NCBI RefSeq assembly: GCF_900176145.1
Contig: NZ_FWWY01000001.1
Coordinates: 2,725,444 to 2,789,443, forward strand
Reading direction: 5' to 3'
DNA length: 64,000 nt
From: Sulfobacillus thermosulfidooxidans DSM 9293
Lineage (GTDB): Bacteria > Bacillota > Sulfobacillia > Sulfobacillales > Sulfobacillaceae
The translations under genes were made by a program, and so were the position numbers. Positions 1-64,000 of this stretch are shown here, piece by piece; positions within the stretch are counted from its first letter, which is position 1, and the number at the start of each line of letters is the position of its first letter. The notes beneath the pieces are model-generated. The model was not told the origin of the DNA. It searched no databases and saw only the letters and a list, made by a program, of their open reading frames with translations.

Positions 1-1727
1 GACATGTTAAGACCTGCTGGCAGCCAATAGGTAGCGGTCATAGACGCGGTTGTGGGCGACTGTTGAGCGGTGAGACGGACTGGCATCGTGAGGTGATTGC
101 CAAATACCGTTTTATGCAGTGTGCGGTTATTGTAATCCTGGGTGATGGCATTACCACCGGTTAATGAAATTAATGTCGAGCCATAAGGCACATAAAAGCG
201 CACCCATGATGTATAAGGAACCACTAGCCAATTATCAAAGATGCCTGTATTGGTCCAAGTGACGGTGGTTGTTTGTAAATACCGGGATCCGATTTTTTTA
301 ATGCGGGAAGTGACGTGATAATGCATATAGAAATTATCTTTGTGTCCCCCCAGATTTTCGTCGACCACTTCTAGATAATCGGTATGAACATGTTTGTCAA
401 CGGTTCCGGCCCAATTATGGGTCTGGGCTATTTCTTCCACCTGCGGATTATTAAAGTAAAAGATGATGTCCTTGTGGTTTAATGACCGAAATACGCTGTG
501 AATCGTTGCCAATAAGACGGGGACGGGTGAATGAGCCAGTTTGTGAAGGACTTCATGAAACATAATGGCGATGAATTTTTTGCGAGCGGGAATGGGCAGT
601 GGTGACCGTTCGGCCATATATTCCATTTCATAATTGGCATTAGCTGCGGTAACTTTGAGGGAATTATAGGTTTTCGGCATGGTTACACCGCCAATGTTTT
701 GTAAAATGGCATCGGCGAGCCAGGTGTTAACAAAAATTACGCCATTTACGTGTGGGGCATGCGGGATGGAATTATAAAATTTGTAAATTTGTTGGACGCT
801 CGTCGGGACATTAGGAGAGGTATTGGCGTCGCGTAAATGCCATAGAGGCGAATACAAATAGGTATGAATAATTAAAGGAGCCGGAGGCCGGTAGCGAATT
901 TCCGATTGCAAATTATAAATATTATGGGAATGCAAGGGTTGGAGATGACCATTGATAAAAGTGACGTAACTATACGCTGTCATAAATCCGCCCGTTGCGC
1001 GGAGTTCACCGGTGTTTTCATAAATGAGAAAATATCGTCTTGTACCATGAGCGGGTACCATTTTGACAATCATGGGCAGAATGCTTTGAATGTCATGCAG
1101 ATCAGCGGTTAGCAATTGACTTTCTTGTTGAAATTTATGCCAGCGGTGCTGATTAATCAGCCAGTTCGGCATGGGTATTTTTTGAATCCAGTGGTTCCAT
1201 TGCACAAGGCTTGGGTAAAACAGATTGACTAGACGATTGACCGTGGGTAATTGTTGAAATAAGACGGCAGCCATCTGGGCGTGGGACAATGGCGGATCCG
1301 GATGATGAGGAGTGGCAAATCCTAAATGGCCTAGTAAATCATTAATCCCGGGCAGCGCACGTTGGATAGCTGTATCAGCCATGGTTAAATTATGGCTCGA
1401 CTGCTCTAAAAGGGTGAGTACGGTGTTGTGCGGATCGAGAGCTTTCCACGGCCAACATGCCCAAATCATGGTGTGATACCATTTGGTCGCATCATTAAAA
1501 TAGCTAAGACCCGTGTCAATACTTTGTGTTTGATGTGTTTTTAATCCTATTGCGGTATAAAGAGCCCCCGCCGTGGCGGTCGCTGTGGTCCCCGCTAAGG
1601 CAAACCATGGAAATCCAGCAATAACCAAAGCCCCCACACTTCCTACCGTCAGACTGATCCAAACCGGGCGCTTAATGAATTTCCTGAAACCCGTGACAAT
1701 CATCCTTTCCTCGATTTTTCGGTGCAT
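1..1727 (-). CDS. DUF4012 domain protein, membrane anchored (partial, C-terminus off the left edge)
   Basis: This is a long open frame on the minus strand with no stop before the left edge, so the C-terminus is missing. An N-terminal hydrophobic segment (roughly residues 20-48) is followed by a large, probably extracytoplasmic domain. That domain carries the DUF4012 hallmarks GELRATGGFMTAYSYVTF and WHLRDANTSPNVPTS. DUF4012 proteins are found in Gram-positive bacteria near cell-surface polysaccharide genes, but their biochemical role is not established. Two in-frame ATGs are possible: 1727 (used here, weak Shine-Dalgarno) and 1703, where a GGAAAGG lies directly against the ATG. The gene is transcribed away from the molybdenum hydroxylase operon. 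Confidence 0.75.
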   Translation of the reverse strand, partial: MHRKIEERMIVTGFRKFIKRPVWISLTVGSVGALVIAGFPWFALAGTTATATAGALYTAIGLKTHQTQSIDTGLSYFNDATKWYHTMIWACWPWKALDPHNTVLTLLEQSSHNLTMADTAIQRALPGINDLLGHLGFATPHHPDPPLSHAQMAAVLFQQLPTVNRLVNLFYPSLVQWNHWIQKIPMPNWLINQHRWHKFQQESQLLTADLHDIQSILPMIVKMVPAHGTRRYFLIYENTGELRATGGFMTAYSYVTFINGHLQPLHSHNIYNLQSEIRYRPPAPLIIHTYLYSPLWHLRDANTSPNVPTSVQQIYKFYNSIPHAPHVNGVIFVNTWLADAILQNIGGVTMPKTYNSLKVTAANANYEMEYMAERSPLPIPARKKFIAIMFHEVLHKLAHSPVPVLLATIHSVFRSLNHKDIIFYFNNPQVEEIAQTHNWAGTVDKHVHTDYLEVVDENLGGHKDNFYMHYHVTSRIKKIGSRYLQTTTVTWTNTGIFDNWLVVPYTSWVRFYVPYGSTLISLTGGNAITQDYNNRTLHKTVFGNHLTMPVRLTAQQSPTTASMTATYWLPAGLNM

Positions 1728-2049
1728 AACCGGCGTTGATCGGTGTATTTGATGATTTGGCGACGAATGATTCCCTCAACATGATGGGATCATTACGGCA
1801 TTTCGTCAATGTCTCGATGATATTGTGATCATGAATCCCGAACATTTTGCGTATATGTTCCGTGATTGTTTTGGATAAAAAACCAAAAACATGCCACAGG
1901 TATTAATAAATATGACATAACATTGTAGTATTTCTTAGAACCTCTGCCAAATATCTACCGTTTGAAGAGAGTTTCGAGGGTCGTTGTCTTTGGTCCCATG
2001 GCAGGCCAATGGATGATACGGCTCTTGGCGATGGAGATGAACTGTTCAT
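1728..2049. other. Divergent intergenic region with inverted repeats
   Basis: These 322 bases separate the DUF4012 gene (minus) from the molybdenum hydroxylase operon (plus). No credible ORF is present. Two dyads with the same half site occur: ATGAT-GGG-ATCAT at 1781-1793 and ATGAT-N6-ATCAT at 1817-1832. They could be operator sites for a local regulator. The stretch after 1890 is AT-rich and may hold the plus-strand promoter, but I could not fix a convincing -35/-10 pair. Confidence 0.4.
1781..1832. promoter_or_regulatory. Pair of ATGAT...ATCAT dyads (candidate operators)
   Basis: Two perfect 5-bp-arm inverted repeats share the half site ATGAT/ATCAT. One has a 3-base spacer (1781-1793) and the other a 6-base spacer (1817-1832). 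The first is extended by the nearby AATGATTCCC at 1766-1775, which can also pair with GGGATCATT. Their position between two divergent genes suits a repressor or activator site. No regulator gene is adjacent, so the role is inference. Confidence 0.3.
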
Positions 2050-2541
2050 ATGCCCCATCTTGAAGACGAGCTCTATGAGGTTTCATTGGTTGTGAATAAT
2101 CAACAGCATATCCTAAAAGTGCCTGCAGAAGAACGTCTTCTTACCACATTACGATCCAGACTGCACATTTTTTCGGCACGTTATGGCTGTGGTACGGGAC
2201 ATTGTGGATCTTGTGTGGTGCTGGTCGATCATGAACCGGTGCCGAGTTGTCTTTTACTCACGATCCGTCAAAAAAACCGGGTGATTCAAACGGTCGAAGG
2301 ATTTGAAGATGACCTATTGATGAACCAGTTAATAGCGGCCTTTAGTGAAGAACATGCGGCTCAATGCGGATATTGCACCCCAGGACTCTTGCTCAGTGCC
2401 AAATACTTATTGGAGCGCAAACAGGAGTTAACAGAGTCTGATCTTCGGGCAGGTATTTCGTCACATATCTGTCGCTGCACGGGATATTACGCACCTTTAC
2501 GAGCCATTGCGAAAGTGAGAGACCATCATGCGCTGGATTGA
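2050..2541 (+). CDS. Molybdenum hydroxylase, [2Fe-2S] subunit (xanthine dehydrogenase/CoxS family)
   Basis: This 163-residue protein is the small electron-transfer subunit of a three-part molybdenum hydroxylase. It has the two expected [2Fe-2S] sites. The N-terminal plant-type ferredoxin site is the Cys cluster CGTGHCGSC plus a later Cys, around residues 46-68. The C-terminal helical site has CGYC near residue 112 and CRC near residue 141. Length matches the family (about 155-170). A GGAGATGA ribosome site lies 8 bases before the ATG. The gene overlaps the FAD subunit by 14 bases, so the two are probably translationally coupled. It passes electrons from the molybdenum site to FAD in the cytoplasm. 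Substrate cannot be told from this subunit. Confidence 0.93.
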   Translation: MPHLEDELYEVSLVVNNQQHILKVPAEERLLTTLRSRLHIFSARYGCGTGHCGSCVVLVDHEPVPSCLLLTIRQKNRVIQTVEGFEDDLLMNQLIAAFSEEHAAQCGYCTPGLLLSAKYLLERKQELTESDLRAGISSHICRCTGYYAPLRAIAKVRDHHALD

Positions 2542-3301
2542 GCCTTCGACTATCCAAGAAGTGCAAGCATGTTTGGCGCAACGTGTTCCTATCATAGGTG
2601 GTGGTACATGGCTTCTTCAAGACGGCCATAATCCTCGAGCCGTATGTGATTTGAGGGCATGGGCCGGGAGTGACGAGATTACACACGATGCACAAGGTTG
2701 GACTCTTGGCCCAAATGTTACGTTACATGCGTGGCATGAAGCATTAGGTGCTAACCATCAGATTTCCCAAATCTTGAGTCTGATAGGCTCGCCAGCATTT
2801 CGCAGGGTGGCTACGGTCATTGGTGTGATTGCCAATCCACAACCAGTGGCTGACTTATATCCTCTCTTGCGCTTGTTACAGTCTTCGGTGTTGTACATCG
2901 ACACGGCACATGACTTTATCCAGAACGACCTTGCATCTTGGCCAGAAAGCCTTCAAGAGCGTGCCATAGTGGGGGTGAAGGTGCCAGAGATTCCTAAGGC
3001 ATCCCGCGTTTATTTTCGTAAGTATGCAAAAGGCCGGATGACCCGCCCGTTAGTGAACTTCACGGTCATTATGAGTTCCCAAGATTCTCGTTGGGACATC
3101 ACGTTTATGGCCTCTGGATTGTCGGTATGGCCGCTTCAAGGAGCGGCTTGCGGTTCCCCGCAGGATATCGATTACGCGGTAAGGCATTGGATATTAGAAC
3201 GGCAGGACGTCAACCAGTTTTATCAGGCTCTAATCCTGAATATGTGGCAAGACATTTATCAACAGTGGTGGAATGAGAATAATAGGGGAATTGCATTATG
3301 A
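2528..3301 (+). CDS. Molybdenum hydroxylase, FAD-binding subunit (CoxM/XdhB-like)
   Basis: This 257-residue protein matches the FAD-binding medium subunit. It has the N-terminal IIGGGTWLL loop (about residues 22-30) and the GSPAFRRVATV segment followed by NPQPVADLYPLL (about 85-115), which corresponds to the family's second FAD motif. It is slightly short for the family (usually about 280-290). The conserved TIGGN-type motif reads VIGVIAN here, which may alter flavin binding. It would accept electrons from the [2Fe-2S] subunit and pass them to the final acceptor. The stop overlaps the ATG of the large subunit (ATGA). Confidence 0.85.
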   Translation: MRWIEPSTIQEVQACLAQRVPIIGGGTWLLQDGHNPRAVCDLRAWAGSDEITHDAQGWTLGPNVTLHAWHEALGANHQISQILSLIGSPAFRRVATVIGVIANPQPVADLYPLLRLLQSSVLYIDTAHDFIQNDLASWPESLQERAIVGVKVPEIPKASRVYFRKYAKGRMTRPLVNFTVIMSSQDSRWDITFMASGLSVWPLQGAACGSPQDIDYAVRHWILERQDVNQFYQALILNMWQDIYQQWWNENNRGIAL

Positions 3302-5445
3302 GAAAATGGGCTTTAAGCACTCGACCCCGGTTTGCTCCGGATATGTTGGATTTGGCCCCTGATGCCTTAGTGTGTGGCGTGATTGAAGCGGCTTCTGCCC
3401 CGTGCACGGCTCAAATACAAAATCTTGAGTCGTTAAGACAAATGCCGGGGGTTGTAGCCATTCTGACGGCGGATGATGTACCCGAACACCGGTTTACGAC
3501 GGCTGGACAGCCCGAGCCAGAGCCGTCTCCTTATGATATGAAGATTTTGAATACGGTGGTCCGTTATCCTGGAGAGCCCATCGCGCTCATTGCCGCCCAT
3601 TCGGAAAAAGATATCAAATCCGTACAACAATGTGCGGAGATTGATTATCAACCTGTTCATGGCCCCTTTCATGAATCCCATCCTTCGAATGTGATGAGCC
3701 AGTGGGATCTTCGCACTGAACCCTTGAGTGAGGTAGGGAACGAACAGTTTCGCACGACGGTTCGAGTGCCGCGGGTCAGCCACATGCAATTAGAACCCCA
3801 TGCCGCTTTGAGCTACTTTGATGAAGAAAATCGGCTGGTTATCGTGACCACAACCCAAGTTCCTTATCATGTCAGGCGCATTGTTGCCCGAGCTTTGGGA
3901 TGGCCTGTGTCGCGTATACTGGTTAAAGCAACAGATGTGGGTGGAGGATTTGGCGGCAAGCAAGAAGTGATTGTGGAGCCCTGGGTGGCATTATTGGCGG
4001 TGTGGACCAAAAAACCTGTCAAAATGATGTTAAACCGCCGGCAAGAGTTCACCATCACCCGCACACGGCATGCGGCCACGTTAAACGTGGAGAGCACGTG
4101 GAACAATACGACATTACAAAGCATTGATCTGAAAGCGGATGTAGAAACGGGTCCCTACGGATCGCACGGGCCCACCGTGGCCCATAATATGGGGCTAAAG
4201 TCTTTGCCCCTTTACCACGCAAAAAATTACCATTTCCATGGCCAAGTGCGTTATACCCCAGGACCTGTAGCGGGAGCATTTCGCGGCTACGGGGGACCTC
4301 AAGGAGCTATGGCCATCGAAACCCATATCAATCAAGTAGCCCATGCCAAAGGATTATCGTCCGCTGCCCTCCGCCATCTCATTCTGGCGAAGAAAGGGGA
4401 TGCTCTCGATATTTTTGCCCATGATGGCATGGTCAAACGCCAACATCACAATGACCTAGGGGAGCTGTTAGCGACGACCATGGCACGAATTCAATCCGGC
4501 CCGCCTGTGGATGAGAACGAGGGCATTGGTCTTGCCATGAGTATGCAAGCGAGTGGAGTACCAGGTCAAGAACTGGCTCAAGTTGTCATTCATGTCGATG
4601 AGGATGGCAGTTTGGTGGTGAAAACCGGTGCAATGGACATTGGACAGGGGTCTAAGGAAGCGCTCGCTCAGATTATTTATGAGGCATTGGACCTTCCAGT
4701 GGATTCTATCCCCATCTATTTTTCCATGGGGAAGACGTCCGATAACGGATTTGATTACGGGACTTATGCCTCGTCGACCACATATGTTACGGGCTATGCA
4801 GCGTTTAAGGCGGCCCGCATTGTGCGTCGTAAGATGCTAGCGTTGGCACGAAGAATTTCCCGGGCGTCATCAACCCCTTTAAGTCCTTTGGCGGCGTGTT
4901 GGTACTCTGTGGCGCACGCCAGTTTTTACGGTCCTTGGCGACATCCAATTATGGGTCAAGGCGTTGCGGTGCCGACGGATTCTCCCGCTCCCTTTGCCAT
5001 ATTAGCTGTCCGCCTCAAAGTTCATAACACGGGTCAATTAGATATTCAACAAATGGTCATGGGAATCGATGTGGGCAAGCCGATTAATCCCATGGGGCTT
5101 CGCGGACAAATTGAAGGCGCTGTCGTGCAAGGGCTCGGCTACGCGCTGTGCGAGGAATTGGAACTGGATGAACAAGATGCTTACGTCCGCAATGCGTCAC
5201 TTTTCGATTATCCATTGATTACTCCCCAGGATATTCCACCCTTAGAGATTATCATTGCTGATCATCAAGAACAGACGGTACCTTTTGGTGGCAAATCTGC
5301 GGGTGAGGTGGCCTTAGCCCCTGTTGCTCCGGCCATCGTGGACGGAATTTTTCAAGCTAAAGGCATCTGGATGACCGAGTTACCTATCACGATGGAACGT
5401 CTGTGGTATGCCTTACAAGCGCAACAAGAAACCATAGTCCGTTAG
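3298..5445 (+). CDS. Molybdenum hydroxylase, large molybdopterin-binding subunit
   Basis: This 715-residue catalytic subunit belongs to the xanthine dehydrogenase/aldehyde oxidase/CO dehydrogenase family. Visible family motifs are QLEPHAA (about 164-170), GGGFGGKQE (215-223), GAFRGYGGPQGA (about 327-338), GAMDIGQGSKEA and, near the C-terminus, GKSAGEVALAP. Glu670 in the last motif sits where the family's general-base glutamate lies. The active-site loop lacks the AYRCSFR selenocysteine/cysteine loop signature of CO dehydrogenases, so CO oxidation is unlikely. Neighbouring hydrolases for cyclic ureides suggest it hydroxylates a purine or pyrimidine ring, for example uracil to barbiturate. That substrate is inference. 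No XdhC-type maturation gene is in the cluster. Confidence 0.9.
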   Translation: MRKWALSTRPRFAPDMLDLAPDALVCGVIEAASAPCTAQIQNLESLRQMPGVVAILTADDVPEHRFTTAGQPEPEPSPYDMKILNTVVRYPGEPIALIAAHSEKDIKSVQQCAEIDYQPVHGPFHESHPSNVMSQWDLRTEPLSEVGNEQFRTTVRVPRVSHMQLEPHAALSYFDEENRLVIVTTTQVPYHVRRIVARALGWPVSRILVKATDVGGGFGGKQEVIVEPWVALLAVWTKKPVKMMLNRRQEFTITRTRHAATLNVESTWNNTTLQSIDLKADVETGPYGSHGPTVAHNMGLKSLPLYHAKNYHFHGQVRYTPGPVAGAFRGYGGPQGAMAIETHINQVAHAKGLSSAALRHLILAKKGDALDIFAHDGMVKRQHHNDLGELLATTMARIQSGPPVDENEGIGLAMSMQASGVPGQELAQVVIHVDEDGSLVVKTGAMDIGQGSKEALAQIIYEALDLPVDSIPIYFSMGKTSDNGFDYGTYASSTTYVTGYAAFKAARIVRRKMLALARRISRASSTPLSPLAACWYSVAHASFYGPWRHPIMGQGVAVPTDSPAPFAILAVRLKVHNTGQLDIQQMVMGIDVGKPINPMGLRGQIEGAVVQGLGYALCEELELDEQDAYVRNASLFDYPLITPQDIPPLEIIIADHQEQTVPFGGKSAGEVALAPVAPAIVDGIFQAKGIWMTELPITMERLWYALQAQQETIVR

Positions 5446-5566
5446 GTCAGTTAAGAGAGCTGGCTGACCCATATCGTGGTGTCATGATGAATACCATTGA
5501 ATGTGCATATCCCTAACAAGGCTTTGCCCCACACGGAACTTTTTCCTATGAAGGAGCGATGATGAA

Positions 5567-6130
5567 ATGACTAGCACAGACGAAATTTTGACGATACCAG
5601 TAAAAGATGTCACAGAAGAAGCAGTGGCCCCTTACGGCATGTTACTCGGCGAAGGGGTACATCGTCCGGGACTTCCCATCCCTTTTTATCAAGGTAGCGT
5701 GGAGGAAGGAGCTAACTTAGATTTTGTCTGCCGTGGGAAGCCGGTCATTCGTACAGCGCGCATTTCACGGCGTGATACCGAAGTACTCTGGTTGGAATAT
5801 CACACCATTTTGACGCAGGTTTTTATTGGACTCGGTTCCGCACCTTTTGTTATGGTGCTCGGGCGCCCCGAAGAGAATGCTAAAGTTCCCAATTTAGCCC
5901 AAGTTGAGGCATTTAAATTTCCACCGGGTCACGGTATCATGCTCTGGCAACGGGTATGGCATGATTTTCCGATGGCGATTCATCATCCTGTGACCATTTT
6001 TACCATGAATTCGGAGGAAGTGGTGGAAGCCTTAGCATCACAGCCCGTTCCAGCGGATATGAACCGAGGCGATGTCTATAAAGTGCATGTCAAAACTCAT
6101 ACCGGCAAACATTTGCGGGTAGATATGTGA
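5567..6130 (+). CDS. Ureidoglycolate lyase (AllA) family protein
   Basis: This 187-residue protein resembles the cupin-like ureidoglycolate lyase family, which splits ureidoglycolate into urea and glyoxylate. The N-terminal VAPYGMLLGEGVHRPG, the central LEYHTILTQVFIGLG and the C-terminal AFKFPPGHGIMLWQRVWHDF align in order with the family pattern (PFGxxI, LErHpxxsQaFiPL, AFxxxxGqGvxYxxGvWH). The normally ErH motif is EYH, and the overall match is loose, so the substrate may differ. In this cluster it might act on the ureido acid released by the ring-opening enzyme. The start has AAGGAGCGAT 7-11 bases upstream. Its stop overlaps the start of the next gene. Confidence 0.7.
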   Translation: MTSTDEILTIPVKDVTEEAVAPYGMLLGEGVHRPGLPIPFYQGSVEEGANLDFVCRGKPVIRTARISRRDTEVLWLEYHTILTQVFIGLGSAPFVMVLGRPEENAKVPNLAQVEAFKFPPGHGIMLWQRVWHDFPMAIHHPVTIFTMNSEEVVEALASQPVPADMNRGDVYKVHVKTHTGKHLRVDM

Positions 6131-7197
6131 TGGAAACACGAATCTTTACCGGTTTTATGAAACATCCCAGCGATTTTTCTGAGCTAGACGCGGCAATTTC
6201 CCGTGGTGAAATCGATCCATTTCGCATTGTCGCCATTCTCGGAAAAACCGAAGGGAACGGCGGCCGGAATGATTTCAGTCGCGACTTGGCCGTCGAGAAG
6301 AGTCGTCAGGTTTTGGCAACCCATTTGCAACAAGATCCAGCAGTCATAGAAGACCGTGTGCTGCTGTCATTTTCCGGCGGCACCGAAGGCGTTACCACAC
6401 CCCATTACCGGGTCTTTGAAACGCGAGGAACGTTTCCTTCCGCACCATTATATGAGTCCAGGCTGGCGATTGGGCGGGGGAGGACGCGCCAGTTTCTTCC
6501 GGAGGAAGTGGGTACGATGACGATGGTCGAAGAAACCGCTCAAACGATCCGGAGGATTTTGGAGCAAGCCCGAATTGATCCACACGATGTGCATTTTGTT
6601 CATGTGAAAGGTGCCATTCCATACGAATGGCCACCGAAATCACCTCGCAACTCCATGGCCTATTCCCGGGGTGCTTCGGCTTTAGGGGTGGCTCTGGCAC
6701 TTGGCGAAGTTAACCAACATGATTTGAATGACGATATGATTCTTCAGGATTATGCGTTGTATAGCCGGTGTGCCAGCACCTCCAGCAAACCGGGATTGTC
6801 CTACTCCGATATTATGGTGCTCGGAAATTCACCGTGGTGGAACGGGAATTTGGTCATTACACACACCGTGATGCAGGATATATTAGACGCCCAATCGGTG
6901 ATCTCATTGTTCGAGAGCTTCGGGATTTCTAGCTCTCAGCTCTATAAAGAGGCTATTGCCCAGCGTATTCATGGCGTCTTTGCTAAGGCTGAGGCGGATC
7001 CACGTCAAAGTGTTCGGGGATACCGTCATACCATGCTATCGGATGATGACATTGATGATACTCGTTATGCCCGCTGCGTCGTGAGTTCCATTTTGGCTGC
7101 GATCACCGGCACTCCCGCTGTGTATGTATCAACGCGTGCTGAACATCATGGGCCACTGGGCGGTGGACCGGTGGCCGTGATTCTCTCGATATCCTAA
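6127..7197 (+). CDS. Ring-opening amidohydrolase (barbiturase / cyanuric acid hydrolase family)
   Basis: This 356-residue enzyme belongs to the small AtzD/TrzD/barbiturase family, which opens cyclic ureides by hydrolysis. Three repeated domains are visible, each with the expected Lys and Ser. Domain A has GKTEGNGGRNDFSR (Lys40) and SGGTEG (Ser83). Domain B has HVKGAIP (Lys161) and RGASALGVALALGE (Ser184). Domain C has FAKAEADP (Lys287) and VYVSTRAEHHGPLGGGPVAV (Ser335). Length is normal (about 355-370). In domain C the usual SGGAEHQGP reads STRAEHHGP, which could mark altered specificity. Start is GTG 6127 overlapping the previous stop, or ATG 6130. Barbiturate and cyanurate activity cannot be separated by eye. 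Confidence 0.88.
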   Translation: MMETRIFTGFMKHPSDFSELDAAISRGEIDPFRIVAILGKTEGNGGRNDFSRDLAVEKSRQVLATHLQQDPAVIEDRVLLSFSGGTEGVTTPHYRVFETRGTFPSAPLYESRLAIGRGRTRQFLPEEVGTMTMVEETAQTIRRILEQARIDPHDVHFVHVKGAIPYEWPPKSPRNSMAYSRGASALGVALALGEVNQHDLNDDMILQDYALYSRCASTSSKPGLSYSDIMVLGNSPWWNGNLVITHTVMQDILDAQSVISLFESFGISSSQLYKEAIAQRIHGVFAKAEADPRQSVRGYRHTMLSDDDIDDTRYARCVVSSILAAITGTPAVYVSTRAEHHGPLGGGPVAVILSIS

Positions 7198-7441
7198 GAT
7201 GTCATAACGTTTCCAAAAGGGATCACGCAACAAGCCCATACAGATGATTTAATGTTTTTTGTGGCGAATAATCGTTTTGATCTAAACGAGGTATTGCCGT
7301 TGGATCCGTGAAACGTGAAAACGCCTTAGGATGTGAATGGACACGTACTCCGTCCCGATATCGTTGGCTCGGCGATATTCTTAAGATTTCAAGAGATAGG
7401 GTGGAACTTTGCAGGAATCCGGCAAAAGGGGCGAATGAAGG

Positions 7442-8635
7442 ATGATTCATGATACCTGGCAAGCATTTTTTGATACGACATGCACATTAGAACCTGAAGG
7501 GCAGGGCGTGTTAAGCGGCACAACTTTTGCCGCCAAAGAGGCGTTTGACGTGAAAGGTTTTGTCACCTCAGGTGGCAATCCCGATTGGTACCGAACACAT
7601 TCTAAAGCGTCCGAGACAGCGCGGGCGATTACCCAGCTTGTGCAGGCAGGATCACGTCTGGTAGGCAAGACCCACACGGACGAATTAATGTATGGATTAA
7701 ATGGTGAAAATGTCCATTATGGCACTCCGGTTAATCCCAAGGCCCCTGATCGCATTCCGGGAGGATCTTCGAGTGGTTCGGCATCCGCAGTGGCGGGTAA
7801 ATTAGTGGACTTTGCGATTGGAACGGATACGGGGGGATCGGTACGGATTCCAGCGAGTTACACGGGAATTTACGGATTTCGTCCAACCATCGGGAGAATT
7901 TCTCTTGAAGGCGTTATCCCTCTTTCGCAAACATTTGATACGGTGGGATGTTTAGCCAGAGATCCGTCACTGCTAGAAAACGTCTCCAGTGTCTTATTAG
8001 ACCACTACAAAATCCCATCTGGGCATAGCTTTTCACGCGTGGTTGTGGCATCTGACGCCATATCTCGCGTGGACCAAGAATTGGTGCCGGAAGTGGAAGC
8101 AAAAATCGCACATATCGCTTCGAGTTTTTTGACGGTCCAGCATGAAGTGATTGCGGAACCGGGGCTTGAGACATGGAGTCAAGCCTTTCGCATTATTCAA
8201 GGTTATGATATATGGCAGAATTTTGGAACCTGGATAACCGAGACCAAGCCGCATTTTGGCCCTGGATTCCACGAACGGTTTTATTGGACCCGTACGATCA
8301 CGCGAGAAGAACGCGATAAGTGGGCTCATAAGCAGAAGGAATGGCGCGAAGAACTGTGGAGCCGACTGCGCCAAGATACCCTGATTGTCCTGCCGACAGC
8401 ACCGGGAGTGGCCCCTTTGAAAAATACTCCTCTAAATATTCTTAATCCCTTTCGCGACCGGGTTTTGCAACTCACGTGTATTGCGGGGTTAGGGGGATTG
8501 CCTCAGGTCTCTATGCCTCTGTTGACGATTCAAGGCATTCCTTTTGGCATTTCGGTGATTGCGGGTCCCGGCATGGACGAAGAATTATTGGCCTGGGTCA
8601 GAAATTGGGTCATAGGGGAGGGCATAGAATGTTAA
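7442..8635 (+). CDS. Amidase signature family hydrolase (AtzE/GatA-like)
   Basis: This 397-residue protein has the amidase-signature core. Lys32 lies in TFAAKEAFDVKG, the Gly/Ser-rich loop PGGSSSGSASAVA spans 106-118 with the cis-Ser near 109, and the nucleophile Ser133 lies in GTDTGGSVRIPAS. It is shorter than typical members (450-500), mainly in the C-terminal half. Family members hydrolyse amides including 1-carboxybiuret (AtzE) and acyl-ureas. Behind a ring-opening enzyme it is a good candidate for cleaving the linear ureide product, e.g. ureidomalonate to urea and malonate (inferred). No GatB/GatC is nearby, so it is not the tRNA amidotransferase subunit. It follows a 244-base gap. Confidence 0.88.
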   Translation: MIHDTWQAFFDTTCTLEPEGQGVLSGTTFAAKEAFDVKGFVTSGGNPDWYRTHSKASETARAITQLVQAGSRLVGKTHTDELMYGLNGENVHYGTPVNPKAPDRIPGGSSSGSASAVAGKLVDFAIGTDTGGSVRIPASYTGIYGFRPTIGRISLEGVIPLSQTFDTVGCLARDPSLLENVSSVLLDHYKIPSGHSFSRVVVASDAISRVDQELVPEVEAKIAHIASSFLTVQHEVIAEPGLETWSQAFRIIQGYDIWQNFGTWITETKPHFGPGFHERFYWTRTITREERDKWAHKQKEWREELWSRLRQDTLIVLPTAPGVAPLKNTPLNILNPFRDRVLQLTCIAGLGGLPQVSMPLLTIQGIPFGISVIAGPGMDEELLAWVRNWVIGEGIEC

Positions 8636-9972
8636 CACGCATTCGGAATACCACGGCAGTGACCATGAATGCATCTCGCGATATCGTATCCCCGACCGAC
8701 CTGTGGATAGAAGACCGGAAGATTGTGGCAATAGGACCCTATGGCCATCGTCCTGACCGTGTGATTGATGGGACGGATATGGTCGCGATTCCTGGGCTCG
8801 TGCAGCCGCACATTCATTTGTGTCAAACCTTATTTCGTGGCTTGGCTGATGATTTGTCCTTGTTGGATTGGCTGGAACAACGCATCTGGCCCCTTGAAGC
8901 GGCTTTAGACGAGGATGCTATGCGGGTCTCGGCTCAATTGGGTATTGCTGAACTGCTGGCGGGGGGCACGACAACCATTTTAGATATGGGGTCAGTAAAT
9001 CATACGGAACACATTTTGAACACGATGTTACAGATGGGTATTCGCGGATATTCCGGAAAATGTCTAATGGACCGTCCCAATAAATTTTTGATGCAAAGTA
9101 AAGATGATGCGATGCAAGAAAGTTATGACTTGGCTCACCGGTGGCATGGACAGGATCAAGGACGGGTGCGTTATGCACCCGCGCCCCGGTTTACATTATC
9201 AGCTAGCGATGCGTTGTTTGAAGAGGCCCGCTCACTGGCCGATGCATTCCATACGGTGTTGCATACCCATGGGGCAGAAACGCGCGATGAAATTACTGAA
9301 GGGATAAAACTTCACCGTCGCCCTCCTGTTGCCCATTTATTCGACCTGCAAATTCTTGCCCCATCTGCGGTCATTGCGCATGGCGTGTGGATGAATGCCG
9401 ATGAAGAAAATATGGTGGCCACATCCAACGCTAAACTCGTTCATTGCCCGTCATCCAATCTAAAACTCGGCTCAGGATTTGCTCCGACGGTGCGGTGGCG
9501 CCAAAAGGGTTTGATCTTTGGGATTGCCGCTGACGGAGCACCGTGTAACAATCTACTGGATGGATTTCAAGAAATGCGGACGGCAGCGCTTTTAGCGAAG
9601 CCAGTGTTTGGACCCACCTATTTGTCTGCCCCTGAGGTTTTTGCACATGCCACGATTGAAGGTGCCCGGGTCTTGGGATTGGAAGATGAAATTGGGTCGC
9701 TCGAAGTTGGCAAGCAGGCCGATATTGTTCTCCTTAATTTTCGTGGGCCGCATCATCAATTATGGGATATGACACCGATTTACAGTCAGCTCGTCTATCA
9801 AACGCATGCGAGCGATGTGTATCTTACCATGGTGGCGGGTCAAATTCTTTATGAAAACGGGCGATACACCACCTTGAACCTTGACGAAGTAAAGAGAACG
9901 GCTAGGGAGGCACTGCTCCGTGTGTTACGGCGTGCTGAAATGGAACCCTTATCATCATGGATGACGACGTAG
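8629..9972 (+). CDS. Amidohydrolase-superfamily deaminase (SsnA/AtzA/TrzN/MtaD-like)
   Basis: This 447-residue metal-dependent hydrolase belongs to the nucleobase/triazine deaminase group. Metal ligands are visible as His61 and His63 (QPHIHLCQ), a later His in LHTHGAE, a His in IAHGVWMNADE and an Asp in GIAADGAPCNN. The stretch LFRGLADDLSLLDWLEQRIWPLE is characteristic of the MTA/SAH deaminase, 8-oxoguanine deaminase and atrazine hydrolase branch. The ATG lies inside the amidase stop (ATGTTAA), so translation is coupled. It may supply a keto-substrate to the pathway by deaminating an amino-pyrimidine, purine or triazine. Exact substrate is unknown. An upstream in-frame start at 8476 would lie inside the amidase and is rejected. 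Confidence 0.88.
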   Translation: MLTRIRNTTAVTMNASRDIVSPTDLWIEDRKIVAIGPYGHRPDRVIDGTDMVAIPGLVQPHIHLCQTLFRGLADDLSLLDWLEQRIWPLEAALDEDAMRVSAQLGIAELLAGGTTTILDMGSVNHTEHILNTMLQMGIRGYSGKCLMDRPNKFLMQSKDDAMQESYDLAHRWHGQDQGRVRYAPAPRFTLSASDALFEEARSLADAFHTVLHTHGAETRDEITEGIKLHRRPPVAHLFDLQILAPSAVIAHGVWMNADEENMVATSNAKLVHCPSSNLKLGSGFAPTVRWRQKGLIFGIAADGAPCNNLLDGFQEMRTAALLAKPVFGPTYLSAPEVFAHATIEGARVLGLEDEIGSLEVGKQADIVLLNFRGPHHQLWDMTPIYSQLVYQTHASDVYLTMVAGQILYENGRYTTLNLDEVKRTAREALLRVLRRAEMEPLSSWMTT

Positions 9973-10137
9973 CGTAGTACTTGTGGTCCATGTCGTGACG
10001 TATGATTTGGGCCATCTGTACTTAATATGATGACGATCAGAAAACAGATGACAAATTTCTGATGGGATACACCGAGATCAGACTTCAAATATTGCCGAAT
10101 CCGGCGAGATATGTTAAAGTGCATTCAATTGTTAAAA

Positions 10138-10249
10138 CCTCTTATCGAGAGCGGCGGAGGGACTGGCCCAATGAAGCCCGGCAACCCCCAGATGACTATT
10201 GTCTGGTTGGTGCTAATTCCTGAAAGACCATGTCTTTCAAGATGAGAGG
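10138..10249 (+). promoter_or_regulatory. SAM-I (S-box) riboswitch
   Basis: The canonical S-box core is present: CTTATCGAGAGCGG, then GGAGGGACTGGCCC and ATGAAGCCCGGCAACC. P1 pairs CCTCTTATC (10138-10146) with GATGAGAGG (10241-10249), with one G-U. P3 forms over CCAGATGACTATTGTCTGG. P4 is a perfect TGAAAGAC/GTCTTTCA hairpin. The 3' P1 strand GAGAGGG can instead pair with the downstream CCCTCC, giving the standard anti-terminator/terminator switch. SAM binding should therefore end transcription before the downstream PLP enzyme gene. Confidence 0.96.
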
Positions 10250-10261
10250 GAACGGGTATCG

Positions 10262-10292
10262 CCACCCCTCCCTCGATGGGGGGATTTTTTTA
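10262..10292 (+). terminator. SAM-riboswitch intrinsic terminator
   Basis: The segment CCACCCCTCC, loop CTCGA, then TGGGGGGA followed by seven T forms a GC-rich hairpin (with G-U pairing) and U tract directly after the aptamer. The ATG at 10276 lies within this hairpin, so it cannot be the real start of the next gene. Confidence 0.85.
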
Positions 10293-10314
10293 TGAACATG
10301 AGGAGGCGTTTACC

Positions 10315-11538
10315 TTGAGCCAACAATGGCGAAGGAATACATTATTAGTTCATGCGGGAACCCCTGCATTAGGCGACATCGAGCCGACCGCGTTACCCAT
10401 TTTCCCGTCGACCAGTTATCGTTCTCGCTCAGCTCAAATGTTAGATCAACTGATGGGAGGAGAAATTGAGGGCTTTTCCTATGCTCGTCATGCTAATCCC
10501 AATGTGGAAGCTTTAGTTGATGCGATGAAGCAACTTGAACGGGCCGAGACAGGAATTGCCACCGCTTCGGGAATGGCGGCCATTGATGCTGCTATGTATG
10601 CCACTCATGTTGAACCGGGGGATACCATCTTAGTCAGTCAAGATGTGTATGGCGCGTCACTCAATCTTTTAGGTACCGTTTGGGGTGAAATGGGTGTAAA
10701 GGTGGTCATTGAAGACTTTACCGATCTCACTCATTTTCGGCAACTTCTTGAGGTCCACAAGCCGCGAACGGTTTTATTGGAAACATTATCGAATCCTTTG
10801 TTAAAAGTGTTAGATATTCCTCAAATTGTGAGCTTAGTTCATGGCGTAGGCGCTCAACTAATTGTGGACAACACATTTACCACACCGCTCACAATGCGAC
10901 CTTTGGAATGGGGCGCTGATCTCGTGGTGCATAGTGCAACCAAATATTTGGGTGGCCACGGTGATGCCATGGGCGGTATTGTGCTAGGCCGAGACGAATA
11001 TCATAATCGCCTTCATCAATATTTAAAGTTGCGTGGAGCGGTTTTAGGCCCTTTTGAAGCCTGGTTGATACACCGGGGCCTCCGCACACTCGGTGTCCGC
11101 TTTGAACGGCAGTGTCACAATGCCGCCAAATTGGCTCGGATTTTGCAGGAATCCCAGATATTTAGCCGGGTCTTCTATCCCTTGTTTGCGGACCACCCGA
11201 CGCATGCTGTGGCTGAACGACTATTGCCAGCCGACTTGGGCGGGGCCGTGGTTACACTGGATTTAGGTGGCGGAAAAGAGGATGTGTTTCGGTTTTTGGA
11301 CCATCTTCAATTAGTGGCTTCGGCGACGACGGTTGGAGATATCTACACGTTATGTCTCTATCCTTTAATTGCTTCCCACCGGAATCAAACACCGGAAGAA
11401 CGAGCGAAAATGGGGATTACAGACAGTATGGTCCGGATCTCCGTCGGACTAGAAGATCCGGAAGATATCGCGTTAGATTTAATTCAAGCCGCATCGGCAG
11501 TGCGTATTTCCGATTCGTTGGTCATACAAAAAGACTAG
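10315..11538 (+). CDS. Cys/Met-metabolism PLP enzyme (cystathionine gamma-synthase/gamma-lyase or sulfhydrylase type)
   Basis: This 407-residue fold-type I PLP enzyme has the family's PLP-lysine motif [16 protein letters not shown] (Lys near 202), the N-terminal [10 protein letters not shown] substrate loop and the phosphate-binding [10 protein letters not shown]. Regulation by a SAM-I riboswitch points to methionine or cysteine synthesis, so cystathionine gamma-synthase or O-acetylhomoserine sulfhydrylase is favoured over catabolic methionine gamma-lyase. The sequence alone does not settle this. The start is TTG 10315, preceded by AGGAGG 8 bases upstream. The in-frame ATG 10276 falls in the riboswitch terminator and lacks a ribosome site. 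The stop lies within a palindromic terminator shared with the convergent suf operon. Confidence 0.87.
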
Positions 11539-11558
11539 GCGAGATTTTCGCCTAGTCT
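11532..11558. terminator. Bidirectional terminator between PLP enzyme and suf operon
   Basis: A perfect inverted repeat AGACTAGGCGA / TCGCCTAGTCT flanks a five-base loop. Each arm contains GACTAG, so the TAG stop of the plus-strand gene (11536-11538) and that of the minus-strand Rieske gene (11552-11554) both lie inside the same hairpin. T-runs are short (TTTT in the loop region only), so termination strength is uncertain. Confidence 0.75.
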
Positions 11559-11869
11559 CGTTCTGTGTCAATGAAAATATCATGTCCTTCGACTTTGACG
11601 GGATATGTCCGAATGGGAGCATAGGCAGGAAAATGCTTGGCTTCTCCCGTTCGGACATCAAATTGCCCGCCATGACGGGGACAATGAATCAGATAACCTT
11701 TCAAATCGCCTTCAGCCAAAGAGGCTTCCGCATGTGAACACAAATCATCGGTCGCGAAATATTGGTCTTTGACCCGATATAGAGCAACATCTTCGTTGTC
11801 TAATACCACCAACAAGGGATTTTGTTCTTTAAGTTCTTCAACCGATGCGACTCGAACCCACTTAGCCAA
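11552..11869 (-). CDS. Rieske-type [2Fe-2S] protein at the end of the suf operon
   Basis: This small protein of about 105 residues has the Rieske cluster motif: CSH, then CPRHGGQFD about 17 residues later. It resembles NirD/ferredoxin-type Rieske proteins of 100-115 residues. It has no membrane segment, so it is likely a soluble electron carrier. It is the last gene of sufCDSUB, almost touching sufB, and probably supports or uses the Suf pathway. The start is uncertain: TTG 11869 gives a family-like LAKWVRVASVEEL N-terminus just past the sufB stop. TTG 11878 or 11896 would overlap sufB. AAGGAG within the sufB end can serve as ribosome site. Confidence 0.85.
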   Translation of the reverse strand: MAKWVRVASVEELKEQNPLLVVLDNEDVALYRVKDQYFATDDLCSHAEASLAEGDLKGYLIHCPRHGGQFDVRTGEAKHFPAYAPIRTYPVKVEGHDIFIDTERD

Positions 11870-11870
11870 A

Positions 11871-13271
11871 TTAGCCAATTGCTCCTTCCATCTCAAACTT
11901 AATGAGACGATTCATTTCGACTGCAAATTCCATGGGCAGTTCGCGTGTGAAGGGTTCAATAAAACCAAGGATAATTAAGCGCGTGGCTTCCTCTTCGCTT
12001 AAACCCCGAGCTTGTAAATAGAACAGTTGTTCTTCACTAACTTTGGTGACCGTGGCTTCATGTTCCATTTCGGCCTGGCTGGTTTCCACTTCACTATAGG
12101 GCAGGGTATCATTAACCGATTCGCTGTCCATCAGTAACGTGTCACATTTGACATTAGACTTGGCACCGATAGCGGTTTTATCAAAATGCACCAGGCCCCG
12201 GTAAGTCGTTTTGCCCCCATGTTGGCTAATGGACTTGGAAACAATCGTGGAGGTAGTATTGGGGGCCATGTGAATCATTTTGGCACCCGTATCCTGATGC
12301 TGGTTACGACCCGCCACGGCAATAGACAAAACACTGCCCTTGGCACCTTCTCCCATTAAATACACGGAAGGGTATTTCATCGTGGCCTTGGATCCGATAT
12401 TGCCATCAACCCACTCCATGGTCGCGTTTCTATAGGCGACGGCGCGTTTTGTTACCAGGTTATAAACATTCGGCGCCCAGTTTTGAACCGTGGTATAGCG
12501 CATCCGTGCGCCATCCTTGACGATAATTTCTACGACAGCCGAGTGCAATGATTCCGAATTGTAGCTAGGAGCGGTACAGCCCTCAACGTAATGTCCAAAG
12601 GAATCTTCATCGGCGATGATTAAGGTGCGTTCAAACTGGCCCATGTTTTCCGAATTAATGCGGAAATATGCCTGGAGCGGAATATCGCTTTTGACCCCTT
12701 TCGGGATATAGACGAACGAGCCGCCGGACCAAACAGCGGAGTTAAGCGCGGCAAATTTGTTGTCTTCGGGGGGGATGACCGTACCAAAATATTCGCGCAC
12801 GAGATCGGGGTATTCCCGCAATGCCGAATCTGTGTCGAGGAAGATAATCCCTTTTTCTTCCAAATCCTTGCGAATGGAGTGATAAACTACTTCCGACTCA
12901 TACTGAGCCGACACACCCGCTAAGAATTTGCGTTCGGCTTCAGGAATGCCTAAGCGTTCGAATGTGTCTTTAATGGCTTGGGGCACTTCTTCCCATGTCC
13001 GGCCCTGATTTTCCGATGGTTTGACGTAATAAATAATATCATCGAAATTGAGTTTGCTGAGATCAGCTCCCCAATTTTGCATCGGCTTTTTGTAAAACAC
13101 ATCCAATGCATGTAGACGGAAATCTAGCATCCACTTTGGTTCTTGTTTGATCCGGGATATTTCTTCAACCGTTTCACGGCTTAAACCCCGCGCAAACTTA
13201 AGAACCCCAACATCTCCGTCGTTAAACCCATATTGATATTCTTCGTTGACAATTGTGGGTTTACTAGCCAT
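11871..13271 (-). CDS. sufB: Fe-S cluster assembly scaffold SufB
   Basis: This 466-residue protein is a full-length SufB, the scaffold partner of SufC and SufD for building Fe-S clusters. Family stretches include [44 protein letters not shown] and the C-terminal [21 protein letters not shown]. The start ATG 13271 follows GGAGGGACTTTC. An extension to 13304 has no ribosome site. It lies between sufU and the Rieske gene on the minus strand, in the standard Firmicutes sufCDSUB order. Confidence 0.97.
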
Positions 13272-13331
13272 GAAAGTCCCTCCTTTGTGTTTGTTGGTGC
13301 ACAACGTTTTGTGTTCTAAAATAACGAGACC

Positions 13332-13754
13332 TTATTCACTCGGTTCTGCCATAGCCTTCTCAAATGCATTGTGTGCTAAAGTGGCGCATTTGACACGGCT
13401 CGGAAATTGGGAAACACCGTGAAGAGCTTCCAAATCCCCTAAGGGAATCTGAGAAGTGCCTCCGGTCACAAAATTTTTAAAATTGGACGTCAATGCTAAG
13501 GCTTCTTCTATGGTTTTGCCTTTAATAGCCTCGGTCATCATGGATGCCGATGCCATACTAATAGAGCAGCCTTGACCACTAAAACGGATATCTTGAATTT
13601 TTCCATCTTGAAGCAACAGTTCTAATTGAATTTGATCGCCACAGGTGGGATTGAGTAGACCCACAACTTTCGTGGGATGATCCAAATGGCCATAGTTTCG
13701 TGGCGACTGATTATGATCCAAGATGGTTTCCCGATAAATTTCATCTAAGTTCAT
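13332..13754 (-). CDS. sufU: SufU-type sulfur transfer / scaffold protein
   Basis: This 140-residue IscU-fold protein is of the Firmicutes SufU type. In Bacillus, SufU takes persulfide sulfur from SufS. Metal-site residues are visible: NPTCGDQ (Cys and Asp near 40), SGQGCSIS (Cys near 63) and VKCATL (Cys near 125). The longer spacer between the second and third Cys fits SufU rather than IscU. Its ATG overlaps the sufS stop as ATGA, giving coupled translation with its partner enzyme. Confidence 0.95.
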   Translation of the reverse strand: MNLDEIYRETILDHNQSPRNYGHLDHPTKVVGLLNPTCGDQIQLELLLQDGKIQDIRFSGQGCSISMASASMMTEAIKGKTIEEALALTSNFKNFVTGGTSQIPLGDLEALHGVSQFPSRVKCATLAHNAFEKAMAEPSE

Positions 13755-14974
13755 CGCTTAAAGTACCTCTTTGTCGCCTCAATGGCATCGACCAATTCGT
13801 CGATATCGCGATCACTATTGTACAGATAAAAGCTCGCGCGTGCCGTGGAACTGACATCAAGCCAATGCATAAGAGGTTGCGCACAATGATGGCCGGCGCG
13901 GATGGCAATACCACGCGAATCAAATACCTGGGCGATGTCATGAGGGTGGATTCCAACAATGTTAAAGGCCACCAGACTAGTGCGGGGATATTCTGGCCCA
14001 TAGACTACGACATCACTCAAATTCGCGAGTCTCCTATAGGCCTCCTCCGCAAGCATCCGACTGTGTTCTTCAATACGCTCCATACCGATGGTTGATAAAT
14101 AGTCTATGGCAGTTCCTAGACCAATCGCCCCGGCAATATGGGGAGTTCCCCCTTCGAATTTAGCGGGCAATTCTGCCCAAGTGGCGTCGTCTCGGTCGAC
14201 ATAGGCAATCATCTCTCCGCCAAACATTACTGGATCTGCGGCTTCGAGTAACGCTTCTTTACCCCAAAGCACGCCAATACCTGTTGGTCCTAACATCTTA
14301 TGTCCGGAAAAAGCCAAAAAATCAATTCCTAACGCCTGAACGTCCGTGGGCCCATGAGGAACCGATTGGGCCCCGTCAACCACCATAATTGCCCCGACTT
14401 GATGAGCCAGAACCGCAACCTCGGCTATGGGATTAATCGTACCGAGGACATTTGAGACGGCGGACAATGTCACAATTCGGGTACGTTCGGTTATCTGTTG
14501 TTTAACGGCTTCAACGGTGATTGTGCCATTAGGCTGCAATTCGATAAATTTCAGCTTGGCACCGACACGTTTGGCTAACTGTTGCCATGGGATAAGATTA
14601 GAATGGTGTTCCATGGGAGAAAGGACGATTTCATCGCCAGCTTCTAAGAATTTATCTCCCCATGCCCGGGCAATCGTATTCAGGCTTTCGGTGGTGCCAC
14701 GCGTAAAAATTACTTCACGAGGCGATTTGGCATGGATAAAACGCGCAATCTTCTCCCGGGCTTCTTCCATTGCCGTCGTGGCCTCTTCAGCCAGGGTGTG
14801 TACGCTACGCAAAACATTGGCATTGGTCGTTTCATAATATTGCACCAACCGGTCAATGACGCTTTGGGGCTTTTGTGAGGTTGCAGCCGAGTCCAAATAG
14901 ATCAACCGGTGTCCATTAATTTGCCGTTTTAAAATGGGAAAATCCACGGTAATATCGACCAATGCCGTGATCAT
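13751..14974 (-). CDS. sufS: Cysteine desulfurase SufS
   Basis: This 407-residue group II cysteine desulfurase is PLP-dependent and produces persulfide sulfur for cluster assembly. Visible features are VVDGAQSVPH, the PLP lysine in AFSGHKMLGPTGIGVLWG and the catalytic Cys in the RAGHHCAQPLMHWL loop. The start is ATG 14974, which overlaps the sufD stop as ATGA and has AAAGGAAG upstream. The longer in-frame version from 15004 lies inside sufD and is not preferred. Confidence 0.96.
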   Translation of the reverse strand: MITALVDITVDFPILKRQINGHRLIYLDSAATSQKPQSVIDRLVQYYETTNANVLRSVHTLAEEATTAMEEAREKIARFIHAKSPREVIFTRGTTESLNTIARAWGDKFLEAGDEIVLSPMEHHSNLIPWQQLAKRVGAKLKFIELQPNGTITVEAVKQQITERTRIVTLSAVSNVLGTINPIAEVAVLAHQVGAIMVVDGAQSVPHGPTDVQALGIDFLAFSGHKMLGPTGIGVLWGKEALLEAADPVMFGGEMIAYVDRDDATWAELPAKFEGGTPHIAGAIGLGTAIDYLSTIGMERIEEHSRMLAEEAYRRLANLSDVVVYGPEYPRTSLVAFNIVGIHPHDIAQVFDSRGIAIRAGHHCAQPLMHWLDVSSTARASFYLYNSDRDIDELVDAIEATKRYFKR

Positions 14975-16260
14975 GCGTCCAACTTCCTTTCTACAGATTC
15001 CCATACCGAGTCCCGTAGAATAGGACCGGGTAACGCGTCTACGACGGGCGCCAAGAATCCATGAACATATAACCGGATGGCCTCGCGTTCTGATAACCCA
15101 CGCGCCATCAGATAGAACAGCGCGATTTGATCAATGGGACCCGCACTGGCCGAATGGGCGGCGTAGACATCGTTATCATTTATCAGCAAGGATGGCACCG
15201 CGTCAGCGCGGGACTCATCGGACAACATCAAAGTCTGCTCTTTTTGCCGGCCGTCAGCCTTGATGGCTCCATGTTCGATGTTCGTGATGCCATGAAATGC
15301 ACTGCGCCCTTGATCTTTCATGACGCCCTTGGCGATAATCCGGCTCGTGGTATAAGGAGCCGAATGAACAATCTCCGTATCAAAATCTTGTCGTTGATGA
15401 CCAGATCCGAAAAACACCATGGTGTGGGTACTCTGGGCCCCTTGTTGTATCAAATGCGTTTCATCGCTGGCTATGGTAAGATGGCCCCCGAATTCGCCGA
15501 TGCTCCAGTTCACTGCTGCGTCTTGGTAAACTTGTGCAGAGCGGCGCATAAACACTTCGGCGTTGTTAGAGAGATTTTGCACAGCACCATAATGCACCTT
15601 GGCATCTTCTTTAGCCAAAATCTCAACGACGCTTGAGAACAAGGTTTTGTCCTCAAATTCATTGGAAATATAGCGCTCAATGACAGTAATTTGACTTCCC
15701 GGCTCTGCCACAATCAGGGTGCGCGGGAAAAGGCTGTGCACGTCATGACTAAACTGGCCATAATGAAGAACCAATAAGGGTTCCGCCATTTGGATATGCG
15801 CTGGGACTTTAATATAAAGTCCTTGATCCCAGAGGGCTCCATTTAAGGCTTCCGCTCGACTCATCGGAGACGTAACAATCTGTCCTAAGACTATGCTAAG
15901 CTCTTTTTCATATCTTGCGGCAGCCTCTTGCAAAGGCATGACCACCACACCTTGTGATGCCCAATCTTGGGGTACACTGCTCGCGACAAGACGGTCATTC
16001 GCAAAGGCAACATAAGCGGGTGAAACCATCGATTGTAAGATATCGCGAGGCACCGTGACGCTCGGAAACACTGTGGTTAAGGGGATTTGATCCAATTGTC
16101 GTTCTCTGAGCGGTGTTTTCTCCCGTTTTGGCCACGAGTAATCGGACAGATTGTCTAAATAGGATAAACGCCAATTACGAAGCCAAAGAGGCTCTTGTTG
16201 ACGGTCCAAAGTGAGAGAGCGAATATCTTCAAGCCATTTCACATCGGTCGACGTATTCAT
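14971..16260 (-). CDS. sufD: Fe-S cluster assembly protein SufD
   Basis: This 429-residue SufB paralogue forms the SufBC2D complex. The C-terminal half carries the SufBD core (YGAVQNLSNNAEVFMRRSAQ, GHQRQDFDTEIVHSAPYTTSRI) and ends with LFYLMARGLSEREAIRLYVHGFL, matching the SufB C-terminus. The N-terminal helical part is less conserved, as usual. The ATG at 16260 follows an AGGAGGCTCCC ribosome site, 10 bases after sufC. Confidence 0.95.
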   Translation of the reverse strand: MNTSTDVKWLEDIRSLTLDRQQEPLWLRNWRLSYLDNLSDYSWPKREKTPLRERQLDQIPLTTVFPSVTVPRDILQSMVSPAYVAFANDRLVASSVPQDWASQGVVVMPLQEAAARYEKELSIVLGQIVTSPMSRAEALNGALWDQGLYIKVPAHIQMAEPLLVLHYGQFSHDVHSLFPRTLIVAEPGSQITVIERYISNEFEDKTLFSSVVEILAKEDAKVHYGAVQNLSNNAEVFMRRSAQVYQDAAVNWSIGEFGGHLTIASDETHLIQQGAQSTHTMVFFGSGHQRQDFDTEIVHSAPYTTSRIIAKGVMKDQGRSAFHGITNIEHGAIKADGRQKEQTLMLSDESRADAVPSLLINDNDVYAAHSASAGPIDQIALFYLMARGLSEREAIRLYVHGFLAPVVDALPGPILRDSVWESVERKLDA

Positions 16261-16270
16261 GGGAGCCTCC

Positions 16271-17038
16271 TTACTGCACCTGATTGAGCAATTCGTTGCG
16301 AACCCACTCGTAACCCTTGACTTCCAATTCTTCGGCTAATTGGTAGTCTCCAGACTTGACGACCCGTCCATCCATCATGATGTGCACCACATCGGGTTTG
16401 AGATAGGACAAAATGCGTTGGTAGTGGGTAATGAGGAGCACGCCAAAGTTGGGCCCAGACAAAGACTGCACTCCTTTGGCCACAACTTTTATGGCATCAA
16501 TGTCCAGCCCTGAATCAATCTCATCAAGAATCGCGATACGCGGCTCCAACATGAGCATTTGCAAGATTTCGTTGCGCTTCTTTTCCCCGCCCGAAAATCC
16601 CTCGTTTAAGTACCGATTTGCAAATTTGGGATCCATTTCCAAAAACTCCATAGTCCGGTCCAGTTTATCGCGAAATTCCTTTAAAGGAATTTGATTTCCT
16701 TCACCCCTCCGGGAATTAATGGCGGTTCGAAGAAAATTGGCGGTCGTCACACCGGAAATTTCACTGGGGTACTGCATCGCCAAAAAGAGTCCAGCGCGAG
16801 CCCTGGCGTCCGTTTTCATAGCCAAGACGTCTTGACCGTCTAACAACACTTCCCCTTGTGTGACATGATAGCGGGGATGACCCATCAAGGTTTGGGCGAG
16901 TGACGTTTTGCCCGTTCCATTAGGACCCATAATGGCGTGAATTTCACCCCCCTTAACCGTCAAGTTAACGCCCTTCAAAATGGGCTTGTCATCAATATTT
17001 ACGTGCAGATCTTTAATTTCCAGTACTGGTGCTGGCAT
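16271..17038 (-). CDS. sufC: Fe-S cluster assembly ATPase SufC
   Basis: This 255-residue ABC-type ATPase powers the SufBCD scaffold. Walker A is GPNGTGKTS (about 38-46), the signature is LNEGFSGGEKKRNEI, and Walker B is RIAILDEIDSGLD followed by the H-loop ITHYQRIL. It is the first gene of the suf operon. A sigma-A-like promoter lies 55-82 bases upstream, and AGGAGGGGTTTC precedes the ATG. Confidence 0.97.
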   Translation of the reverse strand: MPAPVLEIKDLHVNIDDKPILKGVNLTVKGGEIHAIMGPNGTGKTSLAQTLMGHPRYHVTQGEVLLDGQDVLAMKTDARARAGLFLAMQYPSEISGVTTANFLRTAINSRRGEGNQIPLKEFRDKLDRTMEFLEMDPKFANRYLNEGFSGGEKKRNEILQMLMLEPRIAILDEIDSGLDIDAIKVVAKGVQSLSGPNFGVLLITHYQRILSYLKPDVVHIMMDGRVVKSGDYQLAEELEVKGYEWVRNELLNQVQ

Positions 17039-17092
17039 GAAACCCCTCCTGCTCCAACCGATTTCCGACTAATTTACTCAGTATTCATATTT

Positions 17093-17120
17093 AGTGTATT
17101 CCACTCCATATAAAAGTCAA
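17093..17120 (-). promoter_or_regulatory. Likely sigma-A promoter of the suf operon
   Basis: Read on the minus strand, TTGACT (17120-17115) and TACACT (17098-17093) are separated by 16 bases and lie about 55 bases before the sufC start. This is a good match to a housekeeping promoter. No IscR or Fur-like site was evident to me. Confidence 0.55.
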
Positions 17121-17235
17121 CCATTGAAAGATTTTCCGAAAACTTGACCCATGAATTTTTGACGTGTTTTAAGTAGGCCGTGATAGGGAAGGACGCGCGT
17201 ATAACGAATAGGCATATATGATTGTGAATAGTGCA

Positions 17236-17244
17236 TGGTATACT
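17236..17244 (+). promoter_or_regulatory. Extended -10 promoter upstream of yqeG
   Basis: TGGTATACT is an extended -10 element about 30 bases upstream of the yqeG ATG. No good -35 is present at the expected distance, which is tolerated with a TG-extended -10. Confidence 0.45.
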
Positions 17245-17274
17245 GAATGAAAATAGAGGAAAGGGGGTCAGTGG

Positions 17275-17784
17275 ATGATAAAATTGTTGCAGCCTCGCCT
17301 TTTTCTTACCTCTATTTTCGATCTCGATTTGGCCCGTTTGCACGACCATGGAGTGCGTGGATTGATCATGGATTTGGATAATACACTCGTTGGCTGGAAT
17401 CGACCCGACTTAAGTCAAGAGTTGAAAATGTGGTTCCAAGATGTCCGGGCGCATGGCTTTAAAATGTGCATTGTGTCCAATAACATGACGGAACGTGTCG
17501 AGCAATTTGCCGAAAAAGTCGGGGTTATGGCAATTCCTAAAGCTGCCAAACCGAGGCGGCGTTCATTTCGTCTAGCTATGAGAAAAATGGGCACGACACG
17601 GCACAATACAGCCGTGATTGGAGACCAAGTTTTTACGGATATTTTGGGTGGAAACCGCCTGCGTTTATTCACCATCTTGGTCCATCCCATCGACACACAT
17701 GAATATTGGGCGACACGTCTCGTTCGGAGGTTAGAGCGATATGTCGTGAGACGCCCGCATTTTCCACAAAGTTTTTCGCACTAG
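17275..17784 (+). CDS. yqeG: YqeG family HAD-type phosphatase
   Basis: This 169-residue HAD superfamily IIIA phosphatase has all four motifs. Motif I is IMDLDNTLVGWN (nucleophile Asp near 31-33), motif II is IVSNN, motif III is a Lys in PKAAKPRRRSF, and motif IV is VIGDQVFTDILGGNR. It matches YqeG of Firmicutes in length and N-terminus (PRLFLTSIFDLDL). In Bacillus and Clostridia yqeG lies next to aroE in an operon with yqeH; here aroE follows after one unknown gene, and yqeH is absent. The physiological substrate is not established. GAAAGGGGG precedes the ATG. Confidence 0.93.
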   Translation: MIKLLQPRLFLTSIFDLDLARLHDHGVRGLIMDLDNTLVGWNRPDLSQELKMWFQDVRAHGFKMCIVSNNMTERVEQFAEKVGVMAIPKAAKPRRRSFRLAMRKMGTTRHNTAVIGDQVFTDILGGNRLRLFTILVHPIDTHEYWATRLVRRLERYVVRRPHFPQSFSH

Positions 17785-17861
17785 GACAAAGGTCGACAGA
17801 TTTTGTAACCGCTTCCCGTTAGCATATTGCTTAACGAAGGAAGAGAGGATCGAAATCTCCA

Positions 17862-18218
17862 ATGACAAACACTGTCGGTACGCTCCTACGTCATGCGGAA
17901 CTTGAGGAAATTGTTCGGTTGTTGTTCGAGTCCTATTCCGTGCGCTGTGTCACAATAGAGCCCATAGCTGCCTCGACTGCGACCTATCCCGTCACCTGTC
18001 TCATTATTGACTGGTTGCAATGTACATCTCGGGAACGTCAGCAAATCTTACGATGGGAACACAGCACATCACGGATGGTGGTTGATCTTTCGGGGATGAT
18101 GGCACGTTCCCCATCAAGACGCATCTTTAAACCACCTTTTGCATGGCGAGCTGTGGTCGAGGCGGTGCTCTTTCAAACTGCGGGAGCAGGACAGGGCCAT
18201 ATGATGAATTACGGATAA
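17862..18218 (+). CDS. Hypothetical protein between yqeG and aroE
   Basis: This 118-residue protein is one I do not recognise. It is soluble-looking, with no clear membrane segment or metal motif, and contains alternating hydrophobic stretches (YPVTCLIIDWLQ and TSRMVVDLSGMM) that could be beta strands of a small alpha/beta domain. The region could be a degenerate receiver-like fold, but that is speculation. The start ATG has GGAAGAGAGGATCG 8-15 bases upstream. It sits in line with the shikimate genes, 22 bases before aroE, and is probably co-transcribed. Confidence 0.6.
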   Translation: MTNTVGTLLRHAELEEIVRLLFESYSVRCVTIEPIAASTATYPVTCLIIDWLQCTSRERQQILRWEHSTSRMVVDLSGMMARSPSRRIFKPPFAWRAVVEAVLFQTAGAGQGHMMNYG

Positions 18219-18240
18219 CCTATTAACGAATTGTGGAGAT

Positions 18241-19044
18241 GTGACACGGTTTATGGAACTTTTCGCGGTATTCGGTCAACCCATTCATCATTCGCTCTCT
18301 CCCCAGATGCATAATGCCGCGTTCAAATATCTTGATCGTCCAGCATTTTACCTTCCTGTTCAGTGCCCACCTCACGAGCTGTTGCAGCGCTTGGATGCTT
18401 TTCGCCAGCTCGGTGGGCGTGGAGTCAATTTGACTCGCCCATTAAAAGAACTCATTGTCCCACACTTACAGTCGGCATCATCGTGGGTAGAAAAGGCCCA
18501 AGCGGCCAATGTGCTTGTTTGGCAAGAGGGCTCTTGGGTCGGCGATAACACCGATGTTCAGGCCTTAATGGCCTCTATTCCTGATACTGGAGCCCATTAT
18601 TTTGGCAAAGTGGCTTGGGTATTAGGACAAGGAGGAGTAGCCCGGGCCAGTGTGGTCGCTTTAGAAGCCAAGGGCTATGAGGTCATTGTGTTTGGGCGAC
18701 GTTCATCTAAGCCGTCATGGCATCATCACTGGGTTGAATGGGATAATGACATGTTCCGCCATCCTCACTGCGATGTGTTTGTTAACGCAACGCCCCTTGG
18801 ACAAATCGGCGAACATCCCTGGGACATTCGCCCGGAATTTGACCCCCATACCATTGTTGTGGATTGGGTCTACCGTCCCAACAACACGGTGTTGCTGACA
18901 GAAGGGCGTCAAGCGGGATGTCAGATTGTGGACGGGCTCAGCTTGCTGGTGAAACAAGCGGCCTTATCCTGGCAACTGTGGTTTGGCATGCCAGGCCCGC
19001 TCGATGTGATGGAAAACGCAGTTCGAGAGTTTTTTTATGAATAA
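18241..19044 (+). CDS. aroE: Shikimate dehydrogenase (NADP+)
   Basis: This 267-residue enzyme reduces 3-dehydroshikimate to shikimate. The N-terminal HSLSPQMHNAAF substrate motif, the catalytic lysine in GVNLTRPLKE and the Asp in VGDNTDVQAL are present, followed by a Rossmann domain (VLGQGGVARA, FGRRS, NATPLGQ) and a C-terminal GLSLLVKQAALSWQLW. The Lys motif usually reads NVTxPxK, here NLTRPLK. Start is GTG 18241 with GGAGAT just upstream; ATG 18253 is possible. It overlaps the next gene by 8 bases. Confidence 0.93.
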   Translation: MTRFMELFAVFGQPIHHSLSPQMHNAAFKYLDRPAFYLPVQCPPHELLQRLDAFRQLGGRGVNLTRPLKELIVPHLQSASSWVEKAQAANVLVWQEGSWVGDNTDVQALMASIPDTGAHYFGKVAWVLGQGGVARASVVALEAKGYEVIVFGRRSSKPSWHHHWVEWDNDMFRHPHCDVFVNATPLGQIGEHPWDIRPEFDPHTIVVDWVYRPNNTVLLTEGRQAGCQIVDGLSLLVKQAALSWQLWFGMPGPLDVMENAVREFFYE

Positions 19045-19621
19045 CCTTTGGGCTAGTGTGCTCACAGCACTTATTATGTCGGTAGCCGCTCCTTATTGGG
19101 GTCTAACGGAAACGGTTTCATGGCGTAGCCGGGTCTTGATGGCTTGTGTGATCATTTTTTTAGCTGTTGGACTGGGCTGGTATGATGGGCACTGGAAGCC
19201 CCTGGATGATGGGTTTGTGGGATTATGGACGGTTGTAGCCTATGTTGATGCCAAAGAACGTATTATCCCGAATCGTTTCGTTTTGTTGACCATGCTCTGG
19301 GGCATTATGGTGACGCCATGGACTCTTCATATCGCAATTCAAGACATGGCAACAGGACTAGGTCTTTTTGCTTTTTACTTGTTGGTCCATTTTGTCACGT
19401 CCGGCGGACTGGGCATGGGTGATGTGAAATTTAGTGGCGCGCAAGGCTTTGTTTTAGGGTGGCCTCAAGGCTTATTGGCATCAGTGGTGGGATTATGGGC
19501 GGCCGGACTTTATTCCCTGATTTTACTGATGGTGTTTCGGCGATCGCGCGGGCAAGCGATTGCTTTAGGGCCTTTTCTGGTATTGGGAGGATTGACAGGC
19601 CTGGTTGGCTTATTGCATTAG
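19037..19621 (+). CDS. Prepilin peptidase-like aspartic protease (A24 family)
   Basis: This 194-residue integral membrane protein has about six hydrophobic segments and the two catalytic aspartates of A24 peptidases: YVDAKERIIPN (about 70) and GLGMGDVKFSG (about 134). It lacks the N-terminal cytoplasmic methyltransferase part with CxxC motifs found in full PilD/ComC, so it is of the short peptidase-only type. Family members cleave the leader of type IV pilin-like proteins at the membrane. No pilus genes are in the window. It overlaps aroE by 8 bases and lies upstream of aroC, an unexpected partner in a shikimate operon. Confidence 0.85.
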   Translation: MNNLWASVLTALIMSVAAPYWGLTETVSWRSRVLMACVIIFLAVGLGWYDGHWKPLDDGFVGLWTVVAYVDAKERIIPNRFVLLTMLWGIMVTPWTLHIAIQDMATGLGLFAFYLLVHFVTSGGLGMGDVKFSGAQGFVLGWPQGLLASVVGLWAAGLYSLILLMVFRRSRGQAIALGPFLVLGGLTGLVGLLH

Positions 19622-19684
19622 GCATTTAAGCAAGTTGTCAATCACTTTACCGTATCCATTGCAAAAAAACACGTGTGAGGAAAG

Positions 19685-20854
19685 GTGGAATATCATTTGG
19701 CTTTATGGCGTTTCATGACAGCTGGAGAATCTCACGGACCGGGATTAGTCGGAATTGTCGATGGGGTTCCCTCTCAAGTTCCCGTCACAAGTGAATTAAT
19801 CAATCAAGATTTGGCCCGGCGACAAAAAGGTTATGGCCGCGGGGGCCGGATGGCTATAGAAAAGGATCAAGTCGAATTTTTCGGGGGCGTGCGTCACGGC
19901 AAAACCTTAGGCAGTCCAGTGGCCCTGTTAGTGAAAAATCGGGATTTTGTGAATTGGCAAGAGTCGATGGCCCCTGACGAGGGCAAACCCGATCGCATTG
20001 TGACGCGTCCGAGGCCTGGACATGCTGATTTAGTGGGTGGCATCAAATATCAACACCGGGATCTGCGTAATGTTCTTGAGCGTGCATCGGCCCGCGAGAC
20101 CACCATGCGTGTTGCGTTAGGAGCCGTCGCTCGGAGTTTCCTTCATGAACTGGGCATCGAAGTGCGGGGGCATGTCATTAGCATTGGCGATGTGCATGCA
20201 CCCTACAAGGATTATACCTTAGAGGAAATCCTGGCATCAGAAAACTCACCGGTTCGCGTGGTCGATCCTGCCAGTGAAAAAGCTATGACGGATGCGATTG
20301 ACCGGGCTAAAGAGGCGGGGGACACGTTAGGAGGAATTTTTGAGGTCAAGGCCTTTGGCTTGCCAGTAGGACTCGGCAGTTATGTGCAATGGAATCGCCG
20401 GATAGAAGGACAATTGGCCCAGGCTCTCCTCAGTATCCCGGCCATGAAAGCCGTCGAGGTGGGAACAGGAATGGCCCAAGCTGATGTTCCCGGTTCTGCT
20501 GTTCATGATGCGATTTGGTGGGATAAGGAGAAGGGTTTTAGCCGGTTAAGTAACCGCGCTGGGGGCATTGAAGGCGGTATTACCACGGGTATGCCCCTAG
20601 TCGTACGCATTGCCATGAAACCCCTTTCTACTTTGCTATCGCCTCTTGGCTCGTTCGACATTGAAAGTAAGGAACCTTTTTTGGCGCAGGTCGAGCGGTC
20701 AGATGTTACGGCCGTCCCCCCGGCTGTGGTAGTGGGAGAAGCTATGGTCATGCATGTTCTTGCCAATGCCATTTTGGAGAAGTTCGGCGGGGATAGTTTG
20801 CCCGAGGTTCAGGAACGAATTCAAGCGTGGGAACGGTATGTCCGGGAATATTAG
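19685..20854 (+). CDS. aroC: Chorismate synthase
   Basis: This 389-residue FMN-dependent enzyme converts EPSP to chorismate. Family signatures are MTAGESHGPG at the start, RQKGYGRGGRMAIEKDQVEF, RPRPGHADLVGGIKY, RNVLERASARETTMRVA and SNRAGGIEGGITTGMPLV. Length is normal. The start is GTG 19685 with GAGGAAAG upstream; TTG 19697 is an alternative giving a shorter N-terminus. aroK overlaps its 3' end by 17 bases. Confidence 0.97.
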   Translation: MEYHLALWRFMTAGESHGPGLVGIVDGVPSQVPVTSELINQDLARRQKGYGRGGRMAIEKDQVEFFGGVRHGKTLGSPVALLVKNRDFVNWQESMAPDEGKPDRIVTRPRPGHADLVGGIKYQHRDLRNVLERASARETTMRVALGAVARSFLHELGIEVRGHVISIGDVHAPYKDYTLEEILASENSPVRVVDPASEKAMTDAIDRAKEAGDTLGGIFEVKAFGLPVGLGSYVQWNRRIEGQLAQALLSIPAMKAVEVGTGMAQADVPGSAVHDAIWWDKEKGFSRLSNRAGGIEGGITTGMPLVVRIAMKPLSTLLSPLGSFDIESKEPFLAQVERSDVTAVPPAVVVGEAMVMHVLANAILEKFGGDSLPEVQERIQAWERYVREY

Positions 20855-21374
20855 ACGCCACATTCTGCTTACGGGCATGATGGGGAGTGGCAAATCGACA
20901 ATTGGTCAGCGATTGGCGGATGCATTGAACTGGCCCTTTTTCGACCTCGATGAGGAGATTGAAAAGCGTTATGCAATGACCATTCCGCAAATCTTTGCCC
21001 AGCATGGTGAAGAGACTTTTCGGCACTGGGAAAGAGAAACGCTCGAGCGCATGCTGGCGCATGATATGGCTATCGTTTTAGCGTTAGGCGGTGGAGCCTT
21101 ATTGCAAGAAAAAAGTCATGATCTGGTAAAAGCTCATCGTGTGATTTGGCTTGATGCGCCGAGCAGCGAATTATGGCGCCGGGTCAAAGACACGAATCGG
21201 CCTTTAGTGGCGCAAGGACAAGAGGCATTTTTTTTGATGCACCAGGCCAGGCGGGCTGTCTACGAAAAAGTCGCGTCGTTAAAAATCGAATGCGTTGGCG
21301 ATCCCAGTACAGTGGTCGCAGCCATTTTGCAAGGGTTGGGGGCAGATATTGGTGAACAAGGCAATTGTGATTGA
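20838..21374 (+). CDS. aroK: Shikimate kinase
   Basis: This 178-residue P-loop kinase phosphorylates shikimate. Walker A is LTGMMGSGKST near residue 10, the shikimate-binding FFDLDEEIEKRY is near 34, and RHWERE, LALGGGAL and the lid region VKDTNRPLVAQGQ follow. The start is ATG 20838, inside the aroC end. A longer form from 20754 would lie entirely within aroC and is unlikely. It overlaps aroB by 23 bases. Confidence 0.95.
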   Translation: MSGNIRRHILLTGMMGSGKSTIGQRLADALNWPFFDLDEEIEKRYAMTIPQIFAQHGEETFRHWERETLERMLAHDMAIVLALGGGALLQEKSHDLVKAHRVIWLDAPSSELWRRVKDTNRPLVAQGQEAFFLMHQARRAVYEKVASLKIECVGDPSTVVAAILQGLGADIGEQGNCD

Positions 21375-22434
21375 GTCTCAAAGTTATCAAAAATCGGAGG
21401 TCATGATTGGCCATGAGACGTTATCAGTCTGGCCGTGGTCATCGTGGCTACCTGAAAATGCGCCAGTGGTCATGGTCGTGGATCCGAAACTTGAAACCCA
21501 AATTGAGCCCCTTGTTTCAGCCATTGAAAAAAGTCGTCAGGCCCATATGACTGTCGTACCAAGAACCATTGCAGAACACGACAAAACGCTGGAAACGGTG
21601 GCGGCTTTATACCGGGATTTTGGAAAACACCGGGTGACACGGGATACCGTTGTGGTGGCGGTAGGGGGGGGTGTTCTGACGGATTTGGTGGGCTATGTGG
21701 CGGCGACTTACCTAAGAGGCTTACGGTGGATCGCTGTCCCTACCACATTACTCGCCCAAGTAGACGCGGCGATTGGGGGCAAAGTGGCTGTCAACACAGA
21801 ATTCGGTAAGAATTTGGTGGGAGCCTTTCATCTGCCTGCTATTGTGGCTATTGATACCGCGATGTTGTCCACTTTGCCGTTAAAAGAGTGGCGGGCAGGT
21901 CTAGGAGAAGTCATTAAGTCCGCACTTATCGCGGGGGGCCACCTTTATGAATGGGTTCAGCAAAAACAAGAACCTCTAGGCGATCTCACTCCATGGTGGG
22001 CCTCTGTTATTGCTGAGACCGCAGCGCTTAAGGCGCGGATCGTGCAGGTTGATCTTTACGAACAAAATCAACGCATGTTTTTAAACTTTGGTCATACAGC
22101 AGGCCATGCGCTCGAAAACTATTTCGGGTACGGCACACTGTCTCATGGAGAAGCGGTGGGACTGGGCACGCTTGTGGCACTAAGCCTGTCAGAACGTGTG
22201 TTGGGACTCCGAAAAGCCGTGCGTGAACAGGTTATGGGGTGGCTTAGGCAGTGGGGGCTCCCTACCAAAAGCCAACCTTTTGATCCGGCAAAAATCTATG
22301 AGATTATGGCCCAAGACAAAAAGGCCCGGGCTTATGGGTTACAGTGGGTTCTATTAAAGGACATTGGAGATCCCCTGGTGACCCGCCAAGTGGATTCGCA
22401 ACAGGTGATGGAGGCGCTCGAGGAAATTCAGTGA
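21352..22434 (+). CDS. aroB: 3-dehydroquinate synthase
   Basis: This 360-residue NAD- and metal-dependent enzyme makes 3-dehydroquinate from DAHP. Clear motifs are VVVAVGGGVLTDLVGYVAA, RWIAVPTTLLAQVDAAIGGK, VNTEFGKNLVGAFHLP, RAGLGEVIKSALI, NFGHTAGHALENY and SHGEAVGLG, which hold the metal-binding residues. Start is most likely GTG 21352, overlapping aroK. An upstream ATG 21295 lies deep inside aroK. It ends the run of clustered shikimate genes; aroQ appears later at 28193. Confidence 0.95.
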   Translation: MNKAIVIESQSYQKSEVMIGHETLSVWPWSSWLPENAPVVMVVDPKLETQIEPLVSAIEKSRQAHMTVVPRTIAEHDKTLETVAALYRDFGKHRVTRDTVVVAVGGGVLTDLVGYVAATYLRGLRWIAVPTTLLAQVDAAIGGKVAVNTEFGKNLVGAFHLPAIVAIDTAMLSTLPLKEWRAGLGEVIKSALIAGGHLYEWVQQKQEPLGDLTPWWASVIAETAALKARIVQVDLYEQNQRMFLNFGHTAGHALENYFGYGTLSHGEAVGLGTLVALSLSERVLGLRKAVREQVMGWLRQWGLPTKSQPFDPAKIYEIMAQDKKARAYGLQWVLLKDIGDPLVTRQVDSQQVMEALEEIQ

Positions 22435-22566
22435 TGATCTTTGAAAGAATTGCATCAGGCTAATTGCGATAGAGGATTGGGCAGGGTATCATCAGTAAGG
22501 GACTTATAGGAAAGCGGTAGAAGTGGTATGTTAGGCCTAAGTTTGTATAAAGAAGAGGGGAATCGA

Positions 22567-23649
22567 TTGAAGACAACACCACTAACCGCATGGCACAAAG
22601 AGCATGGTGCCAAAATGATGGAATTTGGCGGTTATGACATGCCTGTGGAATATCAGGGCATTATCCAAGAACATGAAGCAGTCCGGCATGCGGTCGGGAT
22701 GTTTGATGTATCGCATATGGCGGAGTTTCTCATTGAAGGAGAAGAATCTCCACGGTTTTTAGACTACTTGGTAACCAATACCCCATCGCAGTTGGAAATC
22801 GGTCAAGCGTTATATACGCCAATGTGTTATCCCCACGGGGGAACCGTTGATGATTTGTTGATTTATCGCATGGCCCCCGAAAAATTCCTCATGGTCGTGA
22901 ACGCGGCCAACCATGATAAAGACTGGACATGGATTGTCGAACAAGCTCAAAACTATCCTAATGTTCAGCTTATTGATGTCTCGGACGAAACAGCGTTAAT
23001 TGCGGTGCAAGGGCCCCTGGCAAAAGAGCTGATCCAACCTTTAACATCCACTAATTTGGACGCGTTGGATTATTATCATGCAGTTTTTGATGTCCCGGTG
23101 AATAACATCAATGTCCACTTGTCCCGTACAGGATACACAGGTGAAGACGGGTTCGAATTGTATGTCAAAGCGGACCAAGCCTTAGGCTTGTGGGAGAAGC
23201 TCTATGAGCTGGGTGTCAAACCTGTGGGACTGGGAGCTCGTGATACCTTACGTCTTGAAGCGCGATTACCATTGTATGGGCATGAGCTGTCGGAAGACAT
23301 TTCGCCATTGGAAGCAGGACTGGGGATCTTTGTCAAGTTTGATAAAAGTGATTTCATTGGTCGTGAGGCTCTGTGGAATCAAAAGGCAACGGGCTTGACA
23401 AGGAAAATTGTTGGGCTCACGCTTGACGGCGGTATTGCGCGCTCGGGATATGCGGTGTCAGATGCCCAAGGCAACCTCATCGGAGTGATTACCTCGGGGA
23501 GTTATTCACCGACTTTGAAAAAACCCATCGCTTTAGCATTGGTTGAAAGTTCCCATGCCAAAACCGGACAACACTTTTTGGTCATGATTCGCAATCGGGC
23601 TGTCCCGGCCCTCAGTGTCAAAACCCCATTTTATCGTCGCCCCATGTGA
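22567..23649 (+). CDS. gcvT: Aminomethyltransferase, glycine cleavage T protein
   Basis: This T protein of about 360 residues moves the aminomethyl carbon from lipoyl-GcvH to tetrahydrofolate and releases ammonia. Family features include KMMEFGGYDMPVEY, MFDVSHMAEF, HLSRTGYTGEDGFELY, GLGARDTLRLEA, LYGHEL and the C-terminal GVITSGSYSPTLKKPIALALV. The start is probably TTG 22567, preceded by AGAGGGGAATCGA. An in-frame ATG at 22528 would add 13 residues but has a weak ribosome site. No glycine riboswitch was recognised upstream. Confidence 0.95.
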   Translation: MKTTPLTAWHKEHGAKMMEFGGYDMPVEYQGIIQEHEAVRHAVGMFDVSHMAEFLIEGEESPRFLDYLVTNTPSQLEIGQALYTPMCYPHGGTVDDLLIYRMAPEKFLMVVNAANHDKDWTWIVEQAQNYPNVQLIDVSDETALIAVQGPLAKELIQPLTSTNLDALDYYHAVFDVPVNNINVHLSRTGYTGEDGFELYVKADQALGLWEKLYELGVKPVGLGARDTLRLEARLPLYGHELSEDISPLEAGLGIFVKFDKSDFIGREALWNQKATGLTRKIVGLTLDGGIARSGYAVSDAQGNLIGVITSGSYSPTLKKPIALALVESSHAKTGQHFLVMIRNRAVPALSVKTPFYRRPM

Positions 23650-23695
23650 GTGCCTTACGGAGTAACCAAGACAAATCCATTGAGGAGGAACTACC

Positions 23696-24064
23696 GTGAA
23701 AATCCCGGAAAACCTGAAATATACCAGAGATCACGAGTGGATTGATGAAGAAGGACGAGTCGGAATTACCGATTATGCCCAGGAATCGCTCGGGGATGTG
23801 GTTTTTGTGGAACTTCCCCAGGTGGGCCAAGTGGTTAAGACAGGAGAAGCTTTTGGCGTCGTAGAATCGGTCAAATCTGTGTCGGATTTATATAGTCCCG
23901 TTGATGGCACGGTTACGGCCGTGAACGAGGCGCTCAATGAAACTCCAGAACTCATAAACCAAGATCCCTACAATCAGGGCTGGATTATTCAAGTGGATGT
24001 AGAGGGATATGGTGAAGAATTACTCGATGCGAAGGCTTATCAGCAGCAAGTCGAAGGAGAATAA
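23696..24064 (+). CDS. gcvH: Glycine cleavage system H protein
   Basis: This 122-residue lipoyl carrier shuttles the aminomethyl group between P and T proteins. The lipoylation lysine is in GVVESVKSVSDLYSPVDG (about Lys63), and the N-terminal YTRDHEWIDEEGRVGITDYAQ is typical. The start is GTG 23696 with GAGGAGGAACTACC upstream. It lies between gcvT and gcvPA. Confidence 0.97.
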   Translation: MKIPENLKYTRDHEWIDEEGRVGITDYAQESLGDVVFVELPQVGQVVKTGEAFGVVESVKSVSDLYSPVDGTVTAVNEALNETPELINQDPYNQGWIIQVDVEGYGEELLDAKAYQQQVEGE

Positions 24065-24069
24065 ATTCA

Positions 24070-25401
24070 TTGCGCTACATTCCTCACACTGATGATGATA
24101 AACAGGCGATGTTACAAGCCTTAGGCTACACGTCAATTGATCCGTTATTTGACGATATTCCCGAAGCGGCACGTCTTGGCCGGTTGCTCAATCTTCCGCC
24201 AGCGTTGTCAGAATTAGAATTGCAACAACATATGGCACAGTTGGCCGCTGAAAATCAGAACGTTCAACAACTCACTTCCTTTCTGGGTGCGGGATTTTAT
24301 GATCGGTTTATTCCGGCTGCTATCGGGCAGTTAGCGGAACGTGGGGAATTTCTCACGGCTTATACCCCGTACCAACCTGAATTGTCGCAAGGAACGCTGG
24401 CGGCAATTTTTGAGTTTCAGACCATGATAGCCGGACTCTGTGGAATGTACGCCGCTCAAGCGTCCATGTATGATGGGGCTTCTGCCGTCGGTGAAGCCGC
24501 ATTACTTGCTTTAGCTCAAACGGGCAGGGAGTATTTAGTGGTGTCCCGCTATGTCCATGCCGATAGCTTAGCCGTCGTTCGAACTTATGCTCATGCCCGT
24601 GGTGCCAAGGTTATGGTTGTGGATTCGCTCGAAGCGTTGGAGAAAACCTTAGCTACCCATCCGGTCGCTGGGGTTATTTGGCAATACCCCGATATTTTGG
24701 GACATTTTCGGTCTTTGCCCGATGCCATTTCACTTGCTCATCAGTACGGCGCGTTAGCGATTGTGTCCTCCGATCCGGTAGCACTAGCACTCCTGAAGCC
24801 ACCTGGGGAATGGGGAGCGGACGTGGTCGTAGGAGAGGGACAACCGCTAGGAAATCATCTGAACTACGGAGGACCCACCTTCGGATTCTTTACAGTGACT
24901 GAAAAACTGGTCCGGAGAATGCCAGGACGCTTGGTCGGACAAACTGTCGACCATCACGGAAATCGCGGATTTGTGCTGACACTGCAAGCTCGCGAACAAC
25001 ACATTCGCCGTGAAAAGGCAACGTCCAATATTTGTTCCAATCATTCTCTCAATGCCTTGCAGGCAACGATTTATATGGCGTTATTAGGTCCTCATGGGCT
25101 AAAACAAGTTGCCGAACTCTCTATGCATAAGGCCCATTATCTGGCCCAGCAATTGGAAAGTATCGGGATACTTCGAACAAATCCTGACGAGCCATTTTTG
25201 TATGAATTTGTCGTAAAAGTGCCGGGCCCGGTATCTGCTTTAAATCAGCATCTCTTGACCAAAGGGATTTTGGGTGGATTTGATTTGGGACAATGGGATC
25301 CGGCCTTTGAAGGGCTTTGGCAAATTGCTGTCACGGAGAAACGTACCCAACAAGAATTAGATGGGCTGGTCGAGGAGGTAAAAAGATGGATGTCCCGGTA
25401 A
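24070..25401 (+). CDS. gcvPA: Glycine dehydrogenase (decarboxylating) subunit 1
   Basis: This 443-residue protein is the N-terminal half of the split P protein found in Firmicutes and thermophiles. Signatures are [14 protein letters not shown] at the start, [43 protein letters not shown] and [10 protein letters not shown]. It works as a heterotetramer with GcvPB to decarboxylate glycine and load GcvH. Start TTG 24070 sits 5 bases after gcvH. It overlaps gcvPB by 16 bases. Confidence 0.96.
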
Positions 25402-26837
25402 TTTTTGAACGTTCCGTTCCTCACCGACAAGGCATTAGGCTTCCTGAGTGTGATGTTCCCACAGTTGATATAGCAAAAGAGCTCGGATCGTTTGTGCGTA
25501 CCTCACCATTGAACTTGCCGGAAGTTTCGGAATTGGATGTCGTTCGTCATTACACCTATTTGTCTTCCCTTAATTACGGGGTAGATACCGGATTTTATCC
25601 TTTGGGATCTTGTACCATGAAATATAACCCGAAAGTCAATGAGTCGGTGGCGTCGTTGCCGGGATTTGCGGATTTGCACCCGCTTCAGCCCGATGATACT
25701 GTCCAGGGCATGTTGGCGGTCATGCGTGCCCTAGAAGATGGTTTAGCTGAGATTTCTGGCATGGATGCGGTGAGTTTGCAGCCGGCAGCGGGTGCACATG
25801 GTGAACTTACAGGAATACTGGTGATCCGTGCCTATTTAGAAGCTCAAGGACAAAAACGCACGACGATTTTGGTTCCCGATTCGGCTCATGGCACCAATCC
25901 TGCCACGGCAGCCATGGCAGGATTTAAGGTCAAGGTTGTTCCCTCCAATGCACGAGGAGGGGTTGATGTTCAGAAACTTCGCGAGATCGTCGATGAAGAA
26001 ACGGCTGGATTAATGCTCACCAATCCGAATACCTTGGGACTTTTTGAAGAGGATATTCTGGAAATCGCGGATATTGTTCACGGTGTTGGGGGGCTGTTAT
26101 ATTACGATGGCGCTAATGCTAACGCGATCATGGGCAAAGTCCGACCCGGTGACATGGGCTTTGATGTGGTACACCTGAATTTGCATAAGACGTTCTCCAC
26201 TCCTCATGGGGGAGGAGGGCCAGGCGCTGGACCCGTGGGCGTGAAAAAGCCCCTAGAACCGTTTTTACCTCTGCCTCGCATTCAAGGTCACGAAGGACAT
26301 TGGTATTGGGATTATAACCGACCCAAGTCTATTGGCAAGGTCAGGTCATATTATGGAAATCCCGGGATTTTAATTAGGGCCTATGCCTATCTCAGAAGCC
26401 ATGGGGCCGAGGGATTAAAGAATGTTTCCGAAACCGCCGTGTTAAATGCCAACTACCTTTTGCACTTATTGAAAGAACGCTACCAAACGCCGTTTAACAG
26501 GCCGGTCAAACATGAATTTGTGTTGTCTCTGACCCCACAAAAAAAACGGGGCGCTCGGGCGCTAGATGTCGCTAAGCGGCTCATTGATTATGGAGTCTAT
26601 CCGCCCACGGTATATTTCCCACTGGTTGTGGAAGAAGCCATGATGGTAGAGCCCACGGAAACGGAAAGCAAAGAAACGTTGGATCGTTTTGCGGCATCAA
26701 TGATTCAAATTGATGATGAAATTGATACCCAGCCTAGTCTCCTACACGAGGCCCCACATCATACCATTGTGAGCCGGTTGGACGAAGCCCAAGCCGCCCG
26801 TCATCCTATTTTGACGTATTTCCAAAAAGATGCGTAG
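25386..26837 (+). CDS. gcvPB: Glycine dehydrogenase (decarboxylating) subunit 2
   Basis: This 483-residue PLP-containing half of the split P protein carries the PLP lysine in [17 protein letters not shown]. Other typical stretches are [27 protein letters not shown] and [10 protein letters not shown]. Start ATG 25386 has GAGGAGGTAAAAAG directly upstream inside gcvPA, so the two subunits are probably made in equal amounts. A longer ORF from 25317 has no support. Confidence 0.97.
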
Positions 26838-26897
26838 TAGAGGGCTTTAATAGAAATGGGGCGCGCTTTTTAGGCAAAAAATTGGCTTTCTTTATCT

Positions 26898-26914
26898 TAT
26901 GATGGTCGATCATA
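26898..26914. promoter_or_regulatory. Palindrome upstream of glyA
   Basis: TATGAT-GGTCG-ATCATA is a perfect 6-bp-arm palindrome 23 bases before the glyA ATG, just upstream of the GAGGAGGGA ribosome site. It may be an operator. The half site resembles the ATGAT/ATCAT dyads at 1781-1832, which may be coincidence. Confidence 0.3.
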
Positions 26915-26936
26915 TTTTTCGAGGAGGGATTTTTTG

Positions 26937-28193
26937 ATGGCGCGCCATGATTTAGATGTGTTAGCGCAGGTTGATCCACAAGTCTATGAAGCGATTATTC
27001 ATGAAGAGGAACGACAATCCAACCATCTTGAGTTAATTGCATCGGAAAACTGGACCTCAAAGGCCGTTCGCCAAGCCGTCGGATCCGTGATGACGGACAA
27101 ATATGCGGAAGGGTATCCCGGTCACCGCTATTACGGTGGTTGTGAATATATGGACGTCGTTGAACGGCTAGCCCAAGAACGCGTCAAAAAATTGTTTTCG
27201 GCGGAACATGCGAATGTTCAACCCCATGCTGGGGCTCCAGCCAATTTAGCGGTATATTTCACCGCCTTAAAACCAGGCGACCGTGTTCTGGGCATGAATT
27301 TGAGTCATGGGGGACATTTAACTCATGGAAGCCCGGTGAATTTTTCCGGAAAACTATACCAGGTTGAAAGCTATGGCGTCGATCGTGAGACAGAACGTCT
27401 CGACATGGATCAAGTTCGGGAGATTGCTAAAGCTTTTCAACCTCACATGATTGTGGCGGGCGCCTCGGCGTATCCCCGTATTTTGGATTTCAAGGCCTTT
27501 CGGGACATCGCTAATGAGGTGGGAGCCCTTCTCATGGTCGACATGGCTCATATTGCTGGCTTGGTCGCCGCCGGACTTCATCCCAGTCCCGTTGGATTCG
27601 CAGATTTTGTCACGTCGACCACCCACAAAACATTACGGGGCCCGCGTGGAGGGTTCATTTTAACGAATGAAGCATGGGGAAAGAAAATTGACAAGACGAT
27701 TTTTCCTGGGTTGCAAGGCGGTCCCTTGATGAATCTGATTGCGGGAAAAGCGGTGGCGTTTGGCGAAGCATTAACGCCGAGTTTTCGCCAGTACCAGGTG
27801 CAAGTCGTAGAAAATGCTCATCGTTTGGCCCAGCAATTAATGGACCGTGGTTTACGTTTAGTGTCCGGCGGCACGGATAATCATTTGATGCTGGTTGACA
27901 CCAAACACAGTGGCATTACGGGGCTCGAAGCCCAAGAGCGCCTGGCACAAGTGGGCATTACCGTAAACAAAAATACGATCCCATTTGAAACGGAGAAACC
28001 TACTGTCACCTCAGGGATTCGTTTGGGTACGCCGCAAATTACGACCAGGGGATTTAAAGCCGAACAAATTGATGCCTTGGCCGATATCATCGTGGAAACC
28101 ATTCAGGCCCCGCATGACTTTAATCCAGAACCCTTAAGGCGACGGGTGGAAGCTTTGGCTCACGAATTTCCGCTTCCCGGGTTGGATGACTGA
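26937..28193 (+). CDS. glyA: Serine hydroxymethyltransferase
   Basis: This 418-residue PLP enzyme interconverts serine and glycine with tetrahydrofolate. Motifs are [64 protein letters not shown], the PLP lysine in [14 protein letters not shown] and [15 protein letters not shown]. The ATG 26937 follows GAGGAGGGATTTTTTG. Placed after the glycine cleavage genes, it links glycine breakdown to serine and one-carbon supply. The stop overlaps the aroQ start (TGATG). Confidence 0.97.
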
Positions 28194-28621
28194 TGAAAAT
28201 TGCGATTGTGAATGGACCTAACTTGGGCATTTTGGGGAGACGTCAACCGCAAATTTACGGCAATCGTAGCTGGGACGACATTTTTCAACGTCTTCAACAG
28301 CGTTTCCCCGCGTGTACGTTGGTGCATTTTCAGTCCAATCACGAGGGCCAGGTTATTGACTATTTAGAAAGCTTGGAGGAGCAAGGGATTGAGGCTTTGA
28401 TCATTAATCCGGGAGCCTGGACGCACCAAAGTTATGCGATTCGAGATGCCTTGGCAGCCTTGTCGATGCCCATTGTGGAAGTTCACATTAGTAATATCTA
28501 TGCCAGAGAAGATTTCCGTGCCCATTCGCTCACCGCTCCTGTTGTGACGGCTCAATTAAGCGGATTTGGAGCGGAGGGTTACCGGCTAGCTGTGGCGTAT
28601 TTATGTGAGAATCCCCTCTAG
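28193..28621 (+). CDS. aroQ: 3-dehydroquinate dehydratase, type II
   Basis: This 142-residue type II dehydroquinase catalyses the third shikimate step. Family motifs are IVNGPNLGILGRRQPQIYG (catalytic Tyr near 23), NHEGQVIDYLE, INPGAWTHQSYAIRDAL and EVHISNIYAREDFRAHS. ATG 28193 overlaps the glyA stop. It opens the conserved aroQ-pepQ-efp-spoIIIA block. Confidence 0.96.
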   Translation: MKIAIVNGPNLGILGRRQPQIYGNRSWDDIFQRLQQRFPACTLVHFQSNHEGQVIDYLESLEEQGIEALIINPGAWTHQSYAIRDALAALSMPIVEVHISNIYAREDFRAHSLTAPVVTAQLSGFGAEGYRLAVAYLCENPL

Positions 28622-28686
28622 TATTGTGTTAACGGGTATCTGGCGCTAGGTGGCCTTTGGCTCAGGGAAAGAACCAAAGACGCCAA

Positions 28687-28718
28687 GACGGAAAGACGGA
28701 AAGACGGAAAGAAGGAAA
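28687..28718 (+). repeat. Tandem 8-bp repeat overlapping the pepQ ribosome site
   Basis: There are three exact copies of GACGGAAA and a fourth with one change (GAAGGAAA), ending 4 bases before the pepQ ATG. The last unit provides the purine-rich ribosome site. Such a tract is prone to slippage and could tune translation of pepQ. Confidence 0.8.
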
Positions 28719-28722
28719 GGGT

Positions 28723-29784
28723 ATGTCGCGTGCGGAGCGTGTGTGGCAAAAAACTCAGGGATTAGATGCTCTCGTCATCTGCTCCCCACAAAACCGCTAT
28801 TATTTAAGTGGTTTTACGGGTTCAGCTGGATGTGTATTCATTGATGGAACACACCGCTACTTGTTAACCGATTCACGCTATGTATTGCAAGCTCGCCAGG
28901 AAGCGCCCGACTTTGAAATTATCGAAACCCGAAAGCCGTTTGACTCAATCGTTCATTTGGCCCGAGAGCACGAATACAAGCATATTGGGATCGAAGCTCG
29001 GCATACCACGGTTAAGACCTATGACGAGATACAGCAACGTTTTTCCGATATAAAATGGGTTCCGGCAACTGATTTGGTGGAGCTTGAGCGGCGTGTCAAA
29101 GATGAGACAGAGCTCATGTCCTTAAAGCAGGCTGCGCGGATTGCCGATGAGGCTTTGGCATCGGTGGTAAGCCAGATTCGGCCCGGAATCACTGAACAAG
29201 AACTGGCTATCGCCTTAGAAACCGCCATGCGACAAAAAGGATCGGAAGGACTGTCATTTCCTACGATTGTGGCCTCGGGTCCTCGGGGTGCTTTACCGCA
29301 TGCGAAGCCGTCCGAACGGCAGCTTCAGGCAGATGAATGGGTTACCATCGACTTTGGTGCTGTTTACCGCGGATATCATTCGGATGAGACGGTTACGATA
29401 CCGGTAACCAATCAGGCACGAACTCGGCAATTACAAGCAATCTATGATATTGTATATCAGGCTCAAAAAGCGGGAATTGCAGTCGTCAAACCAGGAATTT
29501 TGGCGTCAGAGGTTGATGAAGTAGTCCGTCGCGTTATTATAGAAGCGGGGTTTGGTGAGTACTTCGGACACGGAACCGGTCATGGTGTAGGTTTGGATGT
29601 TCACGAGGACCCGTTTTTAGGCCCTAAACCTGAGCATGATATGGTTTTGGAAGCAGGTATGGTGATTACCGTGGAGCCTGGCATCTATCTTCCCGATATG
29701 GGTGGCGTGAGATTAGAAGATATGCTGGTTGTCACCAAGGAGGGCTCAATACGGCTCACTTCGTGGGACAAACGTTTAAATTAG
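28723..29784 (+). CDS. pepQ: M24 family Xaa-Pro aminopeptidase/dipeptidase
   Basis: This 353-residue creatinase-fold metallopeptidase should remove N-terminal residues before proline or cleave X-Pro dipeptides. The N-terminal domain has NRYYLSGFTGSAGCVFI. The metal ligands are Asp in IDFGAVYRGYHSDET (two), His in HGTGHGVGLDVHEDP, Glu in ITVEPGIYLP and Glu in VRLEDMLVVT. The ATG 28723 follows GGAAAGGGT at the end of the tandem repeat. An in-frame ATG at 28657 would translate the repeat and is unlikely. The neighbouring efp is the usual partner. Confidence 0.92.
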   Translation: MSRAERVWQKTQGLDALVICSPQNRYYLSGFTGSAGCVFIDGTHRYLLTDSRYVLQARQEAPDFEIIETRKPFDSIVHLAREHEYKHIGIEARHTTVKTYDEIQQRFSDIKWVPATDLVELERRVKDETELMSLKQAARIADEALASVVSQIRPGITEQELAIALETAMRQKGSEGLSFPTIVASGPRGALPHAKPSERQLQADEWVTIDFGAVYRGYHSDETVTIPVTNQARTRQLQAIYDIVYQAQKAGIAVVKPGILASEVDEVVRRVIIEAGFGEYFGHGTGHGVGLDVHEDPFLGPKPEHDMVLEAGMVITVEPGIYLPDMGGVRLEDMLVVTKEGSIRLTSWDKRLN

Positions 29785-29829
29785 TCTGTTCTATTGATGA
29801 TGTCAGATTGGAATGGGAGTGGATAACGG

Positions 29830-30387
29830 GTGATTTCTTCTAACGATTTTCGCAATGGTGTAACCATTGAACTCGATGGCGTTTTGTATCAAGTCATTGA
29901 ATTTCAGCATGTGAAGCCAGGTAAGGGTTCGGCTTTCGTCCGTACTAAGCTTAAGAATTTGCAGACCGGTGGTGTCGTAGACCGGACATTTAACGCTGGC
30001 GAGCGCGTTCCGAGTGCCCGGGTGGAAAAACGGGAAATGCAATTCTTATATAGCAGTGGCGACGATTACACTTTTATGGATACCGAAACCTTTGAGCAAC
30101 TGACCTTACACAGTGCTGACATTGGCGATGGAGTTCGTTTCCTCAAAGAAAATATGACCTGTTATGTCATTTTATACAAAGGCAGCAGTATCGGTGTCGA
30201 CTTGCCCAATAGTGTGGATTTGAAAATTGTTGAGACAGAACCGGGCTTTAAAGGCGACACGGCAACGGGTGGTACGAAACCGGCGAAATTGGAAACTGGG
30301 GCCATTGTCAAAGTTCCTTTATTTGTTGAACAAGGTGAAGTCATTACTGTCGATACCCGCACTGGCCAGTATTTAGGACGCGCTTAA
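29830..30387 (+). CDS. efp: Elongation factor P
   Basis: This 185-residue factor relieves ribosome stalling at polyproline. The modified-residue loop reads [18 protein letters not shown], with Lys at about position 32 as in Firmicutes EF-P, and the C-terminal motif [21 protein letters not shown] is complete. Start GTG 29830. A strong intrinsic terminator follows at 30403. Confidence 0.98.
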
Positions 30388-30402
30388 CGCCGCCAAGGAC
30401 CG

Positions 30403-30432
30403 AAAGACTGGGATGATTCCCAGTCTTTTTTT
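30403..30432 (+). terminator. Terminator after efp
   Basis: AAAGACTGGGA / TCCCAGTCTTT with loop TGAT and a run of seven T. It is a classical intrinsic terminator 16 bases after the efp stop. Confidence 0.92.
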
Positions 30433-30494
30433 ATGCATGAATCCCGTCCAAAAGGGAGAAAGTATAGGACGTAATGGCTAAGGAGGTGTGATGA

Positions 30495-31007
30495 ATGGCA
30501 GATCTTCGACGCAAAGTTTCGCATTTAGTGGGTTTGGCTGAACGATATGATGTGGGTTCACGAAGTCGTGAGGGAAAAATCATTGAGGAAATGATTGATG
30601 TTTTGAGGGATTTGGCCCTGGATGTCGAGGAAGTTTCCGTGAACCAAGCGGAAATGGAAGACTTTCTTGACGAATTGGACGAAGACCTTCTGGATGTCGA
30701 AGAAGAAGTGTACGGCGATGGTGACGTCGATGATGACGACACAATGAATTTCGACGATGATGACGACGATACCCTTCTCGATGATGCATTTCTTGATGAT
30801 GACGATCTCGATGAACCTTCTTATATTGCGCTGGAATGTCCCGTGTGTCATAAGGAATCGTCTTATAACGAAGCATTATTCGAAAGAGACGGCATACAGC
30901 TGTCCTGTCCCCATTGCGGCAATGTGATTTATGATAGCGACGAAGACTGCATCATCATGGAACAATCCGACGATGATGACGAGGACGATTACACGTCGTA
31001 CCGTTAA
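30495..31007 (+). CDS. CD1247 N-terminal domain-containing acidic zinc-ribbon protein
   Basis: This 170-residue protein starts with the helical ADLRRKVSHLVGLAERYD segment typical of CD1247-like proteins found between efp and spoIIIAA in Clostridia. A very acidic middle (residues ~55-110, long Asp/Glu runs) is followed by a zinc ribbon with CPVCHKESSY and CPHCGNVIYD (two CxxC pairs), and another acidic tail. The fold suggests binding to a protein or basic partner rather than DNA, but its function is unknown. AAGGAGGTGTGATGA precedes the ATG. The conserved position suggests a link with sporulation or translation. Confidence 0.85.
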   Translation: MADLRRKVSHLVGLAERYDVGSRSREGKIIEEMIDVLRDLALDVEEVSVNQAEMEDFLDELDEDLLDVEEEVYGDGDVDDDDTMNFDDDDDDTLLDDAFLDDDDLDEPSYIALECPVCHKESSYNEALFERDGIQLSCPHCGNVIYDSDEDCIIMEQSDDDDEDDYTSYR

Positions 31008-31045
31008 GTCATTAGCCTTACCTAGATAATGGTAACATTGTCTTG

Positions 31046-31081
31046 GCCCGTAACCCCCTTGGGGTTGCGGGCATTTTATTT
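31046..31081 (+). terminator. Terminator upstream of the spoIIIA operon
   Basis: GCCCGTAACCCC, loop CTT, GGGGTTGCGGGC, then ATTTTATTT. A stem of about 12 pairs with one mismatch and a T-rich tail ends the previous unit. Confidence 0.8.
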
Positions 31082-31161
31082 GGTTAGCATAACTTGTCTA
31101 TCCCCTCCATAGATATCAAACAACTGGGACAGAGTTCCAGTTATGAACAGGAGTGAGGGTA

Positions 31162-32070
31162 ATGGAACCATGGGGCTATCTTCCAAATCCCTGGAGAGAT
31201 GCAATTTTCCAGCTGTCTTCAGATAAACTGGACAATTTGGAAGAAGTGCGGTTTCGGCTGGATCGCCCTGTTTATTGTTACGGGTCCTATTGGGTTGAAC
31301 CATTAAAAGTGGGAGATCAGGTCTTAATTGGGATCCAAAGTGACCTCGACCATATCGTGGGCGTTATTGCCCAACATTCTCTTTATGCGCGCACTGAAGA
31401 ATTGCGGCACGGTTATTTGACTCTGCCGGGAGGACATCGGGTAGGAATTGCGGGCAAAGCCATCTGGGAAAACGGAAAAATTGTCACGATGGGTGATGTA
31501 ACCGGATTAAATTTTCGAAAAGCCCGACATGTTGAAGGGATAGCAGATGCTCTTCACAGCATCTTTTCTCGGCACCAGCTTGATCTCGAATCACTTCTTA
31601 TTGCGGGTCCTCCCCGGAGTGGCAAAACGACCTTGTTGCGGGACTGTGCACGGTTTTTTAGTGCCCAAGGTGAGCGAGTGACGATCGTGGATGAACGATC
31701 GGAACTGGCGGGCTATCACAATGGTCACTATGGCTTTGCTTTGGGCCTCCATCTTGATGTCTTAGATGGATGGCCCAAGGCGGAAGGGCTGAATGTCGCC
31801 ATTCGAACGCTCGGCCCTGACCGGGTCATTGTGGATGAAATTGGCAGTCGTGAAGATTTGCAGGCGGTTAGCCATGCCCTTCATGCGGGTGTCAAAGTGG
31901 TGGCGAGTATCCATGCCCAAACTTATGACGATTTGCGTCATCGTGGTCAAGGGGAGCTGTCGGTGGAGAATCTGTTTGATGCCGTTGTGTTCCTACACAA
32001 AGGAGAAACGCCTGGCATGATTCATGAAATTTGGCACCATCACGAGAAAGTCTGGAAGGTTCCGTCATGA
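31162..32070 (+). CDS. spoIIIAA: Stage III sporulation protein AA, ATPase
   Basis: This 302-residue cytoplasmic ATPase resembles type II/IV secretion ATPases and energises the SpoIIIA-SpoIIQ channel between mother cell and forespore. Walker A is AGPPRSGKTTLLRD near 152 and Walker B is DRVIVDEIGSREDLQAV. The N-terminal part has YLTLPGGHRVGIAGKA. ATG 31162 follows AGGAGTGAGGGTA; a GTG at 31153 overlaps that site. First gene of an eight-gene operon. The stop overlaps spoIIIAB. Confidence 0.95.
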   Translation: MEPWGYLPNPWRDAIFQLSSDKLDNLEEVRFRLDRPVYCYGSYWVEPLKVGDQVLIGIQSDLDHIVGVIAQHSLYARTEELRHGYLTLPGGHRVGIAGKAIWENGKIVTMGDVTGLNFRKARHVEGIADALHSIFSRHQLDLESLLIAGPPRSGKTTLLRDCARFFSAQGERVTIVDERSELAGYHNGHYGFALGLHLDVLDGWPKAEGLNVAIRTLGPDRVIVDEIGSREDLQAVSHALHAGVKVVASIHAQTYDDLRHRGQGELSVENLFDAVVFLHKGETPGMIHEIWHHHEKVWKVPS

Positions 32071-32567
32071 AACTGGTTGGGGCGATTTGTATTATTGCCG
32101 CCGCATGGTGGATAGGACGGTTGTTGGCAAAACCCTATCGCCAACGGATTGTCTGTCTGGAACAAGGTCTAGCACTATTAGACCAGCTACGGGCGGAAAT
32201 TGGTTGGCATCACCGTGTCCTCACGGAGGCCTTTAAACGCGCGAGTTGCTCCTATTCCGCATGGAAGCCGATGGCCGAGTATCTTTCGCAACAAATCGAC
32301 CAGCACGAGACCGATTTTACGACGGCCTTTCATCATGCGCTTGACCGGGTTCTTGGATTGTGGACCAAGGATCGCGATATCTGGGAGAACTTGGGACAAG
32401 TGCTCGGAAAATCTGCGGTGGACTATCAATTGGAACATCTTCAATCGGCCCATCACGAATTGGCACGACAATTAACCGATGCGCGTACTCAGGGGTTAAA
32501 AACGGCGCGAATGATGGAAGCATTGGTCTCATTGACCGGCGTGGCCATCGTAATCGTTCTCATCTGA
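32067..32567 (+). CDS. spoIIIAB: Stage III sporulation protein AB
   Basis: This 166-residue protein has an N-terminal membrane segment (VGAICIIAAAWWIGRLLAKP), a central helical region with QGLALLDQLRAEIGW and a C-terminal hydrophobic segment. This GspF-like arrangement is typical of SpoIIIAB. ATG 32067 overlaps the spoIIIAA stop. Confidence 0.9.
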   Translation: MKLVGAICIIAAAWWIGRLLAKPYRQRIVCLEQGLALLDQLRAEIGWHHRVLTEAFKRASCSYSAWKPMAEYLSQQIDQHETDFTTAFHHALDRVLGLWTKDRDIWENLGQVLGKSAVDYQLEHLQSAHHELARQLTDARTQGLKTARMMEALVSLTGVAIVIVLI

Positions 32568-32584
32568 ACGAACGGGGTGAAGAT

Positions 32585-32785
32585 ATGACGAACAATATTG
32601 ATTTAATCGTGCGTCTGGCAGGCATCGGCATTTTGGTCACAGTGGCTTACAGTGTGTTGGAACGCCTCGACCGAAAGGAATGGGGACAACTGGTCGCCTT
32701 GGCAGGAGTTGCTGTGGGATTCCTCTTGGTGTTACGCGAGGTGCAGCAATTGTTCAACGCCGTGCGCACCATGTTTAACCTGTAA
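32585..32785 (+). CDS. spoIIIAC: Stage III sporulation protein AC
   Basis: This 66-residue membrane protein has two transmembrane segments and matches SpoIIIAC in length and pattern (LIVRLAGIGILVTVAYSVL, then LVALAGVAVGFLLVLREVQQLF). ATG 32585 follows GGGGTGAAGAT. Longer in-frame extensions overlap spoIIIAB and have no ribosome site. Confidence 0.92.
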   Translation: MTNNIDLIVRLAGIGILVTVAYSVLERLDRKEWGQLVALAGVAVGFLLVLREVQQLFNAVRTMFNL

Positions 32786-32799
32786 AAGGAGGAGGTGCC

Positions 32800-33192
32800 G
32801 TGCACACCATACTCAAGTTGGTATCGCTTGGACTTATCGGCACCGTCTTCTTGGTGATTATCCGGGAAGAACGTGGAGATATCGGAGTGATTCTCAGGCT
32901 CGCCATAGGAGTTGCTCTTCTTTTGCTTTTGGTGTCTCCCTTGGCTCAGGTGTTATCCGGCATATTGCAGTTAGTCGATCAGGTCAAAATCCGCGGGTTG
33001 TATCTGGGATTATTACTGCGGGTCATCGGCATTGCGTATGTGGCGACATTCGCAGCACATATTGCCAATGATTCCGGAGAAGCGGGAATTGGTTGGCGCA
33101 TTGAAGTGGGGGCCAAAATCGTCATTCTAGCTCTTGCATTGCCGTTAATTAGTGCCATTTTGCACACGGTCTTGAAAATGATTCCGTCATGA
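32800..33192 (+). CDS. spoIIIAD: Stage III sporulation protein AD
   Basis: This 130-residue protein has about four membrane segments. It aligns with SpoIIIAD, sharing the SpoIIIAC-like first part and the C-terminal ISAILHTVLKMIP. GTG start 32800 with AAAGGAGGAGGTGCC directly upstream. Confidence 0.92.
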   Translation: MHTILKLVSLGLIGTVFLVIIREERGDIGVILRLAIGVALLLLLVSPLAQVLSGILQLVDQVKIRGLYLGLLLRVIGIAYVATFAAHIANDSGEAGIGWRIEVGAKIVILALALPLISAILHTVLKMIPS

Positions 33193-33203
33193 GGAGTGGG
33201 GAC

Positions 33204-34367
33204 ATGCTAAAGCGCCTTTGGATTTGGATCGTGGCGATGGGGATGATCGCGGGATTATCTCCGGCGGTTTATGCCCAAGGGATCGATACGCTCGTACAAC
33301 ACCAAGCGCAAAGCGTTAATACCCAGTCGCTGGATCATCAAATCTCCCAGCTCGTTAATCCCTATCCTCAAATCCATATCCCTACCGTCTCGGAAATGGC
33401 TTCGGACCTCCTGCATCACAAAAATCCCTTTCCGCTGAAGACCTTGTTGTCCGCTATGGGGCAAGCTATTGCCGGAGATTTAGCGCAAGAAGGTCGGGTA
33501 TTAGGGGTCATTTTTCTGCTTTCAGTGTTGGCGGCGATTTTAGCAAGGTTGACTCAATCCATTGATGGAGCGGGACGAATTGCCGAGTTGTCGGAAATGG
33601 TGGTGGTCTCCGCTCTCATTCTGATTGCGTTGCATGCCTTTGGGGTGGCATTGTCTATGGTGCATCACCTGTTGACGGATGTGGTGCATCTTATGGAAGC
33701 TTTAATTCCCCTTCTTGTGGTATTGATGGCGGGCAGTGGGGCAGTGGCATCTGCCGGCATTTTTCACCCCGTGATGATGCTAACCGTCAATTTGGTAGCG
33801 GTTTTGACCCGATCATGGGTTCTGCCGTTAGTGTTGCTTGCGACCATTGTGGACTTGGTTGGCCACTGGCTCCCTAATTTTTCCCTAAAAAATTTAGCCT
33901 TGCTGCTACGTCAAACCGGTCTGACCTTATTGGGCGGGTTAATGACGTTGTTCCTGGGGGTGATGGCGGTAGAAGGCTCGGCGGGCTCAGTGGCAGACGG
34001 CGTCACATTACGTACGGGGAAATTTCTGGCCAATACCTTTGTGCCGGTGGTTGGCAAAGCGTTTTCGGATGCTATGGAAGCCGTTCTAGGTTCCTCGATG
34101 TTGCTCAAAAATGCGGTTTCGGTTGTCGGGGCTTTAACCATCATTGTCCTTGTGGCATTTCCCTTGATCAAGCTCTTCATTATGATGGTGCTCTATCGTT
34201 TGGGGGCTGCGGCAACAGAACCCTTAGGTGTAAGCGGGGTTAATAAGACTTTAGAAACGATGGCCACGGCAGCGGGATGGTTGCTAGCAATTACCGGGTC
34301 CGTGGCGCTCATGTTCTTTTTGATGATTACGGTTGTGGTGACCGCATCCAATGGAGTGGGACTGTAA
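33204..34367 (+). CDS. spoIIIAE: Stage III sporulation protein AE
   Basis: This polytopic membrane protein of about 387 residues has an N-terminal signal-like segment (LWIWIVAMGMIAGLSPAVYAQG) and about eight hydrophobic segments. The central MTLFLGVMAVEGSAGSVADGVTLRTGKFLANTFVPVVG is highly characteristic of SpoIIIAE. ATG 33204 has GAGGAGTGGGGAC upstream; ATG 33189 overlaps spoIIIAD and is possible. Part of the mother-cell channel complex. Confidence 0.93.
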   Translation: MLKRLWIWIVAMGMIAGLSPAVYAQGIDTLVQHQAQSVNTQSLDHQISQLVNPYPQIHIPTVSEMASDLLHHKNPFPLKTLLSAMGQAIAGDLAQEGRVLGVIFLLSVLAAILARLTQSIDGAGRIAELSEMVVVSALILIALHAFGVALSMVHHLLTDVVHLMEALIPLLVVLMAGSGAVASAGIFHPVMMLTVNLVAVLTRSWVLPLVLLATIVDLVGHWLPNFSLKNLALLLRQTGLTLLGGLMTLFLGVMAVEGSAGSVADGVTLRTGKFLANTFVPVVGKAFSDAMEAVLGSSMLLKNAVSVVGALTIIVLVAFPLIKLFIMMVLYRLGAAATEPLGVSGVNKTLETMATAAGWLLAITGSVALMFFLMITVVVTASNGVGL

Positions 34368-34864
34368 TGATGGCTTTAATTGGGCACTGGGTGAAGTCGC
34401 TGATCATTATCGTATTGCTTGGCAACCTTGCGGAATTTATTCTCCCCAAGGGCGATTTGAAAAAGTATGCGGGGCTCATCGTGGGTTTGGTTTTGTTGTT
34501 AGCCATGGTTTCTCCCATTTGGAGTCTGATGCACCAACTACAACATTCTAGCGCGCCCAGCGCGTTGTTAGGACCGGGAACAGGCGCCAATTTTACTGCG
34601 CTGGTACAACAAGAACAGCTAGCTCAAGCGGAAGCTATGGTGATGAGTTATCCCCAGGTCATCTCCTGCCAACTGACCAGGAGTAGTCCTCTACATTACC
34701 AGGCCCTGGTGAAAACGAGTGCACCTCTTGCCACCCACACGCTGTCGCAGTATGTCCAAGACGCTTTAGCGATAACGACGGGAGAGAGTGCCTCTAGCCT
34801 TCACGTCCAGCTCATTGTTGTGAATCCTGCACTAAAACGCACCGTGACACAAATCAAACCATAA
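34367..34864 (+). CDS. spoIIIAF: Stage III sporulation protein AF
   Basis: This 165-residue protein has two N-terminal membrane segments (VKSLIIIVLLGNLAEFILP and YAGLIVGLVLLLAMVSPIW), then a soluble domain expected in the intermembrane space. The arrangement fits SpoIIIAF. ATG 34367 overlaps the spoIIIAE stop (TAATG). The extension from 34277 is inside spoIIIAE. Confidence 0.9.
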   Translation: MMALIGHWVKSLIIIVLLGNLAEFILPKGDLKKYAGLIVGLVLLLAMVSPIWSLMHQLQHSSAPSALLGPGTGANFTALVQQEQLAQAEAMVMSYPQVISCQLTRSSPLHYQALVKTSAPLATHTLSQYVQDALAITTGESASSLHVQLIVVNPALKRTVTQIKP

Positions 34865-34902
34865 ATGCGGAGCACTACACAGGCCATAAGGGGAAGATTG
34901 CA

Positions 34903-35415
34903 ATGTCCAACAATTTTCAGGAATGGTGGAAAAAAATTTCGGCGCAGGACCGACCTCAATTATACCGCCTTATCGGGATCGGGCTATTAGGAGTGTTGTT
35001 GTTAGGATTCGGCAGTTTTGGTCCTTCTGTTCCGTCGCCGCCTCATTCATCGGCACCGGTGACGAGTAAGGGTCCTTTAGTGGCCCAAGAACAAGAAGTC
35101 TCTTCACAACTCCGTCAAATTTTGGAGGCTATTCCCCAAGTTCATCAGGTTTCTGTGGCTGTGACCTTAAGTCGCAGTATGACGTCACAATATGCCTCAT
35201 CAAATGCCAGCGGCCAGGGATCCTCTCCGGTCGTCCTGACAACCAATTCTGGGGAGACTGTTGTGCCCCTCGATGAAATTGGCCCGGCTGTGGAAGGTGT
35301 CGTTGTGGTCAGTCCGTCGGCTCATAATCCGTTAATTCGCGCGGAGCTGGCCCAAGCGGTCGAAACGTTACTACAAGTGCAACCCTACCAAGTGCTCATT
35401 TTGCCATCGACCTAA
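34903..35415 (+). CDS. spoIIIAG: Stage III sporulation protein AG
   Basis: This 170-residue protein has a single membrane anchor (LIGIGLLGVLLLGFGSFG) and a ring-forming domain with the pattern LRQILEAIPQVHQVSVAVTLSRS and GVVVVSPSAHNPLIRAELAQAVETLL. SpoIIIAG rings make the pore in the intermembrane space. ATG 34903 is preceded by AGGGGAAGATTGCA. Confidence 0.93.
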   Translation: MSNNFQEWWKKISAQDRPQLYRLIGIGLLGVLLLGFGSFGPSVPSPPHSSAPVTSKGPLVAQEQEVSSQLRQILEAIPQVHQVSVAVTLSRSMTSQYASSNASGQGSSPVVLTTNSGETVVPLDEIGPAVEGVVVVSPSAHNPLIRAELAQAVETLLQVQPYQVLILPST

Positions 35416-35457
35416 CCTTGGTTCATACGAAATTCATGATTGAGAGGAGAGAATACG

Positions 35458-35958
35458 ATGAATCGTCCCCAAATTGTCCGGTTTGCTGCATTTGTTACGG
35501 TGTTAGCCGTGTTATTGGGATATGTGGTCTATCACAGAACCTCCCCTAATGCCACGGCATACACAACTGTCTCACCTCAAAAACAGCAAGCCCAGACGGT
35601 CACAAATTTGGAAAATTATTTTGTGAATTACCGCATGCACCGAGATCGCGTGATGACCGAAGAAATTGCCACCTTGAAAGCCTTGATCAGTAATCCCTCT
35701 ATATCGCAGTCAGCCAAAGACGAAGCCACGGCGACCATGGTTCGGGATACGCAAGAATTAAAAGAAGAAACACAAGCCGAAGGTCTGTTATCCGCTCGCG
35801 GGTTTCCCTTGAGTGCTGTGACCATCACCCAAAATAAAGCGGTGGTCGTCATCGGAGCCACTAATCTCAATTCCGAGCAAATTGGGCGGATCGCCGATAC
35901 CATTACCGAAGTCACGAGTTTACCGCCTCAAGATGTGGTGATTCTTCCGAAATCCTAA
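35458..35958 (+). CDS. spoIIIAH: Stage III sporulation protein AH
   Basis: This 166-residue protein has one membrane segment (IVRFAAFVTVLAVLLGYVVYH) and a YscJ/FliF-like ring domain containing YRMHRDRVMTEEIATLKALI and the end NSEQIGRIADTITEVTSLPPQDVVILP. SpoIIIAH binds forespore SpoIIQ across the engulfing membranes. ATG 35458 follows GAGAGGAGAGAATACG. It ends the operon, and a terminator follows. Confidence 0.94.
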   Translation: MNRPQIVRFAAFVTVLAVLLGYVVYHRTSPNATAYTTVSPQKQQAQTVTNLENYFVNYRMHRDRVMTEEIATLKALISNPSISQSAKDEATATMVRDTQELKEETQAEGLLSARGFPLSAVTITQNKAVVVIGATNLNSEQIGRIADTITEVTSLPPQDVVILPKS

Positions 35959-35965
35959 ATGAGTA

Positions 35966-35992
35966 AAAAGGAGCGCATGACGCGCTCCTTTT
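35966..35992. terminator. Bidirectional terminator between spoIIIAH and the DsrE-like gene
   Basis: AAAAGGAGCGC / GCGCTCCTTTT is a perfect 11-bp stem with loop ATGAC. A-run on one side and T-run on the other let it work in both directions between convergent genes. Confidence 0.9.
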
Positions 35993-36037
35993 CATTATGT
36001 TCTATTGTGATGAGCCATCGGCTACACCGTTATACCG

Positions 36038-36394
36038 TTAAAACGTTAAGACTTTGTAGCCTTCTAAAATCTTATGAGCGACTTCTTCGCCACCCCGCAC
36101 TACTTTTGCTTCAAACATTTGGTCCATGGTTAATCCGAGATTTTCTAAAGAATTTTCACATACAGCAATTTCAATTCCAGCTTCTTTCATGGCTTGAAGT
36201 TGTTGGCCAAATTGCGGGGAATTCTTTTGGTTGGAACGGAGAATTTCAATACCCGGGCCAAGCGCCAAGAATTCTACAGGCATTTGTCCAAATTTGCGCA
36301 TCATCAAGGTCATTTGTAAGACGGCATTGGCGCGGACAAAAGCTTCTTTACCTGTTGTTAAGACGACAAGGGTTGGTTGCTTATTTTCCATCAT
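36038..36394 (-). CDS. DsrE/DsrF-like family protein
   Basis: This 118-residue protein matches the DsrE-like fold: PTLVVLTTGKEAFVRANAVLQMTLMMRKFG at the start, then VEFLALGPGIEIL and a central Cys (IAVCENSLENLGL, about residue 79) in the position used for sulfur relay in related proteins. AAGGAGGAGTCGC precedes ATG 36394. It is monocistronic and reads against spoIIIAH. Its presence exactly where accB normally lies before accC in this block is unusual. A role in sulfur chemistry is possible but inferred. Confidence 0.8.
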   Translation of the reverse strand: MMENKQPTLVVLTTGKEAFVRANAVLQMTLMMRKFGQMPVEFLALGPGIEILRSNQKNSPQFGQQLQAMKEAGIEIAVCENSLENLGLTMDQMFEAKVVRGGEEVAHKILEGYKVLTF

Positions 36395-36563
36395 GCGACT
36401 CCTCCTTTTTGTAGATCATTATGAACAATTTCAGCATACCACAAATTGGTCCCTATCATGTTTCAGATTATAAACACCGTGCTTTCACCAAATGATAAGG
36501 CAAGCCAGAATACCAAACATAGAAAGAGGCACAAAAAAGGCATGGAGTGGGCGTCGACAGAGT

Positions 36564-36592
36564 CTAGACAATCCTGAATGATTGTGGTCTAG
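36564..36592. promoter_or_regulatory. Imperfect palindrome upstream of accC
   Basis: CTAGA and CAATC on the left pair with GATTG and TCTAG on the right, with a short bulge, 28 bases before the accC start. It could be an operator or a leader hairpin for fatty-acid regulation. No known FapR box is matched. Confidence 0.3.
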
Positions 36593-36619
36593 TAATGAAA
36601 GAGAATCGGAGGTGTCATC

Positions 36620-37966
36620 TTGTTTAACAAAATTTTAGTCGCTAACCGGGGCGAAATAGCCATCCGGGTAATGCGTGCTGCTCGGGAACTCGGTATCAAG
36701 ACAGTAGCAGTCTATTCGGATGCCGATAAAGAGGCCACGCATGTCAAATATGCGGACGAAGCCTTTCCTATTGGACCGGCTCCATCCAATTTAAGCTACT
36801 TACATATTCCGAATATTATTAATGCCGCGGTACAAACTGGGGCGGAAGCTATCCATCCGGGTTACGGATTTTTGTCCGAGAATCATCATTTTGCTGCTGT
36901 GTGCCAGACATGGGGCATTAAATTCATCGGACCCCCAGCCGATGCCATCGAGAAAATGGGAATCAAAGCTCAAGCCCGGCAAATGATGATGGAGGCGGGG
37001 GTCCCCGTTGTTCCGGGGACGGCAGGCACAGTGGAAAATATTGACGAGGCGAAGCGGATTGCCGAGGAAATTGGTTATCCTGTAATGGTGAAGGCGTCAT
37101 TCGGCGGCGGAGGACGGGGCATACGAGTTGTCGAATCGCCAAATGAATTGGAAGAAGCATTGGAACGCGCCAGCCGCGAGGCAAAATCAGCCTTTGGGCA
37201 GGGAGATGTGTATATCGAAAAATACTTGCGGCAACCCCGTCACATTGAAATCCAAGTGCTTGCCGATAACTATGGGCATGTGGTTACGTTAGGTGAACGG
37301 GAGTCGTCATTGCAGCGGCGGCGGCAAAAAGTTTTGGAAGAAGCGCCTTCTGTAGCCATGACCCCAGAATTGCGAGCCAAAATGAGTGAAGCTGCCGTTC
37401 GTGCCGCCCAAGCCGTGAACTATACGAGTGCGGGAACATTAGAATTTTTATTGGATGAAAATGGGCATTTTTACTTTATGGAGATGAATACGCGGGTCCA
37501 AGTGGAGCATGCCTGTACCGAAATGATTACGGGCATCGATATTGTAAAGGAACAAATTCGCGTGGCCGCGGGCCTACCCTTGTCGATCACACAAGATGAT
37601 GTGGAACTCAGGGGCTGGGCTATTGAATGTCGTATAAATGCGGAAGACCCGGCTAATCAATTTCGCCCGAGCCCCGGCAAGGTCACGGTATGGCAGGAGC
37701 CAGGTGGGCCCTGGGTGCGCGTGGATTCGGGGGCGGAACCCGGCTATCAAGTTCAACCCTTTTATGATTCCCTGTTGGCCAAAATTGTGACCTGGGGTCG
37801 TACCCGTGACGAAGCGATTGAACGCATGCGGCGGGCGCTGAGTGAATTCCATATCGAAGGGGTCAAGACGACGTTGGACCTCCACAAACAACTGATGAAC
37901 GATGAGGAATTCTGTGCGGGTCGCATTCATACCAATTTCCTGGCTGAGCGCATCAAAGGCGCGTAA
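36620..37966 (+). CDS. accC: Biotin carboxylase subunit of acetyl-CoA carboxylase
   Basis: This 448-residue ATP-grasp enzyme carboxylates biotin on BCCP. Features are FNKILVANRGEIAIRVMRAA at the start, IHPGYGFLSEN, the glycine-rich ATP loop KASFGGGGRGIRVV, the active region MEMNTRVQVEHACTEMITG and RINAEDP. TTG 36620 with CGGAGGTGTCATC upstream. The biotin carrier gene accB, normally directly upstream, is missing here and must be elsewhere. Pyruvate carboxylase-type fusion is excluded by length. Confidence 0.95.
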   Translation: MFNKILVANRGEIAIRVMRAARELGIKTVAVYSDADKEATHVKYADEAFPIGPAPSNLSYLHIPNIINAAVQTGAEAIHPGYGFLSENHHFAAVCQTWGIKFIGPPADAIEKMGIKAQARQMMMEAGVPVVPGTAGTVENIDEAKRIAEEIGYPVMVKASFGGGGRGIRVVESPNELEEALERASREAKSAFGQGDVYIEKYLRQPRHIEIQVLADNYGHVVTLGERESSLQRRRQKVLEEAPSVAMTPELRAKMSEAAVRAAQAVNYTSAGTLEFLLDENGHFYFMEMNTRVQVEHACTEMITGIDIVKEQIRVAAGLPLSITQDDVELRGWAIECRINAEDPANQFRPSPGKVTVWQEPGGPWVRVDSGAEPGYQVQPFYDSLLAKIVTWGRTRDEAIERMRRALSEFHIEGVKTTLDLHKQLMNDEEFCAGRIHTNFLAERIKGA

Positions 37967-38036
37967 ACGCCGACATGCGTAGTGGAAAGATCTCGACAAT
38001 GGATTTGGTGCAGTCCACAAGAGGGGAGGACATATC

Positions 38037-38438
38037 ATGGCAGACACGGCCCAGGAGATTAAAACCATACCCAGTGTGCGCATTGCCAATGAAGTGATAG
38101 CAGTGATTGCTGGGATTGCGGCCTCAGAGGTAGATGGCGTAGCGGCAATGAGCGGCGGACTAACCGGGGGCATTACGGAAATGTTGGGAAAAAAAGCCGC
38201 TAGTCGTGGCGTCAAATTAGAAGTGAAGGATAACCGAGTGAGTCTTGATCTGTATGTGGTGGTCCAATATGGCGCAAAAATTCCAGAGGTTGCGTCGCGT
38301 ATTCAAGACCGAGTGAAAGAGCAAGTGGAATTGATGACTGGACTCACCGTTTCGGATGTGAATATTCATGTCCAAGGCGTCTCGTTTGCCTCCACGGAAG
38401 ATAATTCCTCTGGAAGCCCAGCGAGTTCAGAATCTTAA
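38037..38438 (+). CDS. Asp23/Gls24 family envelope stress response protein
   Basis: This 133-residue protein corresponds to YqhY of Bacillus, located between accC and nusB. Family features are VRIANEVIAVIAGIAASEVDGVAAM and VSLDLYVVVQYGAKIPEVASRIQDRVKEQVE plus SDVNIHVQGV. In Bacillus YqhY influences acetyl-CoA carboxylase activity, and Asp23 proteins associate with the membrane. GAGGGGAGGACATATC precedes the ATG. Confidence 0.93.
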   Translation: MADTAQEIKTIPSVRIANEVIAVIAGIAASEVDGVAAMSGGLTGGITEMLGKKAASRGVKLEVKDNRVSLDLYVVVQYGAKIPEVASRIQDRVKEQVELMTGLTVSDVNIHVQGVSFASTEDNSSGSPASSES

Positions 38439-38462
38439 ACGATCCATAAAGGGGGAAAGGTA

Positions 38463-38939
38463 ATGGCTCGACATCATGCACGGGAAATGGCTTTACGCGT
38501 ATTATTTGAACATGATTTAGCCCATACCGAGCCAGGTGTCTTGGTGGCACGTCTTCAAGGGCAAGATCCGGATGACCGGCAATTTGCAGAATCTATCGTG
38601 CATGGTGTGTTAATGCATCAAGATCAGATTGATGAAATCATTGCCCAATCCTCTGTGGATTGGCGCATTCAACGTATGCCGACGATTGACCGGAATGTTC
38701 TGCGTATTGCTGTTTATGAGCTTTTATATGAACCCAAGACTCCGATTTCGGTCATTATTGCAGAAGCTTTAGAGTTAGCCGGTGCCTATAGTACCGATGA
38801 GGCCAAACGGTTTGTCAATGGCGTCTTATCTACTGCATCCAAAACCGTTCGTCCGCAGGGAGATGTCGATCGGCCATTGGCTGATGAGAAGACGCACAAG
38901 GAGAATCCACAGATTAAGGATGACCCAGTCAATTCGTGA
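38463..38939 (+). CDS. nusB: Transcription antitermination factor NusB
   Basis: This 158-residue all-helical protein binds boxA RNA with S10 in rRNA antitermination. Typical stretches are ARHHAREMALRVLFEHDL, IQRMPTIDRNVLRIAVYELLYEP, ISVIIAEALELAGAYSTDEAKRFVNGVL. A polar tail of about 20 residues follows the core. AAGGGGGAAAGGTA precedes the ATG. It overlaps the next gene by 20 bases. Confidence 0.96.
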   Translation: MARHHAREMALRVLFEHDLAHTEPGVLVARLQGQDPDDRQFAESIVHGVLMHQDQIDEIIAQSSVDWRIQRMPTIDRNVLRIAVYELLYEPKTPISVIIAEALELAGAYSTDEAKRFVNGVLSTASKTVRPQGDVDRPLADEKTHKENPQIKDDPVNS

Positions 38940-39882
38940 TTGTGTTATTGGTTTGGATACCAGTGCCTATACCACCTCGGTCGCGGCAGTGACCGCGGAG
39001 CATGTTATCTTTCAACAACGGCAACTGCTGAAAGTACCGCCATCGCAACGGGGATTACGTCCCTCGGAGGCGGTTTTTGAACATGTCCAAAATATGCCAG
39101 TTCTCATTGAGAAATTGGTGCAAGCGATCACGGCGTATTCTATTCGTGGCATCTGTGTTTCCGAAAAACCCAGGCCTCTGCCCACGTCTTATCTACCACC
39201 CTTTAGTGTGGGAGTGAGTTTTGCCCGATCACTGGCTTATGTATACGGTGTGCCTTTATGGTTATCCACCCATCAAGAGGGACACATTCAAGCGGCCTTG
39301 TGGAGCATCGGGCACGAGGAATGGACGAGTTTCTCAGCGCTGCATATTTCGGGGGGCACGACGGAATTGTTGCAAGTCCGCCGGCAAGATTCCGGCCATT
39401 TTTTGATTCAACGCATCGGGAGCACCGATGATCTGTACGCGGGCCAACTCGTTGATCGTGTGGGCGTGATGCTGGGTTTGCCCTTTCCAGCGGGCCCCCA
39501 CCTGCAAGCCTTGGCTCAACACGCTACAGAGCCTCTCATGTTGACCGTCCCCCGCGTTTGGCATGATGGAACGGAGTGGAAAACCAGTTTTTCCGGCCCA
39601 GAAACTCAAGCTCGCAGGGCCTATGAGCAAGGAGTTGCCGGCGCGAATGTGGCACGGGGAGTCGAATTGGTATTGGCACGTGCCTTAGCGAGGTTGATTG
39701 AGCGCGCCGTCCATGTTTGGCCGTTGGTTGTGGTGGGAGGGGTGGCTGCGAATGAAACCCTTCGCCACGAACTCATCCGACATAGCTCTCACCCCGAAGA
39801 AATTTTCTTTGCAACTCCCGATCTCAGTCGGGATAATGCAGTGGGTATCGCCCGTATTGGATACCAGCTTTTTAGCAGCTAA
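38920..39882 (+). CDS. TsaD/Kae1-like glycoprotease-family protein (paralogue)
   Basis: This 320-residue ASKHA-fold protein has the metal-binding HxxxH in STHQEGHIQAA (about 111-115), LHISGGTTELL and a C-terminal VVVGGVAANETLRHELI. It resembles TsaD (t6A synthesis) but is shorter, and the N-terminal LGIETSCDxT motif is degraded to IGLDTSAYTTS. A second, TsaD-like copy at this nusB-folD position is seen in other Clostridia-type genomes; its role is not defined. ATG 38920 has ATTAAGG weakly upstream and lies within nusB, suggesting coupling. Confidence 0.82.
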   Translation: MTQSIRDCVIGLDTSAYTTSVAAVTAEHVIFQQRQLLKVPPSQRGLRPSEAVFEHVQNMPVLIEKLVQAITAYSIRGICVSEKPRPLPTSYLPPFSVGVSFARSLAYVYGVPLWLSTHQEGHIQAALWSIGHEEWTSFSALHISGGTTELLQVRRQDSGHFLIQRIGSTDDLYAGQLVDRVGVMLGLPFPAGPHLQALAQHATEPLMLTVPRVWHDGTEWKTSFSGPETQARRAYEQGVAGANVARGVELVLARALARLIERAVHVWPLVVVGGVAANETLRHELIRHSSHPEEIFFATPDLSRDNAVGIARIGYQLFSS

Positions 39883-40057
39883 ATAAAATTCGAGACCATT
39901 GCATGAAGCACTTCATTGCGTAATTCAGGGGCGTATTAGCGGCATCGTCGTCGAAAATAGAACCGGATTTTTCATTTACGGGAATTTAAGGATATCATCA
40001 AGGTAGTTAAGAGATGTCGGCATGACGCGAAGAACTCATAGAGAGGACGAAATAATA

Positions 40058-40915
40058 ATGGCAACTGCCCAGCTCTTAGATGGGAAACGAACGGCTCAGA
40101 TTATCCGCGAAGAGCTAGCCAAGAAGATTGAGGAGCATTATGAACGCACGATGCTAAGACCAGGATTAGCGGTAGTGCTAGTCGGAGATGATCCGGCGTC
40201 GAAAATTTACGTGCGAAATAAGCACCGGGCGAGTACACAAGTTGGGATGGACTCTCGTCAAATCATTCTTCCAGCACATTCGACGACAAGCCAGGTCTTG
40301 GAAACCATTGAAATGTTAAACCAAGATCCGAGTATCCATGGGATTTTATTGCAGCTGCCCGTGCCTAGGCATATAGATGCTCAAGTTATTCTTCGCCACT
40401 TAGATCCACGCAAAGATGTTGACGGTCTCACGCCGACTAATATGGGCCGACTTATGGCAGGTCAAAGTGGGTTAAGACCCTGTACACCCCTTGGAATCAT
40501 TGAGTTGTTAGACCGCTACCATGTGCCTTTAGAGGGCCAACGCGTGGTCGTTATTGGCCGTTCGCAATTGGTGGGCCGTCCTTTAGCCCTTATGTTCGTG
40601 GAACGCAACGCTACCGTCACTATCGTGCATTCGAAGACACCAAATGCGTGGGACATTACCCGGGAAGCAGATATTGTCGTGGCCGCGGTGGGACATGCCC
40701 ATTTGGTGCAGCCTAACTGGATTAAACCAGGGGCCACTGTGATTGATGTGGGGATTAACCGCACTGAGAGCGGGATTGTTGGAGATGTGGATTTTGATTC
40801 GGTTGCCGCCATGGCTTCACGGATTACTCCTGTGCCCGGAGGCATTGGACCCATGACAATCGCTATGCTCCTCAGTAATACGTGGCAAGCCTTTCAGGAA
40901 ACGGTTGGATCATGA
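40058..40915 (+). CDS. folD: Bifunctional methylenetetrahydrofolate dehydrogenase/cyclohydrolase
   Basis: This 285-residue enzyme interconverts methylene-, methenyl- and formyl-tetrahydrofolate. Motifs are KIYVRNKHRAS (catalytic Lys), HGILLQLPVP, DPRKDVDGLTPTNMGRL, CTPLGIIELL, VIGRSQLVGRPLALM and TPVPGGIGPMTIAMLLSNT. ATG 40058 is chosen because residues before it are not family-like, though the nearest AGAGGAC lies 12-15 bases upstream. It takes up one-carbon units made by gcvT and glyA. Overlaps xseA as ATGA. Confidence 0.95.
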   Translation: MATAQLLDGKRTAQIIREELAKKIEEHYERTMLRPGLAVVLVGDDPASKIYVRNKHRASTQVGMDSRQIILPAHSTTSQVLETIEMLNQDPSIHGILLQLPVPRHIDAQVILRHLDPRKDVDGLTPTNMGRLMAGQSGLRPCTPLGIIELLDRYHVPLEGQRVVVIGRSQLVGRPLALMFVERNATVTIVHSKTPNAWDITREADIVVAAVGHAHLVQPNWIKPGATVIDVGINRTESGIVGDVDFDSVAAMASRITPVPGGIGPMTIAMLLSNTWQAFQETVGS

Positions 40916-42117
40916 CAGAAAGTGTGTTGAGTGTCCACGAACTAGTGCAAGGTATTAGAAAGCTCGTGGAAAACGTTCCGGAATGGCAACGCCTATGGGT
41001 CCAAGGAGAATTGTCGGGGGTTAAACATCATAGTTCGGGGCACTGGTACTTTATATTGAAAGATGATCAGGCTCAAATCCGGGGCGTGATGTTTCGGCGC
41101 GATGCCGTTTCCTTAACGAAACCCTTGGTTGACGGCATGTCCGTATTGGTCTATGGACGCATCGGCGTCTTTGAACGAGATGGGCAAACCCAACTGTATG
41201 CCAGTGTGATTCAAGACTTGGGAGCGGGAGCCCAGTTTCAAAAGCTCGAGGCGTTAAAACAAAAACTCTATCAGGAAGGGTTGTTTTCCCGTCCCAAACG
41301 TCCCATTCCCAAATTACCGCGGGCGATCGGTGTGATTACCTCGGGAACGGGAGCGGCCCGATATGATATTGAAACTGTCATCAACCGCCGTTTTCCGGGC
41401 ATGCCTGTGTGGTTATTCCCGGTTCTTGTCCAAGGTCAAGATGCGCCCCGGGCCATTGTAGAGGCCTTGCAAAAGGCTTTTCGGACGCCGATTAGTGTGT
41501 TAATTATTGGCCGGGGAGGCGGTTCAAAAGAAGATTTAATGGCTTTTAATGATGAGATGGTGGTGCGCACGGTGGCTAAGTCACCTATGCCTGTAATATC
41601 TGCGGTCGGTCATGAAATTGATACCACCCTAGTCGATTTAGTGGCTGATTTGCGGGCACCGACTCCATCAGCGGCCGCTGAATTGGCGGTGCCGGAGAAA
41701 GGCCGTCTTATGGAATGGATTGATCAGCTCAATGAAAGGGTGTATCAAGCCTTAAGCCGCCGTTTGGAATGGGAACGTACCCGCATTGAAGGGTGGACAA
41801 CTCACGGCATCCTGGCCGATAGCTCCCGGCTTATCATTACACGTCGCGACCTTTTAGATCGCCTAGATGAACGCCGAGATCGGGCTTTTGAGCGGATGGT
41901 TCAGTCGTTACGATTGCATGTCGAAAAACTGGCAGCGTCTTTAGCCGCTATGAACCCCTCGGCCGTATTGCGCCGTGGTTATACTTATGTGTTAGATGAA
42001 TCTGGTAATACAATTGGCAAAGAAGACGTTCGTCAAGGGCAGCGATATGAGGTACACTGGTATAATGGGAGCTATTGGATGAGATCTGAGACACCGGGGA
42101 AAGAGGAAGATGCGTGA
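40912..42117 (+). CDS. xseA: Exodeoxyribonuclease VII large subunit
   Basis: This 401-residue nuclease subunit has an N-terminal OB fold (VWVQGELSGVKHHSSGHWYFILKDDQAQIRGVMF, written here only to 20 residues: GELSGVKHHSSGHWYFILKD), a catalytic core (PRAIGVITSGTGAARYDI, VLIIGRGGGSKEDLMAFNDE, PVISAVGHEIDTTLVDLVAD, RAPTPSAAAE) and a helical C-terminus. It degrades single-stranded DNA with XseB. ATG 40912 overlaps folD's stop, and its own stop overlaps xseB. Confidence 0.95.
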   Translation: MTESVLSVHELVQGIRKLVENVPEWQRLWVQGELSGVKHHSSGHWYFILKDDQAQIRGVMFRRDAVSLTKPLVDGMSVLVYGRIGVFERDGQTQLYASVIQDLGAGAQFQKLEALKQKLYQEGLFSRPKRPIPKLPRAIGVITSGTGAARYDIETVINRRFPGMPVWLFPVLVQGQDAPRAIVEALQKAFRTPISVLIIGRGGGSKEDLMAFNDEMVVRTVAKSPMPVISAVGHEIDTTLVDLVADLRAPTPSAAAELAVPEKGRLMEWIDQLNERVYQALSRRLEWERTRIEGWTTHGILADSSRLIITRRDLLDRLDERRDRAFERMVQSLRLHVEKLAASLAAMNPSAVLRRGYTYVLDESGNTIGKEDVRQGQRYEVHWYNGSYWMRSETPGKEEDA

Positions 42118-42311
42118 TTGAGGAAAACGAACTTGACCAATTTGAAAACATCATTGTCCGGCTCGAAGAAATTGTCCGTCAGCTAGAGGGAGGCAGGCTC
42201 TCTCTCAAAGAAAGCCTGGTTATGTATCAAGAAGCCAGAGTTCTCAGTGAGAAAGCCAACCTTCTGCTAAATCAAGCTGAAAGCTTACTGAAACCAAAGG
42301 CTGAGGCATAA
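42114..42311 (+). CDS. xseB: Exodeoxyribonuclease VII small subunit
   Basis: This 65-residue helical protein has the XseB pattern FENIIVRLEEIVRQLEGGRLSLKE (core: LEEIVRQLEGGRLSLKESL) and YQEARVLSEKANLLLNQAE. GTG 42114 overlaps the xseA stop (GTGA), and GGAAAGAGGAAGAT lies upstream. It binds the C-terminal helices of XseA. Confidence 0.95.
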   Translation: MIEENELDQFENIIVRLEEIVRQLEGGRLSLKESLVMYQEARVLSEKANLLLNQAESLLKPKAEA

Positions 42312-42312
42312 C

Positions 42313-43188
42313 GTGGACATAGGAAAATGGCTTGAAGAAACCCGGGCGATAATCGAACAGTGGATTCGCGAGGATGATATTGCTCGTCAAGCAGCACCTG
42401 GCACTGTTGAAGAAGTCATGCGCTATTCACTGCTTGCGGGAGGAAAAAGGTTACGGCCTCAACTCGTCATGGCCAGTACAGTGTATTTGGGGTTACCCCA
42501 GGACACCTTTCGTGATGTAGCCTTAGCGGTTGAATATATTCATACCTATTCGTTAATTCATGACGATCTGCCGGCCATGGATAATGACGACTTGCGGCGT
42601 GGGCAGCCAACAGCCCATAAAATGTTTCCAGAAGCCATGGCTATCTTGTCGGGCGACGCGCTGTTGACTGAGGCTTTTGTAAAAATGAGCCAAATGCAAA
42701 ACGCTAAGGCGGAAGACGTATTAAATGCCATTACCTATTTATCGGTAGCCGTGGGACGACAAGGCTTAATCAAGGGACAAGTGATGGATTTAGCGGCTGA
42801 GCATCATGATGTGGAATTGGCAGAATTGCAAACCATACACCGCAATAAAACGGGGGCATTATTTCAAGCCGCATTGGTCATTCCGGCTTTGCTTACGGGC
42901 AATCACGCACGGCAAAAGGCACTGAGCGTGTATGGGGAACATTTTGGCCTGGCCTTTCAGATTGTTGACGACATTTTGAATGTCGTCGGCAAGCGTGAGT
43001 TGCTCGGGAAGAATGTCGGCACGGACAGTGAGCGAGGCAAAGCAACCTATCCGCGACTGGTAGGCATCGAGCAAGCGCGCAGATTGGCTGATGACCACCG
43101 GATTCGGGCCAAGATTGCTATTGGTTCGGAGCCCGGAGCCGAAATTTTGCGTAATTTGATCGATTTTGCTGTGGACCGTCAGTGGTAA
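42313..43188 (+). CDS. ispA: Farnesyl/geranyl diphosphate synthase
   Basis: This 291-residue all-helical prenyltransferase condenses isopentenyl and dimethylallyl diphosphate. The first Asp-rich motif is DDLPAMDNDDLRRG (about 83-96), and GGKRLRPQL and KTGALFQAA are typical. The second motif reads DDILN instead of the usual DDILD, a mild change at the last metal-ligand position. GTG start 42313. Dxs follows 11 bases later, so precursor supply and chain elongation are co-expressed. Confidence 0.93.
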   Translation: MDIGKWLEETRAIIEQWIREDDIARQAAPGTVEEVMRYSLLAGGKRLRPQLVMASTVYLGLPQDTFRDVALAVEYIHTYSLIHDDLPAMDNDDLRRGQPTAHKMFPEAMAILSGDALLTEAFVKMSQMQNAKAEDVLNAITYLSVAVGRQGLIKGQVMDLAAEHHDVELAELQTIHRNKTGALFQAALVIPALLTGNHARQKALSVYGEHFGLAFQIVDDILNVVGKRELLGKNVGTDSERGKATYPRLVGIEQARRLADDHRIRAKIAIGSEPGAEILRNLIDFAVDRQW

Positions 43189-43199
43189 GGAGGTAGGTT

Positions 43200-45092
43200 A
43201 TGGAAACAAAATTGCTGGCATCAATCCAATCCCCCAAAGACATGCGGAATTGGTCGATACTGCAACTAGAGGAATTAGCGAAAGAAATCCGCCGCGTGAT
43301 TATTGAAACCACGGCCCAAACCGGAGGACACATCGGCGCGAGTTTAGGGGCTGTGGAACTCGCGATTGCTCTGCATTATGCTTATGATACACCCCAAGAT
43401 AAGCTGATTTGGGATATTGGTCACCAGGCCTATGCTCATAAATTGTTGACGGGGCGCTATCAAACGTTTTCTACTCTCCGGCAATTAAACGGGTTGTCTG
43501 GTTTCCTCAAACGTCGCGAAAGTGAATACGATGTCTGGGAGGCTGGGCACGCCTCCACTTCGTTATCGGCGGCGATGGGGATTGCCAGTGCCCGCGACTT
43601 GCGTCACCAAAAATACCGCATCGTCGCGGTGATTGGCGATGGGGCCCTGACGGCTGGAATGGCATGGGAAGCGCTTAATCAAATCGGCCAAACCAAAACC
43701 AATTTAGTGATTGTGGTCAATGATAACTCGATGTCTATTGCCCCCAATGTAGGAGCTTTTTCACGCTATTTGACGGAATTGCGATCAGCTCCGGCGTATA
43801 CGCGTATGAAACAAGAAATTGAACAATTACTGGATTCGGTCCCGGTATTTGGCGGGCCTCTTCGCAAAACCATTGAGCGGGTCAAGGATTTATTACACCA
43901 TGCGGTTTTACCTCGCAATGTGTTTGAAGAATTAGGATTTAAGTATTATGGACCCATTGATGGTCATAATTTGTCCGAGCTGATTCCGGTCCTGCGCAAT
44001 GCGCAATTGGTCGACGGGCCAGTTGTCGTGCATGTGATTACTCAAAAAGGTCGTGGCTACCGTCCAGCGGAGGAACGTCCTGGAGAATTTCATGGACCAG
44101 GGCCTTTTGAAATTCAATCCGGGCAGTTTATTAAAAAGCCCCAACCGCCATCCTATAGTCAGGTTTTCAGTCAAACCTTGATCGAATTGGCTAAGACACA
44201 CCCCGAAATCGTGGCGATTACGGCGGCTATGCCCGACGGAACCAAACTCGATCTCTTTCAAAAAGCTTTTCCTGACCGGTTTTTTGATGTCGGTATTGCT
44301 GAGCAACATGCGGCCACATTTGCTGCAGGTTTGGCGATAGGCGGAATGCGTCCCGTATTTGCGGTTTATAGCACGTTTTTGCAAAGAGCTTACGACCAAG
44401 TGATTCACGACATTTGCCATCAGGATTTGCCGGTGATTTTGGGGGTAGACCGGGCTGGGATCGTGGGAGGAGACGGAGCGACCCACCAAGGTGTCTATGA
44501 CATCAGTTTTCTGCGCGCGGTTCCGAACATGGAAATTGCTATGGGGAAAGATGAAAGGGAATTACGCCAGTTACTGGTGAGTGCCTTAGACAGGCCGCAC
44601 CCGGTGGCACTGAGATATCCCCGGGGAGCAAGCCGCGGTTTAGACTTAACAGAACCGTTGAAGCCATTGCCATGGGGCCAAGGCGAATGGTTGGCTCATG
44701 GAGGCGACGCAACCATTATCGCGATAGGTCCCATGGTCTATCATGCCTTGACGGCACGAGAAATTTTGGCTGAAGAAGGTTATGATATCGGGGTCGTGAA
44801 TGCCCGCTTCATTAAACCGCTTGATACCGCTCTATTGCGTCAAGTGGTGCAAGAAACCCGCGCCATTGTGACGCTCGAGGAACATGTGGTGGCTGGGGGA
44901 TTCGGGTCAGCGATTAATGAATGGCTGAATGCCGAAGCTATCGAATTGCCGATTTTGAACGCGGGATTGCCCGATGAATTTATTGACCATGGATCTGCTA
45001 GTTACTACTTGAATTTATACGAACTCAATGCCGAAGGTCTAGCGCGGAGGGTCAGAACGTGGCTTCCTCAAACGGAAAGAGCCAAAAAATAG
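43200..45092 (+). CDS. dxs: 1-deoxy-D-xylulose-5-phosphate synthase
   Basis: This 630-residue thiamine-diphosphate enzyme begins the MEP isoprenoid pathway from pyruvate and glyceraldehyde-3-phosphate. Visible features are GGHIGASLGAVELAIALHY, DIGHQAYAHKLLTGR, the ThDP motif GDGALTAGMAWEALN...NDNSMSI, DVGIAEQHAATFAAGLA with the catalytic Glu, YSTFLQRAYDQVIHD and the C-terminal VTLEEHVVAGGFGSAI. AAGGAGGTAGGTT precedes the ATG. The 3' end overlaps tlyA by 34 bases. Confidence 0.97.
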   Translation: METKLLASIQSPKDMRNWSILQLEELAKEIRRVIIETTAQTGGHIGASLGAVELAIALHYAYDTPQDKLIWDIGHQAYAHKLLTGRYQTFSTLRQLNGLSGFLKRRESEYDVWEAGHASTSLSAAMGIASARDLRHQKYRIVAVIGDGALTAGMAWEALNQIGQTKTNLVIVVNDNSMSIAPNVGAFSRYLTELRSAPAYTRMKQEIEQLLDSVPVFGGPLRKTIERVKDLLHHAVLPRNVFEELGFKYYGPIDGHNLSELIPVLRNAQLVDGPVVVHVITQKGRGYRPAEERPGEFHGPGPFEIQSGQFIKKPQPPSYSQVFSQTLIELAKTHPEIVAITAAMPDGTKLDLFQKAFPDRFFDVGIAEQHAATFAAGLAIGGMRPVFAVYSTFLQRAYDQVIHDICHQDLPVILGVDRAGIVGGDGATHQGVYDISFLRAVPNMEIAMGKDERELRQLLVSALDRPHPVALRYPRGASRGLDLTEPLKPLPWGQGEWLAHGGDATIIAIGPMVYHALTAREILAEEGYDIGVVNARFIKPLDTALLRQVVQETRAIVTLEEHVVAGGFGSAINEWLNAEAIELPILNAGLPDEFIDHGSASYYLNLYELNAEGLARRVRTWLPQTERAKK

Positions 45093-45910
45093 ATCAGGGC
45101 AATCAACGCTTAGACCGTGTTATGGTTGACCAGGGACTGGTACCCACACGCTCTAAAGCTCAGGCCTTGGTTATGGCGGGACAGGTTTTTGTCAATGGCG
45201 TCAAAATTACCAAGGCTGGAACCCTGGTCAATGGGGACGCAAAGATTGAAGTTCAGGGGAGCGCTCACCGCTATGTGAGTCGTGGCGGTTTAAAATTGGA
45301 AGCCGGGTTAAAGCATTTTGGTTTAGATCCCCAAGGATGGAGAATAATCGATATCGGAGCATCCACAGGCGGATTTACTGACTGCTGGTTGCAACATGGG
45401 GCATCTCATGTCTGGGCTGTTGACGTGGGCTATGGACAACTTGACTGGAAGCTTCGCAATGATGACCGCGTAACGGTTTTGGAGAAAACCAATGCCCGCT
45501 GGTTGTCGGCTGAGATGTTGGGGACAAGAGACCTAGCGGACGCAGCATCAATTGATGCGTCTTTCATTAGCATGGAGCTGTTGCTGTCTCCTCTGCGGAC
45601 CTTATTGAAGGAGGAAGGATGGGTTATTGGACTGGTCAAGCCGCAATTTGAAGCCGGCCCGGAGCATGTTGGCAAACATGGGGTGGTCAGAGACCGCCAG
45701 GTACATGTCGATGTGTTACGACGCTTCATGGCTTATGCGCAAAAATTGGGTTTTAGCGTCATGGGATTAACTCCGTCCCCTATCCGCGGCCCCGAGGGCA
45801 ACATTGAGTTTTTGAGTCTTCTCAGTAATCGACAACCCGTGACGACGACGCACAGTATTGATATTATCCAAGTCGTGGATCAAGCATGGGACCGGGAGGA
45901 ACCTCATTGA
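45059..45910 (+). CDS. tlyA: TlyA family rRNA 2'-O-methyltransferase
   Basis: This 283-residue protein combines an N-terminal S4 RNA-binding domain (RLDRVMVDQGLVPTRSKAQ) with an FtsJ-like methyltransferase domain carrying the SAM motif IIDIGASTGGFTDCWLQ. It methylates ribosomal RNA in known cases. GTG 45059 lies inside dxs. Position between dxs and nadK/argR is conserved in Firmicutes. Confidence 0.93.
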   Translation: MASSNGKSQKIDQGNQRLDRVMVDQGLVPTRSKAQALVMAGQVFVNGVKITKAGTLVNGDAKIEVQGSAHRYVSRGGLKLEAGLKHFGLDPQGWRIIDIGASTGGFTDCWLQHGASHVWAVDVGYGQLDWKLRNDDRVTVLEKTNARWLSAEMLGTRDLADAASIDASFISMELLLSPLRTLLKEEGWVIGLVKPQFEAGPEHVGKHGVVRDRQVHVDVLRRFMAYAQKLGFSVMGLTPSPIRGPEGNIEFLSLLSNRQPVTTTHSIDIIQVVDQAWDREEPH

Positions 45911-46761
45911 AACGGCTGTTAATTTGGCCCAATACCGATAAGGATCAAGTCAGGGGATTGACCGGGAGAATTTCGAAATGGGCCACCGATCACGGTATCG
46001 ATACCATAATTCCCACGGCTTTAGCCGAAGCGGTGGGATATCCTGATCTCGGCCAGGATCTGGATCATGTGCCAGAAGGTAGTGTCGACGGCATTATCGT
46101 CTTAGGCGGCGACGGAACACTTTTGCATGCAGCAAAAGCGTTGGCGCATCTCAATTGTCCAATTTTGGGAGTGAACCTGGGACATTTAGGCTTTTTGACA
46201 GAAGTTGAAGTGCCCGACTTGTTGCCTGCTTTGACTGCTATGGTGAATAATCAATATGACATTGATCAGCGTCACTTATTAACGGCGCGGGTGATGCGAG
46301 GACATCGCGAATTGGCTCATTTTGAAGCCATGAACGACGTCGTCGTCACCAAGGGCCCTTTTGCCCGGCTGATCAATCTCGAAACTTTTGTCGATGATGC
46401 CTATGTCACGACGTATCCTGCCGATGGACTGATTGTCGCGTCTCCGACAGGATCAACGGCATATTCATTATCGGCTGGTGGACCGATTTTGAGTCCGGCC
46501 TTGAGTGTCATGGTCGTAACGCCAATCTGTCCACATTCGTTTTTTGACCGTTCTATAGTCATCAATGGGGATCAACAAGTGAAAATCCGTGTTCGGGCCA
46601 TGCACCGAGATACCTTGGTAACGGTGGATGGCCAAGAAACCTATCCCCTGGTGGATGGCGATGAAGTTTTAGTGGAAACCAGTCCGACCACCATCCGGCT
46701 GTTTCGTCGGCCGGGTTGGAGTTTCTTCCAAGTTTTAAGGGGCTGGCGAAAGGGGCATTAG
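45907..46761 (+). CDS. nadK: NAD kinase
   Basis: This 284-residue enzyme phosphorylates NAD to NADP. It shows IIVLGGDGTLLHAAK (GGDG motif, catalytic Asp), the NExx-type MNDVVVTKG, and the conserved PADGLIVASPTGSTAYSLSAGGP. TTG 45907 overlaps the tlyA stop, and GGGAGGAACC lies just upstream; the in-frame ATG 45886 lacks a ribosome site. nadK between tlyA and argR is a common order. Confidence 0.95.
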   Translation: MKRLLIWPNTDKDQVRGLTGRISKWATDHGIDTIIPTALAEAVGYPDLGQDLDHVPEGSVDGIIVLGGDGTLLHAAKALAHLNCPILGVNLGHLGFLTEVEVPDLLPALTAMVNNQYDIDQRHLLTARVMRGHRELAHFEAMNDVVVTKGPFARLINLETFVDDAYVTTYPADGLIVASPTGSTAYSLSAGGPILSPALSVMVVTPICPHSFFDRSIVINGDQQVKIRVRAMHRDTLVTVDGQETYPLVDGDEVLVETSPTTIRLFRRPGWSFFQVLRGWRKGH

Positions 46762-46765
46762 GACT

Positions 46766-47221
46766 ATGCGTCATGATAAACGCACACGTCAATCATTAAT
46801 TCAAGAAATCATTACGACACAACCCGTAGAGACGCAAGAAGAACTGTCGGAAATTTTAGCAGCCAAAGGGATGCCGGCAACCCAGGCCACAATCTCCCGT
46901 GATATCAAAGATTTAGGGTTAATTAAGGTGCCATACCAAGATTCTCACCGCTATGCCTTGCCCGACGACCGGGCGCTTGGGGTGACTCGTGACCGCCTCC
47001 GTCGTTTATTGCGGGAAGTCTTAACCGGATATGTTGTCAGTGAGAACTTGGTTGTGGTTAAGACCTTAACAGCAGGGGCAGAAGTGGTCTCGGAAGCCAT
47101 CGATAAAATGGATTGGCCGGAAGTGGCTGGTACCTTAGCGGGTGAAAACACGGTATTAGTCGTAGCCCGGTCTAAAGAAGAAGCGCCGATATTGGCGAAA
47201 CGGTTAGAAGAGTTACGTTGA
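46766..47221 (+). CDS. argR: Arginine repressor ArgR/AhrC
   Basis: This 151-residue regulator has an N-terminal winged helix (ETQEELSEILAAKGMPATQATISRDIKDL; recognition part ATQATISRDIKDLGLIKV) and a C-terminal hexamerisation/arginine-binding domain. The family's GTxAGDDT motif, whose aspartates bind arginine, reads GTLAGENTVLVV, so both acidic positions are changed to Glu-Asn. This may shift ligand affinity. In this block argR is always next to recN and also serves as a DNA-recombination accessory in some species. ATG 46766. Confidence 0.92.
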   Translation: MRHDKRTRQSLIQEIITTQPVETQEELSEILAAKGMPATQATISRDIKDLGLIKVPYQDSHRYALPDDRALGVTRDRLRRLLREVLTGYVVSENLVVVKTLTAGAEVVSEAIDKMDWPEVAGTLAGENTVLVVARSKEEAPILAKRLEELR

Positions 47222-47234
47222 TTGGATGTGGGAT

Positions 47235-48896
47235 ATGCTAACCGCATTAAACGTAGAAAACTTCGGCTTGATTCACCATGCTGATGTGACTTTTGATAAG
47301 GGATTTACTGCGGTAACGGGTGAATCCGGGGCAGGAAAATCCTTGCTACTGACGGCTATTCCCGCGGTCTTTGGCCTGTCGGGAACGGCTGATCAGGTTG
47401 GTCCTTTTGGCAATAGTTTTCGCATTCGGGCAGCTTTTTCAGTGTCCCCTGCTGATCTTTTGTGGAATGTGCTTCGTCAATGGGGAATTGAAGAAGACGA
47501 TACCTTAATTATTCAGCGGGATATGACCGCTGAAGGGCGATCCACATACCGGGTCCAGGGACAAATCGTTACCCGTCAGGTGCTACGGGAGTTGGCTCCG
47601 GAACTTATTGATTTTAGCGGGCAACACCATGCTTTACGTTTATTTGATTCCAGCCCGTTATTATTGTGGCTCGACCATTATGCCCAGCTAGAACCCTTGC
47701 GCTCACAAGTCGAAACAGCTTATCATGCGTGGCGTAAGCAAAAAGCTGCACACGCCGAGTTGACGGCGAATGTCCCAGATGCGCATATCATTGCGTCCAA
47801 GCGCCAAGAGGTTGAAGAATTGCTGCAACTCCACTTAGATGCCGAAGAAGAAGAACGCTTAAGTCGTGAGTTAACCCGGTTACACTCTCGCCAACGCCTC
47901 TTAGAAATTTTACACACCATAGAGCAGGATTTGGATAATGCCGAATCAGGTAATGTGGTCAGCTTGTTAGGCCGAATTGCGCGGAATGTGGAGAATTTAA
48001 TGCGTCTGGATGCTGATGCCATGTCACTGGGAAGTCTTGTTGACCAGACGATTAGTGTGGTCGACGAGTTGCGACTCGCTCTTAATGAATGGGCTAGCCA
48101 TCTCGATCAAGAACCAGGACAATTGGAAGCACTTGAGAGTCGCGCTAACGAATTGGCAAAAGTCAAACGCCGCTACAATATGGGAATTGATGAATTAGTA
48201 CGGTATACTGAAACGTTGCAGCAGGATCTTGAGAAATGGGAAAACTTTGAATGGGAACTCCATATTGCCGAACGCAAACTTCGTGACGCAGAAAGCGAAT
48301 ATATGCATCGGGCAGAGGAACTATCGAAGCAACGGCGGGTGGCAGCTGAGGATGTTAGTGGAAAGTTGTCGGAACTCGTTCATGAAATGGAAATGCCAGC
48401 GTCCCAAGTGCGCTTTGTTCTAGAAACAAATGAACCGGCGCAGTGGGGCCTCGATCATGCTGCCATTTTCTACGCCTCCTCGGCGCAGCAAGACATGAAA
48501 CCCGCAACCAAAGTGGCTTCGGGTGGTGAATTGGCTCGCCTGGCATTGGCCATGGCCGTGTTAGGTGGAAGTCATGGTGGAGCGACTTTGATATTTGATG
48601 AGCTAGATGCGGGGCTGGGCGGGCAAAGTGCTGCTCGCGTGGGCCGTCTCTTGCGGTCATTGGGCGAGCATCGTCAAGTGATTGTAATTAGCCACCAGCC
48701 GTCAGTGGCCGCTAACGCGCATTCTCAGTGGATCGTGGTGAAGACTCCAGATGAGAATGGGGTGCGGTCCATTGTGAAATGTGTTGAAAATCACGACCGG
48801 GAACAAGAAATCGCCAGAATGCTGAGTGGACAATCTGATGCAATGGCAACTTCGCACGCACGACATTTGCTGGAATGGGGAAAACGGGGGGATTAA
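47235..48896 (+). CDS. recN: DNA repair protein RecN
   Basis: This SMC-like ATPase of about 553 residues acts in double-strand break repair. It has the N-terminal MLTALNVENFGLIHHADVTF and Walker A VTGESGAGKSLLLTA, a long helical coiled-coil middle (about 150-370) and the C-terminal SGGELARLALAMAV signature, Walker B ATLIFDELDAGLGGQSA and VIVISHQPSVAANA. ATG 47235 gives the standard RecN start; ATG 47226 adds three residues. Confidence 0.95.
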   Translation: MLTALNVENFGLIHHADVTFDKGFTAVTGESGAGKSLLLTAIPAVFGLSGTADQVGPFGNSFRIRAAFSVSPADLLWNVLRQWGIEEDDTLIIQRDMTAEGRSTYRVQGQIVTRQVLRELAPELIDFSGQHHALRLFDSSPLLLWLDHYAQLEPLRSQVETAYHAWRKQKAAHAELTANVPDAHIIASKRQEVEELLQLHLDAEEEERLSRELTRLHSRQRLLEILHTIEQDLDNAESGNVVSLLGRIARNVENLMRLDADAMSLGSLVDQTISVVDELRLALNEWASHLDQEPGQLEALESRANELAKVKRRYNMGIDELVRYTETLQQDLEKWENFEWELHIAERKLRDAESEYMHRAEELSKQRRVAAEDVSGKLSELVHEMEMPASQVRFVLETNEPAQWGLDHAAIFYASSAQQDMKPATKVASGGELARLALAMAVLGGSHGGATLIFDELDAGLGGQSAARVGRLLRSLGEHRQVIVISHQPSVAANAHSQWIVVKTPDENGVRSIVKCVENHDREQEIARMLSGQSDAMATSHARHLLEWGKRGD

Positions 48897-48897
48897 T

Positions 48898-49329
48898 TTG
48901 CAATGGCTCCTGGACAGCAACCGCGTGCTCGTCAGCGCGGTCACTGCCGCAGTGACTGCACAACTGTTGAAATTTCTGATTTACGTGGTATCCCGTCATG
49001 AACCGCGTTATGACCGCCTGGTTGGTGCTGGGGGCATGCCCTCGTCCCATTCCGCCATGGTCGTTGCTTTGGTCTCATCAATTGGATATCAGTACGGCTG
49101 GCGGTCGGGAGAATTTGCGATCAGTGCTGTTTTTGGCCTCATTGTGCTTTATGACGCGATCCATGTGCGGCGTGTGGTAGGGCTGCAATCTCGGTATCTT
49201 AATCTGGTGTCCCGCTCAGAATACGTCGCAGATATCGACCGGGATTTTCCGGAGTTTGTGGGCCATACCCCCTGGGAAGTGGCTGCCGGCACGATTTGGG
49301 GTCTGATTATTAGTAAATTCTTTTATTAA
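48898..49329 (+). CDS. Divergent PAP2 family membrane protein (YuiD-like)
   Basis: This 143-residue membrane protein has about four hydrophobic segments and the phosphatase-like motif GAGGMPSSHSAMVVAL (about 36-51), then YDAIHVRRVVGLQS. It matches the 'divergent PAP2' family, whose substrate is unknown but may be a lipid phosphate. TTG 48898 starts two bases after the recN stop with GGGGGGAT upstream. A longer ATG 48826 start would lie inside recN. Confidence 0.87.
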   Translation: MQWLLDSNRVLVSAVTAAVTAQLLKFLIYVVSRHEPRYDRLVGAGGMPSSHSAMVVALVSSIGYQYGWRSGEFAISAVFGLIVLYDAIHVRRVVGLQSRYLNLVSRSEYVADIDRDFPEFVGHTPWEVAAGTIWGLIISKFFY

Positions 49330-49366
49330 GATTCACGTGACGTAGTGATATTTCAAGGAGAACCGG

Positions 49367-50419
49367 ATGCGGATATTAATCGCCAGCTTACCCATAGGAA
49401 CAGGCCATGATATTGCGGCCAAAGCATTGGCAGAAGCTTGTTTAAAGCTCGGAATGGAGGTCGAGTTCTCTGAGCATTTAGTGGGAAAGGCACGCATTGA
49501 AACCGGATTATATTTTTGGGCTTTAAAATATATTCCGCGTCAATATGGGTATATTTTTCGCTGGGGCGATCATTCGCCATTGCAGTGGGCTAAACATCGT
49601 CAACGTTGGATGCGTATTGGGCAGGAGATCTTGAATCATGTTTACGATCTCTATGAGCCGGACATCATTCTGGCCACTCATCCTTTTGCCTTAAACGCAT
49701 GGGCAGGGGTGAAAGAGATCCATTCCCATTTGAAACTTGTTGGGGTGTTGACCGATTTATCGGTACACCGCTTTTGGTATGAACCATTGGCCGATGCCTA
49801 TACTGTGTGGTTGCCGGAACAAGTAGAAGATTTGGCGCGCTTTGGGGTGAAAAAAGAACAGGTTTGGCAGACAGGAATTCCTATTCGGTCGTCCTTTCAT
49901 GAACCAGCATGGGAATTGCCGCTTTATGCAAAAGATCCCATTGTGCTTCTGGGGGGCGGTTTGGGGATGGGACCATATTACCGTATTTTGCGTAAATTGG
50001 CCGAAGCCGATTATCCTGTTGTGGCCGTATGTGGACACAACGAACGTCTGCGTTGGCATCTTGATCAATATTCGTGGCCCGATGTCGTCACTATCGTTGG
50101 ATATGTGGAAAAAATGCCATTATTGTTGCATCACTCCCGGCTGGTGGTCGGCAAACCGGGGGGTGTTACGGCAGCAGAAGTCGCCCAATCGCATGTGCCA
50201 TTCATTTTGACCCACTGGATTCCCGGACAGGAAGAAGCCAATCGGGATCGTTTGTTACTCCATGATATGGCCGTGCGTGGCGACAAAGACTTATTAAAAT
50301 GGGTTCGGAATATTCTTCCCGAAGAATCTCCCCTACGCCGCAAAATTATTCATCATCAAGAACTGTGGGCGCGTCCGCATGCCGCCTCCGATATTGCCAA
50401 TCGCTTATTAAACCTTTAA
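49367..50419 (+). CDS. Glycosyltransferase of the MGDG synthase/UgtP type
   Basis: This 350-residue GT28-like enzyme probably transfers a sugar from a nucleotide donor to a membrane lipid. The N-terminal LPIGTGHDIAAKALAEA and LVGVLTDLSVHRFWYEPLADAY match MGDG synthase/diacylglycerol glucosyltransferases. The C-terminal half carries the donor-binding GGGLGMGPYY and VVGKPGGVTAAEVAQSHVPFIL. No membrane segment is present, so it would attach peripherally. AAGGAGAACCGG precedes the ATG. MurG is excluded by the pattern and position. Confidence 0.85.
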   Translation: MRILIASLPIGTGHDIAAKALAEACLKLGMEVEFSEHLVGKARIETGLYFWALKYIPRQYGYIFRWGDHSPLQWAKHRQRWMRIGQEILNHVYDLYEPDIILATHPFALNAWAGVKEIHSHLKLVGVLTDLSVHRFWYEPLADAYTVWLPEQVEDLARFGVKKEQVWQTGIPIRSSFHEPAWELPLYAKDPIVLLGGGLGMGPYYRILRKLAEADYPVVAVCGHNERLRWHLDQYSWPDVVTIVGYVEKMPLLLHHSRLVVGKPGGVTAAEVAQSHVPFILTHWIPGQEEANRDRLLLHDMAVRGDKDLLKWVRNILPEESPLRRKIIHHQELWARPHAASDIANRLLNL

Positions 50420-50692
50420 GACACTGTTTTGTTGAGGACGCGTGTAATCCGCCAAAATATGATGAGTCGTGGATAAAAGAATTCTTACCGAGGAAAACAT
50501 TGCGCAATGATCCACTAAAGTTGACAGCAATTTTTCCTAAACCCACCGGTTTTGCAGCAAGCGCTTAAAAAAATGGCTAAGATTTTGCCGCAGGTCTGGC
50601 TGCACAGTCAGACCTTGGTCGTAATTCCGGGCATGAATTCTCCTCGTTTCCGAGACCTTAAAAAGGGAAACAAATAAGAGGAGGTGAGAACC

Positions 50693-51946
50693 ATGAAACG
50701 GCGTCAACAACTTGCACGCATTATCGGTTTGATCGGGGCGGCAACGGTCATCATCACCGGATTTCTTCCCCCTGTGCGCCAAATGGTTAATCTCCCCAAA
50801 ACCATCATGGTTCCATCGGGTCAGCACATTTCATTGCCCTGGAGCACGTGGCTTTCGCTGGGATCACCCAAAGCCTATCCTGTGTTTGTGGAACCGGGGC
50901 GGGTCGATATATGGGGAGCAAATCCTGGACATTTTGTGTTACAACCTAAACTGTTTGGATGGATTCCCTGGCGACCGGTTCCCGTCGACGTGACGAAACC
51001 GCTTTACGAAGTGCCAGGTGGACAGTCGATCGGGGTGGTGGTCAATACCCGGGGACTGGTGGTGAGAGGTTATGCGCCCATTGTCGTCAACGGCCACTTG
51101 GTGGATCCGGCCGAAGAGGCGGGAATCGACAAAGGGGATGTCATTGTGGAAGCTAATCATCATCTGGTGACATCCAACCAGGCCCTTGAACAAGCCGTCC
51201 AGAGATCGGGTAAACGGCATCAGGCGGTGGCCCTCGGAGTGCAAGGAGCTCGTCACTTTCATTGGCGCTATGTCAGGCCTGTATGGTCTCAAACACAGCA
51301 TGCGTGGCATATTGGCGTGGTGGTACAAGGCGGGGCAAGCGGAGTCGGCACCTTAACGTTTTATGATCCCCACACGTTAAAATATGCGGCGTTGGGACAT
51401 AGTATAACCGATGGGCTAACACGCATACCGATTTCGGTGAGAAGTGGTCAATTAACGGGTGCTCGCATTGTTGGAATAATCGCAGGATCTATTCATGGAC
51501 CCGGTCAAAAAATTGGCGTGTTGGCTAATGGGCATAATGTTCAGGGTAACGTAGTCAGCAATGGCCTTTTTGGTATTACCGGCATCTTGAGTCATAAGCC
51601 GTTATGGGGTCCCAAAAAAGCCTTGCCTGTGGCCTTGCCCGATCAGGTCCATCCAGGTCCCGCTCAAATTATCACTGTGTTACATGGTCAGTCCCCGCAA
51701 TTATTTTCGATCCGTATTTTGAAAACGTATTTACAATGGCACGCCCATACAAAAGGCTTGTTGTTTGAAGTGGATGATCCAGCCTTGTTGCGCCAGACCG
51801 GTGGTATTATTCAAGGGATGAGTGGCAGTCCCATTATTCAAGATGGTCATCTGGTGGGAGCCGTGACGCACGTCTTGATGAGTCGACCCTCACTAGGCTA
51901 CGGCTGCTATGCCTATTGGATGGTCAAACAAAAATCTTTTTCGTAA
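50693..51946 (+). CDS. spoIVB: SpoIVB peptidase (S55 family)
   Basis: This 417-residue serine peptidase is secreted from the forespore and triggers pro-sigma-K processing. It has an N-terminal membrane anchor (about 10-28), a PDZ domain near 115-190 (VVNTRGLVVRGYAPI, GIDKGDVIVEANH), and the catalytic region with His in YAALGHSITDG and Ser in IIQGMSGSPIIQDGHLVGAVTH. AGGAGGTGAGAACC precedes ATG 50693. Standard position before spo0A. Confidence 0.95.
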   Translation: MKRRQQLARIIGLIGAATVIITGFLPPVRQMVNLPKTIMVPSGQHISLPWSTWLSLGSPKAYPVFVEPGRVDIWGANPGHFVLQPKLFGWIPWRPVPVDVTKPLYEVPGGQSIGVVVNTRGLVVRGYAPIVVNGHLVDPAEEAGIDKGDVIVEANHHLVTSNQALEQAVQRSGKRHQAVALGVQGARHFHWRYVRPVWSQTQHAWHIGVVVQGGASGVGTLTFYDPHTLKYAALGHSITDGLTRIPISVRSGQLTGARIVGIIAGSIHGPGQKIGVLANGHNVQGNVVSNGLFGITGILSHKPLWGPKKALPVALPDQVHPGPAQIITVLHGQSPQLFSIRILKTYLQWHAHTKGLLFEVDDPALLRQTGGIIQGMSGSPIIQDGHLVGAVTHVLMSRPSLGYGCYAYWMVKQKSFS

Positions 51947-51967
51947 GCCGATTTTTGCAGGAAATTC

Positions 51968-51993
51968 GACGGACGATCGCGAAATCGTTCGTC
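51968..51993. terminator. Hairpin after spoIVB (terminator-like)
   Basis: GACGGACGAT and ATCGTTCGTC form a 10-bp stem (one G-U) with a six-base loop, 22 bases after the spoIVB stop and followed by CATATTTCCC. The U tract is weak. The flanking ATTCGACG is one base off the reverse complement of the Spo0A box TGTCGAA, so a regulatory role for the next genes is also possible. Confidence 0.5.
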
Positions 51994-52032
51994 ATATTTC
52001 CCTAATGTCATCGGACGAGGGTGGTACGCGAA

Positions 52033-52266
52033 ATGGAAAAATCTCCCCAAGCCGCATTTGTGATGTGGGTCTTTTTGACCGTTACAACAGGCATTTTGTG
52101 GGTGTTATTACAATATGGCCGTACATTATGGCTACACACGCGTACAGCATACATTCGCATTGCGTATCTGCAACAAGCCGGCCTGCTGTCGAATGAAACC
52201 GAAAAATGCGTGAATTTGGAGGGAAAAGAGACTTCGCAAGAGGAAGGAGATGAGGCAAAATCGTAG
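52033..52266 (+). CDS. Small membrane protein between spoIVB and spo0A
   Basis: This 77-residue protein has one strongly hydrophobic segment (AAFVMWVFLTVTTGILWVLL, residues ~7-26), a basic middle and an acidic tail (KETSQEEGDEAKS). I do not recognise a family. ATG 52033 has GAGGGTGG 8-9 bases upstream, supporting expression. It sits between two sporulation genes and may be a lineage-specific sporulation membrane protein, but this is inference. Confidence 0.55.
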   Translation: MEKSPQAAFVMWVFLTVTTGILWVLLQYGRTLWLHTRTAYIRIAYLQQAGLLSNETEKCVNLEGKETSQEEGDEAKS

Positions 52267-52313
52267 AAGAAAGATCTGTGCCAATTTTTGAATGAGATGC
52301 AGGGGGCTGGGAC

Positions 52314-53096
52314 ATGGCAATAAAGGTATTAATCGCGGATGACAATCGCGAATTCTGTGAATTATTGCAAGAAGCGATACGTGGCGAAGAAGGACTGGAA
52401 GTGGCCGGTATTGCTAACCATGGTATGGAAGTATTAGAACTGCTTTCACAACAACCTGTGGACGTCATTGTTCTTGACATCATTATGCCTCATTTAGACG
52501 GCATTGGTGTTTTAGAGCGTCTGGCTCAAATGGATTTACCCAATCCGCCACGAGTTATTATTTTAACGGCATTTGGACAAGAAACTATGACACAAAAGGC
52601 GCTAGAACTAGGTGCCGACTACTATATACTCAAACCTTTTAATCTAAAAGTGTTGGCTTCTCGCGTTAAACAATTGGCGGGATCGCCAGCGCCGGCCAAA
52701 AAATCTAATGTACCCTCAGGCAAAATTACGGTCGTTCCGGTCAAGAACCTTGATGTCGAAGTGACCAATATTATTCATGAAATTGGGATCCCTGCTCACA
52801 TCAAAGGTTATTTATATTTACGGGAAGCGATTGTGATGGTCATTAACCGTGTGGATTTATTAAGCGGTGTGACCAAAGAGTTGTATCCGGCCATTGCATC
52901 AAAATATAAGACAACGCCCAGCCGAGTCGAACGAGCTATTCGTCATGCGATCGAAGTGGCTTGGTCCCGAGGAAATGTCGATGTAATTAACGGCATTTTC
53001 GGACATACTGTCAATCGAGACCGGGGTAAACCTACGAATTCCGAGTTTATTGCCATGGTGGCGGATAAGCTAAGAATGCAAATCAAGGCCAGTTAA
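52314..53096 (+). CDS. spo0A: Sporulation master regulator Spo0A
   Basis: This 260-residue response regulator has a receiver domain (residues ~1-120) with acidic pocket ADDNRE, the phospho-acceptor Asp in [15 protein letters not shown], and Thr/Lys positions ILTAFGQ and YILKPFNL. A linker follows, then the Spo0A C-terminal DNA-binding domain with [24 protein letters not shown] (core [18 protein letters not shown]), [21 protein letters not shown] and [13 protein letters not shown]. It controls entry into sporulation. Terminator follows immediately. Confidence 0.98.
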
Positions 53097-53117
53097 GCCC
53101 CTTTCGGGGCTTTTTTT
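53095..53117 (+). terminator. Terminator after spo0A
   Basis: AAGCCCC, loop TTTC, GGGGCTT and a run of T, overlapping the spo0A stop codon. Strong intrinsic terminator. Confidence 0.93.
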
Positions 53118-53240
53118 AGTCCTGTCACCAAAATCTCGGGCATAACGGTTTACCATCTACGAGGTTTATGCCATCATGATGAGCGGAGTCGGCAATGGCG
53201 GCTCCCAGCCATCCAACCGAAAAACAGAAAGGAAGTGACT

Positions 53241-53259
53241 CTCGCGCGTCTTGCGCGAG
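53241..53259 (+). promoter_or_regulatory. Hairpin at the leucine dehydrogenase ribosome site
   Basis: CTCGCGC-GTCTT-GCGCGAG is a perfect, very GC-rich 7-bp stem ending 6 bases before the ATG at 53266. A GAGGA touches the ATG, too close for normal use, while GGAAGTGA lies just before the hairpin. Folding would bring the distal site near the start codon or block initiation. Confidence 0.5.
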
Positions 53260-53265
53260 TGAGGA

Positions 53266-54333
53266 ATGAACATATTTGAAGCGATGGAACAGTATGGTCA
53301 CGAGGAATTGGTCTTTTGGTATGACCATACCACAGGATTGAAAGCGATCGTGGCGATACATGATACAACGCTCGGTCCGGCTCTCGGTGGTCTTAGAATG
53401 TGGCCGTATGATTCTGAAGATGATGCCATTACCGATGTTCTTCGACTGTCCCGGGGGATGACATATAAAAATGCGGCCATGGGACTAGACTTAGGAGGCG
53501 GAAAGTCTGTGATTTGGGCGGACTCGCGCCATGATAAGTCGGAGGCCATGTTGCGCTCTTTTGGCCGTCTCATTCAAAGTCTAGGCGGGCGCTACATTAC
53601 TGCGGAAGATGTGGGGGTTAACGCCGATGATATGGCTGTGATTGCCCGTGAAACCGAATTTGTGGGCGGCCTGAAGGAAACCAGTGGCGATCCCTCGCCG
53701 GCGACTGCGGTGGGCGTTTTGGAAGGCATGAAGGCGGCCATGAAAATGGCATTTGGTTCGGACGATTTCCACGGTCGTACAGTAGCCATTCAAGGATTAG
53801 GACATGTGGGAAGTTTATTGGGCGAAATGCTCAAAGAAGCCGGAGCCCAATTAATTGTGACGGACATTCATCCTGAAGAGGGCAAACAAGTTGCGGAACG
53901 CCTCGGAGCCAAATGGGTGGAACCCCAAGAGATTTATGGTGTAGAGGCTGACATTTTTGCCCCGTGTGCGCTGGGAGCCATTATCAACGACGGCACCATT
54001 CCCCAGTTTAAATGCAAAGTCATTGCGGGTTCAGCAAATAACCAACTCAAAGAACCCCGCCATGGTTTGGAGCTCATGCGTCGCGGGATTGTGTATGTCC
54101 CGGATTACGTGATTAATGGTGGTGGCGTCGTCAATGTTGCCGATGAATTTCACCGAGATGGATACAACAAAGAACGAGCCTATGCCCGTGTTCGCGCGAT
54201 TGGCAAACAGGTTGGGGAAATCTTGACCCGTTCCCAAAAGGAGAATATTCCGACCCAAGAAGCCGCTGACCAGGTGGCTGAACACCGCATCCGGGAACTC
54301 GGACAGATTAATTCGACCTATATTCCCGAATAG
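53266..54333 (+). CDS. Leucine (branched-chain amino acid) dehydrogenase
   Basis: This 355-residue NAD-dependent enzyme of the Glu/Leu/Phe/Val dehydrogenase family deaminates branched-chain amino acids. It has LGGLRMWPYDSEDDAITDVL, the catalytic Lys motifs GMTYKNAAMGLDLGGGKSV, GDPSPATAVGVLEGM and the Rossmann IQGLGHVGSLLG. The short length, versus about 420 for glutamate dehydrogenase, and this pattern favour leucine dehydrogenase (bcd/ldh). In Bacillus bcd also lies near spo0A, with buk and bkd genes that are absent here. The start is unusual because of the preceding hairpin. Confidence 0.92.
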   Translation: MNIFEAMEQYGHEELVFWYDHTTGLKAIVAIHDTTLGPALGGLRMWPYDSEDDAITDVLRLSRGMTYKNAAMGLDLGGGKSVIWADSRHDKSEAMLRSFGRLIQSLGGRYITAEDVGVNADDMAVIARETEFVGGLKETSGDPSPATAVGVLEGMKAAMKMAFGSDDFHGRTVAIQGLGHVGSLLGEMLKEAGAQLIVTDIHPEEGKQVAERLGAKWVEPQEIYGVEADIFAPCALGAIINDGTIPQFKCKVIAGSANNQLKEPRHGLELMRRGIVYVPDYVINGGGVVNVADEFHRDGYNKERAYARVRAIGKQVGEILTRSQKENIPTQEAADQVAEHRIRELGQINSTYIPE

Positions 54334-54356
54334 TGCCCAGAAAATAAAGGAATTTT

Positions 54357-54391
54357 CAAAGAGGATATCGAATTGTTGGATATCCTCTTTG
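54357..54391. terminator. Hairpin terminator-like element after leucine dehydrogenase
   Basis: CAAAGAGGATATC and GATATCCTCTTTG form a perfect 13-bp stem with a short loop, 23 bases after the stop. No T-run follows on the plus strand, so it could stabilise RNA or act as a weak terminator. Confidence 0.6.
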
Positions 54392-54480
54392 AGTGCATTG
54401 CATGCGGATTTGTGTTTTGAGGCGGTGCCCAACAAAGTTTTGTGCCAGCTTCGAACCAAAAGAGGTGGATCTGGTCAAAA

Positions 54481-54550
54481 AGTCCTCAACTCGGGTAACG
54501 CCAAGAGCCCCAGTAGGGCATTCAAAACAAAAGCCTAATGACTGAGGATT
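54481..54550 (+). ncRNA. Possible structured leader RNA
   Basis: AGTCCTCA (54481-54488) can pair with TGAGGATT (54543-54550), enclosing a GCCC-CAGTA-GGGC hairpin (54507-54519). It lies about 105 bases before the unknown gene at 54655. No known riboswitch class is recognised; chance pairing is possible. Confidence 0.25.
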
Positions 54551-54654
54551 TCAATAAATGAACGGGCGGCAAGGATGTATCTTACAGTCATTTCCGATCC
54601 TTTCCTTGCACGACCATTTCACAATGACAGTCTAATGAAGGAGTTTCCGTCCGG

Positions 54655-55383
54655 ATGAGCGGAGAATTCGATCACGTTTCTGTGGATGAAATTGAAGCCC
54701 TGATAAAGCGTTTACCCACCGTATTGCGGTGTCATGTTGCGGTAAATGAATGGGGCGCTGTAGAAGAAATTCACGTGTTGACCACGCTGGATCGCTCGCC
54801 CAAGCAGATCGTGCGTGATGTGGAAAGTGCGTTATTAGCCCAATGGAATTTGCGCGTGGATCATAAGAAAATATCGGTGGCTCAAATAATAGATGACAGT
54901 CATATGCAGCCCCTACCCCGGCTGACGGTTGCGGAGTTTCGTATGGACCTAGATACCATTCATCAAACCGGTCATAGTTTTGTGCGTCTGCAGCCGAGCA
55001 ATGATGAGTTGACGAGTTATGAAGGACACTGGCAAGGTCGGTATGTGCCAAGTCAATACCATTACATGATGGCGTGGGCTACGGTTGAAGCGTTAAACCA
55101 AATCCCGGAGTTGCCTGAACCCTTTGTGTTGTCCGAATTGAAGACTTTTACGTTAGCCGGACGGACTGTTGTGGCAGTGGCCCTTAGTTATGTGACATCG
55201 AAACGGCGAGAAGAGATTTTGGTCGGGGCCGCGCCGGAACGTGGAGACGGGCAGGGGGCAGCCGTACGGGCCGTGTTGGATGCCATTAACCGGCGCTTGG
55301 CGCAAATCCAACGACCGAGGCCTGCGCATCTAGCAACCGGAGATATCCTGTCACCTGGTGAGACAGCGGGAGACGAGCATTGA
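54655..55383 (+). CDS. Conserved hypothetical two-module protein
   Basis: This 242-residue soluble protein seems to have two modules. Residues ~1-75 contain EIEALIKRLPTVLRCHVAV, EEIHVLTTLDRSPKQIVRDVESAL and DHKKISVAQI. Residues ~150-225 contain AWATVEALNQIPELP, LAGRTVVAVALSYV and EEILVGAAPERGDGQGAAVRAVLDAINRRL. I have seen similar two-part proteins labelled hypothetical in Firmicutes and Actinobacteria, and no function is known to me. GAAGGAGTTTCCGTCC precedes the ATG. It is upstream of hfq. Confidence 0.75.
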   Translation: MSGEFDHVSVDEIEALIKRLPTVLRCHVAVNEWGAVEEIHVLTTLDRSPKQIVRDVESALLAQWNLRVDHKKISVAQIIDDSHMQPLPRLTVAEFRMDLDTIHQTGHSFVRLQPSNDELTSYEGHWQGRYVPSQYHYMMAWATVEALNQIPELPEPFVLSELKTFTLAGRTVVAVALSYVTSKRREEILVGAAPERGDGQGAAVRAVLDAINRRLAQIQRPRPAHLATGDILSPGETAGDEH

Positions 55384-55676
55384 GGGAAGCTTGCCTGTTT
55401 TCTGGGGAAATGGGGTGTAAGCCACGGAGCAGGACTGGGTTGTTATACATAAAAAACCGCCTTTCCCAATAGCCTTTGGAGCAACGAACAAGATGATGCC
55501 GAATTAGCTGTCTTCTTATCTTAATGGCGATCCCGGAAACAACATCATGCTAACACGGTGATCTAAAGGGCATAACCTGGTTTCACAACCTTAGCACAAG
55601 GTTTTGACCCACATGCTTTATTTCGATGTGACCACGAAAGCTCAAGAGCACAACATGGTGAGAAAGAGGGATAAAT

Positions 55677-56024
55677 ATGTCTCGTGATAGATGGGTAGAA
55701 GTACCCCAAACCAACCGCAGCGCTAAAGCCCGCATCCAAAAACCTCATTCAACTCAAAACGCGGCTCCAGCGCATGTTTCTACAGGACCAGCGGGTAACC
55801 GTACGAGTTATGTCCAGGATGCTTTTTATCAGCATTTGATGACTGAGCGGTCTTTAGTCGAAGTCGTATTTTTGGATGGCATGTCCCTAATAGGAGTCAT
55901 CGACGGGTTTGATACCTATGCCATTTTATTATTGAGCAATGGTGAGGAGATTCTGGTTTTTAAATCGGCCATTCGTTATATTCATCTTTATTTGGGTGAT
56001 GGCAATGAGGAGCAAAATGTGTAA
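55677..56024 (+). CDS. hfq: Hfq family RNA chaperone with N-terminal extension
   Basis: This 115-residue protein ends in an Sm-like domain (residues ~43-108) matching Hfq: YVQDAFYQHLMTERSLVEVVFLDGMSLIGVIDGFDTYAILL and EEILVFKSAIRYIHLY, where the family has NLQDxFLN...GxxLxGxVxxFDxFxVLL and YKHAIST. The Sm2 motif KHAIS reads KSAIR. A basic, Ser/Pro-rich extension of about 43 residues precedes the core, absent in the 70-80-residue Hfq of most Firmicutes. AAAGAGGGATAAAT precedes the ATG. It should form hexamers binding small RNAs. Confidence 0.85.
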   Translation: MSRDRWVEVPQTNRSAKARIQKPHSTQNAAPAHVSTGPAGNRTSYVQDAFYQHLMTERSLVEVVFLDGMSLIGVIDGFDTYAILLLSNGEEILVFKSAIRYIHLYLGDGNEEQNV

Positions 56025-56181
56025 GATATAAATTAAGCGAGATGGTTAAAGGCCATGTTTTTAACCACTGCTCCAATTCACGTACAGAACCTACGAATAA
56101 TATTTTGTGGGGCTTAAGATTCAAGAGTCATCACCTCTTTTGGTTACATTGAGTATGCAACATGAAAGGAATTTTATACCT

Positions 56182-56709
56182 ATGGAGCATCGTTCGGGTC
56201 CCGGACAATGGGTATATCAAGGTCGAACGATATCTGTTCGTGTAGACCCCGTGAAGGTGAGAACGATTTTCACTTCACGCGAAGTGGTGGTCCGCGTGCC
56301 AGCGGTGGCGGTTATTGCGGAAACACATGATGCTCAAATTGTGATGATCAAGCAATATCGATGGGCTGTCGGCCAGTGGTTATATGAATTGCCCGCAGGA
56401 AAAGTGGATGGAACCGAGAGCCCTTTGATGGCGGCCAAGAGGGAATTACAAGAAGAAACAGGATATCTGGCGAATGAGTGGTGGTTGGTGAGGACGTTTT
56501 ATCCCACCCCTGGCTATAGTGATGAGAAAATCTTTTTGTTTTACGCCCGGGATTTAACTCATACTCAAGCACATCTCGATGCAGACGAAGAAATCGACAC
56601 AGAATTATGGGACATCCATAAGATTCGCGCCTTTCTCGAATCTGCTGAGGACATTAATGGGATCGCATTGACCGGGCTACAATGGTGGCTGTGTAAAGAT
56701 ATCGATTAA
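56182..56709 (+). CDS. nudF: ADP-ribose pyrophosphatase, Nudix family
   Basis: This Nudix hydrolase of about 175 residues has a perfect Nudix box starting at GKVDGTESPLMAAKRELQEE and continuing TGY. Upstream MIKQYRWAVGQWLYELPAGK and downstream FYPTPGYSDEKIFLFYA are typical of ADP-ribose pyrophosphatase. Start is uncertain: ATG 56182 gives the usual N-terminus, with AAAGGAA 12 bases away; ATG 56155 and GTG 56107 are in frame. In Bacillus nudF also lies near spoIIM. Confidence 0.92.
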   Translation: MEHRSGPGQWVYQGRTISVRVDPVKVRTIFTSREVVVRVPAVAVIAETHDAQIVMIKQYRWAVGQWLYELPAGKVDGTESPLMAAKRELQEETGYLANEWWLVRTFYPTPGYSDEKIFLFYARDLTHTQAHLDADEEIDTELWDIHKIRAFLESAEDINGIALTGLQWWLCKDID

Positions 56710-56747
56710 GATGCGTTATACACACGCCCTTGAGGAGGCGTTTGTCC

Positions 56748-57506
56748 ATGGAATCGATACCGTTAATTGAGGATATCCATGCGGAGTTGCTCCAGGCCAA
56801 ACATCATGGCCATGACCTTTTAAAACGCTTTGGCGTCTGGATGCGCCAACACCGGGAACGGCGCGGACTTACAGTTACCGAACTCGCGCACCGTATAGGT
56901 GTCTCGCAAGTCCTCATAACACGCGTAGAACGAGGCAATGCTGTCTTAAGTGAAAGCAAATTATCAAAAATTTTTGAAATCCTTGAAATACATCCCATGT
57001 TCTGGCGGCGCTTTCAAGAGAGTCACGAGGATCCTAACATTCATGAACAGGCTCACATGCTTCATGCCCAATTGCAGACGGCACGGATTTGTTGCCCTGC
57101 TTTGATGCTGGAATTCGGCTGGTATGTTCGTCATTATCGTCATCAAAAACATTGGACGGAAACGGAACTGGCAGCAAAAGTGGGGGTGACGAAGCAGACC
57201 ATCTGTGGGGTAGAGCAAGGGAAGATGGTTCCGAGTGCGACCTTAATTACTCATTTGGCGGAACAACTCAATATGTCGCTGCGCGATTGGCGTATTCCTT
57301 CTAATCACGGGATTTTTGACGGCCCCCAGGATCTTTTTTGGCATACGCTGACGCGGTTATGGGGAGGGTTAGCAGACGAGGATAAAATGGTCATCTTGCA
57401 ATTAATTGGCCGTTTGAGTCGGGATGAATCGCGTTGGGATGACCAGCAATCGTGGAATACTGTGGGAGAAAAAGCCGAAGGTCAACTCTTAGGTCTAGAT
57501 CCTTAA
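56748..57506 (+). CDS. XRE-type regulator with two helix-turn-helix domains
   Basis: This 252-residue protein has two XRE/Cro-like helix-turn-helix domains. HTH1 is at ~26-80 (RRGLTVTELAHRIGVSQVLITRVERG) and HTH2 at ~130-185 (HWTETELAAKVGVTKQTICG plus VEQGKMVPSATLI). A C-terminal helical tail follows. Duplicated HTHs in one chain suggest binding to tandem sites or a pseudo-dimeric mode. GAGGAGGCG lies 9 bases before ATG 56748. Its target is unknown; co-direction with spoIIM may hint at sporulation control. Confidence 0.8.
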   Translation: MESIPLIEDIHAELLQAKHHGHDLLKRFGVWMRQHRERRGLTVTELAHRIGVSQVLITRVERGNAVLSESKLSKIFEILEIHPMFWRRFQESHEDPNIHEQAHMLHAQLQTARICCPALMLEFGWYVRHYRHQKHWTETELAAKVGVTKQTICGVEQGKMVPSATLITHLAEQLNMSLRDWRIPSNHGIFDGPQDLFWHTLTRLWGGLADEDKMVILQLIGRLSRDESRWDDQQSWNTVGEKAEGQLLGLDP

Positions 57507-57539
57507 GAATCCTCATAGGCTGTTGTAGGGGGGACAGCC

Positions 57540-58172
57540 ATGGTGACAACTCACCCTGCGACCATTTGGGATGAATATCTCCGTCATTATTGGACGCCAG
57601 TTTATATTGCCACGGCCGCGTTTGCGGTCGGACTCCTCTTTGGTGTCTTAGCGATTGGAACATTGACACCAGCTGATATTTTTTCCTTGGAGACGTATTT
57701 ACGCCATTTTGTTGATTTGGAAACCACATCGCCAACATATCATGGCGTATTTCAACCCGCCTTAACGAACAATTTGAAAATTTTAGGTCTGCTCTATATT
57801 CTCGGGGTTTCAGTGGCTGGAATGCCCCTCGTGGTCGTGGCCTTGTTTTTCCGCGGGTTCGTCCTGGGTTTTTCGGCCGCATTCATGATTTCCTCATTAC
57901 ATTGGCAAGGCATCGTTCTAACACTCATCACGATCGTGTTACAAAATGTATTCATCGTTCCCGCTCTCATTATTGTGGGTGGGGTGGCATTAGGTTTTTC
58001 TTGGCAACTCATTGCGACGAGAAGCCCCGCGGCAAAACAGTCATTAGCTCAACGATTTGGTGCTTTTACGACATTGGTTCTGGCCATGGGATTGGTCATG
58101 GTTGTCGGGACGTTTTTAGAAGCCTATGGCGCGCCTTTTTTGATGCATTTATTGGGCCAATGGGGTATTTGA
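57540..58172 (+). CDS. spoIIM: Stage II sporulation protein M
   Basis: This 210-residue polytopic membrane protein has five hydrophobic segments. The pattern NNLKILGLLYILGVSVAGMPLVVVALFFRGFVLG is characteristic of SpoIIM. It belongs to the SpoIIDMP complex that thins septal peptidoglycan during engulfment. GGGGGGACAGCC precedes ATG 57540. spoIID and spoIIP are not in the window. Confidence 0.94.
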   Translation: MVTTHPATIWDEYLRHYWTPVYIATAAFAVGLLFGVLAIGTLTPADIFSLETYLRHFVDLETTSPTYHGVFQPALTNNLKILGLLYILGVSVAGMPLVVVALFFRGFVLGFSAAFMISSLHWQGIVLTLITIVLQNVFIVPALIIVGGVALGFSWQLIATRSPAAKQSLAQRFGAFTTLVLAMGLVMVVGTFLEAYGAPFLMHLLGQWGI

Positions 58173-58529
58173 CCTATGATTCTATCGGGCTCCGGGCCTT
58201 GTTGATGTTGCGATTTTTAAGAGCTCTTTGACGAACACAGATCTAAACAGCATGATCATGTCAATCACACCCTGTGGCCAGAGAAGAGCGGGGACTTTCT
58301 CCAGATAGTCCACTGGCATATCAGAGAGCTAAATAGAAGCATTTCTTGTCCTGCCGTGGAGACAAGGACATGCCTTGGGTTTTCAGCTTCAGATTTTCAA
58401 CGATAGGCCTTTCCGTGCATGCATCAAAAGAAGCTGGCGAGTCCGATGTGCCTTGACATCAACTTTTTCTCCGGATGGACTTACATAATATGTGACCTTC
58501 ATGGAAAACGGTTAGGCTCTTCATAAACA
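58173..58529. other. Intergenic region between spoIIM and pxpC
   Basis: These 357 bases separate convergent genes. I see no credible ORF, no strong terminator and no repeat. A short TTGTCCT/AGGACA dyad occurs near 58346-58371 and is too weak to interpret. Confidence 0.5.
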
Positions 58530-59477
58530 TCAAAGACCTGTCAAAATTTGCTCGCGCCATGCCATCAGTCTTTGGTAAATGCGGCGACTTAAAGATTGGG
58601 CAGCGGCTAACGACTCGGCTGCAAAGCGCAGCGGAGAAGACATGGGCCACTGGGCGAGACGCCACAATTCTGGTCCCAGCAGAGTTGCGATAATGGGATA
58701 GCCTCCAATGGTGCCGCGTTGATTCAATAACACAATAGGTTGTCCATCTGGAGGGACCTGAATGGCGCCCGGTACTGTACCTTCAGACAACCGGCTGGCG
58801 GCCTGGTTATGGGGGGGCACGGGGCTTCCCATCAGCCGAATCCCCATGATGTTGCTTAGCTTGTTAATCGTATACGATTCCTTGAAAAAGGTTTCTAAGG
58901 TATTGGATGAAAACTCATAAGCATGGGGTCCGAGCACGACTTTGAGCGGTTCTTCTGTGGAATAATAGGCCCAATGGGGAGCAGTATGTACCGTGGCCGG
59001 CCATGGGGTTTCTATGGGTTTTAGGGGAATACGGTCGCCCGACCGTAAAGAGCGACCATGCCATCCTCCAATACCCGCTGTAAAATCTGTAGAACGGCTC
59101 CCCAAAATGACGGGAGTGTCAAGCCCGCCTTGAATAGCTAAATAAGCCCGGGACGTTGTTAGGCGCCCGATCTGCACGAGTTGTTGGGATTTCGCCATGA
59201 GCGTCATTGCACCGGAATAGATTTCGTTATCGATGCGCACAGTTTCGGCTCCCACCACGGCAAAAGTTACGGGATGATCAGCAGTGAATTCCAATCCCTG
59301 ATAAGTCATTTCAATGGCGGCTTCGTGCAAATCGTTATGAACCAAGGTCTGTGCAATCACAAAAGACTGGAAATCTAATGGACCACACCGATTGAGACCC
59401 AAATATTCAAGTCCAGGGCGGCCCAGATCTTGAATGTGAGAAAAAGCGCCTGCTTTAACAATATGAAGGGTTCTCAT
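58530..59477 (-). CDS. pxpC: 5-oxoprolinase subunit C / biotin-dependent carboxyltransferase-like (KipA family)
   Basis: This 315-residue protein has the CT-C-D2-like features LHIVKAGAFSHIQDLGRPGLEYLGL, TFAVVGAE, YLAIQGGLDTPVILGSRSTD, VVLGPHAYEF and RLSEGTVPGAIQVPPDGQPIVLLNQRGTIGGYP (core PGAIQVPPDGQPIVLLNQRG). PxpC works with PxpA and PxpB to hydrolyse 5-oxoproline. The Bacillus homologue KipA antagonises the KinA inhibitor KipI. ATG 59477 overlaps the pxpB stop. No pxpA is nearby. Confidence 0.92.
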   Translation of the reverse strand: MRTLHIVKAGAFSHIQDLGRPGLEYLGLNRCGPLDFQSFVIAQTLVHNDLHEAAIEMTYQGLEFTADHPVTFAVVGAETVRIDNEIYSGAMTLMAKSQQLVQIGRLTTSRAYLAIQGGLDTPVILGSRSTDFTAGIGGWHGRSLRSGDRIPLKPIETPWPATVHTAPHWAYYSTEEPLKVVLGPHAYEFSSNTLETFFKESYTINKLSNIMGIRLMGSPVPPHNQAASRLSEGTVPGAIQVPPDGQPIVLLNQRGTIGGYPIIATLLGPELWRLAQWPMSSPLRFAAESLAAAQSLSRRIYQRLMAWREQILTGL

Positions 59478-60181
59478 GTAACCCACTCCACGCTCATGGA
59501 TTGTTCGGGATTGGCCGCGAATTGATCATATTCAGCACGACTAATGGGAAAAAAGTGCAATAAATCTCCCGGATGATAGACGATGGGAGGATTGTTGTGA
59601 GGGCGAAACAGAGTCAAGGGAGTGCGTCCAATCAGGTGCCATCCCCCAGGGGTCGTGACCGGATAAATCCCTGTTTGACGTCCCCCAATCGCCACAGAAC
59701 CAGCGGGAACTTTGGGCCTTGGAGTTTGACGCCGCGGCGTTATGAGTTGTGGTGAAAGACCCGACAAATAAGGAAAACCCGGAGAAAATCCTACGGCTTC
59801 AATCCGGTAATCCGGGTAAGTATGCAGTTCAATAACCTCTTCAACGGAAAGATGATGAAAGTTCGCGACATAGGCCAAGTCGGGACCAAATTCTTCATCA
59901 TAACAGACAGGAATGTGATATCGTTTTACACCTCCATCACTCAATTCTGATATCTCCAGATATTGCTGAAGGATCTCAAGAACATTCTGAAGAGATTGAT
60001 TCCATGGATAAGATATCGTCAAGGTCGTATAGCTGGGAATCAACTGCCAAGACGTTGTGCGACTATCCCGTCGAACTTGGTCAAAGATTTTATAGATAAC
60101 TTGCGGATTCTCATATCCCGGCGCTTGAGAAAAATCTAATTGGATATTAAAGTCTCCCATTTCATACCATCGAATGGCCAA
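59474..60181 (-). CDS. pxpB: 5-oxoprolinase subunit B (KipI family)
   Basis: This 235-residue protein has the KipI/PxpB pattern. It includes YDEEFGPDLAYVANFHHLSVEEVIELH, VGFSPGFPYLSGL, RQTPRPKVPAGSVAIGGRQTGIYP and PGGWHLIGRTPLTLF. The start is TTG 60181, giving MAIRWYEMGD like other family members, with GAGGGA 11 bases upstream. Paired with pxpC. In B. subtilis KipI inhibits sporulation kinase KinA; here 5-oxoproline metabolism is the safer reading. Confidence 0.92.
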   Translation of the reverse strand: MAIRWYEMGDFNIQLDFSQAPGYENPQVIYKIFDQVRRDSRTTSWQLIPSYTTLTISYPWNQSLQNVLEILQQYLEISELSDGGVKRYHIPVCYDEEFGPDLAYVANFHHLSVEEVIELHTYPDYRIEAVGFSPGFPYLSGLSPQLITPRRQTPRPKVPAGSVAIGGRQTGIYPVTTPGGWHLIGRTPLTLFRPHNNPPIVYHPGDLLHFFPISRAEYDQFAANPEQSMSVEWVT

Positions 60182-60838
60182 TTGTAAACCGATCCCTCAC
60201 CTGGTTAATGTTTGTTCTGACCTCATGGACAGCTGTAACTCGGGTATGCGCTCGTCACGGCTGCATGGTTGATAACGAAATATTCATGTACGGCCTTTGA
60301 AATTTGCACATCTTCATCCTTCAGCATAAGTATCCAGAAAGTCTTATGCCGCTGACTTTTGCCTGAATACAAGCCATGCATGAGAATTTATTCTTTCCCG
60401 TGTAGTGAAGCGGTGTACGCCTTTGGGCTTGTGCAAGGCGGAATTTTTCGAGCCATGCATTGCCGGGTACCCTAATGTGTTTTCTACGGGCTGTTGCTCG
60501 CATGCTCTAGTACCTGCTCAAAAATCGCCAACAATCTCACTATATCTTCATTAATGCTATCATAAACATTACGCCTTTTGGGAACACGGCCTGCTCGAAA
60601 AAGACGTTTGGTGGAAGCTGACCTATCTCCGCCTTGTCACCGACCTTTCACGTGGGGGATTGAGCCTACCGGTGACCCATGGGAATTTTTTGACCAATCG
60701 TGACAACATAAAGACCAAAAATAGTCGATGTTCCTGTCTTCATTTGACGGTAACAATGCGCTACCCCGTAGTTTCCGGTTAAAATAATACCATGTCTAAA
60801 GACTTGAGAAGTAGAATCGAGAAGAAGAAAGAAGGAAT
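60182..60838. other. Gene-poor stretch with a possible gene relic
   Basis: These 657 bases lie between divergent pxpB and the YciI-like gene. No complete gene is supported. An open frame without a start codon at 60555-60781 looks protein-like. The purine-rich AGAAAGAAGGAAT at the right end is the ribosome site of the next gene. Confidence 0.5.
60555..60781 (+). pseudogene. Possible decayed coding fragment
   Basis: The frame starting after a TAA at 60552 is open for 75 codons but has no ATG/GTG/TTG near its beginning. Its first part reads like real protein (HYAFWEHGLLEKDVWWKLTY, then LRLVTDLSRGGLSLPVTHGN). The later part looks random. It could be a remnant of a transposase or other gene, but the family is unknown. 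Confidence 0.25.
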
Positions 60839-61114
60839 ATGATGGCGTATTATGCAGCATGGCTGACAATTGTAGATGCTGAATTGAATCAACAAACCCG
60901 TCCACAGCATTTGGCCTATTTAAAGCACCTTCATCAACACGGAAAAGTGGCGTGGGCCGGTCCTTTTACTGATAAGTCTGGGGGAATGGTCATTTACCAG
61001 ACGGATAACACCGAGGAGGCCATGGAGCTCGCCCACAATGATCCGGCTGTCACATCAGGTGCCCGCACGGTTGTGGTGAAGCCCTGGGAATTATTGAATT
61101 TTGAAGCGTTATAA
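60839..61114 (+). CDS. YciI family protein
   Basis: This 91-residue protein has the ferredoxin-like YciI pattern: RPQHLAYLKHLHQHGKVAWAGPFTDKSGGMVI (core HLAYLKHLHQHGKVAWAGPF) and EEAMELAHNDPAVTSGARTV with the C-terminal VKPWEL. Function in the family is poorly known; some members dehalogenate chlorinated muconolactone. Start ATG 60839 or 60842 after AAGAAGGAAT. It overlaps the SDR gene by 14 bases, so the two are co-translated. Confidence 0.9.
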   Translation: MMAYYAAWLTIVDAELNQQTRPQHLAYLKHLHQHGKVAWAGPFTDKSGGMVIYQTDNTEEAMELAHNDPAVTSGARTVVVKPWELLNFEAL

Positions 61115-61910
61115 TTTCTCTCGTGTGGTACTGATTACCGGGACGTCAAGTGGAATTGGCCGAGCTATGGTACAATTTTTGGCCGATAAACACTATATGG
61201 TGATTGCCACTGCTCGTGATGCGGAAAGGATAACCGATCTTCCTGCAGCAGCTCATCTTTCATTGGACGTGACCCAACAAGCCCAAATCGATGAGGTCGC
61301 ACAATATGTCATGCAGCAGTTTGGACGCCTGGATGTCTTAGTGAATAATGCGGGTATGGCAATACGAGGGAGTCTTGAGGATGTTCCGGAAACGATGTGG
61401 GAGACGATTTTTGATGTAAACGTCATGGGCCCTGTACGGATGATTCAGGCTTTTGCCCCGTATTTTCGCCGGCAACAATACGGCCACATCATTAATATCA
61501 CTACCGTCAGGTCACTGTGGGGTATGCCCTTCCTTGGAAGTTATACCGCTAGCAAAGCGGCATTAGATGCGCTAACAATGGCCCTGAGTGATGAAATGGC
61601 AGCATGGGGAGTTTTTGTGACGTTAGTTCGGGTGGGATTAACCAAGACGCCGTTATTTCAGCGTTCTAAACAATATTCAGAGCCTTGGATGACTTCCCAC
61701 TCACCTTATTGGAATTCATATCAACGCGGGCAAAAAATGTTTGAGCGGATAGTGCGTTTTGCGGTGAATCCGCAGGTCATTGCCCAAAAAGTCGAGAACG
61801 TAATGAGTTCCTCACGTCCGCCCCGGGTTCTAACCATACCTCTACAAGCCCGGATTTTTGATAATTTATCTCCCTTATTACGCTGGCTAGGCCCGCTAAG
61901 AAAGACTTAA
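61101..61910 (+). CDS. Short-chain dehydrogenase/reductase
   Basis: This 269-residue SDR has the cofactor motif VVLITGTSSGIGRAM, the NNAG motif in VLVNNAGMAI and the active-site YTASKAALDAL (Tyr, Lys). The catalytic Ser, usually about 13 residues before Tyr, is Thr here (NITTVRS). An extended C-terminus (~60 residues) contains FERIVRFAVNPQVIAQKVENV, as in classical SDRs of unknown substrate. TTG 61101 lies inside the YciI-like gene; GTG 61125 is an alternative. Confidence 0.88.
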   Translation: MKRYNFSRVVLITGTSSGIGRAMVQFLADKHYMVIATARDAERITDLPAAAHLSLDVTQQAQIDEVAQYVMQQFGRLDVLVNNAGMAIRGSLEDVPETMWETIFDVNVMGPVRMIQAFAPYFRRQQYGHIINITTVRSLWGMPFLGSYTASKAALDALTMALSDEMAAWGVFVTLVRVGLTKTPLFQRSKQYSEPWMTSHSPYWNSYQRGQKMFERIVRFAVNPQVIAQKVENVMSSSRPPRVLTIPLQARIFDNLSPLLRWLGPLRKT

Positions 61911-61919
61911 CCTTCTGAA

Positions 61920-61956
61920 ATCCCGTCAGGCTTTGGTGATTTAAGCCTGACGGGAT
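61920..61956. terminator. Bidirectional terminator between SDR and EamA genes
   Basis: ATCCCGTCAGGCTT / AAGCCTGACGGGAT is a perfect 14-bp stem with a nine-base loop, between convergent genes. A T-rich tract is not evident, but the long stem should block both directions. Confidence 0.8.
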
Positions 61957-61962
61957 CGTCAA

Positions 61963-62871
61963 TTATTCCGACTTGGTTTGGGGATAGATGGGATGGGGCT
62001 GGTAACGGCGTGGGGAATTTTCCACCAGCGCTGGCACCACACTGCTAAAAGCGATTCCCCCTAATATCAAAAGAATCCCTAACCACCGAGAAAGGTCCAC
62101 AGACTCTCTGAGCCACAGTGATGATAAAATCACGGCGACTGGCAATTCCCAAGCCGCTAAAATTCCGGTTAACGCCGGTGGTAACTTGGGAGCGCTCACA
62201 TAAATGGCAATGAGAGGAATGGTAAGACTAAACAGTCCAATGACGGTTCCCCATGTCCAAATTTTAAGAGAAAATAGCTCTTGGGGAGTCTGCCACGGCT
62301 GTCCGGCTAGGAGAACAACCACAAAACTGACACTGGTCGAGATGCTCGCCCGTTGCCATGCTGATAACTGACCCACGATTTGTCCGGATAATAAGAGACT
62401 TAGCGCGTACAATGTGGCCGCCATCAGGCCGAGTCCCACCGCCCACAGAGGAAAATGCCACTTGGCGGGTCCAGCAGCAAATACGGTGCCGATGACAATG
62501 ATGGCAATCGCCAGTTGTTCGTGTTTCTTAGGCCATTGCCGCCGGATTAGGCCGTTAATGACCGGAAGAATCCAGGCAAACTGAAAGAGCAAAACGATAC
62601 CGACGGCTCCGGGGACGAATGCTAAACTATGATAATAGGATAATGATGCTGCCGCTCCGATGACTCCTAATAGAGCCATATAGGCAATTTCTTTTTTACG
62701 AGCTTTGGCTATAGGCACACGCTTTTTGGTGCCGAGTGCGCCGAACCATAATAAGATGATACTCACCGGGTATTGGCTGACAGTGAGTTTGGTTACAGGG
62801 ATACCGTGGGCAATGGCCATTTTGACTAAAGGTGTGACAAGACCATAAGATGTTCCGGCAAGAAGCATCAA
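61963..62871 (-). CDS. EamA/DMT family transporter
   Basis: This 302-residue membrane protein has ten predicted hydrophobic segments in two halves, typical of the drug/metabolite transporter family; the second half includes VIGLFSLTIPLIAIYVSAPK and ELPVAVILSSLWL. The substrate is unknown. The N-terminus begins at TTG 62871 or ATG 62868, directly in the first membrane segment with no ribosome site; AGAGAGGAAC lies about 40 bases upstream, so the true start may use an unusual codon upstream (in-frame IRWKSIVL). Confidence 0.85.
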   Translation of the reverse strand: MMLLAGTSYGLVTPLVKMAIAHGIPVTKLTVSQYPVSIILLWFGALGTKKRVPIAKARKKEIAYMALLGVIGAAASLSYYHSLAFVPGAVGIVLLFQFAWILPVINGLIRRQWPKKHEQLAIAIIVIGTVFAAGPAKWHFPLWAVGLGLMAATLYALSLLLSGQIVGQLSAWQRASISTSVSFVVVLLAGQPWQTPQELFSLKIWTWGTVIGLFSLTIPLIAIYVSAPKLPPALTGILAAWELPVAVILSSLWLRESVDLSRWLGILLILGGIAFSSVVPALVENSPRRYQPHPIYPQTKSE

Positions 62872-63335
62872 GACAATGGATTTCCAGCGAATCGGCGTAA
62901 ACCTTCGTTCCTCTCTGCGCTAAATTACGGTGTGATGACGACAGCGTTACCTATTATATAGAAATTTTGTTGAAATGCACGGAGGAATTTGCTGTTAATC
63001 CGTCTCTTTAGTGTGGCCTTTTTTAGAAGAGGAATTTGAGAGTTGAGCGTATGCCGTGACTGTTCAGGTCCCCATTCTTCAGTGTATTATCGTGATGAGA
63101 AAGACGCGGAGAAAGAGGGCGTAGCTTGGATGTTTTGTGCGAAACAGTAGTCCATCTATCGCAAGTGATGCAAAAAACATCTCGAAGCCTGATTGTTCTA
63201 CAAAAGCAAGATGGAAATCATAGAAAAATAACTTAATGTGGTCGACAAGTCGAAATTTTTCAAACATACAAAGATCAATGAGTAATTGTTGAAAGCTATG
63301 ATACGGAGACATGATGAAACGAGGGGAAGAGTATC
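62872..63335. other. Divergent intergenic region, EamA to acetoacetyl-CoA synthetase
   Basis: These 464 bases are AT-rich and have no supported gene. A minus-strand TATAAT (62958-62953) about 82 bases before the EamA start is a candidate -10. A 77-codon minus-strand frame at 63079-63312 lacks a ribosome site. The right end carries the GAGGGGAAG ribosome site of the synthetase. Confidence 0.5.
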
Positions 63336-64000
63336 ATGACCATAGAACATCGGGGACGGATTTTATGGGAACCCAGCCAGGAAATTCGCAAGACAGCCAA
63401 TATTACGCAGTATCAACATTGGCTGCAACAACATTATGGGGTTAATGCGGAAAATTACCACGACTTGTGGAACTGGTCAGTTAATCACATTGACGATTTT
63501 TGGGCTTCGATTTGGCATTACTTTGACATAATGGCCGAGCATGGATACTCTACGGTTCGAACGGGAGAAACGATGCCTGATGTGCATTGGTTTGACGGAG
63601 CGCAGTTGAACTATGCTCAGCATGCCTTACGTTACGCCAATGAGGGTCCTGCTGTTATTTTCCGCCGGGAAGATGGTTATCAAATTGAGTGGTCGTGGCA
63701 AGAGCTGGAAGAACACGTAAGGCGACTACGCGGCGCCTTAGTCGAACTAGGCGTTCAGGCGGGTGACCGGGTGGTCGGCTATTTACCGAATATCCCCCAA
63801 AGTGTTGCGGCTTTTTTGGCGGCAGCAAGCCTAGGAGCAGTATGGTCGAGTTGTTCACCAGATTTCGGTTTTCAAGCGGTCATGGATCGTTTTCAACAAA
63901 TCGAGCCAACCATTTTATTTGCCGTGGACGGCTATTTTTATAATGGAAAAGCGCATAACCGCATTCCTGTCGTTGAGAAACTCCAAGAAAACCTGCCCTC
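63336..64000 (+). CDS. Acetoacetyl-CoA synthetase (partial, runs off the right edge)
   Basis: The first ~221 residues of an AMP-forming acyl-CoA synthetase are present. The N-terminal part (ILWEPSQEIRKTANITQYQ, NYHDLWNWSVNHIDDFW) and WFDGAQLNYAQHAL match acetoacetate-CoA ligases and related long forms, as does GDRVVGYLPNIPQSVAAFLAAASLGAVWSSCSPDFG (core NIPQSVAAFLAAASLGAVWS). The nucleotide loop lies beyond the edge. It would activate acetoacetate or a similar acid with ATP and CoA. ATG 63336 with GAGGGGAAGAGTATC upstream. Confidence 0.88.
   Translation, partial: MTIEHRGRILWEPSQEIRKTANITQYQHWLQQHYGVNAENYHDLWNWSVNHIDDFWASIWHYFDIMAEHGYSTVRTGETMPDVHWFDGAQLNYAQHALRYANEGPAVIFRREDGYQIEWSWQELEEHVRRLRGALVELGVQAGDRVVGYLPNIPQSVAAFLAAASLGAVWSSCSPDFGFQAVMDRFQQIEPTILFAVDGYFYNGKAHNRIPVVEKLQENLP

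Follow-up and report, generated by a model that had tools for sequence, protein, structure and literature searches.

Hydrolases of the Toblerone fold convert six-membered cyclic ureides into acyl-urea acids, and AllA releases urea from substrates in which one carbon carries both a ureido group and a hydroxyl. Enzymes of the AtzE, HpxZ and HpxW types remove nitrogen from acyl-ureas. In acid, the oxidation of urate yields alloxan and urea. The active-site signatures described for the Toblerone-fold family (in AtzD numbering) are Arg195, Thr321, Arg325, Gly345 and Gly346 in the cyanuric acid amidohydrolases (CAHs; Groups I-III), Asn195, His321, Lys325, Val345 and Ser/Ala346 in the barbiturases (Group VI) and Arg195, Met/Thr321, Arg325, Thr345 and Arg346 in Group IV (Peat et al. 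2013, PMC3758960). When it was defined, Group IV was restricted to Sulfobacillus, with S. acidophilus among the species listed, and Acidithiobacillus, and it had no assigned substrate; it was judged unlike the CA hydrolases, and a role tied to iron/sulphur oxidation was suggested (PMC3758960).

We analysed a seven-gene cluster located in a stretch of 64,000 nucleotides (hereafter called the window) of the 3.86-Mb genome of Sulfobacillus thermosulfidooxidans (G000). The oxidative uracil pathway of Soong et al., as far as it is recounted in PMC3758960, similarly combines a hydroxylase, a Toblerone hydrolase and an amidase-type enzyme; relative to that account, the window cluster has extra AllA-like and deaminase genes, and both signature and phylogeny set its ring-opener apart from the barbiturases. 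The cyanuric acid pathway atzDGEHF also has a Toblerone hydrolase, and AtzG/AtzE/AtzH homologues are found in Acidithiobacillus caldus, but the binding loops of Group IV differ, and the clusters lack allophanate hydrolase and are set among purine genes. The hpxWXYZ end of the Klebsiella-type HPX pathway is approached in Acidithiobacillus by a xanthine dehydrogenase (XDH), a DUF4089 (HpxX-like) protein, AtzE/HpxY, HpxZ and a gamma-glutamyltransferase (GGT)/HpxW-like gene; unlike that pathway, the host genomes have no HpxO over the cut-off, no uricase and no OHCU decarboxylase, and harbour AllA-like and Group IV proteins instead. We found no link of Sulfobacillus or Acidithiobacillus to a purine context in the literature searched, which did not include the 2012 and 2017 papers on the family; a later assay of a Group IV enzyme is possible.

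Organization and conservation of the cluster

The cluster comprises seven ORFs (Table 1), all on the + strand between positions 2050 and 9972, and neighbouring ORFs overlap or nearly touch at 2541/2528, 3301/3298, 6130/6127 and 8635/8629. The longest ORF of the deaminase begins at GTG 8476, but its most likely start is ATG 8629, preceded by a GGGGAGG site. The AtzD-like ring-opener gene may start at ATG 6130, in a TGATG overlap with the stop codon of the AllA-like gene. Between the window and its nearest relative, G003, all seven genes have Ka/Ks values of 0.03-0.29, with the strongest purifying selection on the AllA-like gene. The seven genes are real and under purifying selection. An earlier note on this DNA had described seven genes in one direction with these enzyme classes, and the ORF and family analyses agree with it.

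A synteny search, proposed in the same note, revealed the identical seven-gene order in five other genomes (G003, G005, G006, G008 and G011), with amino-acid identities of 31-98%; most subunits are conserved down to about 50% identity, and the FAD subunit down to 31%. Of these genomes, G011 belongs to a family-level relative and is probably S. acidophilus-like, given the listing of that species for Group IV. In the gap at 7198-7441, an eighth gene, of the fumarylacetoacetate-hydrolase family, survives as a C-terminal remnant. The remnant is interrupted, amounts to the last 75 codons' worth and matches residues 215-289 of 290. The gene is intact in G005, G006, G008 and G011, where it lies between the ring-opener and amidase genes, and PF01557 was detected in L031. 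Accessory genes beside individual clusters code for NCS1-type permeases, a formamidase-family protein, RidA and adenine deaminase, the latter adjoining the G011 cluster. Orthologues of biuret amidohydrolase (BiuH) over the NCBIfam cut-off were found in G002, where the gene adjoins the cluster, and in L067.

Table 1. Features of the cluster, in window coordinates
Feature	Position	Strand	Basis
[2Fe-2S] subunit of molybdenum hydroxylase (XdhC/CoxS type)	2050..2541	+	PF01799/PF00111; eight Cys ligands; synteny
FAD subunit of molybdenum hydroxylase	2528..3301	+	PF00941
Mo-cofactor subunit, E. coli XdhA-like	3298..5445	+	PF02738/PF20256; residues
AllA-like lyase of a separate subfamily within the ureidoglycolate lyase fold, extra C-terminal segment	5567..6130	+	PF04115; alignment; predicted fold
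Group IV Toblerone-fold ring-opening amidohydrolase	6127..7197	+	PF09663; residues; tree; fold
Fumarylacetoacetate-hydrolase-family remnant, C-terminal part only	7222..7436	+	tblastn E 1e-8
Amidase-signature hydrolase (PRK08310 family)	7442..8635	+	PF01425; NF006169; Lys-Ser-Ser motifs
AtzA/TrzN-type metal-dependent deaminase	8629..9972	+	PF01979; PRK07228; metal-ligand motifs

The ring-opening hydrolase and its AllA-like partner

The window ring-opener matches PF09663 at 405 bits and has the features of the Toblerone-fold family, namely all three Ser-Lys pairs (K40/S83, K161/S219 and K287/S335), the three substrate arginines (Arg52, Arg181 and Arg316) and the fold, its predicted model (pLDDT 90) matching family structures over its length with TM scores of 0.84-0.93. 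One member of this family, 5hy0, has been deposited as an 'orotic acid hydrolase'. The window protein carries the Group IV signature exactly. Relative to AtzD, Group IV harbours the replacements G235K, G345T and G346R, which correspond to K221, T336 and R337 in the window protein; these three residues are fixed in 16/16 Group IV members and absent from 90/90 other members of the family. The barbiturase signature does not apply, with R181, T312, R316, T336 and R337 at the relevant positions. The first three residues of the CAH signature are present, but Thr336/Arg337 stand in place of Gly345/Gly346, as does Thr/Arg in all Group IV members.

The window protein is 41-46% identical to CAH-type relatives. 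Its score against the NCBI cyanuric acid amidohydrolase model NF052395 (378.8, cut-off 360) argues only weakly for CAH activity because Group IV sequences are not distinguished by this model. In solved structures, the residue at position 345 touches the substrate, so the ligand of Group IV should be neither cyanurate nor plain barbiturate. A Thr residue at this position is isosteric with the Val of barbiturases and can form a hydrogen bond, which would suit a substituted C5.

We built a maximum-likelihood tree that included 5hwe, a verified barbiturase, and four verified CAHs (AtzD, TrzD and the enzymes of Azorhizobium and Moorella). Group IV forms one clade (support 100/100), present in all 200 bootstrap trees, with 5hwe outside it and the four CAHs separate from it. 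In the AU test, a topology with Group IV and barbiturase on one side of the tree was not rejected (p-AU 0.37). By signature and phylogeny, the ring-opener belongs to Group IV. The earlier note had proposed a route from uracil through barbiturate to ureidomalonate, to be abandoned if the ring-opener grouped outside both the barbiturases and the CAHs; this is where the tree places it, and the proposed route is not supported. The signature of the window protein is that of the Group IV of Peat et al., a group defined by the same genera, Sulfobacillus and Acidithiobacillus; neither a substrate nor a partner nor a gene context is given in that work (PMC3758960). Beyond that description, the group here reaches Acidobacteriota- and Melainabacteria-type contigs, and an AllA-like partnership and a purine context are added.

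The AllA-like protein matches PF04115 (43.7 bits, cut-off 23), and its predicted fold matches AllA structures with Foldseek E values of 7e-9 to 4e-8; its best score for the AllA equivalog is 33.6 bits against a cut-off of 260. It has the fold of the ureidoglycolate lyase AllA and its E.H, Q, WH and VT residues, but it is 187 rather than 160 residues long, with fixed N- and C-terminal segments that are absent from AllA, and AllB/AllC/AllD are not encoded in its neighbourhood. As judged from the alignment, it forms its own subfamily sharing the AllA core residues.

Among 98 genomes of two lineages, 18 harbour both the Group IV and the AllA-like gene, and 80 harbour neither. Both genes are found in 7 of the relatives and neither in 74 (n=81); the corresponding figures for the genus Acidithiobacillus are 11 and 6 (n=17). 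The Fisher p-values (5e-20 and 2e-17) are descriptive only because shared ancestry is ignored. The two genes are adjacent at 15/16 Group IV loci and at 0/90 loci of other family members, and the Group IV loci lie on contigs from Bacillota and of Acidithiobacillus/Acidiferrobacter, Acidobacteriota and Melainabacteria types. The exception is G002, with a cluster devoid of the hydrolase (L139) and a Group IV gene elsewhere (L027), which groups with another sublineage in the tree. The AllA-like gene thus turned out to be an obligate partner of the ring-opener, a link that is new here. The suspicion that it marks a variant pathway, already voiced in the earlier note, is strengthened by this co-inheritance and adjacency.

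Gene neighbourhoods and accessory enzymes

The Acidithiobacillus ferrianus pair (L047) lies among genes for an NCS1 permease, a guanine deaminase-like protein, adenosine deaminase, a NUP-family protein (nucleoside permease/phosphorylase type), XDH, XdhC, the amidase AtzE and a gamma-glutamyltransferase-type protein, and HpxZ is present in a sister strain. Adenosine deaminase, AtzE and HpxZ are over the cut-off in Acidithiobacillus neighbourhoods, in which the pair stands ahead of AtzE/HpxZ/oxamate-hydrolase-type genes. Plasmid p1 of A. caldus carries a DUF4089-AtzE-HpxZ-GGT set, the gene order being D-(XdhC)-G-E-H; homologues of HpxX, HpxY, HpxZ and HpxW occur together on this plasmid and in part in L047/L048. 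The window's own cluster is devoid of hpx-type genes. Near the Blastocatellia/Obscuribacterales copies, we found genes for a PanE-like reductase and a hydrolase/TPP-enzyme fusion, and neither XDH nor purine genes. In ten host genomes with the pair, searches for uricase (PF01014), PuuD (PF06181) and OHCU decarboxylase (PF09349) found none, and HpxO had no match over the cut-off; control genomes were positive for the Pfam families of the uricase-type search.

For the molybdenum hydroxylases, we assume the roles generally ascribed to Glu802, Arg880 and other residues of bovine xanthine oxidase. The XDH residues Glu802, Arg880, Phe914, Phe1009 and Thr1010 are kept in 4/4 Acidithiobacillus cluster sequences. 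The window Mo subunit and five orthologues have Q, N, Y and V at the first four of these positions, which argues against a canonical XDH, and the window subunit scores 403 bits against NF043082, below the cut-off of 780. E. coli XdhA likewise departs from the XDH residues (Q, A, Y and T), and the window subunit resembles it at these sites. With Gln, Asn and Tyr for Glu802, Arg880 and Phe914, the window enzyme may therefore oxidise something else; this lack of an XDH signature is the weakest link of a purine-based reading.

The amidase is over the cut-off of NF006169 (464.9 bits, cut-off 391), and the deaminase scores 498 bits against PRK07228, just below the cut-off of 522. The deaminase probably acts on an aminopurine-like compound. 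A link to purines is strong for Acidithiobacillus. It is weaker for the Sulfobacillaceae, with an NCS1 permease and adenine deaminase beside the G011 cluster, and indirect for the window, whose hydroxylase and deaminase score below the named equivalog cut-offs.

A putative uricase-free purine route and its rivals

With slightly less than even confidence, we propose that the cluster allows an organism without uricase to scavenge nitrogen from a purine-derived compound. Its gene content, synteny and active-site residues, the co-inheritance of steps 4 and 5 below and the absence of the tested urate enzymes are read directly from the sequences; we infer that the substrate class is purine-derived. 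The deaminase would convert an aminopurine to an oxopurine (step 1), and the molybdenum hydroxylase would oxidise the latter towards xanthine/urate (step 2). Further oxidation, by another enzyme or enzyme-free in an acidic, ferric-rich setting, and hydrolysis would generate a six-membered cyclic ureide with a ureido group (step 3); we found no candidate gene for oxidising urate in this step. The AllA-like lyase would then expel urea from the ureido-bearing carbon, as AllA does with ureidoglycolate (step 4), and the Group IV hydrolase would open a C5-oxygenated barbiturate-like ring, for which alloxan or dialurate would fit, to give an acyl-urea acid (step 5). Finally, the amidase would strip the ureido nitrogen, being replaced in Acidithiobacillus by the AtzG/AtzE/HpxZ/HpxW-type set (step 6). 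Step 3, the order of steps 4 and 5 and the exact ring compound are speculative.

If both conserved partners are to be given a role, a purine-derived ureide is the simplest explanation. A narrower version holds that the AllA-like lyase and the Group IV hydrolase together dismantle an oxidised barbiturate-type purine derivative in a previously undescribed route without uricase, for instance from 5-hydroxy-5-ureidobarbiturate through alloxan to an acyl-urea acid, and that this chemistry is favoured in acid and has spread among acidophiles of several phyla, partly on plasmids. Taken as a whole, this version is possible but doubtful. Group IV, unassigned since 2013, gains an obligate partner gene, a likely metabolic setting and a short substrate list. 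If true, the proposed purine route could explain the use of purine nitrogen by bioleaching acidophiles devoid of uricase.

Two rival readings deserve serious consideration: hydrolytic opening of xanthine/urate, and a substrate ring that is carboxylated and not a purine. In the former, which we deem unlikely, Group IV would open the pyrimidinedione ring of xanthine/urate in the clostridial manner to a ureido-imidazole carboxylate, and the AllA-like enzyme would take urea, without any oxidation after XDH. This accounts for both the absent uricase and the absent oxidase; clostridia are known for xanthine amidohydrolase chemistry, and formamidase-family genes are found near two clusters. However, the G to T and G to R replacements would add larger side chains to a binding pocket sized for one ring, which makes a bicyclic purine seem difficult to accommodate, and the oxamate/oxalurate-type genes downstream in Acidithiobacillus are not predicted.

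It is rather unlikely that the substrate is a cyclic imide that is carboxylated or in some other way not a purine, with a carboxylate bound by the new Lys and Arg residues and purine neighbours that are coincidental. The strict conservation of K221 and R337 in Group IV, the name under which 5hy0 was deposited, the departure of the window Mo subunit from XDH and the Blastocatellia/Obscuribacterales copies without nearby purine genes are consistent with such a substrate, whereas purine genes closely surround the pair in Acidithiobacillus and in Acidiferrobacter-type genomes, which argues against it.

Cyanurate or another triazine, with Group IV as a CAH feeding AtzG/AtzE/AtzH or BiuH and the deaminase preparing triazines, appears quite improbable. 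The NF052395 score, the identity to CAH-type relatives, the A. caldus gene order and BiuH in two clusters would suit it, but the Thr/Arg residues in place of Gly345/Gly346 and a clade separate from the verified CAHs do not, the AllA-like gene and the purine genes would have no role, and Group IV had already been judged unlike the CA hydrolases (PMC3758960). The earlier note had left both cyanurate and purines possible; purines best fit the neighbourhoods of the relatives, and cyanurate fits the active site poorly.

Oxidative pyrimidine breakdown, in which the molybdenum hydroxylase would turn uracil into barbiturate, with the ring-opener as barbiturase and the amidase as ureidomalonase, is very improbable: an enzyme type is available for each step, the amidase-family neighbour is as in the known route and the p-AU value is compatible with a Group IV-barbiturase grouping, but the barbiturase signature is missing, the Group IV clade does not include 5hwe, the AllA-like protein would be left without a function and the clusters of the relatives carry purine, not uracil, genes.

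Annotations of this family call for caution, as the NCBI cyanuric acid amidohydrolase model names Group IV proteins above its cut-off despite their different binding loops.

Decay and apparent displacement of cluster genes

Between the ring-opener and amidase genes of the window lies a decayed gene of the fumarylacetoacetate-hydrolase family, which is intact at this cluster position in four relatives. In G002, the cluster (contig C90, L139) has lost its own Group IV gene, and a copy of another sublineage is found elsewhere in the genome; the original gene was apparently displaced. The AllA-like gene on Acidithiobacillus caldus plasmid p1 may be disrupted, since it lacks its first ~30 codons and an ISAtc1 copy is located immediately 5' of it.

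Related gene sets in other contexts

At L046, L049 and L050, the Group IV/AllA-like pair is flanked by genes for a PanE-like 2-oxoacid reductase and an alpha/beta hydrolase-TPP enzyme fusion, and no molybdenum hydroxylase is encoded near it. L046 is titled Proteobacteria, yet it groups with the other two. The second heterocycle-type cluster of the host genome codes for an NCS1 permease (59% to that adjoining the G011 cluster), a cyclic amidohydrolase-like protein, a TPP enzyme and molybdenum hydroxylase subunits.

PF09663 paralogues and cyanuric acid hydrolases

Some PF09663 paralogues have lost the Lys and Ser residues of domains 1 and 3 and retain the Ser-Lys pair of domain 2; one is in tandem with a cyanuric acid hydrolase-type copy. 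Moorella-type cyanuric acid hydrolase genes are found in a Moorella-like genome (G092) and on enterobacterial plasmids, one of them conjugative (IncHI2A). They neighbour genes for an NCS2 permease, FdrA, DUF1116, DUF2877 and carbamate kinase. This neighbourhood holds homologues of the oxamate transcarbamylase AllFGH and possibly forms a pathway that turns cyanurate into carbamoyl phosphate and ATP.

Coordinates of the features
Feature	Location	Remark
Fumarylacetoacetate-hydrolase-family gene	window 7222-7436	decayed
Group IV copy in G002	L027 9499-10569	contig C179
ISAtc1/AllA-like gene	L125 12247-13994	plasmid p1
Group IV/AllA-like pair and flanks	L046 3591-8903; L049 166-5494; L050 169-3268	
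Second heterocycle-type cluster	L162 8061-16243	G000:C1:1204061-1212243
PF09663 paralogues	L091 2794-3897 and 4317-5378; L040-L042	
Moorella-type cyanuric acid hydrolase locus	L126 4713-13099	K. aerogenes plasmid NZ_CP044215
Moorella-type cyanuric acid hydrolase locus	L033 6358-14513	G092

Follow-up and report, generated by a model that had tools for sequence, protein, structure and literature searches.

An AllA-like protein paired with a Group IV ring-opening amidohydrolase in a candidate purine-breakdown operon of acidophilic bacteria

Results

An AllA-like gene overlaps a ring-opener gene

We analyzed a 64,000-nucleotide stretch of the Sulfobacillus thermosulfidooxidans DSM 9293 genome (contig NZ_FWWY01000001.1, positions 2,725,444 to 2,789,443; hereafter the window). 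Three xanthine-dehydrogenase (XDH)-family subunit genes precede the AllA-like gene, and genes for a ring-opening amidohydrolase, an amidase and a deaminase follow it (Table 1). The initial annotation tied the AllA-like gene to the ring opener, and the sequence bears this out: the TGA stop codon of the former (6128-6130) overlaps the start codon of the latter, be it GTG 6127 or ATG 6130, and a relative (L023) has a similar overlap. Nor did we recognize any allantoin gene among the eight neighbourhood proteins scanned, as that annotation had also maintained. The true start of the deaminase gene probably lies downstream of 8476, because the open reading frame overlaps the amidase; a gene of this type occupies the same place in loci L030-L033.

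Table 1. The AllA-like gene of the window and its neighbours
Feature	Position	Strand	Evidence
xanthine-dehydrogenase-family [2Fe-2S] subunit	2050..2541	+	PF01799/PF00111; best NCBIfam model XdhC_XDHase, under cut-off
xanthine-dehydrogenase-family FAD subunit, divergent	2528..3301	+	PF00941, 52 bits; 32-45% identity to Sulfobacillus-type relatives
xanthine-dehydrogenase-family molybdopterin subunit	3298..5445	+	PF02738/PF20256; NCBIfam XdhA 403 bits, cut-off 780
AllA-like protein (PF04115)	5567..6130	+	187 aa; core E77-Y78-H79, Q84, F86, W131-H132
ring-opening amidohydrolase (ROA), AtzD/barbiturase family, Group IV R-T-R-T-R	6127..7197	+	PF09663, 405 bits; alignment to AtzD
amidase-signature hydrolase, candidate acylurea hydrolase of the proposed pathway	7442..8635	+	NCBIfam PRK08310 464.9 bits, cut-off 391
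amidohydrolase-family deaminase, 5'-deoxyadenosine/8-oxoguanine/guanine-deaminase type	8476..9972	+	NCBIfam PRK07228 497.8 bits, below cut-off 522

The protein has the AllA fold and belongs to a clade of its own

PF04115 is the sole Pfam match of the AllA-like ORF (43.7 bits against a cut-off of 23). An AlphaFold2 model built from 22 sequences reached a pLDDT of 86.3, with residues 32-49 below 50. Among the families listed by a fold search, this model matched AllA crystal structures best (1XSQ, 1XSR, 1YQC and 2BDR; Z 17.2-19.0), followed by DUF4867 (14.3 and 12.7) and other cupins (at most 8.6), among them sugar isomerases at about 8. Given the profile score and the superposition on AllA structures, the AllA-family membership of ORF 5567-6130, proposed in the initial annotation, is not a chance assignment. 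All NCBIfam ureidoglycolate-lyase models stayed under their cut-offs (33.6/260, 23.9/160, 22.8/212 and 21.7/230 bits).

The protein and its relatives form one clade, with 98% bootstrap on the branch separating this subfamily from the rest. Sulfobacillus benefaciens is the nearest among the named loci (75% identity to the window protein), and the closest relatives of the clade in the sampled tree are Novosphingobium proteins. These are encoded on plasmids (L018-L020, around 8000-8560) and make up a separate PF04115 clade of about 30% identity in a different gene context, read from the ORF list alone as the records are unannotated. A profile search of the window's genome returned a single PF04115 match, and hence no second gene that could be a canonical AllA. 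Across the phylum, PF04115 occurs in 9 of 199 genomes, the window's own included; the other phylum proteins placed in the tree (L008 and L009 left out) fall outside the subfamily clade.

The middle residue of the E-x-H motif drifts while a wider set of residues is replaced

The residues equivalent to E. coli AllA E72, H74, Q79, F81, W123 and H124 (E77, H79, Q84, F86, W131 and H132 in the window) are invariant across 23 subfamily and 7 canonical sequences. These 23 are the A. caldus protein and the 22 sequences of alignment A2; L030-L033 were omitted as apparent duplicates of the genomes behind L023, L027, L026 and L024. The equivalent of E. coli R73, the middle residue of E-x-H, is Y in the window, so that the EYH of the initial annotation is indeed present at residues 77-79. 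To call the core altered was an overstatement: 16 of the 23 sequences have R in the middle, 5 have Y, and H and F occur once each, the non-R residues being restricted to Sulfobacillus-type members while R is retained in Acidithiobacillus members of the same operon. With four different residues (R, Y, F, H) at this site among syntenic operons, R-to-Y carries little information on function, and since 16 of 23 members keep R we discard it as the key change. By these alignments, R-to-Y is local drift at a position tolerated by the same operon family.

What sets the subfamily apart from canonical AllA in the alignment is a broader replacement of residues. The equivalents of E. coli N31, R37, H39, N117, D140 and R141 all differ from those of the seven canonical AllAs, although alignment of the 31-53 loop is uncertain; segment 31-53 is nearly invariant within the subfamily yet poorly modelled. 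Comparison with AllA gives a divided picture, the fold and the E-x-H/Q/W-H core being common to both and the six canonical residues replaced. Together with the separate clade, the low ureidoglycolate-lyase scores and linkage to a ring opener and not to allantoin genes, this supports the earlier proposal that the substrate is other than ureidoglycolate, if not the R-to-Y argument on which that proposal leaned. We conclude that it is unlikely to be a ureidoglycolate lyase of the ordinary kind.

The partner is a Group IV ring opener

Peat et al. (2013; PMC3758960) divided ring-opening amidohydrolases into six groups by AtzD residues 195, 321, 325, 345 and 346. In the accessible text of that paper, Group IV (Arg, Met/Thr, Arg, Thr, Arg) contains only Sulfobacillus acidophilus and Acidithiobacillus sequences, is set apart from both cyanuric acid hydrolase and barbiturase, and has a role called unknown. 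The window's ring opener belongs to this group by signature and by its Sulfobacillus/Acidithiobacillus kinship. Its R-T-R-T-R shares none of the five residues with the barbiturase signature N-H-K-V-S/A given in the same text, and departs from the R-T-R-G-G of cyanuric acid hydrolase. AtzD numbering in our alignment is mostly one lower than in PMC3758960.

The R-T/M-R-T-R signature is carried by 26 of the 34 aligned ring openers, all of the linked ones (25 without the duplicate L001), and in addition by L071; it is absent from the other 8 and from 4 further openers in the tree. Group IV openers form a clade with 100% support. At alignment positions 162 and 232 the openers retain their lysine and serine.

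The AllA-like gene and the Group IV gene occur together

We scanned 84,980 species genomes with two subfamily motifs, a pattern scan that could miss divergent members. It returned 20 loci, 19 of them subfamily, from Sulfobacillus-type, Acidithiobacillus, Acidiferrobacter-type or other bins with the same or a similar context; the twentieth (L049, 27%) lacks any operon gene. As judged by these motifs, the subfamily is confined to acidophiles within the scan.

Among 29 Acidithiobacillaceae genomes, 14 encode a subfamily protein and the same 14 a PF09663 protein, the two adjacent by coordinates in 14 of 14; G266 encodes an additional ring opener away from the pair. Identical sets of this size would arise by chance once in 77.6 million, a figure to be read in the knowledge that related genomes are not independent. 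The residue-level check for Group IV covered 8 of the 14. In 61 genomes around the window's own, seven encode a subfamily protein, all seven have a Group IV opener and six have the two genes adjacent; two additional low-scoring matches belong to other PF04115 proteins, and G227, an eighth genome, encodes an opener from outside Group IV and no AllA-like gene.

The seventh genome, G200, has its AllA-like gene (L024) without an adjacent opener, and its Group IV opener L071 (G200:C179:87000-103000, 7500-8567) alone among unrelated genes on another contig. In the tree L071 falls among copies from other lineages; on this placement the pairing has outlasted a move or replacement of the Group IV gene in G200. 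The tree of the AllA-like proteins is congruent with that of the ring openers: Mantel r is 0.92, a value reached in 0 of 2000 permutations, and 13 of 19 splits are common to both.

The operons combine the pair with purine-type and candidate acylurea-processing genes

XDH-type subunits lie directly upstream in 17 of the 19 subfamily loci (L030-L048). The exceptions are L034, which holds the AllA-like/ring-opener pair alone, and L043, with no XDH within the stretch covered. In Acidithiobacillus-type loci (L035-L044 and L047), a PF02133 purine permease, a guanine-deaminase-like protein, adenosine deaminase (over its NCBIfam cut-off in L039) and the nucleoside permease NUP are found upstream in 10 of 11; these purine genes are missing from L041 and from two A. 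caldus plasmids. Acidiferrobacter-type loci carry GuaD and NUP in 3 of 3, on the other strand, and lack adenosine deaminase. None of the five Sulfobacillus-type loci, the window's own kind, has adenosine deaminase, NUP or the Acidithiobacillus guanine deaminase; their purine link consists of the XDH-type subunits, the purine-type deaminase and, in L031 and L032, a PF02133-type permease.

Downstream, the ring opener is followed by AtzE, HpxZ and a GGT-family protein in all 12 loci with enough flank (L035-L044 and the two A. caldus plasmids; L047 is too short), with AtzG in every one but L038 at the threshold used. XdhC is present in the Acidithiobacillus operons. The Acidiferrobacter-type loci L045, L046 and L048 have BiuH (404 bits against 370 in L045), and neither AtzE nor HpxZ within the stretch covered. 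The Sulfobacillus-type loci have the PRK08310 amidase and the purine-type deaminase in 5 of 5, window included. One of them (L033) also has BiuH, its ring opener not being adjacent, and the BiuH relatives in L046, L048 and L033 keep catalytic-type residues. An FAA-hydrolase protein follows the Group IV gene in L030-L032, and formamidase-type proteins occur in L030, L031 and L033.

The molybdopterin subunit of the window is only 24-28% identical to those of Acidithiobacillus- and Acidiferrobacter-type loci, where the subunit order is different, while across the same divide AllA-like proteins are 49-58% and ring openers 47-51% identical; both XDH lineages reach about half the NCBIfam xanthine-dehydrogenase cut-offs. 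Together with the agreement of the two trees, these identities suggest that the AllA-like and ring-opener genes moved as a unit and became associated with two dissimilar XDH-type enzymes, an argument for an XDH-type oxidation as a step of the pathway. The two A. caldus plasmids (NC_015851.1 and NZ_CP026329.1; L016 and L017) carry the operon amid insertion sequences, and in A. caldus MTH-04 an ISL3 element lies between XDH and the AllA-like gene.

No uricase or HIU hydrolase was found in the genomes searched

Uricase (PF01014) was found in none of 15 genomes, whose completeness is mostly not stated, and neither was HIU hydrolase (PF00576); control genomes matched both. HpxO over its cut-off was likewise found in 0 of 15, weak matches reaching at most 48.5 bits against 500, as in most control genomes. 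Urease is encoded in 8 of the 15, and allophanate hydrolase over its cut-off in 8 of 17 genomes, including all three Acidiferrobacter-type BiuH genomes. Three genomes (G264, G268 and G269) have neither urease nor allophanate hydrolase over its cut-off, so that released urea would be without obvious use there.

Discussion

We suggest, as a reading that we hold at about even chances, that the AllA-like protein is an AllA-fold C-N lyase working with the adjacent Group IV opener in a uricase-free purine-breakdown operon of acidophiles. AllA itself removes urea from ureidoglycolate, a carbinolamine, by C-N bond cleavage. By analogy, an XDH-type enzyme would make xanthine or urate; the AllA-like enzyme would cleave the carbinolamine C-N bond of a hydrated or oxidized urate derivative, releasing urea or a ureide; and the Group IV enzyme would open a substituted barbiturate-like ring to an acylurea. 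The AllA-like step could come before or after ring opening. AtzGE with HpxZ, BiuH or the PRK08310 amidase would then strip the ureido group of its terminal nitrogen, leaving an amide for the HpxW-like (GGT-family) protein to hydrolyze. According to the available text of PMC6219798, AtzGE deaminates 1-carboxybiuret and AtzH decarboxylates the product, and in that of PMC5806882 BiuH attacks the terminal ureido carbon, and a crystal structure captures the enzyme after reaction with N-carbamoyl-aspartate. Given this chemistry, AtzGE with HpxZ, or BiuH, followed by the HpxW-like protein, makes a plausible degradation of any carboxylate-ended acylurea.

Several observations count against the purine reading: BiuH in four loci is no less compatible with a biuret-type product; adenosine deaminase, NUP and the Acidithiobacillus guanine deaminase are missing from Sulfobacillus-type loci, and the upstream purine genes from L041 and the two A. 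caldus plasmids; L043 shows no XDH and L034 nothing but the pair; the XDH scores are about half the cut-offs; and in G264, G268 and G269 urea would be of no evident benefit. A bolder and rather improbable version has the AllA-like enzyme hydrolyze urate itself (urate + 2 H2O -> (iso)dialurate + urea), a reaction that is the reverse of the classical Behrend-Roosen uric acid synthesis. The Group IV enzyme would then open this 5-hydroxybarbiturate to an acylurea, its Thr345 and Arg346 meeting the 5-oxygen where barbiturase has Val345, and AtzGE/HpxZ/HpxW, BiuH or the amidase would finish the acylurea. If true, urate would be broken down by a pathway that needs neither uricase nor oxygen.

The most serious rival casts the Group IV enzyme as a cyanuric acid hydrolase, fed by XDH-type oxidation of a urate-derived triazine (5-azauracil/oxonate), with AtzGE and AtzH or BiuH downstream and the AllA-like protein acting on a triazine precursor. 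It stays in contention because of BiuH in L045 and its relatives, the AtzG-AtzE-HpxZ order as in pADP-1, and the NCBIfam cyanuric acid amidohydrolase model, which is narrowly passed (378.8 bits for the window opener and 372.3, against 360). Yet every linked opener examined has T-R at positions 345/346 where G-G would be expected, and with two active-site positions differing the model match on 6127-7197 is possibly over-annotation. Moreover, 9 of 17 genomes have no allophanate hydrolase over its cut-off, the HpxW-like GGT gene would be superfluous, and no source of the triazine is known. We found no support for conversion of oxonate to cyanurate in the literature searched, and on balance think this route unlikely.

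Slightly more doubtful is an ordinary ureidoglycolate lyase that moved to another operon and kept its activity. It would account for the shared fold, the E-x-H/Q/W-H core and the PF04115 score over cut-off, but not for scores far under the ureidoglycolate-lyase cut-offs, the six differing residues (subject to the uncertain loop alignment), the strict tie to Group IV, or the want of HIU hydrolase and uricase in all 15 genomes.

The initial annotation had offered ureidomalonate as a substrate, which would place the locus in the oxidative pyrimidine pathway (uracil to barbiturate to ureidomalonate), the AllA-like protein cleaving the last compound. As an acylurea, ureidomalonate has no carbinolamine carbon. 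The logic of an oxidase, an opener and an amidase is indeed common to both systems, and an XDH-type oxidase, a barbiturase-family opener and an amidase are neighbours here. The substrate is nonetheless disfavoured: the opener does not carry the barbiturase signature, and the compound lacks the carbon that an AllA-type lyase would attack. In addition, the surroundings in Acidithiobacillus- and Acidiferrobacter-type loci point to purines and not pyrimidines, with purine deaminases and NUP in the Acidithiobacillus operons, and other hydrolases already fit the acylurea step downstream in loci with enough flank. We consider this route, summarized for Rhodococcus in the accessible text of PMC3758960, quite improbable. 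Equally so is a non-lyase cupin (an isomerase, decarboxylase or regulator in the same operon): the fold serves cupins of many functions and residue 78 varies, but the AllA core is invariant in 23 of 23 sequences and AllA structures score far above other cupins, sugar isomerases included.

The candidate purine operon resembles two known systems in part. With the AtzD-AtzG-AtzE-AtzH operon of pADP-1 it shares, in Acidithiobacillus, the order opener, AtzG, AtzE, HpxZ/AtzH; unlike that operon it adds XDH-type subunits, the AllA-like protein, XdhC and GGT, lacks AtzF and has an opener of another group. The hpxWXYZ-type oxalurate clusters of Enterobacteriaceae (ggt-atzG-atzE-atzH) have the GGT, AtzG, AtzE and HpxZ set in common with it, whereas the acidophile operon has the ring opener and the AllA-like gene and no allantoate amidohydrolase was seen alongside it. 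We found no prior description of the acidophile operon in the literature searched, most subscription journals lying outside its reach, and no mention of purine, urea or xanthine in the accessible parts of two Sulfobacillus genome papers. The tie of Group IV to an AllA-like protein and purine genes is likewise absent from the accessible part of the account in PMC3758960, and gives the group a concrete, testable setting.

The AllA-like gene may be part of a perhaps undescribed purine pathway, one that points to a uricase-less purine route in bioleaching bacteria. For these genes, annotation as "ureidoglycolate lyase" or "cyanuric acid amidohydrolase" in databases may be incorrect.

AllA-type and ring-opener genes also meet outside this family. 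On a Polaromonas plasmid (L063; NZ_MG869615.1, 10413-12209) an AllA-type gene lies beside an opener with R-S-R-G-G, near dihydropyrimidinase, racemase and polysaccharide-deacetylase genes resembling an allantoin cluster; its AllA falls on the canonical side and its opener outside Group IV, and we rejected it as an instance of the same pair. In relatives of the window's genome (L073, 6268-8315, and L075, 604-2633), an FAA-hydrolase-like gene lies directly before a non-Group-IV opener with R-E-R-G-G.
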